From Gammaproteobacteria bacterium (GTDB lineage Bacteria; Pseudomonadota; Gammaproteobacteria; Arenicellales; UBA868): a stretch of DNA of 64,000 nucleotides. The stretch is from positions 1 through 64,000 of the forward strand of contig JAKUQR010000013.1 in the NCBI GenBank assembly GCA_022450155.1, written 5' to 3'. Every line of letters begins with the position of its first letter. The stretch's first letter is position 1. Below, in pieces: positions 1 to 64,000 of the stretch. Under the pieces are notes generated by a model, which ran no database searches, was not told where the DNA came from, and saw nothing but the letters and a program-made list of their open reading frames with translations. The position numbers were made by a program, and so were the translations under genes.

Positions 1-312
1 GCGAAAGTAGGAGATCGGGTCAAAGATGTAAGGACTTCATTTGCGAGAGCCTGTAAACAGGCCAGAATTGAAGACTTTCGCATCCATGACCTGAGGCATA
101 CCTACGCCAGTTGGCTTGTAATGGGCGGTGTATCGTTATACGAGGTGAGCAAACTGCTTCGTCATTCTGGTATCAAGATGACAGAGCGTTACGCTCATCT
201 GGCACCAGAGTATTTACACGATACAGTAGCAAATCACGGATTCTCAGCACATTTTCAGCACACTGAAAATCTGATCAAAGCAGTGGTGGGCAAAAATGGC
301 TTAAACACTTAG
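1..312 (+). CDS. Tyrosine recombinase/phage-type integrase, C-terminal part (5' end outside window)
   Basis: The frame is open from base 1 to the stop at 310-312, so only the last ~103 residues are visible. They contain the catalytic signature of a tyrosine recombinase: an H-D-L-R-H box (His-x-x-Arg), then L-L-R-H-S (the 'LGH' box) and E-R-Y-A-H-L carrying the nucleophilic Tyr. This is the fold that cuts and rejoins DNA at attachment sites. The stop lies only 5 bases from the 3' end of a tRNA-Arg gene on the opposite strand, the usual position of an integrase at the end of an element inserted in a tRNA gene. The element would then extend to the left of the window. The ATG at 121 is internal to the domain and is not the true start. 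Confidence 0.9.
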   Translation, partial: AKVGDRVKDVRTSFARACKQARIEDFRIHDLRHTYASWLVMGGVSLYEVSKLLRHSGIKMTERYAHLAPEYLHDTVANHGFSAHFQHTENLIKAVVGKNGLNT

Positions 313-317
313 GAAAC

Positions 318-394
<77 letters not shown>

Positions 395-539
395 CTCTAA
401 ATTAGTCCTACAAAAGACCTTAAAACTCAGGCAGCGACTCCGTGCAAGTTTACCTGAATGGACTGGAGAGGACTCTAAGGGACCCAGTTTCAGCACATTT
501 TAAGCACACGAAGATTTAACCTTCGAATCAATCTAAATC

Positions 540-887
540 GGTGCCCCCGGAGTTGATGCTCAGGTGCAATCTATGCTTCAGGTCTTTCTCAATATTTTCC
601 ATTTTGGTATGGATATCCAGCAAGTAATCGACGCACCGCGCATAACCTCACACAGTTTCCCGTCTTCCTTCGCCCCCTTTCGACATTTCCCCGCGGTGGT
701 AAGCCTGGAGGGTCGCATTGACGAAGCGGTCCGTCAGGAACTGGAGCGCCGAGGCCACCGCCTGGATATATATCCTGACTACACCAGGAATGCTGCGGCG
801 ATTGAGGTCATCGTAGCGAAACCAAAGCCGGGATTTATCCGGGCCGGCGCTGACCCACGCCAGCCAGCGTACGCAATCGTACGATAG
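540..887 (+). pseudogene. Gamma-glutamyltranspeptidase remnant (C-terminal ~115 residues)
   Basis: The frame opens just after an in-frame stop at 534-536. It immediately reads G-A-P-G-V-D-A-Q-V-Q-S-M-L-Q-V-F-L-N-I-F and then F-G-M-D-I-Q-Q-V-I-D-A-P-R. This is the well-conserved region near the C-terminus of gamma-glutamyltranspeptidases, which cleave the gamma-glutamyl bond of glutathione. The C-terminal end looks intact (E-V-I-V-A-K-P..., stop at 885-887). The N-terminal ~450 residues, with the autoprocessing Thr, are absent: upstream there are stops and then the tRNA gene. I read it as a relic truncated by a deletion or by insertion at the tRNA. Start codons inside it (GTG 564, ATG 573) are very unlikely to make a working enzyme. 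Confidence 0.8.
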
Positions 888-985
888 GGTCCCTGAATAG
901 GCCACGATGCGGGGCGTAGATACCCTCAAACGGCGACCAGCCAATCACAGCGTCAAGTCGGGCTATCCCGTATCCGCCGACAGTT

Positions 986-3076
986 CTAACCCGGGATGAT
1001 CAGGACAGGAAATGTTACGCCATTGCTCATGGGTACGATGACGGAGACAGTATTGTCATTTTCCACCGCTACGGGAGCAATTTCTCCGCTGCCCAAATCG
1101 ATCTGTTCACCATGGGCAGCGCCGAAGGGAACTGACAGTTCCGTCGCATGCGTGTCGGGCAGGGCAAGCACGATGGTCCCCTTGCCGACCTGAAGTTGGA
1201 TATAACGTCCGCCGGGACATTCACCCACTGCGCCTGCACTGATCTCGCCGTCCACCCTGTTTAAAGCCGCGTTCAGGTGTCGCACCAGATGGAACCCGGG
1301 GCGTGGATTAAACATTCGGTCCAGGACGCCGGTCCGTGGGAAATAGCCTCGGTCAATGTCGACGAAAGTATCGGCGTAGACGGTGACGTTGTCGAAGGCC
1401 GCGGCGGCGGCCATGGCCTCGGCGATGCGGCTGACACTCAGATAGTCGTCGGCTGTTTCCAGGGCCGGGTTAGCGCCGAACATGCGCAGATGCACGGAAG
1501 CGGCGACGCCCAGGTCCGTGGCGATAGCGCTGGCCGTGGCGGCTGTCGCCCAGGGTGACATTTCCAGTGTCAGCCGGAAGACCAACCCGCTCAGTGCACC
1601 GGAAAGCTCCGGACGGGCCAGGGCATCGGCCATCTGGTCCCTGTCATCGGCCAGGAAACCATGATTGATGGCATGGTAATATTTCCCCGCTTCACTGCGT
1701 TGCTCATCGATGGATCTGAGCCGCGAGAGATAGACGGGTACCTCGACGGCCCGCGCTATTTCGCCGACGCCGCCGATATCCCGCTCCAGGACCTCCCAGT
1801 TGAGACCGATCTCCCAGGCCGAAAAAATGTCCTGGTGTGCGGTGATCAGGTCGCGGTGGCGCGGGGAGGGGTTGCCGAAAGAGAACAGGGTGAATTCGTG
1901 GCCGTGGGACTTCAGCATGCGCAGGCGATCGATGTTATCTGGTGTCTGTAGATCCTGGAATGGGATCCGAATCTTCTTGACCCCCATTTCCCAAAGCGCC
2001 ATCAGCGGGTAGTCGTTGCGAACTTGCTTGCGGTCAAATTCATCGAGGCCACCGGTAGGCGGGATCTCGACAATCTCCATCCAGTTCTGGCGCATGTCGA
2101 AGCCGAAATCGCCGCGCCTGTTGAGGCGCGGGTGCACGGGAGCGATGCACGATGGCCCGGCTACGACCGGCGAGCCCAGTGCGGCCTCGTTACCGTAGGT
2201 GCGGACGACATCGCAGACGTGACCTCCCTCGTGAACGTGGACGATGAAATAGCCCAGTTTCGGTTTATCATTTCGGCCGAATTCGCTGCCCGGGCCGGGG
2301 GAGATTCGGTACATCTCGCTGTAGTCCAGCCGCACGAAAGCTGTCGACGGCAACAGGTAGCAGTCCGTTTCGCCATGGCGATAGAACCAGAAATTGTGCA
2401 CGTGGCCGATGAAAAGGGCCTCGACGCCATACTTTTCCAGGAGATTCAACATCCAGGTGCGGCCCGGCTCACCGATGTTGTCGTAGTTCTCTTGCTCGTC
2501 GGGTTTCGAGAAATAGGGCGGATAATGGCTGTGCAGGAATATGCGCTTGTCTCTGTTGGCTGCCAGGTCGGTTTCCAACCAGGCCCGTTGCTCCTTCTCA
2601 GCGGCGAAACCCGAATTGATGATCTGGGCGTTGACGATGATGAAGTGGCAGCCGTCATGGTCGAAGGACCGATACTGGGCACCGAAGTGTTCATCCCAGA
2701 GCGCCAGGTAGTCCTCATGGATGCGGGCTGCCGGGGCCCAGTCGTTGGGCTTGTCGCCGACGTCGTGGTTGCCCGGCGTCAGGTAGAGAGGGTGGTTCAG
2801 CTCTTTGGCCTGCTCATGAAATCGCGCCGCCGCGGCGGCGTAGAGGTCTGGGATGGCAGGCACTGGGTGAACCAGGTCGCCGACGTTAACCACGAAGGCC
2901 AGATCACGGGCATTCAGATCGCGGATCACGTAGCGCATACGTCGGTTGGCCAGGCGGTTCACCTCAAAAGGGGAATTACAGTCGTCCTCGCCCTGGTTTA
3001 CGTGCGTGTCGGTGATTACACCGAAACTGAACAGGCGCCGGCCGAGCGTGTCGGGGTTCAATGGTTCGATGGTCAT
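986..3076 (-). CDS. Calcineurin-like metallophosphoesterase with long C-terminal domain
   Basis: The 696-residue protein begins with a full set of binuclear metallophosphoesterase motifs: D23-x-H25, G66-D67, G102-N-H-D105, H184 (in H-S-H) and G224-H-V-H227. The first ~300 residues therefore form a complete catalytic domain that hydrolyses a phosphate ester; the substrate cannot be told from sequence. Residues ~320-696 are a second region I do not recognise. It alternates short hydrophobic strands and helices, as a TIM-barrel or sugar-binding domain might. No signal peptide is seen, so it is probably cytoplasmic. The ATG at 3076 is preceded by GGAAG at a spacing of 6. The gene looks richer in G+C than the small genes to its right, and it stands alone between the broken ggt and repeat A. 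Confidence 0.85.
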   Translation of the reverse strand: MTIEPLNPDTLGRRLFSFGVITDTHVNQGEDDCNSPFEVNRLANRRMRYVIRDLNARDLAFVVNVGDLVHPVPAIPDLYAAAAARFHEQAKELNHPLYLTPGNHDVGDKPNDWAPAARIHEDYLALWDEHFGAQYRSFDHDGCHFIIVNAQIINSGFAAEKEQRAWLETDLAANRDKRIFLHSHYPPYFSKPDEQENYDNIGEPGRTWMLNLLEKYGVEALFIGHVHNFWFYRHGETDCYLLPSTAFVRLDYSEMYRISPGPGSEFGRNDKPKLGYFIVHVHEGGHVCDVVRTYGNEAALGSPVVAGPSCIAPVHPRLNRRGDFGFDMRQNWMEIVEIPPTGGLDEFDRKQVRNDYPLMALWEMGVKKIRIPFQDLQTPDNIDRLRMLKSHGHEFTLFSFGNPSPRHRDLITAHQDIFSAWEIGLNWEVLERDIGGVGEIARAVEVPVYLSRLRSIDEQRSEAGKYYHAINHGFLADDRDQMADALARPELSGALSGLVFRLTLEMSPWATAATASAIATDLGVAASVHLRMFGANPALETADDYLSVSRIAEAMAAAAAFDNVTVYADTFVDIDRGYFPRTGVLDRMFNPRPGFHLVRHLNAALNRVDGEISAGAVGECPGGRYIQLQVGKGTIVLALPDTHATELSVPFGAAHGEQIDLGSGEIAPVAVENDNTVSVIVPMSNGVTFPVLIIPG

Positions 3077-3164
3077 GGATGACTTCCAATTTGAGTCGTG
3101 GAGAGAGACCTATACCGCATATGAAAATACCTTACCCGCCGGATCCTGACTATGTCTCGCAGGA

Positions 3165-3276
3165 ATCAAAAAGGAACCTCTAATCGCTAGAGATCAATCC
3201 CAGTTTTCAGTGGAACGATCCACTGGCCCCGCGCCTACTATCGGGACTCACGCGTCTATTAACACAGCTGTGTTAT
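3165..3276. repeat. Repeat A, left copy of a ~110 bp hairpin-bearing direct repeat
   Basis: This copy aligns with 4147-4256 over about 110 bases. Highest identity is in the core CAGTGGAACGATCCACTGG followed by CCCC, and in TATCGGGAC. The core is a perfect 7-bp inverted repeat (3208-3214 with 3219-3225, loop ACGA). A second palindrome, TAACACAGCTGTGTTA, lies at 3260-3275; the right copy has a decayed equivalent. The two copies sit on either side of the GFA-type gene, about 982 bp apart. Confidence 0.8.
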
Positions 3277-3384
3277 AGGCGCAATATTGGTGTATGAAAC
3301 GTATGATTGCCATTGGTTTATCGGTTCTGATACCGAGAACGTGATCCGCTGTTTTCTCGACCTGGCGCCGTTTTAACCTCTGGT

Positions 3385-3864
3385 TCAGCGCTCCGTTCCA
3401 GCCGGTGGACCTTCCGTTGCCGGGCCGTGGCGGCTGGGTTCTTCGCCGTCGCCATCCAGGCCGTGATAGCGGGGCAGATCGTCGGCGACGTCGAACCAGG
3501 CGATCCGTCGACTGTGGTACCAGTGCAGGCTGGGAACGTAAGCGTCGGGATCGTCGAAGGTGCTGATGTGAAACTCGATAGTCCGGGGGTCGTCTTTCTC
3601 GCTCTCAATGGTCAGCGGGGTTCCGCATTGGTCGCAGAACGCCCGCCCCACCCCCGGCGAGGACTGGTAGATCTTGCGTTCCCCTTCCGTGAACCGGACC
3701 TTGTCGGCCTCGAAAATTACCAGCGTGACGACCGGTGCGCCGTTGTGCCGCCGGCAATCCGCACAGTGGCAATGGCCGGTGACCACAGGCTCGCCCATGG
3801 CCTGGAAACGTACCGCGCCACAAAGGCACCCGCCGGTCCCTGTTTCAGGTCTGTCACCCTTCAT
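3385..3864 (-). CDS. GFA (glutathione-dependent formaldehyde-activating/CENP-V type) zinc-binding protein
   Basis: The protein has 159 residues with the GFA fold signature: C-L-C-G-A-V-R-F near the start, H-C-H-C-A-D-C-R-R, then F-C-D-Q-C-G-T-P-L. These cysteines bind two zinc ions in the family. Family members are mostly of unknown substrate; only a few have been tied to glutathione-formaldehyde adducts, so no reaction is assigned. I chose the ATG at 3864 because GGAGGA lies 8 bases upstream. The frame is open up to 3933, but the extra 23 residues have no family counterpart. A Gly/Pro/Arg-rich tail of ~25 residues follows the domain. The gene lies alone between repeats A and B, which suggests it moved or was duplicated together with them. 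Confidence 0.85.
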   Translation of the reverse strand: MKGDRPETGTGGCLCGAVRFQAMGEPVVTGHCHCADCRRHNGAPVVTLVIFEADKVRFTEGERKIYQSSPGVGRAFCDQCGTPLTIESEKDDPRTIEFHISTFDDPDAYVPSLHWYHSRRIAWFDVADDLPRYHGLDGDGEEPSRHGPATEGPPAGTER

Positions 3865-4673
3865 CGCAGCAATCCTCCGCTGAATCGGTACCCAAAGGAA
3901 ATCACGTCGAGCGGCACAGAGCAAACGACTCATTCAACAGCCTCAGCCAGAAGCGGACATTCAGGTTTCGCCGTTCGACTCGAGAGAATAGGAATTATAT
4001 ACAGTCAATCAGCGCCATTGGTGAAGTCTCCAACGGGTGAACTGGACTGGCTCGGGCGATAGTCACGGACATCGACTGGGCCGGCCATGGTGGTGGTGAC
4101 TTTCCGTTTGTGAGGCTGTGAGATAGGGGCAAGAGGGTTACGGGCAGATCAAAGAGGAACCCTAATCCCTACAGATCAATCCCCGTTCTCAGTGGAACGA
4201 TCCACTGGCCCCTTGTCTTGTTATCGGGACCCATCGATCAGCACACAACCCTGTGCGAGCTATCCGCTGAACCGTAGGTTTGCAAGGTCGTTTAAGCCAT
4301 TCTGGTGCATGTATTAAGCAATGGACCCTGATTCGACTAAAGCACGCACGAGAATCCCTAGTATTTGGCTAGAACATAGGCTTTTTACTCTAAAGACCCA
4401 TGATTCAAGGGCTCAGAAAATGGCTTATTTACTGGGTTGTTTCGATAGTCCCGGTTTTAAGAATCGAAGCAAACAAACTTCAGTTCCATCCTAAACCTTA
4501 TATTTATGGAGATTCCAGTATCTGTCCGTCTGTACCTTTGTCTTCCTGTCAGCCTGGCGTTTCACCAGATCCTCTGCTCTGGTTGCCCCTCTGTAACAGG
4601 AATAAGATAGCGGTAGGAAACGCTTCTGCTCGATTTTTTGCTACCCTGACCGCACTCATGGAGGATGAATAAA
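3865..4673. other. Gene-free stretch containing repeat B
   Basis: About 800 bases without a convincing gene. It contains repeat B (4147-4256). The only longer frame, 4400-4672 on the plus strand, has a translation with no domain-like pattern and no ribosome binding site, so it is not called. The last 30 bases hold the ribosome binding site of the next gene. Confidence 0.6.
4147..4256. repeat. Repeat B, right copy of the ~110 bp hairpin-bearing direct repeat
   Basis: Direct copy of 3165-3276. The core inverted repeat CAGTGGA-ACGA-TCCACTG (4190-4207) is identical to that in copy A, as are most of the ~40 bases to its left and TATCGGGAC to its right (copy B reads TTATCGGGAC). The second hairpin is imperfect here (GCACA 4241-4245 with TGTGC 4252-4256). 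The repeat has no coding capacity. It resembles a small non-autonomous element or a structured RNA more than a terminator, because no T-run follows either stem. Confidence 0.8.
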
Positions 4674-5138
4674 GTGAACTTTCGATATGCCGAAGACTAC
4701 CAGGCGGGGGATGTATTTGACCTCGGGACGTACGATGTTACGCGAGAAGAGATCATAGAGTTTTCGCGAAAGTACGATCCTTTCCCATTCCACATCGACG
4801 ACCGGGCGGCTCAAGAAACCGTTTTTAAAGGCATCATTTCCAGCGGATGGCTGACAGCTCTGATCTGGCTTCGGCTAATGCATAAGGCGTTCCTATGTCA
4901 TGAGACAACCTTAGGTTCGCCTGGCCATGAAAAAATGAACTGGCCGACGCCCGTGCGCCCTGGGGATAAATTGAGTGGGCAGGTCGAAATTGAGGAGAGC
5001 CGGGTGTCGGTAAGCAAACCCGACTTGGGCTTTGTCCGCTACACCTCCACGTTAAAGAATCAAAAGGGTGAGGACGTCTTCGTCACGACAAGCACTTTGA
5101 TTGTGAAACCGCGCCCCGCACCAACGGAGGACAAGTAA
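4674..5138 (+). CDS. MaoC-like hot-dog dehydratase/hydratase
   Basis: The 154-residue protein has the MaoC/R-hydratase pattern. An opening Y-Q-A-G-D-V-F segment is followed by the catalytic D-x4-H box in Y-D-P-F-P-F-H-I-D, then the hot-dog helix with F-K-G-I-I-S-S-G-W-L and strands ending in T-S-T-L-I-V-K. The family hydrates trans-2-enoyl-CoA or related thioesters in the cytoplasm; the substrate here is unknown. The GTG at 4674 is the likely start because GGAGG at 4660-4664 is 9 bases upstream. The in-frame ATG at 4665 touches that site and is too close to be used. It lies between repeat B and repeat C1 with no obvious operon partner. Confidence 0.82.
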   Translation: MNFRYAEDYQAGDVFDLGTYDVTREEIIEFSRKYDPFPFHIDDRAAQETVFKGIISSGWLTALIWLRLMHKAFLCHETTLGSPGHEKMNWPTPVRPGDKLSGQVEIEESRVSVSKPDLGFVRYTSTLKNQKGEDVFVTTSTLIVKPRPAPTEDK

Positions 5139-5159
5139 GGATTCGTCTAACGATGAAGG

Positions 5160-5215
5160 CAGACAGGTTTGCAGCTTTAGTGCGGTGCTGGGTTTAAGAT
5201 AGCGGGATGAATCGC
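5160..5215. repeat. Repeat C, copy 1 (56 bp)
   Basis: Aligned without gaps to 5966-6021, 42 of 56 positions are identical (my hand count). Shared blocks include AGGTTT, TTTA, TGGG and GATGAA. Each copy ends 16-22 bases before a gene start. No coding sequence or strong hairpin is visible in it. Confidence 0.55.
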
Positions 5216-5237
5216 TTGAAAATATAGGAGATCAAAA

Positions 5238-5495
5238 ATTAACCTTTGCGTAGTATCTCAATACAACTGTACCGTCGATGAATTTGAAGCTATGGTTAAG
5301 GAAGGTGAAGAAGAGACCTCTGCCTTCATTACTGATTATGAATTGGTCAAAGTCAACGACCACAAATCAATATTGCTACTGAATTGCATGGATATGGAAG
5401 CTTTCCAAGCTCTTATGATTTCGCCTGAGATGAAGCAATGGGATGAAGAGAACGGATGTGTAGACATCGTCTACTCGATGAAAAGAATAAACTAA
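5238..5495 (+). CDS. Small ferredoxin-fold-like protein of unknown function, probable ATT start
   Basis: The frame is open from 5220 to the stop at 5493-5495. The only ATG (5292) has no ribosome binding site and would remove the first strand. Upstream the frame reads I-N-L-C-V-V-S-Q-Y-N-C-T-V-D-E-F-E-A, a typical opening beta-strand and helix for an ~85-residue alpha/beta protein of monooxygenase-like or dabb type. AGGAG at 5226-5230 lies 7 bases before an ATT codon at 5238, where an ATG would be expected. The rest (E-E-E-T-S-A-F..., S-I-L-L-L-N-C-M-D-M-E-A-F, E-M-K-Q-W-D-E-E-N-G-C-V-D) fits a small dimeric ferredoxin-like fold. No catalytic function can be given. The ATT is either a rare start or a mutated ATG. 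Confidence 0.55.
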   Translation: MNLCVVSQYNCTVDEFEAMVKEGEEETSAFITDYELVKVNDHKSILLLNCMDMEAFQALMISPEMKQWDEENGCVDIVYSMKRIN

Positions 5496-5506
5496 TAAGG
5501 AGATTT

Positions 5507-5632
5507 ATGAGGTCACCTAAGCTAACATTGACGATAGTATCGGCAATTCTAGTACTGACTGGATTGGTGTTTATCGGCTTGCTGAGCAAATTACCAAAGA
5601 GATTTGGCCGGAAGCTGATGCCTACGCAATGA
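5507..5632 (+). CDS. Very small membrane protein (41 residues)
   Basis: The ATG at 5507 follows AAGGAG by 5 bases. The product has one hydrophobic segment (roughly residues 6-28: L-T-I-V-S-A-I-L-V-L-T-G-L-V-F-I-G-L-L) and a basic tail (K-L-P-K-R-F-G-R-K), so a single-pass inner-membrane protein with cytoplasmic C-terminus is likely. Its stop TGA (5630-5632) overlaps the ATG of the next membrane gene as ATGA, which indicates translational coupling. I do not recognise the family. Confidence 0.6.
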   Translation: MRSPKLTLTIVSAILVLTGLVFIGLLSKLPKRFGRKLMPTQ

Positions 5633-5895
5633 ATATTGGCGTCGTCATGCGTTATATCCTAGGGGCATCGGTTATTGCGAGCGGCTGCATACTTTTTCAG
5701 GCACGGGGAGTCGAAGAACGGGAAAGCGTTAAGAAAATTCTATTGGGTGCTGCGGTAGGATTTGCTGTTGTTTTTGCAACGATGGTGTTTTTGCGCGTTA
5801 CAGGCAAAAATTTTGTTCCGCCACCACCTTTTGTCATAACAGCAGTTATTTCTGGTTTGTGTTTTTGGTCGGCGTTTAAGGTTAAAAGCGGCTGA
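5629..5895 (+). CDS. Small integral membrane protein, about three transmembrane helices
   Basis: The 88-residue product has hydrophobic segments at about residues 5-23, 38-55 and 66-83 (for example L-G-A-A-V-G-F-A-V-V-F-A-T-M-V-F-L). A short charged loop (R-G-V-E-E-R-E-S-V-K-K) separates the first two, and a P-P-P-P turn precedes the third. The start overlaps the stop of the preceding 41-residue membrane protein, so the two are probably made together and may form one complex. Pairs of tiny membrane proteins of this kind are sometimes small permease subunits, but no transporter family signature is visible and no function is assigned. Confidence 0.6.
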   Translation: MNIGVVMRYILGASVIASGCILFQARGVEERESVKKILLGAAVGFAVVFATMVFLRVTGKNFVPPPPFVITAVISGLCFWSAFKVKSG

Positions 5896-5965
5896 CCGCA
5901 ACTCTAGACAAAGCAACCGGCACATACAGATGAAACACATCTACACATTCCTCTATCTGTTCCTG

Positions 5966-6021
5966 CAGAGAGGTTTACAGTTTTAATGGGCTGTTGGGAA
6001 TGAGATGGTGAGATGAAACGA
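5966..6021. repeat. Repeat C, copy 2 (56 bp)
   Basis: Second copy of the repeat at 5160-5215, 42 of 56 identical without gaps. It ends 16 bases before the start of the DsrC/TusE-like gene, whereas copy 1 ends 22 bases before the likely ATT start. The shared position suggests a duplicated 5' leader or a duplicated gene boundary. Confidence 0.55.
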
Positions 6022-6037
6022 CAGGGTACTATTCAGA

Positions 6038-6379
6038 ATGAGTGATGACTCGACAACACCAAGCCTGACCGAATTTCCTTATGCGCCCGAAAACTGGTCA
6101 CCGCATGACTGCAAAATCATTGCTGACGATGAAGGGATTGATCTGACTGCAGACCATTGGGCAGTGATTCAATGCCTGCAGGAGTACTTCGCCCGGAACG
6201 ATGGACACGTAAATGTCCGGAAAATACAGGATGCCCTGCATGAGAGATTCCACCATATTGGCGGGCGGCGAAGATTGTTTGAGATAATTCCGGGTGGGCC
6301 GGTGGCACAGGGATGCCGACTTGCTGGACTTAAACCTCCGCCGGGGAGCGTGGACCCATCTTTCGGCAGTGTTTATTGA
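6038..6379 (+). CDS. DsrC/TusE-family sulfur-relay-like protein lacking the C-terminal cysteine
   Basis: The 113-residue protein matches the family over most of its length: an N-terminal W-S-P-H-D region, D-E-G-I-D-L-T-A-D-H-W-A-V-I, L-Q-E-Y-F, then L-F-E-I-I-P-G-G-P-V-A-Q-G-C-R-L-A-G-L-K. In DsrC the C-terminal arm carries two cysteines, one in the Q-G-C-x-x-A-G box and one 11 residues later next to the C-terminus. In TusE the latter is the persulfide carrier. Here the first is present (C93), but the position of the second is Ser104, and the chain continues for nine more residues. It therefore cannot carry sulfur in the usual way. It may be regulatory or have a different partner. No dsr or tus genes are nearby. 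Confidence 0.82.
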   Translation: MSDDSTTPSLTEFPYAPENWSPHDCKIIADDEGIDLTADHWAVIQCLQEYFARNDGHVNVRKIQDALHERFHHIGGRRRLFEIIPGGPVAQGCRLAGLKPPPGSVDPSFGSVY

Positions 6380-6537
6380 AGAAATTAAAACTGTGTTAAT
6401 AGAACATAAGCGGCGGTAACCCAGTATGCCTCTAGAGTGCATCCAACTTAATCCGGCCAGGCCATCGATCACCTGTAAGTTCCTTATCTGGGCTACATGG
6501 TCAAAGAACCAACGTCGTTACCGTGTCGAACAATCAT

Positions 6538-6720
6538 CTACCGACTAGGTCGTACGTTCACCTTTCGGCACCGTCGGCATTCTCTCTTCTCAACAGCCCC
6601 GCCCCGACCAAAGCTACTGGTAACACTGATAATGCGGTAGTCGTGTACACCCGCCAGGCATAACATCCACCCGGCAAAATGCCGTGCACTGTTTTTTTGC
6701 GTTGGAGGTAACTGATTCAC
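6538..6720 (-). CDS. Small cysteine-rich protein, possible zinc ribbon
   Basis: The product has 60 residues. Its C-terminal 42 contain L-C-L-A-G-V-H-D-Y-R-I-I, a Gly-rich turn (F-G-R-G-G-A-V) and E-C-R-R-C-R-K-V. This pattern is seen in small bacterial and prophage proteins with a C-x-x-C pair near the end. The GTG at 6720 has a good GGAGG (complement of 6727-6731) 6 bases upstream, which is the main reason to believe the gene. The in-frame ATG at 6666 would leave only the conserved part. Function unknown. Confidence 0.45.
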   Translation of the reverse strand: MNQLPPTQKNSARHFAGWMLCLAGVHDYRIISVTSSFGRGGAVEKRECRRCRKVNVRPSR

Positions 6721-6752
6721 ACCCACCCTCCATTCCCAATAGACTAATTAAG

Positions 6753-6777
6753 AGGTTTAATTGGTTATATTAAACCT
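6753..6777. promoter_or_regulatory. Inverted repeat, 9-bp arms
   Basis: AGGTTTAAT (6753-6761) and ATTAAACCT (6769-6777) are perfect complements with a 7-base spacer. The repeat is AT-rich with no T-run, so an operator is more likely than a terminator. It lies between two divergent small genes (6720 minus, 6969 plus). Confidence 0.45.
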
Positions 6778-6845
6778 TAATAACCTGAGTTGTTAACGAA
6801 GATTTCAGAGGCGTATGGATGTGCAGAAAGAACACCGTTTATACC

Positions 6846-6867
6846 CCTAAAACTATACCGTTTTAGG
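6846..6867. promoter_or_regulatory. Inverted repeat CCTAAAAC/GTTTTAGG with a third half-site
   Basis: CCTAAAAC (6846-6853) and GTTTTAGG (6860-6867) form a perfect 8-bp dyad with 6-base spacer TATACC. The half-site GTTTTAGG recurs at 6891-6898. Three copies of one octamer within 53 bases, just ahead of a candidate promoter, look like binding sites for a dimeric regulator of the gene at 6969. Confidence 0.5.
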
Positions 6868-6909
6868 CCAGGGGTGTGCATCAATCAGCGGTTTTAGGGG
6901 GTTAAGTGG

Positions 6910-6937
6910 TTAACTCTTTAGATACATTCGGTATGAT
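6910..6937 (+). promoter_or_regulatory. Candidate sigma-70 promoter
   Basis: TTAACT at 6910-6915 and TATGAT at 6932-6937 are separated by 16 bases. The gene starting at 6969 follows with a strong ribosome binding site. The -35 match is poor, as expected for a regulated promoter, and the octamer half-sites lie just upstream. Confidence 0.4.
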
Positions 6938-6968
6938 TTGAAATCTTACCCATAGAGGAGGACAAGTG

Positions 6969-7202
6969 ATGGAAACTGATGCGGTAACCATCCTGTACGG
7001 AAAGGATGGCACAGGCGGAGTAGCAGGTCATATCAGAGAGGAGACAACGAAAATCATCCATAACTACTTGGATGATTTGTCTATTGGAGAAGTGGTAGAC
7101 ATACTTTCAGAGATTTCAGAGGCAGACGAGTTTCCTGACCTTGTCATTGACTGGTTTGACTTGATAGAAAACTATATTGAGGCAAGACACCAAAGTGAAT
7201 GA
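6969..7202 (+). CDS. Hypothetical acidic protein, 77 residues
   Basis: I do not recognise this protein. It is acidic and mostly helical in appearance (E-E-T-T-K-I-I-H-N-Y-L-D-D-L, G-E-V-V-D-I-L-S-E-I-S-E, L-V-I-D-W-F-D-L-I-E-N-Y-I-E), with no cysteines, signal peptide or membrane segment. GAGGAG at 6955-6960 is 8 bases from the ATG at 6969; the GTG at 6966 is also in frame but closer. The strong ribosome binding site, and the dyad cluster ahead of it, argue that it is real. A helical acidic product behind operator-like repeats would suit a small regulator or antitoxin-like protein, but that is only a guess. Confidence 0.6.
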   Translation: METDAVTILYGKDGTGGVAGHIREETTKIIHNYLDDLSIGEVVDILSEISEADEFPDLVIDWFDLIENYIEARHQSE

Positions 7203-7403
7203 CCTTATCTTGGACCCATTTAATGCACCGGGTGTCATGCTTTGTCTGTCTTCGCTGATCCGATTTAGTTCTTGGCACAAATCTGAGAATCTGTAACCCT
7301 ACCTACGAAACTGAACCACTCTTCCTAAATTTACACAGGCCTTGCTATTGCAGAGCCTTAATCCGAGCAACGCCTAAGCAAACCACCCAACAAAATGCCG
7401 TCG

Positions 7404-7736
7404 CTATTGGCCAGGCGCACGATATAGTCCAGTCAGAGTACCGGCTCTTTCCGCCGCCTTCACCGCATCGTCGATCTGAATCAGAGCAGTAGTACTGAGA
7501 TCCGCGATTGCACCAGAAGAACCAGCCGCCATTGAAACTGTGAGCGCATCGATATCGGCTGGAAATTCCGTAATCATAATTCCATCGGAATCACCCAGAG
7601 TGTAATAGGCATCGATCAGTTTACCGCCAGCTGCCTCAATCAGCGGTCTAATAGCTTCTATTCTATTTTCGGGCTTCGACACGAGGCCTTTGACCGCCTC
7701 TTTAGAATACGTAAATTTGTGCAGATACCTTGGCAT
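7404..7736 (-). CDS. GYD-domain protein
   Basis: The 110-residue protein has the GYD-domain layout: M-P-R-Y-L-H-K-F-T-Y-S opening strand, G-L-V-S-K-P-E-N-R-I-E-A-I-R helix, G-G-K-L-I-D-A-Y-Y-T-L-G-D-S-D-G-I-M-I-T-E strands, and a C-terminal helix with A-A-E-R-A-G. The family is a small alpha/beta (ferredoxin-like) fold of unknown reaction, common in proteobacteria near oxidoreductase genes. AAGGAG 8 bases upstream supports the ATG at 7736. It is transcribed divergently from the SDR gene at 7865. Confidence 0.85.
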   Translation of the reverse strand: MPRYLHKFTYSKEAVKGLVSKPENRIEAIRPLIEAAGGKLIDAYYTLGDSDGIMITEFPADIDALTVSMAAGSSGAIADLSTTALIQIDDAVKAAERAGTLTGLYRAPGQ

Positions 7737-7864
7737 GATGTGATCTCCTTAGAATTGTAGTTCTGAATAGCAAACTATTCAGCATCCCAATCGGGGTCTA
7801 TCAGTGAATCAATAGCTGATACAGAGTTGATATACTGTGATGGACTTCTGATGAGGATTGAATC

Positions 7865-8665
7865 GTGCATGCACCTGATATGAAAGACAAGGTTGTTATC
7901 GTTACGGGCTCTGCCCGGGGCATAGGTCAGGCCATAGCCGAGCGTTTTGCAACTGAAGGTTCACGAGTGGTTCTGGCTGATCTCGATAAAGACGGAATCG
8001 AAAGCGTAGCGGGGAAGATAGTTGCTGATGGTGGTTCAGCTATTCCAGTGGCTACCGACGTCGCGATCGAAGAACAGGTCGATGCCCTGTTCGACACCAC
8101 ACTAAACGAATACGGCACTGTTGATGTGCTCGTTAACAACGCGGGCCTTACATCGCCGGTCAAGCATATCCTGGAAGTAGACAAAGCCTGGTGGGACAGA
8201 CTGATCGGAGCCAATCTTACGGGCACTTTCCTGTGTGCACGTCGGGCAGCCCACATCATGGCACGCAAGGGGGAAGGCAGCATAATCAACATGTCATCCG
8301 GCGGAGCGACCAAAGCACATCGAGCTTTTGTCGCCTATGACGCCTCCAAGGGCGGTATAGAGGCAATGACACGTGCACTTGCGTTGGATCTGGGGCCTTA
8401 TGGCGTACGTGTCAACTGTTTGGTACCCGGGTTCATTGACACCTACGGGGCCAGTGTGGAAGTTCGGGAAAAACAGGGCGCGATTGTGCCGCTGGGCCGT
8501 ATGGGTGAAGCTGCCGACCTGGCTGGCAGTGCTGTGTTCCTGGCCTCATCGGACGCTGCTTACATCACTGGACACCGCATTGTGATCGATGGCGGCGTCC
8601 TCGTTCAGCAGCGCTCTGCCAATGTGGACACTTTTCCACCCAGCCAGTTTCCCAAGCTGGACTAA
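7865..8665 (+). CDS. Short-chain dehydrogenase/reductase (SDR)
   Basis: The 266-residue protein is a classical SDR. It has the nucleotide-binding T-G-S-A-R-G-I-G motif near residue 15, V-N-N-A-G, the catalytic Ser in I-I-N-M-S-S-G-G, and Y-D-A-S-K carrying the catalytic Tyr and Lys. L-A-D-L after the second strand (an acidic residue following beta-2) suggests NAD(H) over NADP(H). The substrate is unknown. GAGG about 11 bases before the GTG at 7865 supports that start, while ATG 7880 would also retain the whole Rossmann motif. A cupin gene follows 225 bases downstream in the same direction. Confidence 0.92.
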   Translation: MHAPDMKDKVVIVTGSARGIGQAIAERFATEGSRVVLADLDKDGIESVAGKIVADGGSAIPVATDVAIEEQVDALFDTTLNEYGTVDVLVNNAGLTSPVKHILEVDKAWWDRLIGANLTGTFLCARRAAHIMARKGEGSIINMSSGGATKAHRAFVAYDASKGGIEAMTRALALDLGPYGVRVNCLVPGFIDTYGASVEVREKQGAIVPLGRMGEAADLAGSAVFLASSDAAYITGHRIVIDGGVLVQQRSANVDTFPPSQFPKLD

Positions 8666-8889
8666 AGGATTATTAATTCCCTCCGGAAACAACATAATGG
8701 TGAGAAGCTGTCCCGGCTCAACTCAATCGCCAGTAACCGAAGATGTCATCGTGTCCAGAGTTGCTTTAGGTCTTACTGGTTCTGTAAAGCCGCTATTTCC
8801 TAAATGTGGTAGTCTAGTGGGACACGATCGTATACAAGTGATCTTTAGTTCAAAACGTTCCACAATTTTATTTAGCAGAGGAAGTTTGC

Positions 8890-9258
8890 ATGACTACACT
8901 AGAAAAGAAATCTTTTGATAACCCCGATGACACTAAAGCTCCCGACAAGACTCTCGCCCAAACGGTTAACTTTGGAACCGTCGCCGCATCAAGAATTACC
9001 GTACAACCCGGCTGGAGCTGGTCAAGTTGCATCAAGCCGATGGTCGGTGGTGACAGTTGCCAGGCAGGGCATGTCGGAATGGTTCTAAAAGGCTCACTCC
9101 GGGTTCGGCATGACGATGGCACTGAGATTGTGGTAAATGCCGGCGACGCCTACTCGTTCGCCCCGGGTCACGATGCTTGGGTCGAGGGTGATGAGGAGGC
9201 TGTAGTCTATGAGTTCAATAACACGGGCAAGACTTATGCCGTTTGGGAACAAGCCTAG
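8890..9258 (+). CDS. Cupin-domain protein
   Basis: The protein has 122 residues with a single cupin barrel: G-W-S-W-S-S-C-I-K-P opening, G-H-V-G-M-V-L-K-G-S-L-R-V motif 1, and G-D-A-Y-S-F-A-P-G-H-D-A-W-V motif 2. The His residues in these motifs usually hold a metal. Small single-domain cupins serve as dioxygenases, isomerases or ligand sensors, and nothing here distinguishes them. GAGGA precedes the ATG at 8890 by about 8 bases. A strong terminator follows. Confidence 0.85.
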   Translation: MTTLEKKSFDNPDDTKAPDKTLAQTVNFGTVAASRITVQPGWSWSSCIKPMVGGDSCQAGHVGMVLKGSLRVRHDDGTEIVVNAGDAYSFAPGHDAWVEGDEEAVVYEFNNTGKTYAVWEQA

Positions 9259-9275
9259 AATTTAGTCTGAATGAC

Positions 9276-9303
9276 AAAAACCCCGCAGTGCGGGGTTTTT
9301 TTG
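9276..9303 (+). terminator. Rho-independent terminator after the cupin gene
   Basis: A run of A is followed by the stem CCCCGC/GCGGGG around a short loop and then a run of seven T. The A-run on the left makes it usable in both directions, and it lies between convergent genes (cupin and acyl-CoA dehydrogenase). Confidence 0.92.
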
Positions 9304-9356
9304 TACTGCGCCCACCTTACGTTTCCTACTGTACGAAGCTGTTTCTAAATCTGCTA

Positions 9357-11027
9357 TTACCCGACGGGCAATGCTCGTTCAAGAATCAAATTGAAATCCG
9401 TACCGGCTGGTAAAGTGCCGTAACTACCTAGCCAGTGGGACCCAAGCCGAGTGGCGCAGAAAGCATCCGACACCGGAGTTGGTGCATGCTGCACTAGAAG
9501 CGTAGCTTGTAATGTTAAAGCAATCAGTTCAGTCAACTGTCGTGCCCGCGTTTCCAAATCTTCAGGGTCGCCAAGTTCCGCAACCAACCTGTCTATGGCA
9601 ACATCCAACAGAATGTTTTCATGCCGTACGGATTCGAGTTCGGTCAGAATCGCTGGGATGGCTGCGGTCTCTCTAAACATGGCCCGTAATACATCCAGGC
9701 ACATGATATTTCCTGACCCCTCCCAGATACTGTTCAGTGGTGCCTCACGATAAAGACGGGGCATGATCGAGTCTTCGATATAACCTGGGCCCCCAAGGCA
9801 TTCAAGGGCCTCAACACAATGAGCCGGTGCCCGCTTGCAGATCCAGTACTTACCGACAGCTGTGACAATGCGCGCAAATGCCGCTGCTTGCTCGTTCTCG
9901 GCTGATTCATCGATTGCGCGACCAAGTCGCAATGTCAGTGCCAACGCAGCCTCCGATTCAATCGCGAGGTCAGCAAGCACATTGCGCATTAAGGGCTGAT
10001 CAATGAGCTTTTTATTGAACGCAGCCCGGTATGCTGTGTGATGCATGGCCTGCACCAGCCCTTGGCGCATCAGGCCAGCAGAACTGGCACAACAGTAGAA
10101 GCGAGTGCCTCGCACCATTTCAATGATTGTCGGGATGCCCCTGCCCTCCTCGCCAACCATCAATCCCCAGGTATCCTGATATTCCATTTCTGAGGAGGCA
10201 TTTGACCGGTTACCGAGTTTATCTTTGAGTTGCTGTATAAAAAGGGCGTTACGTTCACCATCCGGTCGCCAGCGTGGAACCAGAAAACACGACAGACCAT
10301 TATCTGTGTAGGCCAGTGTCAAAAATGCGTCGCACATCGGCGCCGAACAGAAGTACTTATGTCCAGTGAGGTAGTATTCAGCGGCCTCCCCCGTCTGGAC
10401 ACCCACAGGAATGGCTCGAGTAGAGTTAGCCCGCACGTCTGAACCACCCTGTTTCTCAGTCATGAACATGCCCATGGTGGCACCGGTCTTTTGGTGTACC
10501 GGAATATCGCGTGGGTCATATTTTTCTACCAGCAATCGGGGAATCCATTCATCCCCAATGACTGGTGTCATCCGCAACGCGGGTATTGCTGCATAGGTCA
10601 TTGCCATGGGGCAGAGCACGCCACCCTCAGCCTGGGTAAACAGGTAAGTCAACGCCGCGTGTGCAACCTGTCCACCGGACCGCGGATTTTTCCAGGCAAA
10701 ACTCGGAACATCATTCTCGATCGCCAAGGCCATCAGTTCATGGTAGGCCGGATGGTAGTCAACCTGATTAATACGCATCCCATAGCGGTCAAAAGCCCGC
10801 AGCTCGGGTGGATAACGGTTGGCAAGATCAGCCTTTTTGAACGTTTCGGCCGAACCGGTGTCCCTACCAAACTCGCTCAATCTTTCTTGCGCCCAACCAG
10901 CGCCTTCTCGCTCGATGCCTTCGTGAAGAGCCTGGTCATTCGACCACAGATCCTGGTCGCCAATATAAGGCGGCATATTTTCGACATCATGGGTGGGAAG
11001 GTTAGCAAGCGGTCTAGCGGGAATCAT
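9357..11027 (-). CDS. AidB-like acyl-CoA dehydrogenase
   Basis: The 556-residue flavoprotein belongs to the acyl-CoA dehydrogenase superfamily. It shows M-T-E-K-Q-G-G-S-D-V-R (FAD-contacting region, ~residue 190), F-C-S-A-P-M-C-D, E-G-R-G-I-P-T-I-I-E-M-V-R-G-T-R-F and L-E-C-L-G-G-P-G-Y-I-E-D-S. The N-terminal extension (residues 1-170, with P-P-Y-I-G-D and L-W) and the total length match the AidB subgroup, which in E. coli is linked to the adaptive response to alkylation. Most AidB homologues have no proven substrate, so an isovaleryl-CoA-like activity is possible. The first gene is at 11027; it converges on the cupin terminator. Confidence 0.88.
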   Translation of the reverse strand: MIPARPLANLPTHDVENMPPYIGDQDLWSNDQALHEGIEREGAGWAQERLSEFGRDTGSAETFKKADLANRYPPELRAFDRYGMRINQVDYHPAYHELMALAIENDVPSFAWKNPRSGGQVAHAALTYLFTQAEGGVLCPMAMTYAAIPALRMTPVIGDEWIPRLLVEKYDPRDIPVHQKTGATMGMFMTEKQGGSDVRANSTRAIPVGVQTGEAAEYYLTGHKYFCSAPMCDAFLTLAYTDNGLSCFLVPRWRPDGERNALFIQQLKDKLGNRSNASSEMEYQDTWGLMVGEEGRGIPTIIEMVRGTRFYCCASSAGLMRQGLVQAMHHTAYRAAFNKKLIDQPLMRNVLADLAIESEAALALTLRLGRAIDESAENEQAAAFARIVTAVGKYWICKRAPAHCVEALECLGGPGYIEDSIMPRLYREAPLNSIWEGSGNIMCLDVLRAMFRETAAIPAILTELESVRHENILLDVAIDRLVAELGDPEDLETRARQLTELIALTLQATLLVQHAPTPVSDAFCATRLGSHWLGSYGTLPAGTDFNLILERALPVG

Positions 11028-11420
11028 GGCTCTGTTCCAGGCGATTCGACAATAGGAAGACGTTGTAATTTACAGCGCTTCGAACACTAAGCAAAGTATA
11101 GCGTCGTCCCAGATCGGCAACGACTAGGCTGAACGATCCAAAGCTAACGGATTTCAGGCTGCGCTGACGAAACCCAGTTCACATCACTGCGCCAGCGCAG
11201 GGATTGTGTCGCTGGACTCAGACACATTGTGCAGGTGATCTAGACCAAGATCGGACCCCGGTGTATTACCATTGCGGTGCCTTGCGACTGCGCATAATTG
11301 TCGTAACCTACCAGTCGAACGTGATGACCCGGGTTATCCTGACGACAGGCGGTAGCTCCAGCTGGGCTGTAGATTCCTTATTCCCTACCCAACTGCAACA
11401 TTGGGACTCGGTCGACACGT
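11028..11420. other. Intergenic region without a recognisable gene
   Basis: About 390 bases between the FolD stop and the acyl-CoA dehydrogenase start. It must hold the promoter of the dehydrogenase gene. I see no RNA gene, riboswitch or strong hairpin in it, and short frames in both strands lack ribosome binding sites. Confidence 0.5.
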
Positions 11421-12314
11421 CTAGAGATGGCCGGTCATCTGCTCGCGGTATTGTTCCCTGAGGCGACCTGCAGCAACGACCGTATTGCGCATCAGCACGG
11501 CAACCGTCACCGGACCAACCCCCCCAGGGACGGGTGTAATCCAACCAGCGACTTCTCGGCAGGAGGTGTAGTCGCAGTCCCCGACGATTCTGAATTTGCC
11601 CTCATCATCTTTGACCTGATTGATTCCGATGTCGATGACCGCAGAGCCTTGACGAATCATGTCTCCTTTTAGAAGGCCTGGTTTTCCGACCGCAATCAAG
11701 ACCGCGTCGGCCGCACGTGAATGCAACGCTACTTCCCGAGTCAGGTGATGACAGACCGTCACAGTTGCCCCTTCTGCCATCAACAGAAAGGCTATTGGTT
11801 TGCCTACAATCTCGGAGTGACCTATGACGGTCACCTCCAGTCCCTCTATCGACAAACCGGTGCCGCGAAGCAGTTCAACTGCTGCGATTGCTGTACAAGG
11901 GCCTAACTCGAGTTCCCGATACACGATATTTCCAATTGACGTCGGATGCATCCCTTCAACATCCTTAAGTGGATGAATCGTAGCCTGCAGGTGTTTAATC
12001 GGCAGATTTTCAGGGATCGGTCTTTGCAGAATTATCCCCGTTATGCGTGGATCAACATTCAAGTTGACGATTGCCGCATGAACTTCGGCTTCGGAAATAT
12101 CGGGAGGAAAATATTTCTCTACAAAATCAATTCCGACTTTCGATGCATTGCGCTGCTGGTTACGAACATAACGGTCGACCGCAGAATTATCGCCGATCCG
12201 GATAGAGACCAGTGTCGGTGCCCAACCATCCTGCTTTAATGCATCGACATCAACAGCTACCCTCTGCAAGATCTCGTTGGCAACCACTTTCCCATCGATT
12301 TCAATGCCAGTCAT
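11421..12314 (-). CDS. folD: Divergent FolD-family methylene-tetrahydrofolate dehydrogenase (FolD1)
   Basis: The 297-residue protein has the full FolD fold: R-Y-V-R-N (49-52), I-I-L-Q-R-P-I-P (94-101), K-D-V-E-G (117-121), the dinucleotide-binding G-H-S-E-I-V-G-K-P (165-173) and T-P-V-P-G-G-V-G-P near the end. FolD normally oxidises 5,10-methylene-THF with NADP and then hydrolyses methenyl-THF. Compared with the second FolD in this window (21277-22158), with which it shares numbering, the catalytic Lys53 is Gln53, Asp120 is Glu120, Arg166 is His166 and Ser190 is His190. The first change is expected to abolish cyclohydrolase activity and the last two to weaken NADP binding. It stands in a run of minus-strand genes with wide gaps and may have its own promoter. 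Confidence 0.9.
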   Translation of the reverse strand: MTGIEIDGKVVANEILQRVAVDVDALKQDGWAPTLVSIRIGDNSAVDRYVRNQQRNASKVGIDFVEKYFPPDISEAEVHAAIVNLNVDPRITGIILQRPIPENLPIKHLQATIHPLKDVEGMHPTSIGNIVYRELELGPCTAIAAVELLRGTGLSIEGLEVTVIGHSEIVGKPIAFLLMAEGATVTVCHHLTREVALHSRAADAVLIAVGKPGLLKGDMIRQGSAVIDIGINQVKDDEGKFRIVGDCDYTSCREVAGWITPVPGGVGPVTVAVLMRNTVVAAGRLREQYREQMTGHL

Positions 12315-12503
12315 AGCCTCACCTACCTTCTTGATTCACGCGGATGACAATCGGCCTTAGCCTGGAACAGTACAAGTCCACGCCAAAGACTAGACCCTGC
12401 AGATGTCATTGTAGAACCCGAATCACCTAAATCGGGAACTCAGTAAAGGAGGTCCAATATTGGGTTACCAACTCCTGTCCAGTGCACTTAATTCTGAAGC
12501 GAG

Positions 12504-13154
12504 CTAGATAGCTTGGGTATTCAAGTACTCCAGGAGTTCGGCGGGTGCATCAGAAAGGTGCCCGGCACGGACCTCTTTAAGTTCGCAACGGCTGCCGTAA
12601 CCCCAGAGCACGCCCGTTGATTGAAGCCCGTTACTGTGGGCTGCCAAAATATCGACTGAACGATCACCGATCATCATCGAGCGGTCTGAAATCTCTGATG
12701 ATTCCAATAACACTGCGATCTGCTGTGACTTGCTGATACCGATCTCCCCACCACTGACAAATCTGAAACACTCTGTCAGCTCAAACATCTGCAGTATCTT
12801 TTCCGCAATATCGTTTCGCTTCGACGTGCAGATACCAAGATTACAGCTCTGCAGCTGGTAGAGCCCATCAATAACCTCGCGCATGCCGTCATACATGACA
12901 TTTTCGCTGAATCCAACCTCGAGGTAGCGTTCCCGGTACTTGTCCACCATGCTGGGTATCTGCCTTTCGTCGACATCAGCCGCGAGGTGGTAATACATCT
13001 GATCCAGCGGCAATCCGATCAGGCTCGAGATCTGTTCTGTCGAGCACGGCTCAAAACCGTGATGGATCAGCGCGTAATTAATCGAGCGGGATATCCCTAC
13101 ACTGGGGTCGCTGATTGTTCCATCAAGATCAAAAATGAGGCTATCGTAACGCAT
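12504..13154 (-). CDS. HAD-superfamily phosphatase, phosphoglycolate phosphatase-like
   Basis: The 216-residue protein begins with the HAD nucleophile motif I-F-D-L-D-G-T-I (D9 and D11). It has a helical cap (residues 16-85), motif II Thr/Ser in I-C-T-S-K, and the motif III/IV region I-S-K and M-I-G-D-R-S-V-D-I. Cap type and length fit the Gph/PgmB group, which dephosphorylates small phosphorylated sugars or phosphoglycolate; the substrate is not certain. It lies 26 bases downstream of the RAM-domain gene on the same strand and is probably in the same transcript. Confidence 0.85.
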   Translation of the reverse strand: MRYDSLIFDLDGTISDPSVGISRSINYALIHHGFEPCSTEQISSLIGLPLDQMYYHLAADVDERQIPSMVDKYRERYLEVGFSENVMYDGMREVIDGLYQLQSCNLGICTSKRNDIAEKILQMFELTECFRFVSGGEIGISKSQQIAVLLESSEISDRSMMIGDRSVDILAAHSNGLQSTGVLWGYGSRCELKEVRAGHLSDAPAELLEYLNTQAI

Positions 13155-13180
13155 CCGGTTTTAGCCTCGGGCCCCGGGGA

Positions 13181-13420
13181 TTACCCAAATGCGTTGAAGG
13201 TAATAATTGTCAGAGTATCCCGGATCCCTGGCACCGACTGGACTTGATTGTTCACAAAGTGTCCCACGTCACCCTCATCGGCTACATAACATTTTACGAG
13301 CAGATCGTAAGGACCCGATACCGAGTAGACCTCTGATACACCATCGATCTCCACCAGTTCTTCTGCCACACGGTAGGACTGACCCAATTCACATTTAACC
13401 TGGACGAATATAGTCTGCAT
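13181..13420 (-). CDS. Stand-alone Lrp/AsnC-type RAM (ligand-binding) domain protein
   Basis: The protein has only 79 residues and consists of the RAM domain without the helix-turn-helix: M-Q-T-I-F-V-Q-V-K-C-E-L-G, I-D-G-V-S-E-V-Y-S-V-S-G-P-Y-D-L-L-V-K, and V-P-G-I-R-D-T-L-T-I-I. In full-length Lrp proteins this domain binds amino acids at subunit interfaces; free-standing copies form rings and may sense amino acids or modulate partners. It sits 23 bases after trpD on the same strand, so a link to tryptophan or anthranilate sensing is possible but unproven. It is not a truncated Lrp, since no helix-turn-helix-like sequence precedes it. Confidence 0.88.
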   Translation of the reverse strand: MQTIFVQVKCELGQSYRVAEELVEIDGVSEVYSVSGPYDLLVKCYVADEGDVGHFVNNQVQSVPGIRDTLTIITFNAFG

Positions 13421-13443
13421 CTAAGCTCTCCATGTAGTCAGCT

Positions 13444-14463
13444 TTACTCAAATTGCCGAGTATAGGCCGCCATCTCTTCAAGCTTTTCCAGCGCTGCCTT
13501 GGAATCCAGGATGGCTCTAGCCTCAGTCATACCTTCAGCAAGAGATGGCACGAGATCTGCTGCATAAAGTGTGGCCCCTGCATTTAGCATAACCATGTCA
13601 TAAGCTGGACCCGGATTACCACCTAACGCCTGCCGGATCATTTCAAGACTCTGTTCAGCACTGTCGACACGAATCGAATCTAGAGGCTGAATCGTCAATC
13701 CAAAGTCGTCGGGTTTGATCGTGAAATCAGCTACGCCGCCGTCCTTGTATTCAGAAATACAGGTGGGCGCAGCGATGCTGATCTCATCAAGTCCATCCTC
13801 AGAATGAACCACCAGTGTATGCACACTCCCCAGATTTTCGAAGGACTCAGCAAGCGGCCGCACCCATCGTTCTTCATAAACACCAACCAGTTGCCATCCT
13901 GCACCAGCAGGATTGGTCAAAGGCCCCAACAGGTTGAAGATCGAGCGTACACCGATTTCCCGACGAGGCCCCACGGCATGTCGAGTGGCACCGTGATGTG
14001 TCGGCGCGAACATAAAGCCGATACCAACTGCATCGATCGTTCGACCAACGTTCTCAGGAGACAGTGCTATATTGACGCCAGCTGCTTCAAGCACATCAGC
14101 GCTGCCCGATTTGCCGGTCGCTGCCCGGTTACCATGCTTGGCCACGACAGCACCGCCCGCAGCCGCCACAAACGCAGCTGCAGTTGAAATATTGAACAGC
14201 CCAGCTGAATCTCCACCGGTACCCACCGTATCGACTACCTTGTCTACCGAGACTTCTACTTTCGCTGCATATTCACGCATCACCGTCGCGGCACCCGTTA
14301 ATTCATCGACAGTCTCGCCTTTAATATGAAGCGCTACCAGAAACGCCCCGATCTGGGCAGGTGTCGCCGAACCATCCATGATAATCCGCATGACATCCTG
14401 CATCTCCACAGAATCCAGGTTCCGCGGCTGACAGGCCGCTCGTATGGCATCGTGCATATTCAT
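13444..14463 (-). CDS. trpD: Anthranilate phosphoribosyltransferase TrpD
   Basis: The 339-residue enzyme attaches phosphoribose from PRPP to anthranilate in tryptophan synthesis. Family motifs are all present: D-T-V-G-T-G-G-D (~residue 82), the N-I-S-T pattern after it, V-A-K-H-G-N-R-A (~112), G-V-R-S-I-F-N-L-L-G-P-L-T-N-P-A (~173) and V-V-H-S-E-D-G-L-D-E. Length is normal. No other trp gene (trpE, G, C, F, A or B) is nearby. The gene lies between a quinone reductase and the RAM-domain gene, so the pathway genes are dispersed in this genome. Confidence 0.95.
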   Translation of the reverse strand: MNMHDAIRAACQPRNLDSVEMQDVMRIIMDGSATPAQIGAFLVALHIKGETVDELTGAATVMREYAAKVEVSVDKVVDTVGTGGDSAGLFNISTAAAFVAAAGGAVVAKHGNRAATGKSGSADVLEAAGVNIALSPENVGRTIDAVGIGFMFAPTHHGATRHAVGPRREIGVRSIFNLLGPLTNPAGAGWQLVGVYEERWVRPLAESFENLGSVHTLVVHSEDGLDEISIAAPTCISEYKDGGVADFTIKPDDFGLTIQPLDSIRVDSAEQSLEMIRQALGGNPGPAYDMVMLNAGATLYAADLVPSLAEGMTEARAILDSKAALEKLEEMAAYTRQFE

Positions 14464-14506
14464 GGTTTCACCCCCAACTGGCGCCAGTACAGCAGTCTGG
14501 GATAAT

Positions 14507-15481
14507 TTAGGGAATCAGTACTGTGGCACCTGTGGTACGCCGACCTTCTAGCTCACGATGGGATTCTGCCGCATCGCCGAGTGTGTGCTCCTGATTGACC
14601 TCAACTTGTACAGCACCGGTAGAAACCACATCAAACAGTTCGAGTGCAGACTGAGTGAGACTCTCCTGTTCGGCAATGTAGTTAAATAACGACGGTCTCG
14701 TGAGAAACAGCGACCCTTTTGCCTGAAGCAGTGCCGGATCGATTGGGTCCGGTGTGCCGGACGAAGCTCCGAATAACACCATGGTCCCCAATGGCTGCAG
14801 GCAATCAAGCCCCTTAAGAAACGTATCCTTACCAACTGAATCATAAACCACGTTTACTCCCTTGCCATCCGTGATCTGATTCACTTGTTCTACGAAATCT
14901 TCCCGGGTATAGATAATAGTGTGATGGCAGCCATGTGCCCGGGCGAGGTCAGCTTTTTCTTCTGATCCTACCGTTCCGATGACCGTTGCGCCGAGATGAC
15001 TCGCCCACTGACAGGCCATCAGACCAACACCCCCTGCAGCTGCATGAAAAAGAATGGTATCTCCGGCGCTGATGGCGTAAGTTCGCCTTAACAGATATTC
15101 GGTCGTCATTCCCTTGAGCATGATTGCGGCACCGACGCGGTCGGCTATTTCATCAGGCAACTTGACCACCCGGTCTGCTGCAATCAACCGTTCTTCAGCA
15201 TAAGCACCAATAGGCGGTGCTGCATAGGCAATACGATCCCCTACGGACAAGTTGTTCACTCCATCTCCAACCGCCTCGACGACTCCTGCCGCCTCGAAGC
15301 CTGGCGTAAATGGGGTCTGCACTGGATAGGACCCGGTACGAAAATAAACATCGATAAAGTTCAGTCCTATGGCTGTATGCCTGACATGGACCTCGCCAGC
15401 ACCGGGTTGTCCGATCTCCACATCCTCAAGGATCATCACCTCAGGGCCACCGGTGTTGTGCACACGTATTGCTTTTGTCAT
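14507..15481 (-). CDS. NADPH:quinone reductase, zeta-crystallin type
   Basis: The 324-residue protein is a zinc-free medium-chain dehydrogenase of the quinone reductase group. It opens with M-T-K-A-I-R-V-H-N-T-G-G-P-E-V-M, has G-L-N-F-I-D-V-Y-F-R-T-G, P-G-F-E-A-A-G-V-V-E-A-V-G, the Rossmann motif A-A-A-G-G-V-G-L-M-A-C-Q-W-A, and D-S-V-G-K-D-T-F. Members reduce quinones or enones in the cytoplasm with NADPH, often as detoxification. It is 43 bases upstream of trpD on the same strand; a functional link is not evident. Confidence 0.93.
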   Translation of the reverse strand: MTKAIRVHNTGGPEVMILEDVEIGQPGAGEVHVRHTAIGLNFIDVYFRTGSYPVQTPFTPGFEAAGVVEAVGDGVNNLSVGDRIAYAAPPIGAYAEERLIAADRVVKLPDEIADRVGAAIMLKGMTTEYLLRRTYAISAGDTILFHAAAGGVGLMACQWASHLGATVIGTVGSEEKADLARAHGCHHTIIYTREDFVEQVNQITDGKGVNVVYDSVGKDTFLKGLDCLQPLGTMVLFGASSGTPDPIDPALLQAKGSLFLTRPSLFNYIAEQESLTQSALELFDVVSTGAVQVEVNQEHTLGDAAESHRELEGRRTTGATVLIP

Positions 15482-15552
15482 TTCTTTCTCCTAAAGCTTC
15501 CGCAAATTATGTCCGTTATTGTAGCGCGACCAACAAGCCCACAGCATGGAAG

Positions 15553-16707
15553 TCAGACCTGGATCACACCCCGTGGCATGTGATTAACCCGTTCACAGGC
15601 CCCTTCTGTAACGATTGCAGTCTCCCCCAGACACATACTCAGTCCAGTGCTGTCGTCGAGCAGTATCATATGCATAAAAAAGACCATTCCGGGTTCAAGC
15701 ACCTGAGGATTGTCAGCCCAGATCATTGGCCAATCCATCCAGGTCGGAGGATAACTGATACCCACACTGTATCCACAGGCAGCGAGTGCCGCATTGGCGT
15801 AGCCACCACGTTCAAACGCATTCGCGTGGGCAGCATACAACTCGCCGACTGTGTTTCCCGGACGCAATAGGGCCTGACAACTCTCTAAGGCGTCAACACA
15901 TGATTCATGCATTGCCTGCTGCCTGGGATTGGGGTCACCCGTAACAATGTTATACATCATGCAGGCATGGTAATGGCGGTAAGCAGCTGCAGGCTCAAAT
16001 ATGACCTGGTCGTTATCTTGAATGATTTCGTCACCCGTGTGATATCGACAAAACACCGCTGACTCCCCAGCACCCATCGGCCAACGGCTCGCCGATGGGT
16101 CACCGCCCCCCGACATTAAGACCTGCATCATGGCGCCATACACAGACTTGACCGTATTGCCGGGTTGAGTGTACTCAATACTGACCTCAAGCATCTCATC
16201 ACACAGCGCACCTGCTTGACGAACATAATCGAGTTCTAAATTACTTTTCACCAGTCTGGCAAGCCGAACAGTGTCTGATGCATCAACCAGCGTACAGAAG
16301 TCTTGAAGTGCTGCATTCACGACCAGAGCTCGCTGACCGGTTAGTCCATAAGCATGATATTCAATACCAATGGTCTGATTTTCACAGCCGTAGTCGCGCA
16401 GCAGTTCCCGCAACTCGTCGGCGGGAGATGCTTGTTCGTGGTCAGTCCAGATACGGATATCAGGAATAATCGATGTTGCCCGGGATTGAATACGATCAGC
16501 AGACCGAGTCAGGAGTGCCATACGGCCATCAGCGCCAAGGTACATGGCCTGAAACATGGTGTAACCACTGGTATCGTAACCACTCAAGTAGTACATGCTT
16601 TCCTGACGAAAGAGAACCACGCCGTGCAGACCCTGCTGACCCAGAGCCCGTACTGCAACAATCAAGCGACGGTCGTATTCGCTGCGTGGAAAATGAAGGT
16701 TTGTCAT
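15553..16707 (-). CDS. M24-family (creatinase/aminopeptidase P fold) hydrolase with altered metal site
   Basis: The 384-residue protein has a creatinase N-terminal domain (residues 1-150, with Y-Y-L-S-G-Y-D) and a pita-bread C-terminal domain. The metal ligands of M24 peptidases (Asp, Asp, His, Glu, Glu) are not all present. The first Asp position reads Glu238 in I-F-E-P-A-A-A-Y, the second falls near H247-A248, and the usual G-H-G reads G312-Y313-S314 in G-Y-S-V-G-I-S-Y-P-P. Glu362 in G-E-T-A-I-V-T-E remains. This resembles the creatinase and ectoine hydrolase side of the family, which work on non-peptide substrates. No ectoine-degradation partner genes are adjacent, so the substrate is open. 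It is divergent from an MFS transporter that may carry it. Confidence 0.78.
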   Translation of the reverse strand: MTNLHFPRSEYDRRLIVAVRALGQQGLHGVVLFRQESMYYLSGYDTSGYTMFQAMYLGADGRMALLTRSADRIQSRATSIIPDIRIWTDHEQASPADELRELLRDYGCENQTIGIEYHAYGLTGQRALVVNAALQDFCTLVDASDTVRLARLVKSNLELDYVRQAGALCDEMLEVSIEYTQPGNTVKSVYGAMMQVLMSGGGDPSASRWPMGAGESAVFCRYHTGDEIIQDNDQVIFEPAAAYRHYHACMMYNIVTGDPNPRQQAMHESCVDALESCQALLRPGNTVGELYAAHANAFERGGYANAALAACGYSVGISYPPTWMDWPMIWADNPQVLEPGMVFFMHMILLDDSTGLSMCLGETAIVTEGACERVNHMPRGVIQV

Positions 16708-16844
16708 CGGTATACTCCGTATCCTCGCTGTTCCTCAACGTACCTGTCTTCAGATCACCTCTGAAAAATCAATTCGACAGTGGGTCAAGACACAGACTGT
16801 TGGACGGATCACGAAATTCAATGAAGCGCCGATTGTGGCACAGG

Positions 16845-18053
16845 ATGTCATCAACAATGTCCAATCCGTCTCAACAGAACCTTCGTGGTCTGGCGTCCAC
16901 TCGAAACCTCCAAGGAATACTGGCAGTAGGACACCTCGCCAATGACTGGGCACCGGCTGCAATTTGGCTGCTGGCACCGGCAATCGGGCTTGCATTCGAC
17001 CTGCAACCCTCCCAAATCGGCCTTCTGATCACGCTCCACTCGGTTGGCGCTGCACTGGCCTATCTGCCAGCCGGGATCCTCTCCGACCGGGTGCAACGAC
17101 CGGGTCGGCTATTGCTGTTCACGTTCTGGTGGGTCGGACTAGGCTACTTTCTAGCGTCCTTTGCCCCGGATTTCTGGATCCTCGCGACAATGCTTGCCAT
17201 AGCCGGTATGGGTGATGCCACATGGCACCCCATCGCAACGGGTGTTCTGGCGCGTCGTTTCCCCGCTCGCAGAGGTCTGGCACTGGGAATTCATGCGCTG
17301 GGTGGCACCCTGGCGGAAGTCTTTTCGCCTCTGGTGGTGGGCATTCTGCTGTCGGTGATGGACTGGCGATCGGCGCTCCAACTTTCAATCTTGCCACCAC
17401 TAATCATGGGGGTTGTGTTTTATAGATTTCGTAACACCATCCCAGTTTCGAGAACCAGCAGCATCAGTAGGGTTGATCTGGTGAGTCTTCTTTATAGCTG
17501 GACCACCCGGAAAGGACTCGCTCTGATTACCGCCATAACCACCTACAACATGGCGCTCATTGCATTGATGACGATTTCACCATTGTTTGTTCAGCGCGAG
17601 CTCGGGTACTCAACCAGCGAGACAGGTCTGTTTTTTGCACTGGCGATGCTGGTCGGTGCAACAGGACAGCCCCTGGTCGGCCGCTGGTCCGACCGGATCG
17701 GGCGGCAGCGGGTATTTGTCTGCGGCTTAACGATTGCAGGCACGTGTGCCTTGCTGGCTGCAGTGTTTCCGTATCAAGGGTGGACGGCTGGCGTACTCAT
17801 TGCAGCCATGGCAATACTCGTGGTTATCCGGTCCGGACTCCTCGCTATGGCTGTCGACTACTCTGGAAAGCGTGAAGCCACCACGTTGGGATTCGTTTTT
17901 GCTCTGATGGATGGTGTAGGTGCGCTCGGTGCGCTCACGGCAGGCTTTGTTGGCGATTTTGAACTCCGTTATGGCTTCGCTCTGGCAGCGGGTTTTTCTC
18001 TTATCAGCATTGGAATCACCGCTGTAACATTAAATCGGACAAGCGGGCGCTGA
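16845..18053 (+). CDS. MFS transporter
   Basis: The protein has about 402 residues with twelve hydrophobic segments. It has the MFS loop motif twice, after helix 2 (G-I-L-S-D-R-V-Q-R-P-G-R) and after helix 8 (V-G-R-W-S-D-R-I-G-R-Q-R-V). It is an inner-membrane secondary transporter of unknown substrate. The frame is open as far back as 16473, but that part is the antisense of the M24 gene. Candidate starts are ATG 16821, 16845 and 16857, none with a strong ribosome binding site. A substrate shared with the divergent M24 hydrolase is plausible. Confidence 0.88.
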   Translation: MSSTMSNPSQQNLRGLASTRNLQGILAVGHLANDWAPAAIWLLAPAIGLAFDLQPSQIGLLITLHSVGAALAYLPAGILSDRVQRPGRLLLFTFWWVGLGYFLASFAPDFWILATMLAIAGMGDATWHPIATGVLARRFPARRGLALGIHALGGTLAEVFSPLVVGILLSVMDWRSALQLSILPPLIMGVVFYRFRNTIPVSRTSSISRVDLVSLLYSWTTRKGLALITAITTYNMALIALMTISPLFVQRELGYSTSETGLFFALAMLVGATGQPLVGRWSDRIGRQRVFVCGLTIAGTCALLAAVFPYQGWTAGVLIAAMAILVVIRSGLLAMAVDYSGKREATTLGFVFALMDGVGALGALTAGFVGDFELRYGFALAAGFSLISIGITAVTLNRTSGR

Positions 18054-18118
18054 TCAGCCCGATTTTATCCTTACCCGACATAGTCTCCAGCTGTATCCCT
18101 CGACTGACAGCCGGATCA

Positions 18119-18152
18119 TTCAGTATACTGTATATATATACAGTATACTGAA
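18119..18152. promoter_or_regulatory. LexA (SOS) operator, perfect 34-bp palindrome
   Basis: The sequence TACTG-TATATATATA-CAGTA at 18126-18145 matches the E. coli LexA consensus at every base. The symmetry extends to 17 bases on each side of the centre between 18135 and 18136. It ends 9 bases before the dnaE2 start, so LexA bound here would block its transcription. Confidence 0.95.
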
Positions 18153-18161
18153 TATCACGCC

Positions 18162-21100
18162 ATGCTGGAATATGCCGAACTCCACTGCCTGTCTAACTTC
18201 ACATTCCTTCGGGGGGCATCTCACCCTGAGGAACTGGTTAAAAGAGCTCAAGAACTCGGTTACCGCGCCCTCGCACTGACTGATGAATGCAGTCTGGCTG
18301 GTGTGGTCAGAGCCCATGTTGCTGCTCAGGAACACCACCTGTCCCTGATTATTGGTAGCGAATTTTCCCTCGCTAACGGGCCTAAGCTGGTTCTGCTCGC
18401 CGCCAACCGGCACGGCTATCGCTCACTGACCCGCCTGGTGACTCAGGCACGATCCATTACCCCCAAAGGACAGTACCGACTTGTGACAGATGACATGACC
18501 CGCGAAGCGCTTGCCGACTGTCTCGTCCTGATGCTGAGCAGTCCGGAATCAACACCCGGCCACACATCTGCTGAATATTACAGAACTCTTGAACAAAATA
18601 CTGGCTGGTTGGGTGAGCTCCTGCCAAACCGCATATGGATCGGTGTAGAACAACTTATCAATGGCCAGGATTCCCGGCAACTTGAGCAGCTTCGAAAAAT
18701 CTCAAAGAAAACCGGGGTACCGTTGGTTGCAAGCGGTGATGTCCATATGCATACCAGAACACGACAACGACTTCAGGACACGCTTAACGCTATCCGCCTG
18801 GGTATTACTGTGCCCCAAGCCGGACACCAACTTTACGCCAATGCTGAGCGTCACCTTCGCAGCCTGCAACTACTGGAACGAATGTACCCGGCAGATATTC
18901 TGTCAGAAACTGTCGTTATTGCGGAACAGTGTGGTTTTTCTCTCGACGAGATACGCTATCAGTACCCGGATGAATTCTGTCCGGATCATCTCAACCCGAC
19001 TGCATACCTTCGCCATCTGGTGGAAAAAGGCATGCGCCAGCGCTGGCCAGATGCTATTTCAGAAAAGATCAGGAAACAGATTCAGCACGAACTCTCATTG
19101 ATTGAAGAGCTCAACTATGAAGCCTACTTCCTTACGGTATATGACATCGTACGCTTTGCTCGATCGCGCAATATCTTCTGCCAGGGGCGTGGGTCTGCTG
19201 CCAACTCTGTAGTCTGTTTCTGCCTGGGCATCACTGAAGTCGACCCCGCCCGAATGGAGATTCTATTTGAGCGATTCATATCGCGGGAACGCAATGAACC
19301 CCCCGATATCGATATCGACTTTGAGCACGAACGGCGTGAAGAAGTCATGCAGTATGTATACCGGAAATATGGCCGTGAACATGCTGCGTTGACTGCAGCT
19401 GTGGTGACCTACCGACCTCGCAGTGCCATTCGTGATGTAGGTAAAGCGCTTGGACTCAGTCTGGACCAGGTTGATCGGCTAGCACGAAATATCAGCTGGT
19501 GGGACGATGGGGAAATAACCCCTCAACGAGTGCATCAAGCTGGTTTCAACTCCAGAAATACTTTGATTTCCACCGTACTCGATCTGGCCAGCGAGATCAT
19601 TGGATTTCCTCGCCATCTGTCACAACACACCGGGGGGTTTCTCATCTCCCGGGAACCTCTTTACAACCTTGTACCGGTTGAGAACGCTGCTATGGCGAAG
19701 CGCACTGTAATTCAATGGGATAAAAATGACCTTGACGCGCTTGGGCTGCTGAAAGTTGATTGTCTTGCTCTGGGTATGCTGACTGCTATTCACCGCGCCT
19801 TCGATCTGATTCAAAAACACCAGAACATTGCGTTAACCATGTCATCGATTCCAGCAGAAGACCCTGCGGTCTACGACATGATCAGCCGTGCCGATACCGT
19901 CGGTGTATTCCAGATCGAATCTCGAGCACAGATGGCTATGTTGCCCAGACTTAGACCGGCCTGCTTTTATGATCTCGTTATCGAGGTTGCGATCGTCCGG
20001 CCAGGACCTATACAAGGCGACATGGTGCATCCCTATCTCAAGCGACGACGGGGTGAAGAGCCGACCACCTATCCGAGTGAAGCGGTGCGTCAGGTACTTG
20101 AACGAACCCTGGGTGTGCCGATCTTCCAAGAGCAGGTTATAAAACTGGCGATGGTTGCTGCCGGCTTTACGCCCGGTGAAGCCGACGGACTGCGGCGATC
20201 CATGGCAGCCTGGCGCCGACAGGGCGGGCTTGAAAATTACGAACAGAAACTGATCAATGGCATGCAGAAACGTGGGTATGATGAGACTTTCGCTCGCAAC
20301 ATCTACCAACAGATTCTGGGCTTTGGCGAGTATGGTTTCCCCGAATCCCATGCTGCCAGTTTTGCACTACTGGTCTATATCTCTGCATGGCTGAAACATC
20401 ATCATCCAGCGGCATTTACCTGCGCACTACTGAACAGCCAGCCGATGGGATTTTATGCTCCTGCGCAACTGGTACAGGATGCCCGTCGTCACAACGTTGT
20501 TATACAACCTGTAGATGTATTTTCCAGCAACTGGGACTGTACTCTAGAGAGAAAAAACGATCAGTTCGCTATAAGGCTGGGGCTTCGAATGGTAAAAGGA
20601 TTCACCCGGTCAGGCGCACAACGACTGGTTCGACTCCGGAACCAGATATCTTTCCAGAACCTGCATGATCTTTCTCAACGAGGGGGGCTCAGTAAATCCG
20701 ATCTCCAGGCACTGGCTGCAGCAAATGCTCTATCCAGCCTGGTAAATAGTCACCGCCGACGGGCATTCTGGGCAGTTTCAGGTCTGAAAGACCCTAACCC
20801 GATCTTTCAGAACATGCAGGTATCTGAAGGGTCCCCCCTGCTGCGCACACCGAGCACCGCTGAAGAGATTCAAGCGGACTATAGCAGTACCGGCCTCAGT
20901 CTGGGGCCACACCCACTGGTCCTGCTGCGTTCCGAACTGGACCAGCTGGGTATCTCCACAAGCGCTGAGATCTACCAGAAAACCAACGGCCAAAAAGCTC
21001 AGGTCGCTGGCCTGGTAATCACCCGACAACGCCCCGCCAGCGCCAACAGTGTGACATTCGTCACCCTTGAGGATGAGACTGGCAATATTAACTTGGTTGT

Positions 21101-21272
21101 GTGGAAACGCCTGGCTGAAAAACAGCGGCGGGAACTGCTTGGCGCACACCTACTCGGCGCGGTGGGAGAAGTTCAACGTGATGGTGATGTTTTACACCTG
21201 ATTGCCTATCGACTACTTGATCACAGCAGTCTGCTGGCAAACCTTGCCAACCGGTCACGTAACTTCAGGTAG
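18162..21272 (+). CDS. dnaE2: Error-prone DNA polymerase DnaE2 (ImuC)
   Basis: The 1036-residue family-C polymerase is of the DnaE2 type, used for damage-induced mutagenic synthesis. It begins directly with the PHP domain (A-E-L-H-C-L-S-N-F-T-F-L-R-G-A-S). It carries the catalytic aspartates in P-P-D-I-D-I-D-F-E-H at about residues 380-388, helix-hairpin-helix regions, and an OB-fold near the end (V-T-F-V-T-L-E-D-E-T-G). It lacks the extra C-terminal tail of replicative DnaE. A perfect LexA box lies just upstream, so it is SOS-induced. DnaE2 usually follows imuA and imuB, but neither is adjacent: the neighbours are an MFS transporter and, convergently, folD. No ribosome binding site is visible before the ATG. 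Confidence 0.95.
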   Translation: MLEYAELHCLSNFTFLRGASHPEELVKRAQELGYRALALTDECSLAGVVRAHVAAQEHHLSLIIGSEFSLANGPKLVLLAANRHGYRSLTRLVTQARSITPKGQYRLVTDDMTREALADCLVLMLSSPESTPGHTSAEYYRTLEQNTGWLGELLPNRIWIGVEQLINGQDSRQLEQLRKISKKTGVPLVASGDVHMHTRTRQRLQDTLNAIRLGITVPQAGHQLYANAERHLRSLQLLERMYPADILSETVVIAEQCGFSLDEIRYQYPDEFCPDHLNPTAYLRHLVEKGMRQRWPDAISEKIRKQIQHELSLIEELNYEAYFLTVYDIVRFARSRNIFCQGRGSAANSVVCFCLGITEVDPARMEILFERFISRERNEPPDIDIDFEHERREEVMQYVYRKYGREHAALTAAVVTYRPRSAIRDVGKALGLSLDQVDRLARNISWWDDGEITPQRVHQAGFNSRNTLISTVLDLASEIIGFPRHLSQHTGGFLISREPLYNLVPVENAAMAKRTVIQWDKNDLDALGLLKVDCLALGMLTAIHRAFDLIQKHQNIALTMSSIPAEDPAVYDMISRADTVGVFQIESRAQMAMLPRLRPACFYDLVIEVAIVRPGPIQGDMVHPYLKRRRGEEPTTYPSEAVRQVLERTLGVPIFQEQVIKLAMVAAGFTPGEADGLRRSMAAWRRQGGLENYEQKLINGMQKRGYDETFARNIYQQILGFGEYGFPESHAASFALLVYISAWLKHHHPAAFTCALLNSQPMGFYAPAQLVQDARRHNVVIQPVDVFSSNWDCTLERKNDQFAIRLGLRMVKGFTRSGAQRLVRLRNQISFQNLHDLSQRGGLSKSDLQALAAANALSSLVNSHRRRAFWAVSGLKDPNPIFQNMQVSEGSPLLRTPSTAEEIQADYSSTGLSLGPHPLVLLRSELDQLGISTSAEIYQKTNGQKAQVAGLVITRQRPASANSVTFVTLEDETGNINLVVWKRLAEKQRRELLGAHLLGAVGEVQRDGDVLHLIAYRLLDHSSLLANLANRSRNFR

Positions 21273-21276
21273 ATCT

Positions 21277-22158
21277 CTATTCCACAGTGAAGTCGGCTCC
21301 ATTTACCGCACAGGCTGCCTGAGCCGTATTGCGCAACAAACACGCAATCGTCATTGGTCCCACCCCACCGGGTACCGGTGTAATCGCGCCTGCCACAGCG
21401 CTCGCTGACACGAACTCCACATCTCCCACCAGCCGGGTTTTGCCGTTCTCACCATCGATACGATTGATTCCCACATCAATTATCGTTGCACCCGGTTTTA
21501 TCCAGTCCCCTTGTATCATCTCGGCTCTACCCACTGCTGCAATGAGTATATCCGCCTGCCGACAAACATCGATCAGATCTTTCGTACGTGAGTGCGCGAC
21601 CGTCACAGTACAGTGTGCCGCAAGGAGCAGAGCAGCCATCGGCTTACCGACAATATTGGATCTACCGACAATCACCGCATTCTGACCCGACAAATCACCG
21701 GCATGCGCACGCAGCAGCATCATACAGCCCAACGGCGTACAGGGGACCAGTCCAGGCTCACCAGTCGCCAATCGTCCGACATTGACCAGGTGAAATCCGT
21801 CAACATCCTTGTCTGGATCGACCGCATTAATCACGGCATGGGCATCGATCTGAGCAGGCAGCGGCAACTGAACCAGAATCCCATGGACCGCTGGATCACC
21901 GTTAAGCTGCTCGATCAGCGCCAGGAGATCGTCCTCGGTCGTCTTATCAGGCAGGCGGTGTTCGAACGATGCCATGCCGACTTCGACCGTCTGTTTACCC
22001 TTGTTTCGGACATAAACCTCACTGGCAGGATCTTCACCGACCAACACCACGGCGAGCCCGGGTACCAACCCATGGCTTGATTTAAGACCGCTCACAACAT
22101 TCGCAACGCGTGCTCTTAATTCTGCTGCGAACACCTTGCCATCAATGATTCCGGCCAA
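21277..22158 (-). CDS. folD: Bifunctional methylene-THF dehydrogenase/methenyl-THF cyclohydrolase FolD (FolD2)
   Basis: The 293-residue enzyme has all canonical FolD residues: Y49-V-R-N-K53, I-L-V-Q-L-P-L-P (94-101), K-D-V-D-G (117-121), G-R-S-N-I-V-G-K-P (165-173), A-H-S-R-T (188-192) and [11 protein letters not shown]. It interconverts methylene-THF and formyl-THF with NADP. It starts 11 bases after the stop of the formate dehydrogenase alpha gene on the same strand, so it is the last gene of that operon. This links folate-bound one-carbon units to formate oxidation. Its stop is only a few bases from the convergent dnaE2 stop. Confidence 0.96.
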
Positions 22159-22169
22159 TGCAGTCTCTT

Positions 22170-24914
22170 TTACTTTGTAGCGGCCAGATTAACCGCGCAG
22201 TATTTTACTTCTGCTATTTTCCCGACTGGGTCTAGGGCCGCATTGGTCAGGAGATTGGCTGCAGCCTCCTGGTAGCAGAACGGAATAAATATGGATTTAG
22301 GCTGCAGACCGTCGTCTGATCGACAGGGTGCGATGATCTCACCCCGCCGGGACGAAATCTTCACGAGGTCTCCGTCTTTCATCGCGAGCGCGTTTAAATC
22401 ATCCGGATGGATATAGAACACTGCTTCGGGCTCGATGGCATCGAGAACAGTCGCTCGTCGAGTCATCGCACCTGTGTGCCAGTGTTCCAACTGTCGGCCT
22501 GTGATCAATACAAAAGGGTAATCCTGGTCTGGCCTTTCATCGGCCCACCTGAGGCCAGCCGGCACAAATCGCCCACGGCCACTGGCTGTCGGGAAACTTT
22601 CTTCAAAAACCACACTCTGTCCCGGATCAGACTCCCCCTCACATGGATAGGTCACGCTGTGCTCGATTTCCAGTCGTTCCCAGGTCAGGCCGGAAATACT
22701 GGGCATTGCATCGCGCATTTCATTGAAAACTTCACGAACATCAGCATAGTGCCATTCCAGCCCCAGCCGTTTCGCGATCTGCTGAATGATCCAGAGATCC
22801 TGACGCGCATCGCCAGGTGGATCGAGCGCCTGTCGGCCCATTTGAACACGCCGGTCTGTGTTTGAAAATGTACCGGTTTTTTCCGGGAACGCCGAGGCCG
22901 GCAGAACCACATCCGCGAATGCTGCTGTTTCGGTCAGAAACAGATCCTGCAATACCAGATGTTCGAGCTTGGCCAGCGCGGCACGGGAATGGTTCAGGTC
23001 CGGGTCAGACATGGCTGGATTCTCGCCCATGATGTACATCCCCTTGATCTGTCCGGAGAGCGCGGCATCAGTGATCTCGACGACAGTCAGGCCTGGGGCA
23101 GTATCGAGTTCGACACCCCAGTAATTCGAAAACCAAGCGGATGCTTCGGGATCGTCCACACGACGATAGTCCGGGAACATCATGGGAATCAGACCGGCAT
23201 CAGATGCACCCTGCACATTGTTCTGGCCGCGCAGAGGATGTAATCCTGTACCCGGGCGTCCGATATTGCCGGTCATCATAGACAACGCGATCAGGCAACG
23301 GGCGTTGTCTGTGCCGTGAACATGTTGTGATATACCCATTCCCCAGAAGATCATGGCGCGTCTCGACTGACCATAGGCGCGAGCAACGCAGCGAATCTCC
23401 TCGGCATCTATGCCACAGATCTCGGCCATATGCTCAGGGCTGAAGTCCTTAACATTTTCACGTACCAGATCAAAATCCGTGGTGCGGTCAGCGATGAACT
23501 GCTTATCAACCAGGTCTTCGTCGATAATGGTATGGATCATCGCGTTCAATAACGCCACATCGGTGTCCGGACGAAACTGCAGGTAGTGAGTGGCATGGCG
23601 TGCCAGCTGGTTTCTACGCGGGTCCATAACAATCAAGGTGGCACCTTTTTGTGCGGCATTCTTCATGAATGTCGCCGCAACCGGATGGTTCTCAGTCGGA
23701 TTGGCACCGATGACAATTATGACCTCTGCCTGCTCAACATCGGCCACCTGATTGGATACAGCACCAGACCCTATTCCTTCCAACAAGGCAGCAACGGACG
23801 ATGCGTGACACAACCGCGTGCAATGATCGACATGATTACTGCTAAAACCAGTGCGAACCAGTTTCTGAAACAGATAAGCTTCTTCGTTGCTACCTTTGGC
23901 CGAGCCCAATCCAGCGAGGGCATTTGGACCATTCTCTGACAATATGGTCTTGAACCCCTGAGCTGCAAAATCAAGCGCTTCATCCCAGCTAACCGGCCTG
24001 AAACTTTTCAGAGGATCAGTTGGATCAAACTGATCAGTCAGACCCTTTGCAACACCATCTCGTCGTATCAGCGGCTGAGTAATTCGGTCCGGGTGGCTGA
24101 CATAGTCAAATCCATAACGCCCCTTAACACACAGCCTTCCATGATTGGCCGGTCCGTCACGACCCGTAACATACTTAATCTGTTTGTCTTTAATGTGATA
24201 AGTCAGCAGACACCCCACACCACAATAAGGGCACACTGAGTCCACGGTGGTGTCATCACTCTCCTGCGCGACGTTCCCCGATGGCATCAGAGCGCCTGTC
24301 GGGCAAGCCTGCACGCACTCACCACAGCCCACGCAAGAACTCTCGCCCAAACCGTCACCGAGGTCAAAAACAATCTCAGCGCGGGCACCCCGGTATGCCA
24401 GCCCAATTACGTCGTTGACCTGCACTTCACGACAGGCGCGCAGACAACGCGTGCATTGGATACAACTTTCAAGGTTGACAGCTATTGCGGGATGTGACTG
24501 GTCGGCGGGTGGCTGGGTTCGGCCACCAAATCGACTCTCAGACAGCCCACGACTCTCACACCAATACTCCAACTCCGAGACCGGGCTGTGGCGGGCGGGG
24601 CCCACTTCGCCCTTCAGCAGTTCCAGGACCAGCGACTGCGAGCGTAATGCTTTGTCGCTTGTCGACTGAACATTCATTCCCTCAGTCGGTTGCCGACAAC
24701 ATGCTGGCGCCAACACGCGTTCACCTTCAATTTCAACCATACAGGCCCGGCAATTGCCGTCAGCACGCAGTCCTTCCGAGTAGCACAGGTGGGGAATGTC
24801 AACACCACTCTTTTGTGCGACCTGGAGGATGGTTTCTTGTGGCTGGGCAGTGACCGAACGGCCGTCAAGTAAAAAGCTAATCGGCACCACTTGTTGATTC
24901 CCCGGTCTATTCAT
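22170..24914 (-). CDS. fdsA: NAD-dependent formate dehydrogenase, catalytic (alpha) subunit
   Basis: The 914-residue molybdenum/tungsten enzyme oxidises formate to CO2. It has an N-terminal [2Fe-2S] domain (C44, C55, C58, C72), two cysteine-rich ferredoxin segments (C-I-Q-C-T-R-C and [12 protein letters not shown]), and a [4Fe-4S] motif C-P-Y-C-G-V-G-C followed by L-C-V-K-G-R-Y-G. The bis-MGD catalytic domain has the metal-binding Cys in C-T-R-L-C-H-A. It uses Cys rather than selenocysteine: no in-frame TGA occurs. The ATG overlaps the stop of the beta/gamma gene by 4 bases, and folD follows. No fdhD-type sulfurtransferase gene is in the cluster. Confidence 0.95.
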
Positions 24915-26593
24915 TCAGCACCCACATCCTCTGGGAAATACCGAATTACTGTACGTATTGGATTCGGCGCTGCCTGACCTAAGCCGCATATGGATGCATC
25001 TTCCATGACACAGGCCAATTCCTCAAGCAGGTCTGTATCCCACTTCGGCGACTCCATCAGGCGCTCTGCCCGATCGCAGCCTACACGACAGGGCGTACAT
25101 TGACCACAGGATTCGCGCGAAAAGAATCGCATCGTATTCAGGGCCGCTTGCCTGGGACTATCCTGGTCGGACAAGATAATCACGGCAGCTGAACCGATAA
25201 AACTGCCGTGCGCCTGCAATGTATCAAAGTCGAGCGGCTCGTCACCCAGCGAAGCGGGAAGAATCCCTCCTGAAGCACCCCCGGGAAAGTAGGCACGAAA
25301 TGTATGACCATCCAGCATGCCACCACAGAATTCGTCAATCAACTCTTTCACACTGATTCCGGCTGGAGCCAAGTGCACACCTGGATTATTGACACGGCCA
25401 CTGACAGAAAAAGACCGTAGCCCGCGCCGGCCACGGCGGCCCTGGCCAGAAAACCAACTCGCACCACGCTCGAGTATGTCCCGAACCCAGTAGAGTGTTT
25501 CACAGTTGTGCTCAAGCGTCGGCCGACCGAAAAGACCGACTTCCGCAACGTATGGGGGCCGTAGACGTGGCATGCCGCGCTTGCCTTCGATCGACTCAAT
25601 CATTGCTGATTCTTCACCGCAAATATACGCACCGGCCCCCCGCCGAAGATGGATCTCAGGCAATTTGCCATCGAGTATCGGACCCAACTCTTTAACCGCC
25701 TCCTCAAGTATCTGCAGCACGCCCGGATATTCATCACGCACATAGAGATAACAGCAGTCGATACCGATTACCTCAGCAGCGATCAGCATACCTTCAATAA
25801 ATCGATGTGGATCACGCTCAAGATAGTATCGATCTTTGAATGTACCTGGCTCACCTTCATCGATATTGACGGCCATCAGTCGAGGCGCTGGCTGATCCTT
25901 CAGAATCCGCCACTTTTTCCCGGCCGGAAATCCGGCCCCACCCAGGCCACGCAGATCGGAACCGTCAAGTTCATCCAAAATATGATCGTGGCTCAGAGAC
26001 CCAACTCGGCAGGCTTCATAAGTTCTATAACCGTCGCCACGCCTGTACTCCTCGACCCCGATCCAGTCAGGCTGTACTGCGATTGCCGTGCTGCCTTGCC
26101 GAATTGCATCTGATACTTGCGCGACAGTTGCCCTGGAAATAGGATTTTTCCCCACCACTGCCACGGGCGCCTCATCACAGCGGCCCACGCAGGGGACTCT
26201 CTGGACCCTGACATTATTCCCCAAATTCGCCTGAAGCGAGCTGATCAGCGCCTCTGACCCAAATAGCTCACAAGTCACTGAATCACACACTCTAACGGTC
26301 AGATCCGGCGGTATAGGCTCGCCATCGGTAACAATATCGAAATGATGGTAGAACGTGGCAACTTCGTATATTTCGGCAGGTGCAAGCTTCATCAGATCTG
26401 CCAAAGCGACGATCCGTCCGCCAGTGATATGGCCATAGCGATCCTGCAGTTGATGTAGATATTCAATCAGTAGATCGCGCTGAATCGGCATATCGCCAAG
26501 GGTCGCCAGAACGGACTGTCGATCGTCTGAATCGACCTGTCGGGTTCTGTTACGACCAAGGCGCTTTTTTCGCCGCGGGCCAGTTGCTGTCAA
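24911..26593 (-). CDS. NAD-dependent formate dehydrogenase, fused gamma-beta (NuoE-NuoF-like) subunit
   Basis: The 560-residue protein joins two complex-I-like modules. Residues ~25-160 form a NuoE/FdsG-type [2Fe-2S] thioredoxin-like domain with C103, C108, C135 and C139. The rest is NuoF/FdsB: the FMN/NAD-binding L-G-G-A-G-F-P-A-G-K-K-W and G-E-E-S-A motifs, and a [4Fe-4S] motif E-S-C-G-Q-C-T-P-C-R-V-G-C near residue 490. It passes electrons from the alpha subunit to NAD. In many bacteria the two modules are separate genes (fdsG, fdsB). The fused gene is first in the operon, and its 330-base upstream region is shared with the divergent ccmA. Confidence 0.94.
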   Translation of the reverse strand: MTATGPRRKKRLGRNRTRQVDSDDRQSVLATLGDMPIQRDLLIEYLHQLQDRYGHITGGRIVALADLMKLAPAEIYEVATFYHHFDIVTDGEPIPPDLTVRVCDSVTCELFGSEALISSLQANLGNNVRVQRVPCVGRCDEAPVAVVGKNPISRATVAQVSDAIRQGSTAIAVQPDWIGVEEYRRGDGYRTYEACRVGSLSHDHILDELDGSDLRGLGGAGFPAGKKWRILKDQPAPRLMAVNIDEGEPGTFKDRYYLERDPHRFIEGMLIAAEVIGIDCCYLYVRDEYPGVLQILEEAVKELGPILDGKLPEIHLRRGAGAYICGEESAMIESIEGKRGMPRLRPPYVAEVGLFGRPTLEHNCETLYWVRDILERGASWFSGQGRRGRRGLRSFSVSGRVNNPGVHLAPAGISVKELIDEFCGGMLDGHTFRAYFPGGASGGILPASLGDEPLDFDTLQAHGSFIGSAAVIILSDQDSPRQAALNTMRFFSRESCGQCTPCRVGCDRAERLMESPKWDTDLLEELACVMEDASICGLGQAAPNPIRTVIRYFPEDVGAE

Positions 26594-26923
26594 TTTCTAC
26601 AGTCACTCATAATGAGACAGCGTTCATTTCCTCTACGGCCATTTAAACAATCCAGGAATCGAGATGATAGTCTGGGTATTTCCGGCGATAATAGAGCCTG
26701 CTTCCTGTAAGGTATACCCGTATACAGGATTCCATTACCCCCCATCGGAATTCTAGATTATAAGGGTTACGCGGCAACCAATTGTAACCTTTGCGTCCGA
26801 GATTATGCATACCGACCGCGACTCATCTACCTGCTCCTGACCCATATACGGTTCCAGAATAATCCAAAGCATGATTCCAGCGATATCGATGGCTGACCTG
26901 AACATCCAGCGTGGTCCCGGCAC
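26594..26923. promoter_or_regulatory. Divergent intergenic region (formate dehydrogenase / ccmA) with nested dyads
   Basis: The region must contain promoters for both divergent operons. Two dyads are visible. CCTGTA...TACAGG (26704-26728) encloses the palindrome GGTATACC (26711-26718). GGTTAC...GTAACC lies near 26766-26791. Neither is followed by a T-run, so operators are more likely than terminators. No gene or RNA is recognised here. Confidence 0.4.
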
Positions 26924-27538
26924 GTGCTGACAGCCCACGACATCACGTGTGTTCGTGGACAGCGCACGCTGTTCACTCACCTGAATCTGTCTATTGATGG
27001 CGGAGAAATTCTACATATCGAGGGATCTAACGGATCTGGAAAGACCAGTCTGCTTCGAATCCTTTGTGGCACCACACAACCGGAAAATGGCACGGTATTT
27101 TGGCAATCGCAGGATATTCGCACCTGTCGTTTGGCTTATTACGAACAGCTCGCCTACGTGGGTCACAGCAACGGCATTAAACTCGAACTTAGTCCCGCTG
27201 AAAACCTGTTATGGCTAGCTGCTATCAAGGGTTTTGCTGTCGACTCCCACATCGATGAGGCCTTGAACCAAACTGGACTTTCCCTGGTTCGTGATATCCC
27301 CTGTATTCATCTTTCAGCAGGTCAACGCCGGCGAGTGGCAATTGGCTGGCTTTTCATCACCCAGGCATCGATCTGGATCCTGGATGAACCGCTGACCGCC
27401 ATCGACCAAGATGGGATCGATACTGCCAAGTCCCGGTTTAACCGGCACCTGGATGACGGTGGGCTAATCGTGCTGACGGGTCATCAGCATCTACAGCTTG
27501 ATGGCAGGCAGATCAAGACCCTGCACTTGTCCGCATGA
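26924..27538 (+). CDS. ccmA: Heme exporter ATP-binding protein CcmA
   Basis: The 204-residue ABC ATPase has Walker A G-S-N-G-S-G-K-T (34-41), signature L-S-A-G-Q (130-134) and Walker B I-L-D-E-P (152-156). Small size and the pairing with CcmB identify it as CcmA, which powers release of heme-loaded CcmE in cytochrome c maturation system I. The GTG at 26924 is the first start that keeps the family N-terminus (L-T-A-H-D-I-T-C-V-R-G); no strong ribosome binding site precedes it. The stop overlaps the ccmB start by 4 bases. Confidence 0.93.
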   Translation: MLTAHDITCVRGQRTLFTHLNLSIDGGEILHIEGSNGSGKTSLLRILCGTTQPENGTVFWQSQDIRTCRLAYYEQLAYVGHSNGIKLELSPAENLLWLAAIKGFAVDSHIDEALNQTGLSLVRDIPCIHLSAGQRRRVAIGWLFITQASIWILDEPLTAIDQDGIDTAKSRFNRHLDDGGLIVLTGHQHLQLDGRQIKTLHLSA

Positions 27539-28218
27539 ATCGCACCGGGCTCTTTGCTCTTTTGGCAGCGGTTATCCGGCGCGACGTTATGATCGCAATT
27601 CGCAATCGGGTAGATGCGGCGAATTCCGTAGTGTTCTACGTCATCGTCTTCACACTGTTCCCACTTGCGATCGGTCAGGATCCAACACAGCTGCAGGCGC
27701 TTGCACCCGGGGTGATCTGGATCGCAGCTCTACTGGCTACATTACTCGGACTAGAGGGACTCTTCCGGTCGGATTTCGACGATGGCTCACTGGAACAGTT
27801 GGTTCTAACGACTGGACCTGTATCACTTCTGATTCTGGGTAAAATCCTGGCGCACTGGTGTGTTACCGGTCTCCCGCTACTGCTTGTCACCCCCCTGCTT
27901 GCACCGATGATGCAACTTAGCGGTCTTTCTACGGCAGTGCTGCTACTGACACTCTTGATCGGCACACCGATCTTAAGTCTAGTCGGCAGTGTTGGAACCG
28001 CACTGACTGTCGGTACGCGGCGCGGCGGTGTCCTATTGAGCCTGATTGTTCTGCCACTCTACGTACCTGTGTTGGTATTCGGCAGCACCGCAGTACAGAG
28101 CGCCGGACTTGGCCTACCCATTGCCGGGCAGATCTATTTATTAAGCGCGATGGCTGTTCTTGCACTGTGTCTTGCGCCAATCGCTGCGGCGGCGGCGATC
28201 AGAATCAGCCTGAACTGA
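27535..28218 (+). CDS. ccmB: Heme exporter membrane protein CcmB
   Basis: The 227-residue protein has six hydrophobic segments in the CcmB pattern. The N-terminus R-R-D-V-M-I-A-I-R-N-R precedes helix 1; A-L-L-A-T-L-L-G-L-E-G-L-F-R-S-D, G-S-L-E-Q-L, and G-K-I-L-A-H-W are family hallmarks. It is the permease partner of CcmA in the inner membrane. It is translationally coupled to ccmA (ATGA overlap). Normally ccmC, D, E, F, G and H follow; here the next gene is ilvD on the opposite strand, so the rest must lie elsewhere. Confidence 0.94.
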   Translation: MNRTGLFALLAAVIRRDVMIAIRNRVDAANSVVFYVIVFTLFPLAIGQDPTQLQALAPGVIWIAALLATLLGLEGLFRSDFDDGSLEQLVLTTGPVSLLILGKILAHWCVTGLPLLLVTPLLAPMMQLSGLSTAVLLLTLLIGTPILSLVGSVGTALTVGTRRGGVLLSLIVLPLYVPVLVFGSTAVQSAGLGLPIAGQIYLLSAMAVLALCLAPIAAAAAIRISLN

Positions 28219-28255
28219 TTTTTTCCTGGTACTGGCGAAAGAATACTCCGAGACG

Positions 28256-29938
28256 CTATTCGTCGGTTACACAGCCCTCACTTGCTGTTTTGACGTTCTT
28301 GATGTACTTGTAGAGTGTGCCTCGAACCGCTTCATAAGGCGGCATTGTCCACTCTGATAATCGGCTGGCTAACTCTTCGGAACTTAAGTCAACATCGATT
28401 GCGTTTGCGACAGCATCAATGGTGATCACGTCACCATCACGCAACAAAGCTATAGGGCCGCCTTCCTGCGCTTCAGGAACCACGTGACCGATGATAAATC
28501 CATGGGAGCCACCGGAAAAGCGGCCATCGGTCATCAGGGCAACATCATCGCCCAGACCAGTTCCCATGATTGCAGATGTTGGTGTCAGCATTTCCGGCAT
28601 ACCCGGCCCGCCCTTGGGCCCCTCATAGCGGATAACAATGACATCACCCTTTTGTATACGGCCTTCTTCAAGGGCAGATAGCATGTCTTCCTCACAGTCA
28701 AACACACGGGCGGGACCACTGAACTGCTCACCTTCCTTACCGGTGATTTTAGCCACAGCACCACCCGGCGCCAGATTGCCTTTCAAGATTCTTATATGGC
28801 CGGTCTTTTTGATCGGTTTGGACAGCGAATGAAATATGGCCTGACCCGCTTGCAGTTCCGGTACAGTCTCAAGGTTCTTGGCAATGGTATAACCAGTTAC
28901 GGTCATACAGTCACCGCTGATAAGCCCCTCGCCGAGTAAATACTTCATCACACCCGGGATACCACCAGCGTGGTGCAGATCTTCCATCACGTAGCGCCCG
29001 CTTGGCTTCAGATCAGCGAGGAACGGTATCCGATCACTTACCGCCTGGAAATCGTCAAGCGTCAGATCAACGTCCACGGAACGGGCTATAGCAATCAAAT
29101 GAAGCACAGCATTTGTTGACCCCCCCAACGCAGAAACGATAACCATAGCGTTTTCAAATGCATCTCGCGTCATAATATCGCGTGGCCTGAGATCGAGTTC
29201 CATCAATCTCCTGATAGCCGAACCCACTCTGAAGCATTCTTCAGTCTTACTGGAATCTACTGCCGGATTGGATGAACTGTAAGGCAGTGACATACCCATG
29301 ACCTCAATCGCACTTGCCATGGTATTGGCGGTATACATGCCGCCACAGGCGCCAGCGCCTGGACAGGCATTTCTGACGATGGCCTCACGCTCAGCGTCAG
29401 TTATTTTCTCAGCGATAAACTCTCCGTAACTCTGAAACGCTGAGACGATATCAACAACTTGTTTACCGGCAATCCCGGGTTTGATCGTGCCTCCGTAGAC
29501 CATCATTGAGGGCCTATTCACTCTACCCATTGCCATCATGACGCCTGGCATATTTTTGTCGCAACCAGGCACCGTAACCAACGCGTCGTACCATTGCCCC
29601 CCCATTACAGTTTCTATGGAATCAGCGATGAGGTCCCGGGATTGAAGTGAATAACACATGCCTTCAGTACCCATCGAAATTCCATCGCTGACACCAATGG
29701 TATTGAAACGCATACCGATGAGGCCCGCTTCTTCTACACCACGTTTAATCTCCGCAGAGAGATCATTCAAATGCATATTGCAGGGATTGCCCTCCCACCA
29801 GACGCTGGCAATACCGACCTGGGCCTTGTCCATATCTTCACGCGACATGCCTATGGCATAGAGCATCGCCTGCGAAGCACCCTGGGAAGGCCGCTGCGTG
29901 ATCCGAGCACTGACTTTATTGAGCTTTTCACCGCTCAT
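28256..29938 (-). CDS. ilvD: Dihydroxy-acid dehydratase IlvD
   Basis: The ~560-residue iron-sulfur enzyme dehydrates dihydroxy-isovalerate and dihydroxy-methylvalerate in valine, isoleucine and leucine synthesis. Conserved cysteines lie in [19 protein letters not shown] and [26 protein letters not shown] and T-D-G-R-F-S-G-G are also present. I prefer the ATG at 29938, because GGAGA lies 5 bases upstream; the ATG at 29950 has no such site. Its stop faces the ccmB stop. Confidence 0.96.
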
Positions 29939-30060
29939 AGCGTTCTCCATTCTAAGACCGAGGAAACCGGCGACCGTTGAGGAATCTGCCGGATATTCCG
30001 TTAAAGCATAACAGAAACAACGCTCACGCTTGCCTAATTATAGAGGCGCAGCTATAGATT

Positions 30061-32286
30061 CTATTCCGGGTCCAACACCTGTTGAAGGTTTGCAATCTGC
30101 CGTTCGAGTCGTTGGATCAGCGTTATCGTAGCCTGATCCGGTAACACGCTAGATGGCCGCGGTGAAACGCCGGTGAGCTCCTGTTCAATTTTGTATCGCA
30201 CCAGTTCCTGAACGTCTAGAGTAATCTTGGGATCACCTACTGATCCTGTGATCTGAAACGGAATAACTGGAACACCCCCTAAACCGCTGTTCAGATCATC
30301 CTCAAGCGCAAGCAGAATTCTATAGTCCACAGCACCGACCGACACGGACAGTGATCCTTTACCCTCGATCCAGAATCCACGACCAGTGAGGCGTAAATCC
30401 GGGTTGTGGATGACACCGCGGTCGATTCGAATGGATGTCGAAGCCTGCTCGACGTTAAGCACAGGCAACTGTGCGCTGATCACTGCCACCAATTCGGTAT
30501 CGAAATGTCCTAGAACTCGGTCGAACAGCTCTGCCGAGAGTTCTCCGTTCCGCAGGCTGACCCGGGCAGCCCCACGGGCGTTCTTAAGCAATTCAGCGCC
30601 AGTCCGCCCCTGCATCGCCAGGACAAAATTTAGATCGCCTGTTGCCTCAATTCCAGCTATGTCGTCTGCATCGCGCAGGAGTTTCCCCAGGTTGAAATCA
30701 CCGACTGTTTGCCGAACAAGAATGAGTGGTGCGTCGGCACGACGATCCAGCCAAATAAATAGCTGGCCAGCGCCGCTGTAAAGCTGACCCGACAATGGAG
30801 CAATCGACAGTACTTTTCCTTTGGCGCGAATCGTCGCGATCACATGTTCTGCCTGTATCCGGTCAACCCACAGCTGCTCAACAGCGATACTTCCCGCTGC
30901 CGTCACATCTGCTGGAAGATCTGAAAGTCGTTCGACCAGTAAACCGACAAGCACACCCGCGGAGGTAATATGGAGGGAACCGTCTTCTGCTTTATCAGCC
31001 AGGAGAAGGCTGTCGGATTCCAGAGCAAACGTCCAGGCTGCTGGGTCTCCTCTGCGGTGCCTGAACCATCCCGTGACGACGGTATCGCCTGCCTTTACAT
31101 TGAGATCGTCTAAAGTCAGTTGATTCTGCCGGAAACGCAACTTTCCATTCAGAGATATCGGACGAAGTCTGTTCGGCTCGAGACCCGTCAGCACAATGCC
31201 GGCGTTGTGCAAAATTGTCTGAACATTTACCGACGGTACATCAAAGTCAGCCAGAAGCTCTGGCTCTCCTCCGGCCCAGGCAGCTGACAAGTCTGCAAAG
31301 AGTTCTGCACCCAGCCAGCTCACGGCCAGTTTCGGCACAACAATGCGCTGGTTGGACAGATCGATGGTAATTGCATCAGCAGTAATACCAGGTGCGAATC
31401 GACCTATAAAACAGTCTGCGTCGAGCAGTGCTATCCTGATCTGTCGGGTGCGGGTGTCGATACTCAGATCGGCGATCTTCAGCGCGGCTTCAGCACCAGC
31501 GGCCCCGATACTCACCGCCGACTCCGCCACATGGATCCTGCCACGGTCTATGTCCACGCTAATCTCCGGCAGCCTCATACTCAACACCAATCCAGGCGTT
31601 GTCACATGACCGACAACCTCATTCAATACCACGCCTCGCGGTTGACTATGTGTAGAAGAAGACTTTGCCGATAGACGTACAGCTAAAGGCGCACGTAACT
31701 CTTCCGACAAGAGTTGAAATGAGACCTCCCGTGCGATTGTCGAGTCGGTCTCGGATCTGATCGAACGCCAAGACAGGTCAGCTAACGTCACGATCTGCTG
31801 GGTCATACGATCGTGCCAATGAACCCTGCCCGCGTATACATTCACTTGTTTAGCCGGTGCAACAGCAAGGACTCCGATATCTTGCCAGTTTGAACGTCCG
31901 TCAGTTAACCGAATAAGATCGAACCTGGGACGCTCGATCAGCAAACTCCGGACGTCAAGCTCTCCGGACAGTATCGACAACAGCCTGAATTCAAGTTCAA
32001 GCCATGGCGCGTGGAACAGGGGCTCAGCACTGAAATCAGGATTGTTGTAGACCACCACATCCTCTGCCTTCAGGGTCAGCAACAGCGAACCGGACCCACT
32101 GAACCCAAGACCTATCTCGACGTCACTCCCAATGGTGACGTTTCTTTCCGTCTGCTGCGTGATGTATGCGGCAAGGCCGCTGCGCAGCTGGTCGATATTC
32201 AGCACCAACGCTGTCAGCGCTATGGTAAGGGCCAGGAGCAACAGCAAAGCCGATACACCCAAAACGGGGATTTTCTTTTGTATCAT
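30061..32286 (-). CDS. AsmA-family envelope protein
   Basis: The 741-residue protein has one N-terminal membrane segment (about residues 8-30) and then a long periplasmic beta-rich region. The AsmA pattern includes S-D-V-E-I-G-L-G-F near the start and a C-terminal AsmA-like part with T-G-R-G-F-W-I-E-G-K-G-S-L-S-V-S-V-G and V-P-V-I-P-F-Q-I-T-G-S-V-G-D-P-K. AsmA-like proteins form bridge-like grooves thought to move phospholipids between inner and outer membrane. It is 50 bases downstream of dusA on the same strand. The last 25 residues look like a short coiled coil. Confidence 0.88.
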   Translation of the reverse strand: MIQKKIPVLGVSALLLLLALTIALTALVLNIDQLRSGLAAYITQQTERNVTIGSDVEIGLGFSGSGSLLLTLKAEDVVVYNNPDFSAEPLFHAPWLELEFRLLSILSGELDVRSLLIERPRFDLIRLTDGRSNWQDIGVLAVAPAKQVNVYAGRVHWHDRMTQQIVTLADLSWRSIRSETDSTIAREVSFQLLSEELRAPLAVRLSAKSSSTHSQPRGVVLNEVVGHVTTPGLVLSMRLPEISVDIDRGRIHVAESAVSIGAAGAEAALKIADLSIDTRTRQIRIALLDADCFIGRFAPGITADAITIDLSNQRIVVPKLAVSWLGAELFADLSAAWAGGEPELLADFDVPSVNVQTILHNAGIVLTGLEPNRLRPISLNGKLRFRQNQLTLDDLNVKAGDTVVTGWFRHRRGDPAAWTFALESDSLLLADKAEDGSLHITSAGVLVGLLVERLSDLPADVTAAGSIAVEQLWVDRIQAEHVIATIRAKGKVLSIAPLSGQLYSGAGQLFIWLDRRADAPLILVRQTVGDFNLGKLLRDADDIAGIEATGDLNFVLAMQGRTGAELLKNARGAARVSLRNGELSAELFDRVLGHFDTELVAVISAQLPVLNVEQASTSIRIDRGVIHNPDLRLTGRGFWIEGKGSLSVSVGAVDYRILLALEDDLNSGLGGVPVIPFQITGSVGDPKITLDVQELVRYKIEQELTGVSPRPSSVLPDQATITLIQRLERQIANLQQVLDPE

Positions 32287-32335
32287 GATCCAACCTGTAC
32301 GGAGCTCGCGATGGAAACGACAGAACTCAACGTAT

Positions 32336-33358
32336 CTATGCCACGTGCTGCATTTTCTGCTGAACTATACGTTCGGCCGCCTCGATGACCTCCAGGCCGG
32401 CACCGTATCGAACTGCATGCTCGCTCAGATACCGACGCCAGGCCCGGGCACCCACCTGCCCCGAAAAAAGTCCCAGGATATGTCGGGACATGTGTTTAAG
32501 CTGAGTACCAGACTCAATTTCACGAGCTACATAGGATTTGTACTGGTCCAGCACCTGCCAGCGCGTCAGTGGCGGATTTGTTGTACCGAACAGCTGTCCA
32601 TCAACATCGGCGAGTGAGAAAGGATTTTGATAGGCCTCTCGTCCGACCATTACACCGTCGACGTGCTTTAGATGAGAGTGAGCCGCTTCAATACTACAGA
32701 TTCCGCCATTAACAATAATCTCAAGATCAGAATAGTTCTGCTTCAGCCGATACACCATGTTGTAGTGCAGCGGAGGCACTTCGCGGTTCTTTTTGGGACT
32801 CAGACCGGTCAGCCAGGCCTTACGGGCATGAACAATGAATGTACGGCAACCACCATCTACCAGTGTGGTAACAAACGATTCGAGATCATCATAACTGTCT
32901 CGGTCATCAATGCCTATGCGGCATTTGATGGTGACAGGAATGCGGACCGTTGACGCCATAGCACTGAAACAGTCACTCACCAGTTCTGGTTCCGCCATCA
33001 GGCATGCACCAAAACGGCCAGACTGGACACGCGGACTCGGACAGCCCACATTCATATTGATTTCATTGAACCCCGCTGCTTCACCGAACCGTGCACAAAG
33101 GGCCATCTCACGCGGATCGCTACCCCCCAGTTGCAACCCGAGCGGATACTCGGCAGCGCTGTGTACAAGTAAACGGTTGCGATCACCATGTAACAGCGCT
33201 GCTGCAGAGATCATCTCCGTATACAACATCGCTTGATGCGTTATCAAGCGCAGAAAATAACGTTCATGCCGGTCAGTCCAATCCATCATGGGTGCAACAC
33301 TGTAACGGCGGGCTGCGACCACGTTCTGGCTGGCAGGGATTGAGCTCATTCGATTCAT
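32336..33358 (-). CDS. dusA: tRNA-dihydrouridine(20/20a) synthase DusA
   Basis: The 340-residue flavin enzyme reduces uridine 20/20a in the tRNA D-loop. It opens with S-V-A-P-M-M-D-W-T-D-R-H, has N-M-N-V-G-C-P-S-P-R-V-Q with the catalytic Cys, I-K-C-R-I-G-I-D, H-A-R-K-A-W-L-T-G-L-S-P-K-K-N-R-E-V-P-P-L (a DusA-specific stretch), and D-G-V-M-V-G-R-E-A-Y-Q-N-P. Its ATG overlaps the stop of the upstream yjbQ-type gene, so the two are coupled. Confidence 0.95.
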   Translation of the reverse strand: MNRMSSIPASQNVVAARRYSVAPMMDWTDRHERYFLRLITHQAMLYTEMISAAALLHGDRNRLLVHSAAEYPLGLQLGGSDPREMALCARFGEAAGFNEINMNVGCPSPRVQSGRFGACLMAEPELVSDCFSAMASTVRIPVTIKCRIGIDDRDSYDDLESFVTTLVDGGCRTFIVHARKAWLTGLSPKKNREVPPLHYNMVYRLKQNYSDLEIIVNGGICSIEAAHSHLKHVDGVMVGREAYQNPFSLADVDGQLFGTTNPPLTRWQVLDQYKSYVAREIESGTQLKHMSRHILGLFSGQVGARAWRRYLSEHAVRYGAGLEVIEAAERIVQQKMQHVA

Positions 33359-33831
33359 ACAGTTCCGATCTGACCCTGGATAGTCAGAACCAAGCGACGT
33401 TTACGGCCTTTATACCGGTGCTCCCACAGATAAACACCTTGCCACACACCAAGACCCAGCCGGAACTCAAGCACTGGCAAAGTCAGGAAACTTCCGGTCA
33501 AAACCGAACGAAGATGGGCCGGCATGTCGTCAGGTCCTTCGCTGGTATGCCGGTAGGCCGGGTCGCCATCTGGAATGAGACGCTGCATAAAGTGCTCCAA
33601 GTCTACCTGTACCGCCGGGTCAGCATTTTCTGATAGCAACAAAGATGCACTGGTGTGCTGCAAGAAAATGTGGCATAACCCTGTCTGCATATCTGATCGG
33701 GCGACAGACTCGTCAATCAAACTTGTAAGGTCACGAATCTCCCGACCAACCGTATCGACCTCGACTGTCTCCTGATACCAGTCGCCAGGCTTCTGCCCCG
33801 GCTGTAATCGCTGCCCTGGATAAGATTCCAT
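33355..33831 (-). CDS. yjbQ: YjbQ-family (UPF0047) protein
   Basis: The 158-residue protein aligns with E. coli YjbQ over its length: D-W-Y-Q-E-T-V-E-V, G-L-C-H-I-F-L-Q-H-T-S-A-S-L-L-L-S-E-N-A-D-P, E-G-P-D-D-M-P-A-H and W-Q-G-V-Y-L-W-E-H-R. These contain the conserved His/Glu/Asp pocket. The family has weak thiamin-phosphate synthase activity in vitro, and its real role is unknown. The ATG at 33831 overlaps the gshA ATG on the other strand (CATG), and its stop overlaps the dusA start. Confidence 0.9.
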   Translation of the reverse strand: MESYPGQRLQPGQKPGDWYQETVEVDTVGREIRDLTSLIDESVARSDMQTGLCHIFLQHTSASLLLSENADPAVQVDLEHFMQRLIPDGDPAYRHTSEGPDDMPAHLRSVLTGSFLTLPVLEFRLGLGVWQGVYLWEHRYKGRKRRLVLTIQGQIGTV

Positions 33832-35386
33832 GACCCAAACGCTAACACGGACTCTGAGAAAGATCGAGCAGGCAGGTGCTGCCAACAGCCTGCTCAGCAT
33901 GCGCCGAGGGCTGGAAAAAGAAAGTCTTCGCGTAAATCAGGGAGGCATCATTTCTCAGCGGCCACACCCATCTCACCTGGGCTCAGCCCTGACCCATCCT
34001 TACATTACTACGGATTACTCGGAGGCCTTGCTTGAACTCATTACCCCCCCACATCTGAACACGGAATCACTGCTGCAGGAAATGACCGACTTTCATCAAT
34101 TTGCCTACCGTAATCTCGGAGATGAATTGTTATGGGTTAACAGTATGCCGTGCATACTGCATGGGGACGACAGTATTTCCATCGCCAATTACGGAACATC
34201 TAATGTCGGCCGCATGAAGACTATTTATCGAATCGGTCTGTCTCACCGTTATGGCAAGTTGATGCAGACCATTGCTGGCATTCATTTCAATTTCTCAATT
34301 GGCGATGATTTCTGGCGCAGCTGGCGGACAATGTGTGGCTCAACTGTGCCACTACGGGAATTCAAGTCCGAGGGCTACCTCGGTGTTGTACGCAACGTGT
34401 ACCGCTATGGCTGGCTTATATCCTACCTGTTCGGTGCATCACCCGCGGTCTGCCAAACATTCCTCGACGGCAGAGATCACCATCTGGAACTCTTGGGTGA
34501 GTCCAGTTATTACCTCCCATACGCAACCAGTCTGCGTTTGAGTGATCTTGGCTATCGGAGTGACGCTCAGGCAGCTATTAGAATTAACCTGGATAGCACA
34601 GATGCGTATATTGAGTCACTGATTCGGGCAACGACTGAGTCCTACCCCCCTTATGAGGAGATCGGCCTTCGGGTTGATGGTGAATACAGGCAACTGAACA
34701 CCAACCTGCTACAGATTGAAAACGAATATTACGCATCGGTACGCCCCAAGCGAACCATTCAAACCGGTGAAAAACCAACTTATGCAATCAGGGAGCGCGG
34801 TGTTGAATATATTGAGCTGCGAAGTATAGACCTCAACCCTTTTCTGCCCATTGGCATTGACCATTCACAAATTCTCTTCCTCGATCTTTTTCTGCTTTAT
34901 TGTTTGCTCTTAGATAGTCCACCAATGTCTAATACTGAACAGCAGGATTGCCATACCACCGTGAAACAAGTTGTCGAAAGAGGTCGTGATCCCGATCTCT
35001 CCCTGGCCATCGGGAATCAGAAACTAACCGAATTGGGTAGCAGCATTATGAGTCAATTTGAAATATTGGCTGAATTTCTCGACCAGCATGGCGGCCAGGG
35101 TTACAGCAATACGCTACGTAAACAGCAGGACAAATTCAACGACTCAAGCCTCACTCCTTCAGCCCAGGTTCTTGAAGCCATGCAGAAATACGACAATAAC
35201 TTTTTCAATTTTGCACTGGCACAGGCTGGCAAGACCAGAGAACACTTTAAGAACCTGGACCTTCCCGCGAATCAACTCAACCAGATGTCACAGGATGCCA
35301 TAGACTCTATCGACCGCCAGCGGGCAATGGAACAAGCAGACCGCATCGGATTTAACAAGTTTCTGGAGCACTATTTCAATCAATAA
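33830..35386 (+). CDS. gshA: Glutamate-cysteine ligase GshA (proteobacterial type)
   Basis: The 518-residue enzyme makes gamma-glutamylcysteine, the first step of glutathione synthesis. It matches the E. coli type from the start (R-R-G-L-E-K-E-S-L-R-V), through T-D-Y-S-E-A-L-L-E-L-I-T-P, L-L-W-V-N-S-M-P, I-A-N-Y-G-T-S-N-V-G-R-M-K-T-I-Y-R-I-G-L-S-H-R-Y-G and I-A-G-I-H-F-N-F-S, to Y-I-E-L-R-S-I-D-L-N-P-F. Length is normal. The ribosome binding site is weak. A glycosyltransferase-like gene follows 33 bases downstream in the same direction. Confidence 0.96.
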   Translation: MTQTLTRTLRKIEQAGAANSLLSMRRGLEKESLRVNQGGIISQRPHPSHLGSALTHPYITTDYSEALLELITPPHLNTESLLQEMTDFHQFAYRNLGDELLWVNSMPCILHGDDSISIANYGTSNVGRMKTIYRIGLSHRYGKLMQTIAGIHFNFSIGDDFWRSWRTMCGSTVPLREFKSEGYLGVVRNVYRYGWLISYLFGASPAVCQTFLDGRDHHLELLGESSYYLPYATSLRLSDLGYRSDAQAAIRINLDSTDAYIESLIRATTESYPPYEEIGLRVDGEYRQLNTNLLQIENEYYASVRPKRTIQTGEKPTYAIRERGVEYIELRSIDLNPFLPIGIDHSQILFLDLFLLYCLLLDSPPMSNTEQQDCHTTVKQVVERGRDPDLSLAIGNQKLTELGSSIMSQFEILAEFLDQHGGQGYSNTLRKQQDKFNDSSLTPSAQVLEAMQKYDNNFFNFALAQAGKTREHFKNLDLPANQLNQMSQDAIDSIDRQRAMEQADRIGFNKFLEHYFNQ

Positions 35387-35419
35387 CAGGGCAGCTGGTC
35401 GATTCAACTGGTTTAGGGT

Positions 35420-36526
35420 GTGGTAGGAGAAAATAGCTTTCGCTCAGTCGCCTTATTCGTGACTTCTCATGGATTTGGTCACGCCTCCCGTGCTTGTGCA
35501 GTAGCCAAAGCCCTGACCAATATTAGACCAGAAGTGCGCTTTGAAATCTTCTCCTCCATCCCTCCGTGGTATTTCTCCCGCACGCTCGATGACTTTCGAT
35601 TTCATCAACTGAATTGCGATATCGGCTTGGTCCAACATGATGCACTGAGTACAGATATTCCCACTACTCTGAAAGCACTGGCCGACGAAATACCATTCAA
35701 GACCACGCAAATCACGGCTCTGGCCAACAAACTGGCCGATACACACTGTGAACTCGTCATCTGCGACATTGCACCGATTGGTATAGCAGCCGCACGGGCG
35801 GCTGGCCTACCCAGCGTTCTGATCGAGAACTTCACTTGGGATTGGATCTACAGATCACTTGCGGAGACGCATCCGGCATTCCTGACATACGCTGATGTAC
35901 TGGAGCATGTCTTTGCCAATGCCCAGGTTCATATCCAAGCAGCACCGGTGTGTAATCCGGCGAGTAGCGCGATTCATGTTAACCCGATTGCCCGCTCCCC
36001 ACGGCAGAACAGGGACAGTACCCGAAAGGCACTGGGACTACAAAGACAAACATCGATGGTGTTCCTGACTATGGGCGGTGTGCCTCAGGAATATCCTTTC
36101 ACGAGTAGGCTCCACCAAGAGTTCGCTACTATAGACTTCGTGATTGCCGGCATTGGAGAAAAACAACAATGGGTGGCACCGAATATCCTTCTCCTTCCCG
36201 CCAACAGCGAACACTATCACCCCGATTTGATCAATGCTGCCGATGCTGTAATCGGCAAGGCAGGTTACAGCACCATCGCTGAGATCTACTACAACCAGGT
36301 GCGATTTGGCTATTTTGTGCGGCAAGATTATCCTGAAATGCAGGCACTGGTAAATTTTCTCCAGCACAACACGGACGGATTTGCGCTATCAGTACAAGAC
36401 TACATGTCCGGCGACTGGCTCAGCGAACTGGAGAATTTGCTGGCTATCCGGCCTGTCTGTCGCCAACAGACTGTCAACGGCAGTTCACAGGTCGCTCAGC
36501 TGATTTCAGGGCAACTGTCGATCTGA
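35420..36526 (+). CDS. GT-B glycosyltransferase-like protein
   Basis: The 368-residue protein opens with V-A-L-F-V-T-S-H-G-F-G-H-A-S-R-A, a nucleotide-sugar glycosyltransferase N-terminus of the MurG/GT-B kind. The second half has V-F-L-T-M-G-G-V and a donor-site-like stretch A-D-A-V-I-G-K-A-G-Y-S-T-I-A-E-I-Y. Similar sequence forms the N-terminal part of plant L-arabinokinase, where it is not a proven transferase. The acceptor is unknown. The GTG at 35420 is the only start that keeps the first strand; TAGGAG lies just after it rather than before, so the start remains uncertain. The stop lies 11 bases from the convergent argE stop. Confidence 0.75.
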   Translation: MVGENSFRSVALFVTSHGFGHASRACAVAKALTNIRPEVRFEIFSSIPPWYFSRTLDDFRFHQLNCDIGLVQHDALSTDIPTTLKALADEIPFKTTQITALANKLADTHCELVICDIAPIGIAAARAAGLPSVLIENFTWDWIYRSLAETHPAFLTYADVLEHVFANAQVHIQAAPVCNPASSAIHVNPIARSPRQNRDSTRKALGLQRQTSMVFLTMGGVPQEYPFTSRLHQEFATIDFVIAGIGEKQQWVAPNILLLPANSEHYHPDLINAADAVIGKAGYSTIAEIYYNQVRFGYFVRQDYPEMQALVNFLQHNTDGFALSVQDYMSGDWLSELENLLAIRPVCRQQTVNGSSQVAQLISGQLSI

Positions 36527-36537
36527 ATCGACACTAC

Positions 36538-37689
36538 TCAAGTCGATAGGTCTCTAACAAGTCGGCGTAGAAACGACTCGCCCTGTGCCACCTGCTCGAG
36601 ACTGATGAACTCATCAGGTTGATGGGCCTGGTCAATTGAGCCCGGCCCACACATTACCGTTGGAAACCCCGCGGCCTGAAACTGCCCAGCTTCAGCGACA
36701 TAGGCAGCTCGACCGGTATCCTGAACTCCGGTAATGGCCTGCACCAATTCAAGCGCTGCAGATTCCTTTGGTAACAATTCCGGCGCACGTGCAATGACCT
36801 CTGTCTGAATAAAACACTCCGACCATCGCCGCCGCATCTCAGGCAACACCTCTTCCTTACAGTATTTTTCGAACTCCCCAATCAGAACATCTGGGTCATC
36901 TCCAGGAATATTACGGATATCCCAGACAAACTCGCAGTGCCGTGAAACGATATTCATCGCGGTGCCACCATTAATGACGCCCACATGGATACTGGTATGA
37001 TGAGGGTCGAATCCGTTGTTCGACGGCGTATCACGCTCGAGACGCTCTGCCATTGCACTGAGATAACTGACGAGTCGGGCAGCGTTCATTACCGCGCTCA
37101 CACCACGGTTGGTCTGACTGGAATGCGTCTCATAACCGCGGACGGTTGTCTTGAGTCCAACAATACCCTTATGTCCGGTGACTGCACCCATACCCGTAGG
37201 TTCCCCAACGATAACAGCTTTCGGTGCGGGTATGTCGGTCACCATCCGTTCAATCATGGCCGGTGCACCACGGCACCCTACTTCTTCATCATACGATAGC
37301 GCCAGGTGAATAGGACGCCGTAGTGATCTCATTTCCGGTACAAGTGATAAGGCAATCCCGATGAAACCTTTCATATCACAAGTTCCACGCCCATAAAGCC
37401 TGCCGTTGTCTTCAGTCAGTAGAAATGGGTCGGTGTGCCAGTCCTGGCCATCTACAGGTACCACATCGGTGTGCCCGGAAAGGACTACACCACCTTCCTC
37501 AACCGGCCCGATAGTGGCATAAAGATTCGATTTCTCACCGTCATCGCTGACGACACGGGTTGATGCGACACCGTGGTCATCCAGATAATTCTGAACGAAC
37601 TCGATTAGAGATAGATTGCTGTCACGAGACACAGTGTTGAATCCAACCAGCTGCTCGATCATCTGTTTGCTGTTCATGGTCGGTACCAT
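36538..37689 (-). CDS. argE: Acetylornithine deacetylase ArgE (M20 family)
   Basis: The 383-residue zinc hydrolase releases ornithine from N-acetylornithine in arginine synthesis. M20 motifs are S-G-H-T-D-V-V-P (first zinc His), G-R-G-T-C-D-M-K-G (bridging Asp), Y-D-E-E-V-G-C-R-G-A (catalytic and ligand Glu), V-G-E-P-T-G-M and, near the end, C-G-P-G-S-I-D-Q-A-H-Q-P-D-E-F. The last is the ArgE pattern rather than that of DapE. ATG 37677 is an equally possible start. A divergent promoter region of 130 bases separates it from the next gene. Confidence 0.92.
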   Translation of the reverse strand: MVPTMNSKQMIEQLVGFNTVSRDSNLSLIEFVQNYLDDHGVASTRVVSDDGEKSNLYATIGPVEEGGVVLSGHTDVVPVDGQDWHTDPFLLTEDNGRLYGRGTCDMKGFIGIALSLVPEMRSLRRPIHLALSYDEEVGCRGAPAMIERMVTDIPAPKAVIVGEPTGMGAVTGHKGIVGLKTTVRGYETHSSQTNRGVSAVMNAARLVSYLSAMAERLERDTPSNNGFDPHHTSIHVGVINGGTAMNIVSRHCEFVWDIRNIPGDDPDVLIGEFEKYCKEEVLPEMRRRWSECFIQTEVIARAPELLPKESAALELVQAITGVQDTGRAAYVAEAGQFQAAGFPTVMCGPGSIDQAHQPDEFISLEQVAQGESFLRRLVRDLST

Positions 37690-37819
37690 AGTTGCTGTCT
37701 AATGGACAGTGTATACCGGTGATTCCCTGAACGCAGCCGGCCATTGGTTTCGCCGCTGGTTTAGGTTAGCCTTGCGCCCCTTGTAGATATACCCGTGGAT
37801 AAGAACAGGAGTATGCAAA

Positions 37820-38674
37820 ATGAAAATCAGTAACATCGGGATAGTCGGCGCTGGCACAATGGGCAGCGGAATATCTCAGGTAGCTGCCCTCACCGACCAT
37901 GACATCGTCATGCAGGATGTGTCAGAGGAAGCAACCCGTCGAGGCCTGGGTGCAATTAATAAAAGCCTGCAAAGACTGGTAGACCGCGAAAAGATTACTG
38001 CTGACGCGAAAGACACCGCAATTGGAAAGATCAAAACCACTACCGATCTATCGGACCTAGCTGACTGCGACCTTGTCATAGAAGCCGCTACAGAAAACAT
38101 GGCCCTTAAACTCAGCCTGTTTGAGCAGATAGACAAGGTCTCCCGTCCGGAGACTATTATCGCTTCCAACACATCGTCGCTTTCACTGACAAAACTTGCC
38201 TCAGTCAGTGGCAGGCCAGACAAGGTAATCGGCATGCACTTCTTTAATCCAGTGCCAATGATGGCGTTGGTAGAGATCATAAGGGCATTGCAGACTTCAG
38301 ATGACACCTTCACTCGAGTCGATGAGCTGACCCGAGAACTGGGCAAAACACCGGTAAGCGTAAAAGACAGCCCGGGTTTTGTGGTTAATCGCATGCTGGT
38401 TCCTATGATAAATGAAGCCGTGTTCATACTTTACGAGGGTCTCGCCAGTGCAGACGAGATCGACGCAGCAATGAAACTGGGTGCTGGCCACCCCATGGGA
38501 CCTCTGGCACTCGCTGACATGATCGGTATCGATGTTTGTCTCTACGTCATGAACATTCTTCTGGAGGAGTTTGGAGATTCAAAATTCAGGCCGTGTCCAC
38601 TCTTAAAACAAATGGTCGACGCAGGTTATCTGGGTAAAAAGAGTGGCAAGGGATTCTTCGACTACGGCCAGTAG
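37820..38674 (+). CDS. 3-hydroxybutyryl-CoA dehydrogenase
   Basis: The 284-residue enzyme oxidises (S)-3-hydroxyacyl-CoA with NAD. It has the NAD motif G-I-V-G-A-G-T-M-G-S-G-I, D-L-V-I-E-A-A-T-E, S-N-T-S-S-L-S-L-T, the catalytic His in G-M-H-F-F-N-P-V-P-M-M, and V-K-D-S-P-G-F-V-V-N-R. Single-domain size and the ending Y-L-G-K-K-S-G-K-G-F-F-D-Y match the Hbd/PaaH group. CAGGAG lies 8 bases before the ATG. A hydantoinase/oxoprolinase gene starts 4 bases after the stop. Confidence 0.95.
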   Translation: MKISNIGIVGAGTMGSGISQVAALTDHDIVMQDVSEEATRRGLGAINKSLQRLVDREKITADAKDTAIGKIKTTTDLSDLADCDLVIEAATENMALKLSLFEQIDKVSRPETIIASNTSSLSLTKLASVSGRPDKVIGMHFFNPVPMMALVEIIRALQTSDDTFTRVDELTRELGKTPVSVKDSPGFVVNRMLVPMINEAVFILYEGLASADEIDAAMKLGAGHPMGPLALADMIGIDVCLYVMNILLEEFGDSKFRPCPLLKQMVDAGYLGKKSGKGFFDYGQ

Positions 38675-38678
38675 TCCT

Positions 38679-40748
38679 ATGGCTGAAGAGCCTGCTGGAC
38701 AGACGCAGCTCCGTTTGGGTATTGATACCGGCGGGACCTATACAGATGCCGCGCTCGTCGATGCTGAGGACCACGTCGTAGCCAGTGGTAAGTCACTGAC
38801 CACGCACAGCCAGCTCGAAATCGGGATCAGTGCTGTACTCAAAAAGCTTCCTTCAAACCTTCTTTCAAATGTTACGCTGACCTCGCTGTCGACCACGCTC
38901 GCAACCAATGCCGTTGTCGAAGGCCGTGGCACCCCCGTTTGCCTGCTGCTCCCGGGTTACACCGCCCGTCAGATAGAGCGGGCGAAACTCGAGCTTATCG
39001 TCCGTGGTGGAGCTTGCGTTACACTGGCGGGTAGTCATGACGCCGGCGGCCGAGAGAACTGTCCACTTGACTTGGATGCGGCGCGTCGCACCATCGAGAA
39101 GTACCGGAACCGAGTATCAGCGTTTGGTGTTTCGGGTATGTTCAGCGTTCGCAATCCCGCCCATGAGATTGCTCTACGCGAACTGATTCATTCTCTCTCA
39201 GATAAACCTGTGACCTGCGGCCATGAACTCGCCTCGTCACTGGATGCGCCGCGCAGGGCTGTCACTGTGGCCTTCAATGCCTCTTTGGTGTCCTATATCG
39301 ACCGACTAATTCGCACGACACAGGCGCTTCTGTCAGATCATGGCGTCAGCGCACCACTCATGGTAGTCAAAGGCGACGGCTCCTTGATTACGGCAGAGAT
39401 TGCGCTGACACGACCGGTAGAAACTGTGTTATCCGGTCCGGCTGCGAGCGTAGTTGGCGCCGCATTCCTCGCCCAGACTGAAAACTCCATTATTGCCGAC
39501 ATGGGGGGTACCACAACGGACGTTGCCATCGTAACCAATGGCTATCCCGCCTTCAGTGCAGATGCTACTGTGATTGGACAGTGGCGACCGATGATTGAGG
39601 CTACCCGGGTTTTTTCGGTAGGGCTCGGCGGTGACAGCGAAGCACGGTTCAGCGGCGGCGAAGGCCTGGGAATTGGACCCCGTCGGGTGGTACCGATGAG
39701 CCTGCTTGCAGGTGACCATGACTGGGTGATTGGGTGCCTGAAACGTCAGCTCGACGCTAAACCGACGCCTCGAAGTAACCGATTTCTTCTTCCGCTTTTC
39801 GCTGATAGTAGTCAAATTGCTCAGCTTACACCTGTTGAAAGGGAAGTGTGGAAGCGTCTGGCTGAACGCCCTCTCGAACTCGAGACCCTGCATCGCAGCG
39901 CACGCGAGCAAGCCCAGGCTGCGGCTGTAATGGTGCGCAAAGGGATGGTGATATACAGTGGCTTCACCCCCTCGGACGCAGCCCATGTGCTCGGTTTCAG
40001 TGATCACTGGTCGACCGAAGCGGCCCATCTTGCAGCAGTCATCTGGGCAAAACAGATGCGCCACGTATACGGCTGGGGCAGCTTTGATCCGAATGATTCT
40101 TCCGCCGTCAGTCAGGTTGTACATGACAAGGTCGTCAGCACCATTTGTGAAACAGTTATAAAAGCCTGCATGGCGACTGGTGGTTCCCGAAGTGAGACTG
40201 CGGTATTCGGCAAGATCAACCGATTATTCGCTGAATGGATCATGGGCAACGGTACGATCGACGGTGGGCTGTTTACTCTGAATTTTGATCCTGGCCGATC
40301 TCTGGTGGCCGTGGGTGCTCCCGCCCCGTTTTATTACCCTGCAGCGGGCCGCCTGCTCGGCATTGACTTGAAGATACCAAAGCACAACGATGTCGCAAAT
40401 GCTATAGGTGCCGTTGTAGGCAGTGTCGTTCAACGTGAACACATCACGATTACTCAACCCAGCCAGGGAACATTTCGAGTCCACAGCCTGAAAGGTCCCG
40501 TCGATTTTCCGGATCGCTGCAGTGCGTTTGTATGGGCTGAGGCCATCGCATCAGAGCGTGCACAAAGCAAAGCTGTCAGGGCCGGTGCGACCACTATCGA
40601 TACTGTTGTAAACCGTTATGAAAACACAGTGTCCCCCGACGACCTGACCGATGATATCTTCTTTGAGGGCCGCGTTACGGCCACTTCGACCGGCCGTCCT
40701 GTCTCATCTCCTGCTAATCAAGAGTCACACCGGTCAACGCACCTATAA
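38679..40748 (+). CDS. Hydantoinase/oxoprolinase A-like protein
   Basis: The 689-residue protein starts with the ASKHA-type phosphate motif L-G-I-D-T-G-G-T-Y-T-D-A-A and later has S-G-P-A-A-S-V-V-G-A and I-I-A-D-M-G-G-T-T-T-D-V-A-I, the hallmarks of the HyuA family. Members use ATP to open cyclic amides such as hydantoins or 5-oxoproline, or to carboxylate ketones. The partner HyuB is not adjacent, and HyuA-only members have no settled reaction. The ATG at 38679 directly follows the 3-hydroxybutyryl-CoA dehydrogenase stop; the frame is open back to 38643, but that part overlaps the previous gene. Confidence 0.88.
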   Translation: MAEEPAGQTQLRLGIDTGGTYTDAALVDAEDHVVASGKSLTTHSQLEIGISAVLKKLPSNLLSNVTLTSLSTTLATNAVVEGRGTPVCLLLPGYTARQIERAKLELIVRGGACVTLAGSHDAGGRENCPLDLDAARRTIEKYRNRVSAFGVSGMFSVRNPAHEIALRELIHSLSDKPVTCGHELASSLDAPRRAVTVAFNASLVSYIDRLIRTTQALLSDHGVSAPLMVVKGDGSLITAEIALTRPVETVLSGPAASVVGAAFLAQTENSIIADMGGTTTDVAIVTNGYPAFSADATVIGQWRPMIEATRVFSVGLGGDSEARFSGGEGLGIGPRRVVPMSLLAGDHDWVIGCLKRQLDAKPTPRSNRFLLPLFADSSQIAQLTPVEREVWKRLAERPLELETLHRSAREQAQAAAVMVRKGMVIYSGFTPSDAAHVLGFSDHWSTEAAHLAAVIWAKQMRHVYGWGSFDPNDSSAVSQVVHDKVVSTICETVIKACMATGGSRSETAVFGKINRLFAEWIMGNGTIDGGLFTLNFDPGRSLVAVGAPAPFYYPAAGRLLGIDLKIPKHNDVANAIGAVVGSVVQREHITITQPSQGTFRVHSLKGPVDFPDRCSAFVWAEAIASERAQSKAVRAGATTIDTVVNRYENTVSPDDLTDDIFFEGRVTATSTGRPVSSPANQESHRSTHL

Positions 40749-41012
40749 CCCCACATTTCCGGTGAAAAGGCATTAGCCATTCTGATTCCCCGGTAATATA
40801 CCCGGGTGAGTCAATGAAACGACCGCCAGCTATTGCCTTTCAAACCGGTCAGCGTACAATTCCGCCCCGTCGAATCTTTTTACCGGTAAGTCTGGATTGA
40901 AGCAGATTCTTCCCAACCAACCCCGCCCTAACCCACCTGGTCACAGACCCGCGCTGTTCTGACCACTTTCTTTATCTAACGGCAACAGACACCGCAGCCG
41001 GCGCTTCAGTAT
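40749..41012. other. Intergenic region, 264 bases
   Basis: No gene or RNA recognised. It should contain the promoter of the next gene. No ribosome binding site is seen just before 41013. Confidence 0.4.
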
Positions 41013-41927
41013 ATGAATATTGGTATCGCAAACGGATCTCGAAAGGAGATTAACGGCAAGCCGCACATCTTCTACGATGGCTACTGGATCCGTTATTACC
41101 CGCCCCCCATGGAAACCCTGTCGGCCAAACGCGACCTTCTTCTTGTTCTGACACGGCGGACGTTCCACCATACTGAAGCCGGTATCAATACACCTGGAAA
41201 CAGAGTTGAGGCGGCCAGACAGGCCTACGAAAGTGAACGCAACCCCGAGCGGAAGCGTGTCAATGCGGCGATGCTTGCAGGCGGGCTGTTTAATCGGGCG
41301 ACTGATCTTTTCACCAGTATTGTCGGCCTCGAGGACCGCGGCATTCATGTTGGGGCCGATAACCCGTTAATGACACAATGCAGTGACTGCTTTCAGGAAG
41401 CACTGGAACTGGGAAAACAGGTACGTCATTCAAGTGGGCATGAGGGGATAGATGAACTCTGGGGTGAACCGTTAAAAGTTTTCACCAAGTCGATCGCCGC
41501 ATATTATGAAAGTCGATACGTCAAAATCGCACAGGTGATGAAAGCCATCGATAATATCGCCGAACACATGGTGTCCACCTTCAGGGCTATTCCTGGGTAC
41601 GACAACGTCGAAGACGGAATTCTCGATTACGCACGGGCCGCACGCCAAGAAAGCGAAATCATGAAAAGCGATCCGGATTTCTTCTATAGCTGGCCGGAAT
41701 TCGTCACTCTGGCAGCACGCGTAAAACAATACCAGCCATCTATCAATTCCGATAAAGCCAATCTTGGAGAGGTGTATAGTTGGGGCAAAAGACTGTTATC
41801 TGAAGGGGTTGATCTAATCTCCTATATGGCTGGTGTAAGAGTACCGATGCCAAAGAGTATTCTCCAATATCTGGACAGTTTGGATCAGTTTTCTGCCGCT
41901 TTGGCAAAACCACTTTCAGAACATTAG
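41013..41927 (+). CDS. Protein of unknown function, 304 residues
   Basis: I do not recognise a family. The first 40 residues look like a small beta-sheet (K-P-H-I-F-Y-D-G-Y-W-I-R-Y-Y-P-P-P). Residues ~45-300 are almost wholly helical, with a proline-containing surface and no membrane segment or signal peptide. Helices such as F-Q-E-A-L-E-L-G-K-Q-V and V-M-K-A-I-D-N-I-A-E-H-M-V-S-T-F suggest a helical repeat or bundle. Length and codon pattern are consistent with a real gene. The ATG at 41013 has no clear ribosome binding site; AAAGGAG at 41041-41047 is not followed by a suitable start. It converges with acnA. Confidence 0.7.
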   Translation: MNIGIANGSRKEINGKPHIFYDGYWIRYYPPPMETLSAKRDLLLVLTRRTFHHTEAGINTPGNRVEAARQAYESERNPERKRVNAAMLAGGLFNRATDLFTSIVGLEDRGIHVGADNPLMTQCSDCFQEALELGKQVRHSSGHEGIDELWGEPLKVFTKSIAAYYESRYVKIAQVMKAIDNIAEHMVSTFRAIPGYDNVEDGILDYARAARQESEIMKSDPDFFYSWPEFVTLAARVKQYQPSINSDKANLGEVYSWGKRLLSEGVDLISYMAGVRVPMPKSILQYLDSLDQFSAALAKPLSEH

Positions 41928-42008
41928 TTCAACAGACTTTACACCTTTGCGGACCAGACATCTTGGCAACGGGCTGCTGCTGCCATCAAAACCTGATCAA
42001 AAGCAGGC

Positions 42009-44669
42009 TCAACCCAGCAGCTGGCGCAGCACAAATTGCAGGATCCCGCCATGATTGAAATATTCCCATTCCTTGGGAGTATCGATTCTAACAATCACCG
42101 AAAATCGCTTTATTCCACCCTCCGAATCTGTCGCTGTTACACCGATTTCCCTCATACCAGACTCAAGATCATCCAGATCGTATAGTTCGTGCCCGGACAG
42201 TCCGAGAACTTCACTTCCCTCGCCTTCTTGAAACTGCAACGGAAGTACGCCCATACCGACCAGATTCGAACGATGAATTCTCTCGAAGCTTTCAACCAGA
42301 ACAGCTTTCACACCTAACAATAAGGAGCCCTTGGCAGCCCAGTCCCGCGAAGACCCTGTGCCGTATTCTTTACCAGCAATTACCATCAGCGGCGTGCCTT
42401 CAGACCTATAGCGCATCGCTGCATCATAAATGGTCGCCTGCTCGCCACTTGGCTGATGGCAGGTCCATCCGCCTTCCGTACCGGGAGCCAGTTCATTGCG
42501 CAGGCGAATGTTGGCGAATGTGCCGCGTATCATCACCTCGTGATTTCCGCGACGCGATCCGTACGAATTAAAGTCGGCCTGGACTACATCGTGTGATCGA
42601 AGATAATCACCCGCCGGGCTGTCTGGACTGATTGCGCCGGCAGGGGAAATATGGTCGGTCGTGATACTGTCTCCAAGTTTGGCCAGAACACGGGCTCCGT
42701 GGACGCTCTGGATGCCAGGCACTTGCCGGGTCATGCCCTCGAAATACGGGGGATGCCGTACATAGGTTGACTCAGTGTCCCACTTAAACAGGCTTGAAGA
42801 ATCAACCTTAATCCCTGACCAGCGGGCATCGCCAGTGAATACATCCGAATAACGCGCCTGAAATAGCTCTCGGGTCACGTTACTGCTGATGACCTGTTCT
42901 ATTTCTGCCTGGCCAGGCCAGATATCGTGCAGATAAACGTCACGGCCATCGGCTGTGGTTCCGAGTGGATCTGTTTCAAAATCCACAGCCATAGTCCCTG
43001 CCAATGCATACGCGACTACCAAAGGTGGGGAGGCCAAAAAGTTCATTTTGACCTCAGCGTGTACTCTGCCTTCAAAGTTACGATTTCCCGAAAGCACTGA
43101 ACAGACCACAAGATCACCTGCCTGTATGGCTTCACTCACTGGGACCGGCAAAGGACCCGAATTCCCGATACATGTGGTACAGCCGTAACCCACTACATCA
43201 AACCCTAGCTGAGAAAGTGCATCGAGCAAACCGGCTTTGGCCAGATAGTCCGTCACTACCTTTGAACCGGGTGCAAGCGATGTCTTTACCCAGGGCTTGA
43301 CGTTAAGCCCGTGGGCCAGAGCATTTCTTGCTACTAGCCCGGCACTCACAATAACACCTGGGTTTGAGGTGTTTGTACAACTGGTGATCGCAGCGATAAC
43401 AATATGCTGATCTTTGAGATCGACCTGTTGTCCCTCTAACACGATAGATTGTGGGAACCCTGACTTACCTGATGAGACATCAATACAGGCTTCAGCGATT
43501 CTACTCTTTGCTTCTGACAGGCTGATCCGGTCCTGGGGGCGCTTAGGACCCGCAATACTGGGTACAACAGAAGACAATTCAAGATAAACACTGTCTGTGT
43601 ACTGTGCATAAGGCATGTACTCGTCTCTGAACATACCCTGCCGCCGGGCATAGGCTTCGACCAGCGCGATGTCCGATTCCGTTCGTCCGGTCAGCCTTAG
43701 GTAATTCAGTGTTCCCGAGTCAATCGGGAAAATGCCGCAGGTTGCCCCGTATTCAGGTGCCATGTTCGCAATTGTGGCCTGGTCAGCCAGGGACAAACAA
43801 TCAAGCCCGGAGCCGTAGAATTCAACAAACTTACCCACCACACCGTGTTGGCGCAGTATTTCCACCACTGTCAGTACCAGATCAGTGGCCGTGGCGCCGT
43901 CGGCCAGTTCCCCATGCAGTTCAAACCCCACAACGTCAGGTATCAGCATACTGATGGGCTGACCCAACATGGCCGCTTCGGCCTCAATACCGCCGACCCC
44001 CCACCCCAGAACACCAAGCCCGTTGACCATGGTGGTATGCGAATCCGTCCCCACAACCGTGTCAGGATAGGCCTGAAGCACACCGTCCACCTTTCGACTG
44101 AATACCACGCGAGCCAGGTACTCGATGTTAACCTGGTGAACAATCCCTGTTGACGGTGGTACGACACTGAAGTTACTGAAAGCCTGCTGACCCCATCTCA
44201 GGAAAGAATACCGTTCGCGGTTACGGCTGTATTCAAGCTCCGCATTGAGATCCAGGGATTGGGCTGACCCGAAATGATCCACCATGACAGAGTGATCTAT
44301 TACCATGTCAGCCGGCGACAAAGGATTGATGCGATCAGGATTACCACCAAGTTCCGTCATAGCCTCACGCATGGCAGCCAGATCTACCACTGAAGGCACG
44401 CCGGTTAAATCCTGCATCAATACTCTGGCAGGCGTATAAGCGATTTCAGATGCCGCACCTGCCTGGAGATCCCATCCGGCCAGCGTACGGATATCCTTTG
44501 CACTGACACTGGTATCGTCTTCGTTACGGAGCAGGTTTTCCAGCAGAATCTTCAGCGAGTAAGGCAACCGTGCAATATCATACTCATCATTAAGCGCATC
44601 GAGCGCCCGAATCTCGTAAGACTTGTCCCCGACCTCGAGCATTTCACGTGAACCGAACGTGTCTTTCAT
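42009..44669 (-). CDS. acnA: Aconitate hydratase A
   Basis: The 886-residue [4Fe-4S] enzyme of the TCA cycle isomerises citrate to isocitrate. AcnA/IRP-type motifs are [38 protein letters not shown] and [12 protein letters not shown] with the three cluster cysteines, and [12 protein letters not shown] and [16 protein letters not shown] in the swivel domain. The ATG at 44669 has AGGAG 5 bases upstream. The 21 extra residues possible from 44732 are not family-like. It can also bind mRNA in some bacteria when the cluster is lost. Confidence 0.96.
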
Positions 44670-44789
44670 CACATCTCCTAACAATGGAGTTAACAATAGT
44701 GCGGCTCTGGCTGGGCCAGCCGCCCTTCGCACGATAACGATACAAGGCAGATTGTATCTTAGCGCTGAATCTCTTTTCCTAAAATAGGA

Positions 44790-48012
<3,223 letters not shown>

Positions 48013-48013
48013 G

Positions 48014-51000
48014 TCATTGTGCGACTATCTCTACAGCTTCTTCGATATCGACTGAAACGATGGAAGATACACCAGGTTCACCCATGGTTACACCAAGAAG
48101 CACATCTGAGGATTCCATTGTAATCTTGTTGTGCGTTATCACAATCAGCTGTGAGCGTTCCGAAAGGGTCCTTAGGGTCTGACAATATCGAACGACATTC
48201 GCATCATCAAGAGGCGCATCAACCTCATCAAGAATACAAAAAGGGGCCGGATTGAGGCGAAACAGTGCGAACAACAAGGCGACTGCTGCCAGTGCCTTCT
48301 CTCCGCCTGAAAGCAGGTGGATCGTACTGTTGCGCTTACCGGGAGGCCTGGCCATCACTGTAACACCAGCAGTCAGATAGTCTCCATCAGTAAGTTCGAG
48401 GACGGCCTTTCCTCCTCCAAACAATCGTGGGAAATATTCGGTGAATCCGATGTTCAAATTATCAAATGTCTGTTTAAATCTATGCCGGGTTTCTTTATCG
48501 ATTTTTTTGATCGCATTCTCGAGCGTGTCAATAGCCTCAACAAGGTCAGCATGTTGTTTATCCAGATAGCTCTTGCGTTCAGATTGCTCGTCAAATTCTT
48601 CAATGGCTACAAGATTTACAGGCCCTATCCCGGAGATTTTTTCACCCAGCTGTTGAGATTTCTCCGTCCAGAGAGATTCTTCGGCGTCTTCCGGCAGTTC
48701 GGTCAGCAGTTCCTCAAGAACGTATTTGCTTGCTTCGATCTGCTCCCGCAGCGCATCAATCCGCACATCGAGTTCCTGCGCCTTTAATCGCTGCTCTTCC
48801 AATGCATCCCTGGTTACTGCGACCCTTTGTTCACATTCCGACACCAGTGCCTGTGTGTCTCGAAGATTTTCGTCAAACTGGGCGTAGTCATTTCTTGCAG
48901 CAGTCAACCTGTTTTCGACTTCGATCCTACTGTCGAGAAATTCGTCCAGCCGCTGTCTCAAAACCTGTTCTGGCTCGACACCAACACGTAACGTGTGTTC
49001 CAGCTCCCGATGACGGAAGGCAGTCTGTTGATGCTGCGTTGTCAGACGAGCCTGACCCACCTGAAGCGATTCAAGCGATGCCCGAACACCTTGAAGGTCG
49101 AGCTCGGCCCGATGCAGCTGATCTCGATTATCCTGTACTGCACGCCTAGCCTGAATCAGTACATCTGATACCTGCTGCTTTTCCTGCAGCAGGACTTCAC
49201 GATCACTGTCAACCGAACCGGTCTCATTTTCTGCCAAAGCGAGATTCCGACGGGCCTCATCAAGCCCCTCTCCTGTTTTACTGAGATCAGTGATGAGTTC
49301 TTCCATTTCGCCGGCAAGCTGATGTCGTCTGGTTTCAATCTGAGCAAATCGTGCTTCCTTATCAGCCAGAGACTGGCGGTGTATATCTCGCGTGAGGCGC
49401 AAACCGTGCACTTCCTGTTGCTGGGTCTGCTGTTGCTGTTCCAGAAGGCGAAACCGTTCGCGAACAGTGAGAAGTTCATCTTCCAGTGCCTGGGTGGCGG
49501 GTACGAGACAGGAAACCTCCGCGCGCAGTCCGTCTATTTCATCCTCCCTGGACAGCAGGCCTGTCTCGTTATCAGGTGCGCGTGGTGCTCGAACCCAGTT
49601 CTTCCCCACCACGGTTCCACAACGCGTCACTACACATTCGTGCAGTTTGAGTGTAGTTCGCCTCTGCATCGCTTCCGGCAGTGTCTCAGCAATATAGACC
49701 CCAGCCAGCACCGACTGTAGATCATAGCGTGAACTGCGCACCTTGCTCGATAGGGTTTTGGAATCATCGCTAATTTCGAAAATTTGGCCGGACTCAATGA
49801 AAAACAAATTGCTGGCTGGCAGCGCAGTTTCATCGGCAATGGTATTTTCTATACTGCCAACACCCAGCCCAGCAAGTCGATTCCCTAACAGCGCATCAGC
49901 GGCAGCCTCCCATCCATCGGCAACTTTGACCTCCTCTGCGAGCCTGGGTGCGTGCGAAAGACCCCGGCGCACCAACCACTCCTGGTAACGATCGTCATGC
50001 TTCAGGGCCGACTCCTGCAGATCACTCAAACTCTCAAGACGACTGTTCGTCGCGTGCATGTTCTTCCGCCCCTCATCAACACGCTGAGCCAGGCTCTCTG
50101 CAGCCTGACGGCCATCCTCGATGCTTTGCGCGAGTCTCTGAAAATCAGCCCGCCTGTCCTCAACTTCCTGGTCATGTTGCTGAGAGACCGTTCTCGTTCC
50201 CTCCACATCAAGCTGCTCCTCTTCCTCAAGGAGTTTTAGACCTTCCTCATCTAGACGAGCCAGTCTCTCCTGTGTTTTTTTATCTACTGATTCGAGTTGT
50301 TCTATCCGCGTACGCTGCACCTCCTGATTCATGGCAGGTTCAGCCGCTTGCTGGGTAAAGTCGTGCCAGCGCTCCTGCCAGTCCTCGAATTGCTGCTCTG
50401 TATCCAGCAGATGCTGCTGAGTGGATTCGAGGGCTGATTCCCGACTGGTGCGCAGCCCTTCACTGCGAGACACCAGATCTTCCAGCTTCTGGCGTTCCAG
50501 TGAATCCTGCTCCAACTGTGTACCGATTGCTGCCAAGTCAGTGGTCAATCGATCCAGCTCAGCTCGCTGCTGCTGCTCAGTTTCGCGGGTGTGCTCTATC
50601 TTCTGTTCAATCGAGGCGACCTCAGCACCCAGCGTATAGAACTCTGCCTGAATGTCATTCACCAGTTTCTGGGCATCTGACTGCTGTGCGCGGATCTCTT
50701 CCACCGTGCTCTCAAGCGATCTCTGCTGAGCCAGTTCAGCTTCCACCTGATTTCTAGCCTGGGCCGTGCTCCTGTCTTGCTCTTCACTTCTCCGCTTCAT
50801 CGTGGCATAACGCACAGCAAGTAACTGACCATTGACAACCCGTTCTTCATCGCGAAGCTTCTGATAGCGCCGGGCAGCCTGGGACTGGCGCTGTAGCCTG
50901 CGTAGCTGACTCGCGAGTTCACTTCGAATATCCTCGATCCGGTCAAGATTTTCTCGTGTGTGCCGAATGCGCGTCTCAGTTTCGCGGCGCCGGTCTTTGT

Positions 51001-51517
51001 AGCGGGTAATGCCAGCAGCTTCTTCAACGAAGCTGCGAAGTTCCTCAGGACGGGCCTCTACAATCCTTGAGACCATGCCCTGTTCGATGATGGAATAGGA
51101 ACGGGCACCCAAACCGGTACCGCGAAAAAGATCCGTTATGTCCCTTCGGCGACAGCGCGCGCGATTTATCTGGTATTCAGAAGTACCGTCACGGGACAAG
51201 GTGCGCCTGACAGATATTTCAGCAAACGCAGAATATGCATCAGGCGCCGTGCCTTCACTGTTGTCAAACAGCAGTTCTACTGAAGCCTTGCCGACAGGCT
51301 TCCGGGTGGAAGAACCGTTAAATATGACATCTGACATGCTCTCACCGCGGAGGTTGCGGGCGGATGCCTCACCCATAACCCAGCGCACCGCATCAATGAC
51401 ATTAGACTTGCCACAGCCGTTCGGGCCAACTATTCCAGTAAAGTCAGCCGGAATGGTAATAGATGTAGCGTCTACAAAAGACTTAAACCCAGAAAGATTG
51501 AGTGTCTTAAGGCGCAT
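48014..51517 (-). CDS. smc: Chromosome partition protein SMC
   Basis: The 1167-residue ATPase has Walker A G-P-N-G-C-G-K-S-N (31-39), two long coiled coils (about 165-500 and 660-1000) around a hinge at ~505-650 (with D-A-L-L-G-N-R-L-A-G-L-G-V), signature L-S-G-G-E-K-A-L-A-A-V and Walker B F-C-I-L-D-E-V-D-A-P-L-D-D-A-N. It condenses and organises the chromosome with ScpA/ScpB. Presence of SMC rather than MukBEF separates this organism from the enteric/Vibrio group. It is the first gene of smc-zipA-ligA. Confidence 0.97.
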   Translation of the reverse strand: MRLKTLNLSGFKSFVDATSITIPADFTGIVGPNGCGKSNVIDAVRWVMGEASARNLRGESMSDVIFNGSSTRKPVGKASVELLFDNSEGTAPDAYSAFAEISVRRTLSRDGTSEYQINRARCRRRDITDLFRGTGLGARSYSIIEQGMVSRIVEARPEELRSFVEEAAGITRYKDRRRETETRIRHTRENLDRIEDIRSELASQLRRLQRQSQAARRYQKLRDEERVVNGQLLAVRYATMKRRSEEQDRSTAQARNQVEAELAQQRSLESTVEEIRAQQSDAQKLVNDIQAEFYTLGAEVASIEQKIEHTRETEQQQRAELDRLTTDLAAIGTQLEQDSLERQKLEDLVSRSEGLRTSRESALESTQQHLLDTEQQFEDWQERWHDFTQQAAEPAMNQEVQRTRIEQLESVDKKTQERLARLDEEGLKLLEEEEQLDVEGTRTVSQQHDQEVEDRRADFQRLAQSIEDGRQAAESLAQRVDEGRKNMHATNSRLESLSDLQESALKHDDRYQEWLVRRGLSHAPRLAEEVKVADGWEAAADALLGNRLAGLGVGSIENTIADETALPASNLFFIESGQIFEISDDSKTLSSKVRSSRYDLQSVLAGVYIAETLPEAMQRRTTLKLHECVVTRCGTVVGKNWVRAPRAPDNETGLLSREDEIDGLRAEVSCLVPATQALEDELLTVRERFRLLEQQQQTQQQEVHGLRLTRDIHRQSLADKEARFAQIETRRHQLAGEMEELITDLSKTGEGLDEARRNLALAENETGSVDSDREVLLQEKQQVSDVLIQARRAVQDNRDQLHRAELDLQGVRASLESLQVGQARLTTQHQQTAFRHRELEHTLRVGVEPEQVLRQRLDEFLDSRIEVENRLTAARNDYAQFDENLRDTQALVSECEQRVAVTRDALEEQRLKAQELDVRIDALREQIEASKYVLEELLTELPEDAEESLWTEKSQQLGEKISGIGPVNLVAIEEFDEQSERKSYLDKQHADLVEAIDTLENAIKKIDKETRHRFKQTFDNLNIGFTEYFPRLFGGGKAVLELTDGDYLTAGVTVMARPPGKRNSTIHLLSGGEKALAAVALLFALFRLNPAPFCILDEVDAPLDDANVVRYCQTLRTLSERSQLIVITHNKITMESSDVLLGVTMGEPGVSSIVSVDIEEAVEIVAQ

Positions 51518-51917
51518 TAACCCAGCTTATTTGTTTTACGGGCATCGGGAATATGTCGGGATCCATCACATGCGACTGCTCGCGGCTGGTGGTCAGCACC
51601 ACAGCCATCGCAATAATACGCTGTTAGAATTATCTGATCTAAACTGGCATTACATTATATCTGAACTTGCCCGTTTCGCAGCCAGAACTTTGCTGTTTCC
51701 CGGCAGCTAGGGGGAGCGACGCCGCCACGTTGATTTCCCAGTGTCAAACCGTAGACCCAACCTGGCGTGAACAAAATTCAGTAGATATTTGCTGCCGTAG
51801 GTCCCAGTCAACAATAGTTGCACACCAGAGGTCACTCTGGTATAACGGCCCGCTTTCGAGAGAACGGCGCATCGAGCCCCGAGCTTGTATTTTTATCTCA
51901 TTGGAGCAATTTTCTAG
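51518..51917. other. Divergent intergenic region (smc / dksA)
   Basis: 400 bases with no gene. It carries a good sigma-70 promoter for dksA (51818-51846) and must also hold an smc promoter. Short frames on either strand have no ribosome binding site. Confidence 0.6.
51818..51846 (+). promoter_or_regulatory. Sigma-70 promoter of dksA
   Basis: TTGCAC (51818-51823) and TATAAC (51841-51846) are separated by exactly 17 bases. The spacer contains a perfect 7-bp dyad ACCAGAG/CTCTGGT (51824-51830 and 51835-51841, the last base shared with the -10), a possible operator. A start near 51853 would give a leader of about 65 bases before the dksA ATG. Confidence 0.75.
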
Positions 51918-52355
51918 ATGGCCACAACAAAAACCAAACTCGCAGAACTGGTCCATGGCATCAAGCCCTATCGTGCCAAAAAGCGGGAACAATACATGAA
52001 CGACAGCCAGCAGGGGCACTTCAAGGCAATCCTAAGTGCCTGGCGACAGGAACTGATCGACGATACCGAAAGGACAGTGGTGACCATGCAGGATGAGTCG
52101 ATTAACCTGCCCGATCCCAATGATCGCGCGACACAGGAGACCGACCGTTCATTTGAACTGAGAACCCGTGACCGTGAGCGCAAACTGATCAAGAAAATTG
52201 AAGAGTCCATCGGAATGATCGGCAGTGGCGACTACGGCTATTGTGACAGGTGTGGGGTACCCATCGGCATAAAACGACTGGAAGCACGCCCTACGGCCAA
52301 TCAGTGCATCGACTGTAAGACTCTCGATGAAATCCGGGAAAAACAACTCGCCTGA
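51918..52355 (+). CDS. dksA: RNA polymerase-binding transcription factor DksA
   Basis: The 145-residue protein inserts a coiled coil into the RNA polymerase secondary channel and acts with ppGpp. It shows the coiled-coil region (residues ~30-110, with [13 protein letters not shown] at its tip) and a complete four-cysteine zinc finger C-D-R-C...C-I-D-C, then a C-terminal helix. The tip Asp residues are kept. The start at 51918 has GGAG 11 bases upstream. Confidence 0.96.
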
Positions 52356-52463
52356 CATTGCGACTTCGTTATCGGTCAGCAGCAAAAACAGTTGTACAAC
52401 ACTGTCGCCTAGAAGGCTCTAGGCCGTACAATATACTGAGACGGCACACTACTCGGTCAGTAT

Positions 52464-53804
52464 ATGAGCAAGATGTTCGACCTCGTCATCAAAAACGCCC
52501 GAGTCGCACAACCAGACGGGTCTATCGTTAACTCTGATCTTGCCTGTAGAAACGGCAGGATCGACCGAATCGACCAGACAATTAGCGGCGCTGCCAGAGA
52601 AACTATTGACGCGTACGGTAATCTGCTGCTTCCCGGTGTAATCGATCCACAGGTCCACTTCCGTGAGCCGGGAGCCACCCACAAGGAAGACCTGGGGTCA
52701 GGTTCTCGTGCAGCCGTCAGAGGGGGTGTCACTAGCTTCCTGGAGATGCCGAACTGTAAACCCGCCACAATTGACCAGGCACAGCTGGATTGGAAATTGA
52801 ACCGGGCCGCGGAAACCTGCGTTGCAAATTACGGTTTTTTTATCGGTGCCACTCGGGACAACCTGCAATCCCTAAACACCACGCACCCTGCATGTGGAAT
52901 CAAGATTTTTATGGGGTCAAGCACAGGTGACCTGCTGGTCGATGATGATAAATCTCTTGACCGTATATTCTCCTCAGGTGAGCGCCTCATCGCGGTGCAC
53001 GCCGAAGATGAAGAACGCATCAATCAACGCACAGCCGCTATCCTATCTGACTCCAGCGGATCAGTAACCCATCAGCTTCACTCTGAAATTCGTGACCCAC
53101 AGACCGCCCTTATCGCCACGCAACGGGCGCTGGAACTGTCCGATAAATATGGGCGACGCCTCCACATTCTCCATCTGTCCACTGCAATCGAGGTCGAACA
53201 CCTGCGTCAGCACAAGGCTGCCCAGGTGAGTTGTGAAGTTATTCCCAATCACCTGTTTCTGAATACTGATGATTATGTCCGGCTCGGTGCCCGGGTTCAG
53301 ATGAACCCGCCGATTCGTGGCCCCAAAAACGCGGATTCTCTCTGGCGAGGCTTGAAAGACGGCATTATCGATTTCATCGCCACAGACCACGCGCCGCACA
53401 CACTTGAGGAAAAATCTAGGCCCTATCCCGACTCTCCGGCCGGGATGCCGGGCGTGGAAACTTCGCTTCCGCTAATGCTGACTCAGTTTAAGGCTGGGAA
53501 ATGCACACTAAAGCAGGTGCAGAACTGGATGAGTGTTGGACCTGCCGCGACATACGGCATTCCGAACAAAGGCTGTATAGCTGAGGGCTTTGATGCTGAC
53601 CTTGCGCTGGTCGATATGGATCGACGCCACCCGGTGAGGGACGAGGAAATGTTCAGCCGCGCAGGATGGAGTCCATACACCGGTCTGGAACTTACGGGAT
53701 GGCCTGTCTATACCATTGTAGGCGGACAGGTGGTCTTTGAGTCCGGCAGAATCCGGCCCGGCGTCCATGGTAAACCACTCACCTTCAGGCGACCCGGAAC
53801 CTGA
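52464..53804 (+). CDS. pyrC: Dihydroorotase, type I amidohydrolase, with Gln in place of first metal His
   Basis: The 446-residue amidohydrolase matches type I dihydroorotases, which close carbamoyl-aspartate to dihydroorotate in pyrimidine synthesis. Motifs are L-P-G-V-I-D-P-Q-V-H-F-R-E-P-G (60-70), F-L-E-M-P-N, H-I-L-H-L-S-T-A, V-I-P-N-H-L-F-L and A-T-D-H-A-P-H-T-L-E-E-K, with S-P-A-G-M-P-G-V-E-T. In the usual H-x-H box the first His is Gln63. Some accepted dihydroorotases share this Q-V-H variant, so activity with an altered metal site is likely. Other cyclic amidohydrolase functions cannot be excluded. A YheT-type gene starts 16 bases later. Confidence 0.87.
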   Translation: MSKMFDLVIKNARVAQPDGSIVNSDLACRNGRIDRIDQTISGAARETIDAYGNLLLPGVIDPQVHFREPGATHKEDLGSGSRAAVRGGVTSFLEMPNCKPATIDQAQLDWKLNRAAETCVANYGFFIGATRDNLQSLNTTHPACGIKIFMGSSTGDLLVDDDKSLDRIFSSGERLIAVHAEDEERINQRTAAILSDSSGSVTHQLHSEIRDPQTALIATQRALELSDKYGRRLHILHLSTAIEVEHLRQHKAAQVSCEVIPNHLFLNTDDYVRLGARVQMNPPIRGPKNADSLWRGLKDGIIDFIATDHAPHTLEEKSRPYPDSPAGMPGVETSLPLMLTQFKAGKCTLKQVQNWMSVGPAATYGIPNKGCIAEGFDADLALVDMDRRHPVRDEEMFSRAGWSPYTGLELTGWPVYTIVGGQVVFESGRIRPGVHGKPLTFRRPGT

Positions 53805-53820
53805 TTTTGCGAGTGGTGCC

Positions 53821-54852
53821 ATGATGACCACCTCAATGAATTCAGGTAAGGGTGGGGAGGTCTGTCCTGTATTCAAACCAGCCTGGTGGTGCCGACACCC
53901 ACACCAGCAGACGCTGTGGCCTATTTTTGCTCGCCGCCGACTCAAGGTCAATTATCATCGTCAACGTCTGGAACTCAAAGATGGGGACTTTCTTGATCTG
54001 GATTGGTCGGGCCCTGTTGATCATGACAGACCCGTAGTTCTGGTACTTCACGGCCTGGAAGGATCTTCACAATCGCACTACATACGCGGGTTATGCTCAG
54101 TCCTCAGCCAGCATCAGTTCCGCACTTGCGTAATGCACTTTCGGGGTTGCAGTGGAGAAAATAACCGACTCCCCAGGACCTATCACGCCGGCGAAACCAA
54201 CGACCTAGATTACGTGATACGCTGGCTTCATCGACACAATCCGGACGTGCCCTTGTTTGCCGTAGGTTACTCTCTGGGCGGAAACATGCTCCTGAAACTG
54301 CTTGGACAGAAAGACCCGGAAATCCCCTTGGCAGCAGCTGCAGCAATTTCGGTTCCCTTCGAACTGTCACAGTGTGCATCACGATTGGAAAAGGGTCTCT
54401 CAAGGCTTTATCAACACTGGCTGGTAGGGTCAATGAAGAAAACCGCCATTAGGAAAGCCTATCAGCACAATACCGGTCTGAATATACCCGCTCTGCTTAA
54501 GACTCGAACTTTTCGCGAATTCGACAACCTGGGCACCGCACCCCTCCATGGATTCCGCGATGCTGAACACTACTATGCTACTGACAGCTGCCGACAGTAT
54601 TTGCTGCGCATCACTACACCAACGTTAATCGTTCAAGCCAAAGATGATCCTTTCATGACCCAGGATCTATTACCTGAGGAGCACGAACTCGGTCCAGGTA
54701 TCCGATTGGAGCTCAGTGACAGAGGCGGCCACACAGGTTTTGTTGAAGGACACTTTCCTGGTCGGTCACGATATTGGCTGGAAATTCGACTTGCACGTTT
54801 CTTGACTCAGGCTAACTCAACCCGGACCGCACGTCGATCAGAGAACGCCTGA
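53821..54852 (+). CDS. yheT: YheT-family alpha/beta hydrolase
   Basis: The 343-residue protein has the YheT layout: H-P-H-Q-Q-T-L-W-P near the start, D-G-D-F-L-D-L-D-W, V-L-V-L-H-G-L-E-G-S-S-Q-S-H-Y, F-R-G-C-S-G-E-N-N-R-L-P-R-T-Y-H-A-G-E-T, the nucleophile elbow G-Y-S-L-G-G-N, and a late D-D-P-F and G-G-H-T-G-F. It is a predicted esterase with no proven substrate. The ATG at 53821 is the first start after the dihydroorotase stop. Its 3' end overlaps the convergent recR by 46 bases. Confidence 0.9.
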   Translation: MMTTSMNSGKGGEVCPVFKPAWWCRHPHQQTLWPIFARRRLKVNYHRQRLELKDGDFLDLDWSGPVDHDRPVVLVLHGLEGSSQSHYIRGLCSVLSQHQFRTCVMHFRGCSGENNRLPRTYHAGETNDLDYVIRWLHRHNPDVPLFAVGYSLGGNMLLKLLGQKDPEIPLAAAAAISVPFELSQCASRLEKGLSRLYQHWLVGSMKKTAIRKAYQHNTGLNIPALLKTRTFREFDNLGTAPLHGFRDAEHYYATDSCRQYLLRITTPTLIVQAKDDPFMTQDLLPEEHELGPGIRLELSDRGGHTGFVEGHFPGRSRYWLEIRLARFLTQANSTRTARRSENA

Positions 54853-55424
54853 TTGAGGGTGTTGGCATCCATATATTCAAGTTCACCCCCTACTGGGACA
54901 CCACGGGCCAGACGACTGATCTGGACTTCATATTTCGCCATGAGATCCGACAGATAATCGGCTGTAGCCTCCCCTTCAATGGTCAGGTTGGTCGCCAGAA
55001 TGACCTCTCGTACCGGATAGTCCAACAGAACTTTCAATAGATGCTGTACTGCGAGATCGTCTGGGCCGATACCATCAAGTGGTGAAAGGTGCCCCATCAG
55101 AACCAGGTAATAACCAGAGAAGGCACCCGCCTGCTCTATAATGGCCAGGTCGGCCGGGGTCTCAACAACACACAACAGGCTCTCATCGCGTTTCCCAGAT
55201 GTACATATTGCACACAGATCCTCTTCACTGAAATTGTTGCATCGTGCACAGTGCCTGACGGTGGACACTGCTTCGGTGAGGGCCTCAGCAAGTTGACTGG
55301 CACCATCCCGATCTCGCTCGAGAAGATAGAAAGCCATCCGCTGGGCTGTCTTGGGACCCACACCTGGCAGGCGCCGAAGCGCACGCTTCAGCTGTTCAAT
55401 TGCGCGACCTTCCTTCATAGTCAA
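54807..55424 (-). CDS. recR: Recombination protein RecR
   Basis: The 205-residue protein acts with RecO/RecF in loading RecA at gaps. It has the N-terminal helix-hairpin-helix ([11 protein letters not shown]), a four-Cys zinc finger (C-A-R-C...C-A-I-C) and a Toprim domain (V-V-E-T-P-A-D-L). The ATG overlaps the ybaB stop by 4 bases. The order dnaX-ybaB-recR is conserved in gammaproteobacteria. Confidence 0.96.
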
Positions 55425-55741
55425 CCGGGAATGTTCAGCCCGGGTATATTGAGCCCTGACGTCAACCCACTCATTTTATCCTGGCTTGCCTGCTCGACAC
55501 GCCGTACTGCATCGTTCACTGCAGCTGCGACCAGATCTTCCAGTACTTCCTTGTCATCACTGATCAAACTATCATCAATCTTGATACGCCGGACATCGTG
55601 CCGACATGTCATGACCACCTCCACCAGCCCGCCACCAGACGTCCCAGTGACCTCTATCTGAGCCAGCTCTTCCTGTGCTTTCTTGAAGTTCTCCTGCATG
55701 GCTTGCGCCTGCTTCATAATATTTTCCAGCGGTCCTTTCAT
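55421..55741 (-). CDS. ybaB: YbaB/EbfC nucleoid-associated protein
   Basis: The 106-residue DNA-binding protein has the family pattern [30 protein letters not shown] and [16 protein letters not shown]. The Met/Gly-rich tail ends in two copies of L-N-I-P-G. It forms dimeric DNA tweezers. It overlaps dnaX upstream and recR downstream by 4 bases each, so the three genes are translationally coupled. Confidence 0.95.
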
Positions 55742-57414
55742 TTTCCAGCCTCTTTCGAATTAGCGGGCCTGACTGACTCCGGCACGACTGTTGCATCAAA
55801 TCGTTTCATCATCTCCTGTACAGCCGGATCTTCGAGCATAGCCTGATAGGCCGCCTGCTTGGCCTCGTCCGCCTGGCGTTTCTCGGTTTGTACCGGTGTC
55901 GGTGAGGAAACTCGGTCTTCTATCGGCGCCACGAGTTTCAGTTTCAAAACGCCTTTCCGCTGGGCCGAAAGCGACTTCTCTAGAGTTTTTATTCGGGCTT
56001 CACTGGTCAGATGTTCGAGCGACTCAGTCAGAGATACCTCAAGCACACCCTGAACAAAACGCTGTGGTGCTAGATTCATGGCCAACTCGCGGGTGATGCC
56101 GGCGAGATCAGCAGTTGCAACCAGGTCAGCCCATATTTCCGGGTCCGCCGGATCCGCGTCAGCCGAGTTGTTGCCCTCGGTTGGGGCTGGCTTAGGTGAT
56201 TCTGCACCGACCTCCCCACGCACATCAGTGCGGGTTCGGGCAGGTTTTTGTCTGACAGCCTTGGCTTTGCTGACGCTTTTTTTCTGTGTGCGTTCCGGGG
56301 GAGCCACGGAAGGCGCAGAATCTTCCGCCAGATCAGGGATGAAGGTCAGCATTCGGAGAAGTGCCATCTGGAAGCCAGAACCAGGTTCAGGTGCCAAATG
56401 CAGATCACGTTTTGCCAGCAGCGCAATCTGGTAATAAAGCTGAACATCCTCAGGTATCATCAAGTCGCCCAGTTCGGCGGTAAAAGCCGAAACCTCACCC
56501 TTGGCCGCATAGCCTTGAGGAGACACCTGATAGAGTGCGACATCCTGGAGGGCGAGAAGCAGATCATCCAGGACAGACATATAATCCAACGCCCGCTCAG
56601 CCATGTCGTCTGCTGCAGCCAGGACACTGGCACCATCGTGTGCGGCTAGGCCCCTGAGTATATGCTCGACGTGTCTTGTCTCGATCATTCCCAGCATGTC
56701 CCGCATTGAATCGACACTCACATGACCACTGCCAAAGGCAATGCCCTGATCAAGCAGACTCAGCGCATCCCGCATACTGCCCGAAGCAGCACGCGCAATA
56801 ATAGCCAGCGCTTCGCTGTCATGCTGTATTTCTTCAGCTGTCAGAATCTTGTCCAGCTGTGCGGCTATCTGGTCAGGCGATAGAGCCCGCAGGTTGAACT
56901 GGAGACAACGGGAAATGATCGTGGCTGGCAGTTTTTTGGGGTCCGTAGTAGCCAGGAGGAACTTGACATGGTCAGGTGGTTCCTCAAGTGTTTTTAACAA
57001 GGCATTGAAACTATGGCCTGAGAGCATATGGACTTCGTCAATCAGGTAAACCTTGCAACGACCCTGAGTTGGGGTGTATTGAACGTTATCTAGAATCTCC
57101 CGCGTATCTTCAACTCGGGTCCTGGACGCAGCATCGACCTCAAGCAGGTCAATAAATCGTCCTTCATCCACACCCTGACATGCAGAACAAGACCCACAGG
57201 GCTGTGAACTGACACCCTGTTCGCAGTTCAGTGCTTTGGCCAGTAATCTTGCCAGGGTGGTTTTTCCGACACCACGGGTACCCGAGAACAAAAATGCGTG
57301 GTGAACCCGTTCATTGTCTAACGCACTGGTAAGCGCTGATACGACATGCTCCTGACCGACGACATCCTTGAAATGCCGAGGACGCCAGCGTCTTGCCAAT
57401 GCCTGGTAGCTCAT
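55738..57414 (-). CDS. dnaX: DNA polymerase III subunit tau/gamma DnaX
   Basis: The 558-residue clamp-loader ATPase has Walker [10 protein letters not shown] (45-53), four zinc cysteines (64-79 region: C-E-Q-G...C-G-S-C-S-A-C), Walker B L-I-D-E-V-H-M and sensor regions. This is followed by a charged linker (365-430) and a C-terminal domain that contacts the alpha subunit and helicase. In the linker a run of seven A's (56277-56283) gives a possible shorter gamma form by slippage. The gene starts an operon with ybaB and recR; the SRP RNA gene lies about 70 bases upstream on the same strand. Confidence 0.96.
56277..56283 (-). promoter_or_regulatory. Candidate slippery site in dnaX (seven A on the coding strand)
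   Basis: Codons 377-380 read CAG AAA AAA AGC. A shift to the -1 frame on the A-run gives [17 protein letters not shown] and then TGA at 56227-56225, a product of about 396 residues instead of 558. The position, at the end of the ATPase/collar domains, matches where gamma ends in E. coli. Confidence 0.5.
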
Positions 57415-57482
57415 ACAGTTCCTATTCTCGCTGAAACGGGGTATTGCCGCATATGGTCAATACCGGCTGAATGGTCACTGGA

Positions 57483-57595
57483 GACGGCGCCAGCCAGCCC
57501 GACCCCGGCACTCGAATCAATTGCTGCGGCTGCTTCCTTCCGGACCTGACCGGGTTCACAATTTATCGCCACCAGGGAGACCGACTGCCGCCGCC
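57483..57595 (-). ncRNA. ffs: Signal recognition particle RNA (4.5S)
   Basis: The minus strand carries the SRP RNA hallmark GGTCAGGTCCGGAAGGAAGC followed by AGCC, the apical region that binds Ffh. TGCCGGG occurs in the 3' arm as in E. coli. The ends pair (GGCGGCG at 57595 down, CGCCGTC ending at 57483). The total is about 113 nt. It lies just upstream of dnaX, a position it also has in other gammaproteobacteria. Confidence 0.94.
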
Positions 57596-57686
57596 AGAAA
57601 ACCGCCTGTAGCCACTCGACCACACCTTCTGCTGCGACCATTTTAGCACTCGCGCTAAACCCCAAGCACAATCAAAAACAACCTGG

Positions 57687-58334
57687 CTACAGGCGCCGAA
57701 TGAGACAGAAACACCCGTCATTGGGAGCATTCTTGTAAAAAGCTTGTTCGTTCATGCGCTCCAGGTCAGCAACGCCCGACGCCATGAGTTCAGCAAATTT
57801 GTTCTCGAACCCTGCTGTTTGCCAGACCTCCCGATGAATCGTGCACGCAAAGTATCCACCGGGCTTCAGTACTCTGAGAATCTCATCCAGGGCATCTGCT
57901 TCAACATGGCCGTGGGTAAACGTCCCGCAGGAAATACCTGCGTCATAGGTCTGATCGGAGATGTCAAGCACGGTATTGAGGTCACCCTGTATCAGCGTCT
58001 GGTAAACCTGCTTGCTCCTGGCTTGGCTAAGCATTTCGGCAGAAAAATCCAGTCCATCGATTGCCGAATATCCATGACTGACCAGATACGCTCCCACAAG
58101 CCCCGTGCCACAGCCTACATCCAGGATCAAGGCAGTACGATCCGCCAATGCATTGGCCAAGAACTGCGCTATACCAGCCGGTGCGATGTAATGCAGTCCC
58201 TGCTCTAGGTGCTGATCGTATGACACCGCCCAATCGCGATAGAGTGTCTTGGCTTCGTCTGGAGTCTTAAGGGAATAAGCCCTCTCCAGAATCTTTTGTG
58301 ATGCTGCTGATTGTGATCTGTTCTGATCTGCCAT
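57687..58334 (-). CDS. SAM-dependent methyltransferase
   Basis: The 215-residue protein has the class I methyltransferase motif I-L-D-V-G-C-G-T-G-L-V-G (~70-81), the acidic motif II region I-D-G-L-D-F-S, and L-K-P-G-G-Y-F-A-C. The N-terminal Y-R-D-W-A-V-S-Y-D pattern recalls the WBSCR27-like group. The substrate is unknown. The gene lies 36 bases downstream of the site-2 protease gene and may be cotranscribed with it. Confidence 0.87.
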   Translation of the reverse strand: MADQNRSQSAASQKILERAYSLKTPDEAKTLYRDWAVSYDQHLEQGLHYIAPAGIAQFLANALADRTALILDVGCGTGLVGAYLVSHGYSAIDGLDFSAEMLSQARSKQVYQTLIQGDLNTVLDISDQTYDAGISCGTFTHGHVEADALDEILRVLKPGGYFACTIHREVWQTAGFENKFAELMASGVADLERMNEQAFYKNAPNDGCFCLIRRL

Positions 58335-58370
58335 GATCGAATTCGCCGCTGAGCCGTGTTTGGAAACTGA

Positions 58371-59012
58371 TCATGCAAACACAATGAGTGGTAGGAGAAC
58401 ATCGCTGATATGCCAAACGGCCTGCAAAACTGGGATACCCAAAAACGACAGCGCTATCAGTCCCAATAATGCGAAATTTCCGTACCGCTCGTTGTAATAA
58501 CGATACTGCTGCGACAGTTGCCGCGGTAGAAAATAAGGCAGAATGTAGTGTCCGTCCAACGCACCGATAGGCAGCAGGTTAAACACCATTAACAACAGGT
58601 TGATCCGGGCAACAAACAGCATAGACTGCGGCAGCGTCTCGTGCGGACTGTACCAGCCAAAATGCAGACCCTGGACAAAGACATTTACAGTAATCACCGC
58701 CAACAGCAAGTTCATTGCCGGGCCGGCAGCAGCGACCAGCATCTCGGCATAACGGGATGTGAAACGCCGTGGATCGGTCGGCACCGGTTTCGCGTAGCCG
58801 AATCCAATAAACACCACCATCATCAAGCCCATTGGATCGATGTGAGATATCGGGTTGAGTGTAAGGCGGCCTGCCCGCTGAGCAGTGTCGTCACCGCAGC
58901 GCTTTGCGGCCCAGGCATGCCCAAACTCGTGAAACGACAGGGAAAGAAGAAGGGCCACCAGAATGACACAAAAAAGCAGCCACTGGCCCTGGTAAAGCAG
59001 TTGAATCATCAC
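58371..59012 (-). CDS. Site-2 protease (M50) family membrane metalloprotease
   Basis: The 213-residue protein has about six membrane segments with the zinc motif H28-E-F-G-H32 in the first and a third ligand in N-L-L-P-I-G-A-L-D-G-H. It lacks PDZ and CBS domains, as in the small YwhC-type group. Such proteases cut proteins within the membrane; the substrate is unknown. It is divergent from the MaoC gene at 59197. Confidence 0.9.
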   Translation of the reverse strand: MMIQLLYQGQWLLFCVILVALLLSLSFHEFGHAWAAKRCGDDTAQRAGRLTLNPISHIDPMGLMMVVFIGFGYAKPVPTDPRRFTSRYAEMLVAAAGPAMNLLLAVITVNVFVQGLHFGWYSPHETLPQSMLFVARINLLLMVFNLLPIGALDGHYILPYFLPRQLSQQYRYYNERYGNFALLGLIALSFLGIPVLQAVWHISDVLLPLIVFA

Positions 59013-59196
59013 TTTTGCCTACAATTGGTTTTCCGTACCGAACAAACAGCCCACAGGTTTCCGGCGGGCCAGGATAGAATATCGAATAACGTCTGGGCGA
59101 CAAGTCCTATTTTACGCCAGGCGTGCGACCTGCAACGAACCGACGTCACTCTGTCAGGCCAATACATCAGGGCACCCTCTATCTCCGGGAGGTTTT

Positions 59197-59667
59197 ATGA
59201 CAAAACTGACTACAATTGCCGCAGACCAACTGCAAAGCACGCAGGGAACAAAGCTTGGTATATCTCCCTGGATACGGCTATCACAATCAATGGTCAATCA
59301 GTTTGCCGATATTACGAACGATCATCAGTTCATACATATTGATCCGAAACGAGCAGGTACTGAATCGCCTTTTGGCGGAACAATTGCACATGGTTTCCTG
59401 ACGCTGTCACAACTCAAACAGATGGCCGAATCCACGCTGGCCGTCATCAAGGACGTACGAATGAGCATCAATTATGGGTTCGACCGGATCCGATTCATCA
59501 CACCAGTGCGCTCTGATGCCCGGGTGCGTGCACACTTCACGCTTGAACTTGCTGAAGAGCGAACAACCGGTGAATGGACATTGCACCACGACATTACTGT
59601 CGAAATTGAGCACAATGAGCGCCCGGCCTTGTCCGCTATGTGGATCATCCGACAATATACCGGCTGA
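59197..59667 (+). CDS. MaoC-type (R)-specific enoyl-CoA hydratase-like protein
   Basis: The 156-residue hot-dog protein has the catalytic D-x4-H box (N-D-H-Q-F-I-H-I-D), F-G-G-T-I-A-H-G-F-L-T-L-S and N-Y-G-F-D-R-I-R-F-I-T-P-V. These fit (R)-enoyl-CoA hydratases better than the MaoC-like gene at 4674 does. GGGAGG lies 4 bases before the ATG. The DUF3108 gene starts 2 bases after its stop. Confidence 0.9.
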   Translation: MTKLTTIAADQLQSTQGTKLGISPWIRLSQSMVNQFADITNDHQFIHIDPKRAGTESPFGGTIAHGFLTLSQLKQMAESTLAVIKDVRMSINYGFDRIRFITPVRSDARVRAHFTLELAEERTTGEWTLHHDITVEIEHNERPALSAMWIIRQYTG

Positions 59668-59669
59668 TT

Positions 59670-60443
59670 ATGCTTCAGATCTCCGCAATTTTCCGGTATC
59701 CACTGCGCCCTATAAAGCACAGTTCGCGCTGCTTGTGTCCCAAGATTAATCCCCTGTGGCTGTTGATTTTATTCCTGCTACCGGCGCAAGCGGATAGTGG
59801 CAGCGATATTGAACCGTTTTCGGCTGATTATGCGATCACTCGTTCCGGCCTTGCAGTTGAACGAAAAGTTGAACTGACCCGGTCCGGCCAACACTATCTC
59901 TTGACTGCACTGACTCAACTCAAGGGACTGGGGTCGCTCACAGGAATCGGTAAAGTGGTCGAGCAATCACATTTTCAACTGCGTTCAGGTCGGATCCAGC
60001 CCATTCTCTATACAGCAGACGATGGTAGCGAGGATAGTCACCGGGCTATTCGGATTGAATTCGACTGGCCATCTGGCACAAGCCACGTCCTCTATCGCGG
60101 CACCCAACTGACCATCCCACTGACACCCAACGTGCTGGATCCACTGTCGTTCGAACTCATGGCCCGGATTGACCTTCAGCAGGGTATGACCGAGCCACTT
60201 TACACAGTACACGAGGGCGATCAGATTCGTCCGTATAGGTTTGTACTGGAGCAAGCCGAATCAGTTATTATCTTAGAACAGCCCGTACAAAGCCTGCGCT
60301 ACTTTATAGATCGGAAGTCCAGCCGACAGCTGTACTACTGGCTGTCTCCAAAACTGGGCTATCTAGTTGTGAAATTCAAACAGTTGCATAAAGGTAAAGT
60401 TAAAACAGAAGGTGTTCTGACCCGCAGTTCTATAAAGCCATAA
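59670..60443 (+). CDS. DUF3108-domain envelope protein
   Basis: The 257-residue protein has an N-terminal hydrophobic export signal (P-L-W-L-L-I-L-F-L-L-P-A-Q-A, likely cut after residue ~40). A beta-rich domain of the DUF3108 type follows: F-S-A-D-Y-A-I-T-R-S-G-L-A-V-E-R, L-D-P-L-S-F-E-L and Y-W-L-S-P-K-L-G-Y-L-V-V-K. Function is unknown; a periplasmic or outer-membrane-associated role is likely. The ATG at 59670 nearly abuts the MaoC stop, so the two may be cotranscribed. Confidence 0.85.
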   Translation: MLQISAIFRYPLRPIKHSSRCLCPKINPLWLLILFLLPAQADSGSDIEPFSADYAITRSGLAVERKVELTRSGQHYLLTALTQLKGLGSLTGIGKVVEQSHFQLRSGRIQPILYTADDGSEDSHRAIRIEFDWPSGTSHVLYRGTQLTIPLTPNVLDPLSFELMARIDLQQGMTEPLYTVHEGDQIRPYRFVLEQAESVIILEQPVQSLRYFIDRKSSRQLYYWLSPKLGYLVVKFKQLHKGKVKTEGVLTRSSIKP

Positions 60444-60479
60444 CCTGATTTTAAACACCCCGCTCTCCAAGGAGACTTA

Positions 60480-60572
60480 ATGACCTTTGACCCCCTTGAA
60501 AATCGTCCAGACACCCAATCTAAACCCCATGAAAAACGATCAAGAACCTTCAGCAATCGCGTCTTCACCTGA
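60480..60572 (+). other. Short frame overlapping the phnW start
   Basis: The ATG at 60480 follows AAGGAG by 5 bases and opens a 30-residue frame ending at 60570-60572, in a different frame from phnW. The phnW frame has only a TTG at 60487 and an ATG at 60529 nearby. The short frame may be an upstream leader that couples translation, or a sign of an indel at the phnW start. Confidence 0.35.
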
Positions 60573-61680
60573 TGGTGATCCTTGGCTTTTCACACCCGGA
60601 CCGCTCACGACATCACCCGCCGTAAAACGGGCGATGCTGCACGACTATGGCTCCCGTGACAGCCGCTTTATTGACATCAATAACCGCATTCGCCAACACT
60701 TGACCCAGATCGTCAATGGCCAAAACACGCATGTCTGCGTGCCGGTTCAGGGGAGCGGTACTTTTGGGGTAGAAGCAATGCTGATTACGTTCATACCCCG
60801 ATCCGGAAAAGTGTTATTACTTGTCAACGGTGCATACGGTAAACGTATGATCGATATCTGTTCAATACATGAGCGAGCGTACACAATACTCGAAACAACC
60901 GAAGATCTGCCTGTAAATACTGACGAACTTGATCGGCGACTTGCCGCAGATCCCGACATTAGCCATGTTGCCGTAGTCCACTGTGAAACTACGTCAGGCA
61001 TCTTGAATCCAATTGAAACAGTTGCCAAGGTCACGGCCGAGCATCGACGGTCTTTGCTGATCGATGCCATGAGTTCATTCGGTGTTCTACCGCTTGATGC
61101 ATGCGATTCTCCATTTGACGCGGTCGTTGCATCCAGCAACAAATGCCTGCAAGGATCTCCTGGAATAGGGTTTTGTATCTGCAATATCGAAACTCTCAAA
61201 CAATCCAGCGGCAATTCCGACACGCTGGTGCTGGATCTGTACAGTCAGTGGAAAGCCATGGAACGCAATGGCCAGTGGCGCTTTACACCACCAACCCACA
61301 CGATATTGGCTCTGGGGCAGGCGCTGACGGAATTCGATGCCGAAGGTGGTGTAGCGGGACGGGGCCGCCGTTATCGACACAACTGTGAAACCCTGGTCTC
61401 GGGCATGCGCACACTGGGGTTCAAGACCCTGCTCCCAGATGAACTTCAATCGCCCATAATTGTAACGTTCCTGACACCTGCCGACCCTAATTTCCAGTTC
61501 GATAGATTTTATGAAGAGCTCCGAAAACGTGGCTACATTATTTATCCGGGCAAACTGACAGTAAGCGATTCGTTTCGGGTCGGTTGCATTGGACACATTT
61601 CCGAAGGCCAGGTTCGCGGACTGATTGACGCTATTCGCGACACGCTTGGGGTCATGAGTGTCAGCAACTGTGGTCCCTGA
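60487..61680 (+). CDS. phnW: 2-Aminoethylphosphonate-pyruvate transaminase PhnW
   Basis: The ~397-residue PLP enzyme moves the amino group of 2-aminoethylphosphonate to pyruvate, giving phosphonoacetaldehyde and alanine. It shows L-F-T-P-G-P-L-T-T-S, V-Q-G-S-G-T-F-G-V-E-A, C-E-T-T-S-G-I-L-N-P, D193 in L-I-D-A-M-S-S-F-G, and the PLP lysine K219 in S-S-N-K-C-L-Q-G. The start is unclear: TTG 60487 is about 12 bases from AAGGAG, and ATG 60529 would drop 14 non-conserved residues. It is the first gene of phnW-phnA-phnX. Confidence 0.93.
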   Translation: MTPLKIVQTPNLNPMKNDQEPSAIASSPDGDPWLFTPGPLTTSPAVKRAMLHDYGSRDSRFIDINNRIRQHLTQIVNGQNTHVCVPVQGSGTFGVEAMLITFIPRSGKVLLLVNGAYGKRMIDICSIHERAYTILETTEDLPVNTDELDRRLAADPDISHVAVVHCETTSGILNPIETVAKVTAEHRRSLLIDAMSSFGVLPLDACDSPFDAVVASSNKCLQGSPGIGFCICNIETLKQSSGNSDTLVLDLYSQWKAMERNGQWRFTPPTHTILALGQALTEFDAEGGVAGRGRRYRHNCETLVSGMRTLGFKTLLPDELQSPIIVTFLTPADPNFQFDRFYEELRKRGYIIYPGKLTVSDSFRVGCIGHISEGQVRGLIDAIRDTLGVMSVSNCGP

Positions 61681-61704
61681 CCTGTTGTATGCCATAACAT
61701 CACC

Positions 61705-62967
61705 ATGCGCTATGTGACCTGCAATAACCGGCAGTACCGCTGGCCCGACAGACCTGTCGTTGTGATCTGCCTGGACGGCAGTGAACCTGGCTACCCGCTG
61801 TCGGATGGTGGTGGTTATATTGACCGTGCCATTGAGAACGGTCATATGCCCTATCTGGCTTCGATCAGAAACCGCGGGTTGTTTCGAACCGCTGATGCCA
61901 CGATTCCCAGTTTCACCAACCCCAACAACATTTCGATTGTGACTGGAACACCACCGGCCGTTCATGGCATATCAGGCAACTTTTTTTACGACCTTGAGTC
62001 CAACGCTGAAGTCATGATGAATGATCCTGTGTTTCTTCGCGTGGGTACGATTTTCAAAGCATTTCAGGATCAGGGCGCAAAAGTCGCTGTGATCACAGCT
62101 AAAGACAAACTCAGGCGGATGCTCGGTCATGAACTCGATTTTGATCAAGGCAGTGCAATCTGCTTTTCCGCCGAAAAATGCCAGCTGACCACACAGAGTG
62201 AAAACGGCATAGACGATGCCGGCCAGCTGACTGACCTGTCACCGCCGGATGTCTACAGCAGCGCATTGTCTGAGTATGTATTTTCCGCCGGCCTGAAACT
62301 TCTGGATACCTGGGCGCCTGACATACTCTACCTGTCGACCAGTGACTACATCCAGCACAAACACGGGCCTGGAACCGCGACAGCAGATGCGTTCTACAGC
62401 ATGATTGATGATCACCTTCTAAAGATGCAAGCACACGATGCCATCATTGCCCTGACAGCCGATCATGGTATGAAAGCGAAACACGATTCAGTCGGGCAAC
62501 CGAATATCGTCTATCTGAAGCCTCTCATCGACGAACTATTGCCTTCTGATAGATTCCGAATCATCCTGCCAATCACAGATCCGTACGTAGTACATCATGG
62601 TGCACTGGGTGGATTCGCCACAATCTACCTGGCCGACCCGGTCGATATACAACCCGTATGCCAGAAATTGTCGGCACAGAAAGGGATCGAGCTGGTACTT
62701 GAAGGCCCGATAGCCTGTGAGAGATTTTCCTTGCCCCTGGACCGGGTGGGTCATATCGTGGTGATTTCCAGCACTGAGTGGGTTTTAGGACATTCTCAAC
62801 AGTATCATGACCTATCAGCGCTCTCCGAGCCTCTACGGTCGCATGGGGGGCTGTCCGAACAACGGGTACCGTTTATTCTGAACCGTCCGGCATCTCAACT
62901 GCTCGCCAGCACCAATTTACACAACTACGATATTTTCGACGCTGCCCTCAACCACGCGACTGTCTGA
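61705..62967 (+). CDS. phnA: Phosphonoacetate hydrolase PhnA
   Basis: The 420-residue zinc enzyme of the alkaline phosphatase superfamily cleaves phosphonoacetate to acetate and phosphate. It has I-C-L-D-G-S-E-P-G-Y (Asp24), the nucleophile Thr71 in P-S-F-T-N-P-N-N, G-I-S-G-N-F-F-Y-D, and L-T-A-D-H-G-M-K-A-K-H with further zinc ligands. It begins 24 bases after phnW. Its substrate is normally made from phosphonoacetaldehyde by the dehydrogenase PhnY, which is not in the window. Confidence 0.93.
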   Translation: MRYVTCNNRQYRWPDRPVVVICLDGSEPGYPLSDGGGYIDRAIENGHMPYLASIRNRGLFRTADATIPSFTNPNNISIVTGTPPAVHGISGNFFYDLESNAEVMMNDPVFLRVGTIFKAFQDQGAKVAVITAKDKLRRMLGHELDFDQGSAICFSAEKCQLTTQSENGIDDAGQLTDLSPPDVYSSALSEYVFSAGLKLLDTWAPDILYLSTSDYIQHKHGPGTATADAFYSMIDDHLLKMQAHDAIIALTADHGMKAKHDSVGQPNIVYLKPLIDELLPSDRFRIILPITDPYVVHHGALGGFATIYLADPVDIQPVCQKLSAQKGIELVLEGPIACERFSLPLDRVGHIVVISSTEWVLGHSQQYHDLSALSEPLRSHGGLSEQRVPFILNRPASQLLASTNLHNYDIFDAALNHATV

Positions 62968-63104
62968 CCGGATTCATCCATGCAGACCTCCTGCCCAGAA
63001 AGCAGAAGTCAGATAAAATACAATTCCGCAGCTCATCTGCCGATGTAGATTGTCCAGGAACCACGTCAAATTCACTGATTACCTACGACTCTTAAGGAGT
63101 TTCG

Positions 63105-63953
63105 ATGACCATCCGACAAGACTTCGTCTATAACCGCAGCTACACAGGCCAAGTGAAAGGTCTGATTCTTGACTGGAGCGGCACCACAGCCGATGCGTAT
63201 GTACTTGCCCCGGCTGTTGTATTTGTCCAAGTATTTCAAAAACACGGTGTCGAAGTCACGATGTCCGAGGCTCGTGGACCAATGGGACTGCGTAAAGATC
63301 TTCATATCAAAGCAATGACCGAGATTCCAGAAATTCGTGAGCGATGGCACGGCATTCACGGACAGTATCCTAATCAGGAAGATGTAGACCGGATGTTCGA
63401 AGATTTTGTACCCATGCAACTAGACTGCCTTCGTAATTACACAACGCTTCTGCCGCTGGTTGCCGAAACGACACAATCACTGCAGAAACAAGGCATTAAG
63501 ATCGGCAGTACTACGGGGTTCCTGCGCAGCATGGTAGACATCCTCGAAGAGGATGCCCGCAAACAGGGCTATACACCTGACGCTTCTGTTGCTGGCGATG
63601 AAGTAATCAACGGCGCCCGTCCAAAACCTTTCATGGTCTACCGCAATCTAGACCTCATGGACGTTCACCCGATCCAGTCCGTAATCAAAGTCGATGACAC
63701 TGTATCGGGAGTTGGAGAAGCCCTGGAAGCCGGCTGCTGGGGCGTAGGTATTGCACGCTATAGCAACTACATGGATATGGATACTCTCGAAGAAGCCGAC
63801 AGCTTGTCGGAAGACGAAATCAAACGACGTTTGGTACACACGCGGACGCTACTGCAAAAAGCAGGTGCGCACTACGTGATTGATACCTGGGAACAGATGC
63901 TGGACGTTATTGAGGATGTCAATATCAGGCTTGGTCGAGGCGAGAAACCTTAA
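63105..63953 (+). CDS. phnX: Phosphonoacetaldehyde hydrolase PhnX (phosphonatase)
   Basis: The 282-residue HAD enzyme cleaves phosphonoacetaldehyde to acetaldehyde and phosphate. It has the nucleophile D23 in L-D-W-S-G-T-T-A-D, the Schiff-base lysine K64 in M-G-L-R-K-D-L-H, S-T-T-G-F and K-V-D-D-T-V-S-G-V-G-E. Length is normal. AAGGAG lies 8 bases before the ATG. It is the third gene of the phosphonate cluster and lies 137 bases after phnA. Confidence 0.95.
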   Translation: MTIRQDFVYNRSYTGQVKGLILDWSGTTADAYVLAPAVVFVQVFQKHGVEVTMSEARGPMGLRKDLHIKAMTEIPEIRERWHGIHGQYPNQEDVDRMFEDFVPMQLDCLRNYTTLLPLVAETTQSLQKQGIKIGSTTGFLRSMVDILEEDARKQGYTPDASVAGDEVINGARPKPFMVYRNLDLMDVHPIQSVIKVDDTVSGVGEALEAGCWGVGIARYSNYMDMDTLEEADSLSEDEIKRRLVHTRTLLQKAGAHYVIDTWEQMLDVIEDVNIRLGRGEKP

Positions 63954-64000
63954 ACCGGTTTCCGGTGAACTTTCTTTGTTAGATGCCAATGGTGGTTGTC

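Follow-up and report, generated by a model that had tools for sequence, protein, structure and literature searches.

Two proteins of the FolD family are encoded in the window analysed here, a stretch of 64,000 nucleotides on contig C13 of a 3.2-Mb gammaproteobacterial genome (handle G000). One of them, FolD2, has the residues of a canonical bifunctional enzyme, and the question that the locus raises is what the other, FolD1, does beside it. In the first-pass annotation, made from the sequence, FolD1 was taken to have lost the cyclohydrolase lysine and the NADP-phosphate residues, and was suggested to be possibly a dehydrogenase-only enzyme, perhaps NAD-using, that would supply methenyl-THF or run in the oxidative direction. 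The conservation of these changes, the company that the gene keeps and the readings that compete to explain both are the subject of this report.

Two FolD proteins in one genome

FolD1 and FolD2 are 41% identical, and both match PF00763 and PF02882 above the Pfam cut-offs. In the case of FolD1 the scores are 99.4 bits (cut-off 32.8) and 188.9 bits (cut-off 27), which places the protein within the FolD superfamily; these two FolD domains are its only Pfam matches, Mpt_N (PF09176) being absent among them. No further PF02882 protein over the cut-off is found in the window's genome. The more specific family models separate the two: FolD2 passes NF010785 (cut-off 396) with 491.7 bits, whereas FolD1 obtains 276.9 bits, its best NCBIfam FolD score, and scores too low for any of the 25 NCBIfam FolD models listed. 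The NuoE/NuoF-like subunit of Table 1 is probably the diaphorase of the formate dehydrogenase.

Table 1. Coordinates of the genes and codons discussed, as positions in the window
Feature	Position	Strand	Basis
folD1, FolD paralogue of the Q53/R98/E120/H166/E168/H190 clade	11421..12314	minus	ORF of 297 aa
folD2, canonical bifunctional FolD (K53/D120/R166/S190)	21277..22158	minus	ORF of 293 aa, over NF010785 cut-off
Formate dehydrogenase alpha subunit, next upstream of folD2 and co-oriented with it	22170..24914	minus	TIGR01591 over cut-off
NuoE/NuoF-like subunit	24911..26593	minus	scores below equivalog cut-offs
Q53 codon (Lys of the YxxxK motif in canonical FolD)	12156..12158	minus	alignment; coordinates computed from ORF start
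R98 codon (Leu, rarely Phe/Met, in canonical rows; human Leu101 counterpart)	12021..12023	minus	alignment
E120 codon (Asp in canonical rows; human Asp125)	11955..11957	minus	alignment
H166 codon (Arg, Ala or Gln in canonical rows; human Arg173)	11817..11819	minus	alignment
E168 codon (Asn in canonical rows except divergent L137)	11811..11813	minus	alignment
H190 codon (Ser, Arg or Lys in canonical rows; human Ser197)	11745..11747	minus	alignment

An AlphaFold2 model of FolD1 based on 39 sequences (pLDDT 92.5, pTM 0.90) predicts a FolD fold, with human MTHFD2 (6s4a) placed first by Foldseek among near-equal FolD/MTHFD entries. VIA-align returned Z scores of 35 to 40 for 38 FolD/MTHFD entries, 31.1 for yeast Mtd1 (1edz) and 24.9 for one further FolD; near-ties of this kind say nothing about the cofactor of FolD1.

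A conserved set of residues

At the positions of interest, FolD1 carries Y49, Q53, Q97, R98, E120, H166, E168 and H190, and FolD2 carries Y49, K53, Q97, L98, D120, R166, N168 and S190. The four differences first named (positions 53, 120, 166 and 190) are exact, and ORF translations and alignment place the two proteins in register, but R98 and E168 had been overlooked. All six changed residues recur in seven of seven FolD1 homologues (54-84% identical). When one genome from each of 84,980 species was scanned, 535 stretches proved to encode a relative (E 1e-3 or better), some perhaps from outside this clade, and the best 80 loci of these 535, two plasmid loci and the window together made up 83 clade members. 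In this set 53Q, 98R, 120E, 166H and 190H are present in 83/83, and position 168 is E in 81 and D in two; column 120 is biased here, as the scan patterns for 80 of the 83 loci included E120. Rows taken from whole genomes free of any pattern read YQQREHEH[L/M]H at positions 49, 53, 97, 98, 120, 166, 168, 190, 191 and 198 in 29/29 cases (28 distinct proteins, the window's own being counted twice), and the conservation of Q53/E120/H166/H190 as a clade is confirmed in both sets.

Canonical rows have K53, D120, R166, N168 and S190 in 23/23, two short fragments having been dropped before the count, and K53/D120/N168 in 19/19 of the pattern-free rows. At least one Arg or Lys is found among positions 166, 190 and 191 in all 19 canonical rows, as against none of the 29 pattern-free clade rows. 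Tyr49, Gln97 and the PVPGGVGP loop are kept across the clade alignment. The catalytic YxxxK motif reads Y49..Q53 in FolD1 and invariantly across the clade, and of the pair Gln97 and Asp120 typical of bifunctional FolD, the first is kept and the second is Glu in 83/83.

In the genome samples, full-length matches fall into two groups by their identity to FolD1, with 60-100% for the clade and at most 47% for the others listed; plasmid clade copies are 55-57% identical to FolD1, and the other plasmid rows listed reach at most about 42%. In a quick, midpoint-rooted tree of 79 rows, which gave a long-branch warning for L137 and L032, the clade forms one branch (length 2.09, SH-aLRT 99). Among named records, the closest relatives of the window's genome are MAGs, several of which carry the label Gammaproteobacteria or Acidiferrobacteraceae. 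Two copies sit under unexpected labels, namely that of L080 (Mycobacterium sp. KBS0706), placed beside Inquilinus in the tree, and that of L037 (Myxococcales bacterium RS415), 95% identical to the window's; in each case the label may be wrong or the gene may have moved.

FolD1 belongs, with near certainty, to a conserved and widespread FolD subfamily. The presence of FolD2 in the same genome might suggest that FolD1 is a decaying or redundant copy, a scarcely credible notion that is ruled out by the same residues in every member and by dN/dS values of 0.067, 0.083 and 0.094 between close relatives (three further pairs were saturated), which indicate purifying selection. No paper describing the subfamily was among the matches listed in a literature search, which is weak evidence of absence since subscription journals are sparsely covered.

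Catalysis and cofactor

A human K56Q mutant is said to keep dehydrogenase and to lose cyclohydrolase activity. Compared with the key residues given for the Leishmania and human enzymes in the excerpted text of PMC3368264 (Tyr52, Lys56, Gln100, Leu101, Asp125, Gly273 and Gly276), FolD1 has Lys56, Leu101 and Asp125 swapped (for Q53, R98 and E120) and Tyr52, Gln100 and the glycines kept. For the P. aeruginosa enzyme, the excerpt of PMC3338484 assigns to the lysine an acid-base role in the cyclohydrolase step and links the aspartate to the pterin. PMC9173628 doubts that the lysine takes part in the chemistry of dehydrogenation. The silkworm enzyme shares the numbering of FolD1 (Tyr49, Lys53, Gln97, Asp120); in PMC6443876, its K53A mutant has near wild-type cyclohydrolase activity (kcat/Km 0.097 vs 0.13) and its D120A mutant no detectable dehydrogenase activity toward methylene-THF. 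Since silkworm K53A keeps its cyclohydrolase, Q53 alone is no proof that FolD1 has lost this activity.

The same mutant lends support to a reading in which FolD1 is still bifunctional, R98 beside Q97 replacing K53, E120 adjusting to the change, and the cofactor preference, now for NAD, being all that has altered. R98 might stand in for the lost lysine, as R98 and Q53 always occur together (83/83 and 29/29); MTHFD2 and MTHFD2L are among the closest solved structures, and human MTHFD2 is NAD-linked yet bifunctional according to the PMC9173628 excerpt. The catalytic lysine is, however, thought to need an unprotonated amine (PMC3368264), which an arginine is unlikely to offer, and the clade is always accompanied by another FolD match or Fch in the genomes examined. 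Retained bifunctionality is thus considered unlikely. A dehydrogenase-biased FolD1, whose cyclohydrolase would be weak or absent, is a good deal more probable, based on residues that are invariant over deep divergence, on dN/dS of 0.07-0.09 and on the single supported clade.

That three of the seven human key residues of PMC3368264 are swapped together and then frozen could also indicate that Q53/R98/E120 fits a different pterin or methylated substrate, FolD1 acting on another C1 carrier or on an imine. Such a change of substrate is very unlikely: FolD1 retains Tyr49 and Gln97, Mpt_N, the N-terminal domain of MtdA/MtdB, has no match in the window's genome, and the C1 neighbours and co-occurring genes that were found are those of THF enzymes (Fhs and GCV_T-domain proteins).

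Regarding the cofactor, the NADP 2'-phosphate is contacted in the human enzyme by Arg173, His196 and Ser197 (PMC3368264, same excerpt). The claim that the NADP-phosphate residues are lost therefore holds in FolD1 for Arg173 and Ser197, swapped for H166 and H190, and fails for His196, whose counterpart His189 is kept. Nor does R166 serve as a general mark of NADP use, and its loss alone means little, because E. coli-type FolDs carry Ala at this position together with R190. It is the joint lack of Arg or Lys at 166, 190 and 191, combined with Glu or Asp at 168, that fits NAD throughout the clade, and that makes an NAD-linked FolD1 likely. More speculatively, the invariant H166, H189 and H190 with the acidic residue at 168 may hold NAD via a metal or phosphate, unlike the solution found in MTHFD2.

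A second FolD or Fch in every genome examined

The genomes examined that hold a clade copy number 64 (14 + 3 + 36 + 11 once repeats across overlapping samples had been removed), of which 62 have another FolD match and two have Fch together with an Mpt_N (MtdA/MtdB-type) gene. The repeats were G000, present in three samples; G123, G177 and G275, present in the class sample and among the handles; G348, which is G275; and, as judged by equal coordinates and scores, G357, G463 and G582, which are handles G351, G336 and G339. Among the window's relatives, 14/14 FolD1-positive genomes match a FolD in the canonical range, G003 by a contig-end fragment. A second FolD-like match is present in 38 of 40 handles (37 of 39 genomes, G275 being G348), and is more divergent in G325, G342 and G343. 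In the phylum sample the clade occurs in 15/396 genomes, all 15 with two or more FolD matches; the second match itself is listed for five (G000, G463, G586, G357 and G582) and given for the other ten as a count. In the class sample it occurs in 4/276 genomes, with only G123 devoid of another FolD.

This constant company of another FolD or Fch fits an enzyme that is unable to replace FolD, and would equally fit any accessory enzyme. In G123 and G345, where no other FolD match is present, Fch (PF04961) lies beside an Mpt_N (PF09176) gene; Fch was considered and rejected as FolD1's own cyclohydrolase, as it adjoins the Mpt_N gene and not FolD1, and the arrangement shows only that another cyclohydrolase source exists. 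In the window's genome, the partner that supplies the cyclohydrolase would, we infer, be the folD2 product. A third dehydrogenase/cyclohydrolase arrangement is found in Inquilinus limosus (L168:6597-7984, G325; also L137), whose genome has FolD1 and a divergent FolD (E97, G167, R168) directly followed by an FTCD_C/Fch-like match.

In crystals, FolD is dimeric. The genes of FolD1 and of a canonical FolD are immediate neighbours in L035, L098, L102, L103 and L106, and a dimer interface has been described (PMC3368264), all of which could be taken to mean that FolD1 is a subunit that pairs with canonical FolD in a heterodimer and tunes it. Such a role is most improbable given G123 and G345, which have FolD1 and no other FolD match, and the intact substrate and cofactor loops of FolD1.

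Neighbourhoods of FolD1 genes

On a Ponticoccus plasmid the gene order is formate dehydrogenase, Fhs, canonical FolD, the FolD1 homologue and Tdm, with serine hydroxymethyltransferase and other serine-cycle-type genes further along, and on a Paracoccus aminovorans plasmid the next gene to the FolD1 homologue encodes a BCCT transporter. In the cultured relatives Thalassobius and Thalassovita the genes are arranged fhs-folD1-folD. In many loci of the window's family the homologue is located between the glutamate-synthase-like and 129-aa genes on one side and Fhs on the other, with GMAS-like (glutamine synthetase type III-like), amidotransferase-like and GXGXG genes upstream; other loci have MttB-family, DAO-GCV_T or Rieske genes adjoining. 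Using ten query proteins, a C1 or methylamine gene was detected nearby in 33/80 FolD1 loci, and 13 of these 33 have the same arrangement of genes as the window's family. In a matched subset, such a gene was near 9/29 FolD1 and 2/30 canonical FolD loci, largely of the same genomes (Fisher p 0.021). Four genomes with adjoining FolD genes, three with a divergent FolD, G123 and G345 were left out of the canonical control before the count; control genomes with a pair of canonical copies contributed a single one (in G323 that lying away from FolD1), and some flanks stop at contig ends. The proposal that FolD1 runs oxidatively is accordingly backed by the genomic context of part of its relatives, which points to oxidation of C1 units.

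Co-occurrence was also explored at the level of genomes. Fhs is over the cut-off in 15/15 FolD1-positive genomes (in G493 in fragments only) and in 111/381 others (p 2e-8, kinship uncorrected), an association that is confounded by the kinship of the genomes; in 13 genomes tested apart, no Fhs was found in FolD1-positive G002 and G007 (81% and 85% complete). Within the window's family, an MgsC orthologue is present in 12/14 FolD1-positive and 4/11 FolD1-negative genomes (p 0.017, indicative only, as these are kin), and also in 8/16 genomes of the same order that lack FolD1. The N-methylglutamate pathway was rejected as a necessary partner of FolD1, its genes being present in 12/27 FolD1-negative genomes; they are missing from two FolD1-positive genomes (81% and 85% complete). 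An expansion of GCV_T proteins was likewise discarded as a mark of FolD1, since five FolD1-negative relatives have 7-13 matches, which makes it a family trait. The set in the window's 3.2-Mb genome is large, with 17 matches, 13 of them with E below 1e-30, and probably consists of THF-dependent methyl-transferring enzymes, common to FolD1-negative relatives.

Two further neighbours deserve mention. The 129-aa protein (L046:9303-9689; own-genome copy L169:5964-6350) follows the glutamate-synthase-like gene, is at least 81% identical to the L046 copy in all 16 loci in which it was detected and directly precedes FolD1 in 12 of them; it has no Pfam match at 1e-5 and no NCBIfam match at 1e-25. An M24-type protein is encoded near FolD1 in five loci (L061, L062, L065, L090 and L092); the L092 copy (11692-12942) is DddP-like at 350 bits, below the 600-bit cut-off, and possibly acts on another methylated substrate.

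The locus in the window and the operon on contig C23

No C1 gene was found neighbouring FolD1 within the window. An operon with its local neighbours (a HAD hydrolase, TrpD, a quinone reductase, an M24 peptidase and an AidB-like acyl-CoA dehydrogenase) was considered and set aside, as no C1 link was found; the TrpD scores over the cut-off as an ordinary TrpD, and in the 40 neighbour clusters listed the acyl-CoA dehydrogenase is confined to the closest relatives (L036-L039). Elsewhere in the same genome, contig C23 (L169) has the GMAS-like, amidotransferase, GXGXG, glutamate-synthase-like, 129-aa and Fhs genes in the usual order. In L046, to take one case, FolD1 (10001-10879) lies between the end of the 129-aa gene at 9689 and the start of Fhs at 10906. 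The corresponding interval of L169, from the 129-aa gene's last position, 6350, to the Fhs start at 6596, contains no FolD1. On the simplest reading, FolD1 left the N-methylglutamate/Fhs operon in the window's group and the pathway stayed.

Two other parts of the window are worth recording. Positions 3385-3933 hold a gene of the GFA family (glutathione-dependent formaldehyde-activating, PF04828), and positions 60487-63950 hold in a row a class V aminotransferase, a type I phosphodiesterase and a weak HAD match, which we take to resemble a phosphonate breakdown set.

A proposed role in methyl-group oxidation

On balance, the sequence data moderately favour FolD1 being an oxidative methylene-THF dehydrogenase, probably NAD-linked and with a weak or dead cyclohydrolase, for which canonical FolD would provide the cyclohydrolase during the oxidation of methyl groups. 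Participation in methyl-group oxidation is, as a part of this scheme, quite probable, owing to the formate dehydrogenase-Fhs-FolD-FolD1-Tdm and N-methylglutamate/FolD1/Fhs neighbourhoods and to the own-genome operon on C23. In the proposed sequence of events, methyl groups from methylated amines would enter as methylene-THF, which FolD1 would convert to methenyl-THF with formation of NADH. Hydrolysis by canonical FolD2 (in a few other bacteria by Fch) would then turn methenyl-THF into 10-formyl-THF, from which Fhs, operating in reverse, would release formate with a gain of ATP, leaving the last step of the oxidation to formate dehydrogenase. In this way canonical FolD would remain available for NADP-linked biosynthesis.

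A stronger version, in which the whole clade is an NAD-specific, cyclohydrolase-free FolD subfamily and serves THF-linked C1 dissimilation as its committed oxidative enzyme in users of methylated amines, is plausible but somewhat doubtful. The clade could then, with the same reserve, be seen as a bacterial counterpart of the MTHFD1/MTHFD2 split between NADP and NAD, the activities being divided between FolD paralogues.

If FolD1 is indeed NAD-linked and devoid of cyclohydrolase activity, the annotation of clade members as bifunctional, found in both annotated plasmid records (Ponticoccus and Paracoccus aminovorans), would need correcting. Bacteria would also be seen to separate oxidative from biosynthetic folate flux by means of FolD paralogues, and a genome sequence could reveal which way C1 units from methylated amines flow.

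Comparison with known systems

In the excerpts of PMC4543880, PMC4744692 and PMC3160333, which concern THF-linked C1 oxidation, FolD is handled as bifunctional only; the first of these has FolD run in both directions and mentions three folD-purU loci in the strain studied. FolD1 is like such bifunctional enzymes in its predicted fold, its PF00763 and PF02882 domains, Tyr49, Gln97 and the PVPGGVGP loop, and unlike them in the replacement of Lys53, Leu98, Asp120 and the basic 2'-phosphate pocket.

MTHFD2 and MTHFD2L belong to the closest fold group (best rows with Z of about 40 and rmsd of 1.2-1.5, tied with others), and the parallel with MTHFD2, which uses NAD with phosphate and Mg, would lie in the proposed NAD-linked oxidative role. 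At positions 166, 168 and 190 of FolD1, H, E and H take the place of the R, K and R of MTHFD2L; the two arginines presumably bind phosphate, and the MTHFD2-type Arg at both phosphate-adaptor positions is thus lacking in FolD1. The lysine that is Q53 in FolD1 is kept in MTHFD2L, as seen in the alignment, and in MTHFD2, as stated in the excerpt of PMC9173628.

The function proposed for FolD1, that of an NAD-dependent methylene-THF dehydrogenase, is also that of the monofunctional yeast Mtd1. The two share a fold, but the Z score of 1edz is under that of nearly all FolD/MTHFD entries listed, its identity to FolD1 is only 25%, and it is the weakest of 27 PDB sequence matches (single-sequence search, E 1.9e-09), far more distant from FolD1 than bacterial FolD is; FolD1 is not a member of an Mtd1-type subfamily.

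In methylotrophs that employ MtdA/MtdB and Fch, dehydrogenase and cyclohydrolase are split and cofactor pools are kept separate, and the proposed division of labour between FolD1 and FolD2 would be analogous in both respects. MtdA and MtdB, however, carry Mpt_N, whereas the only domains matched in FolD1 are the two of FolD.
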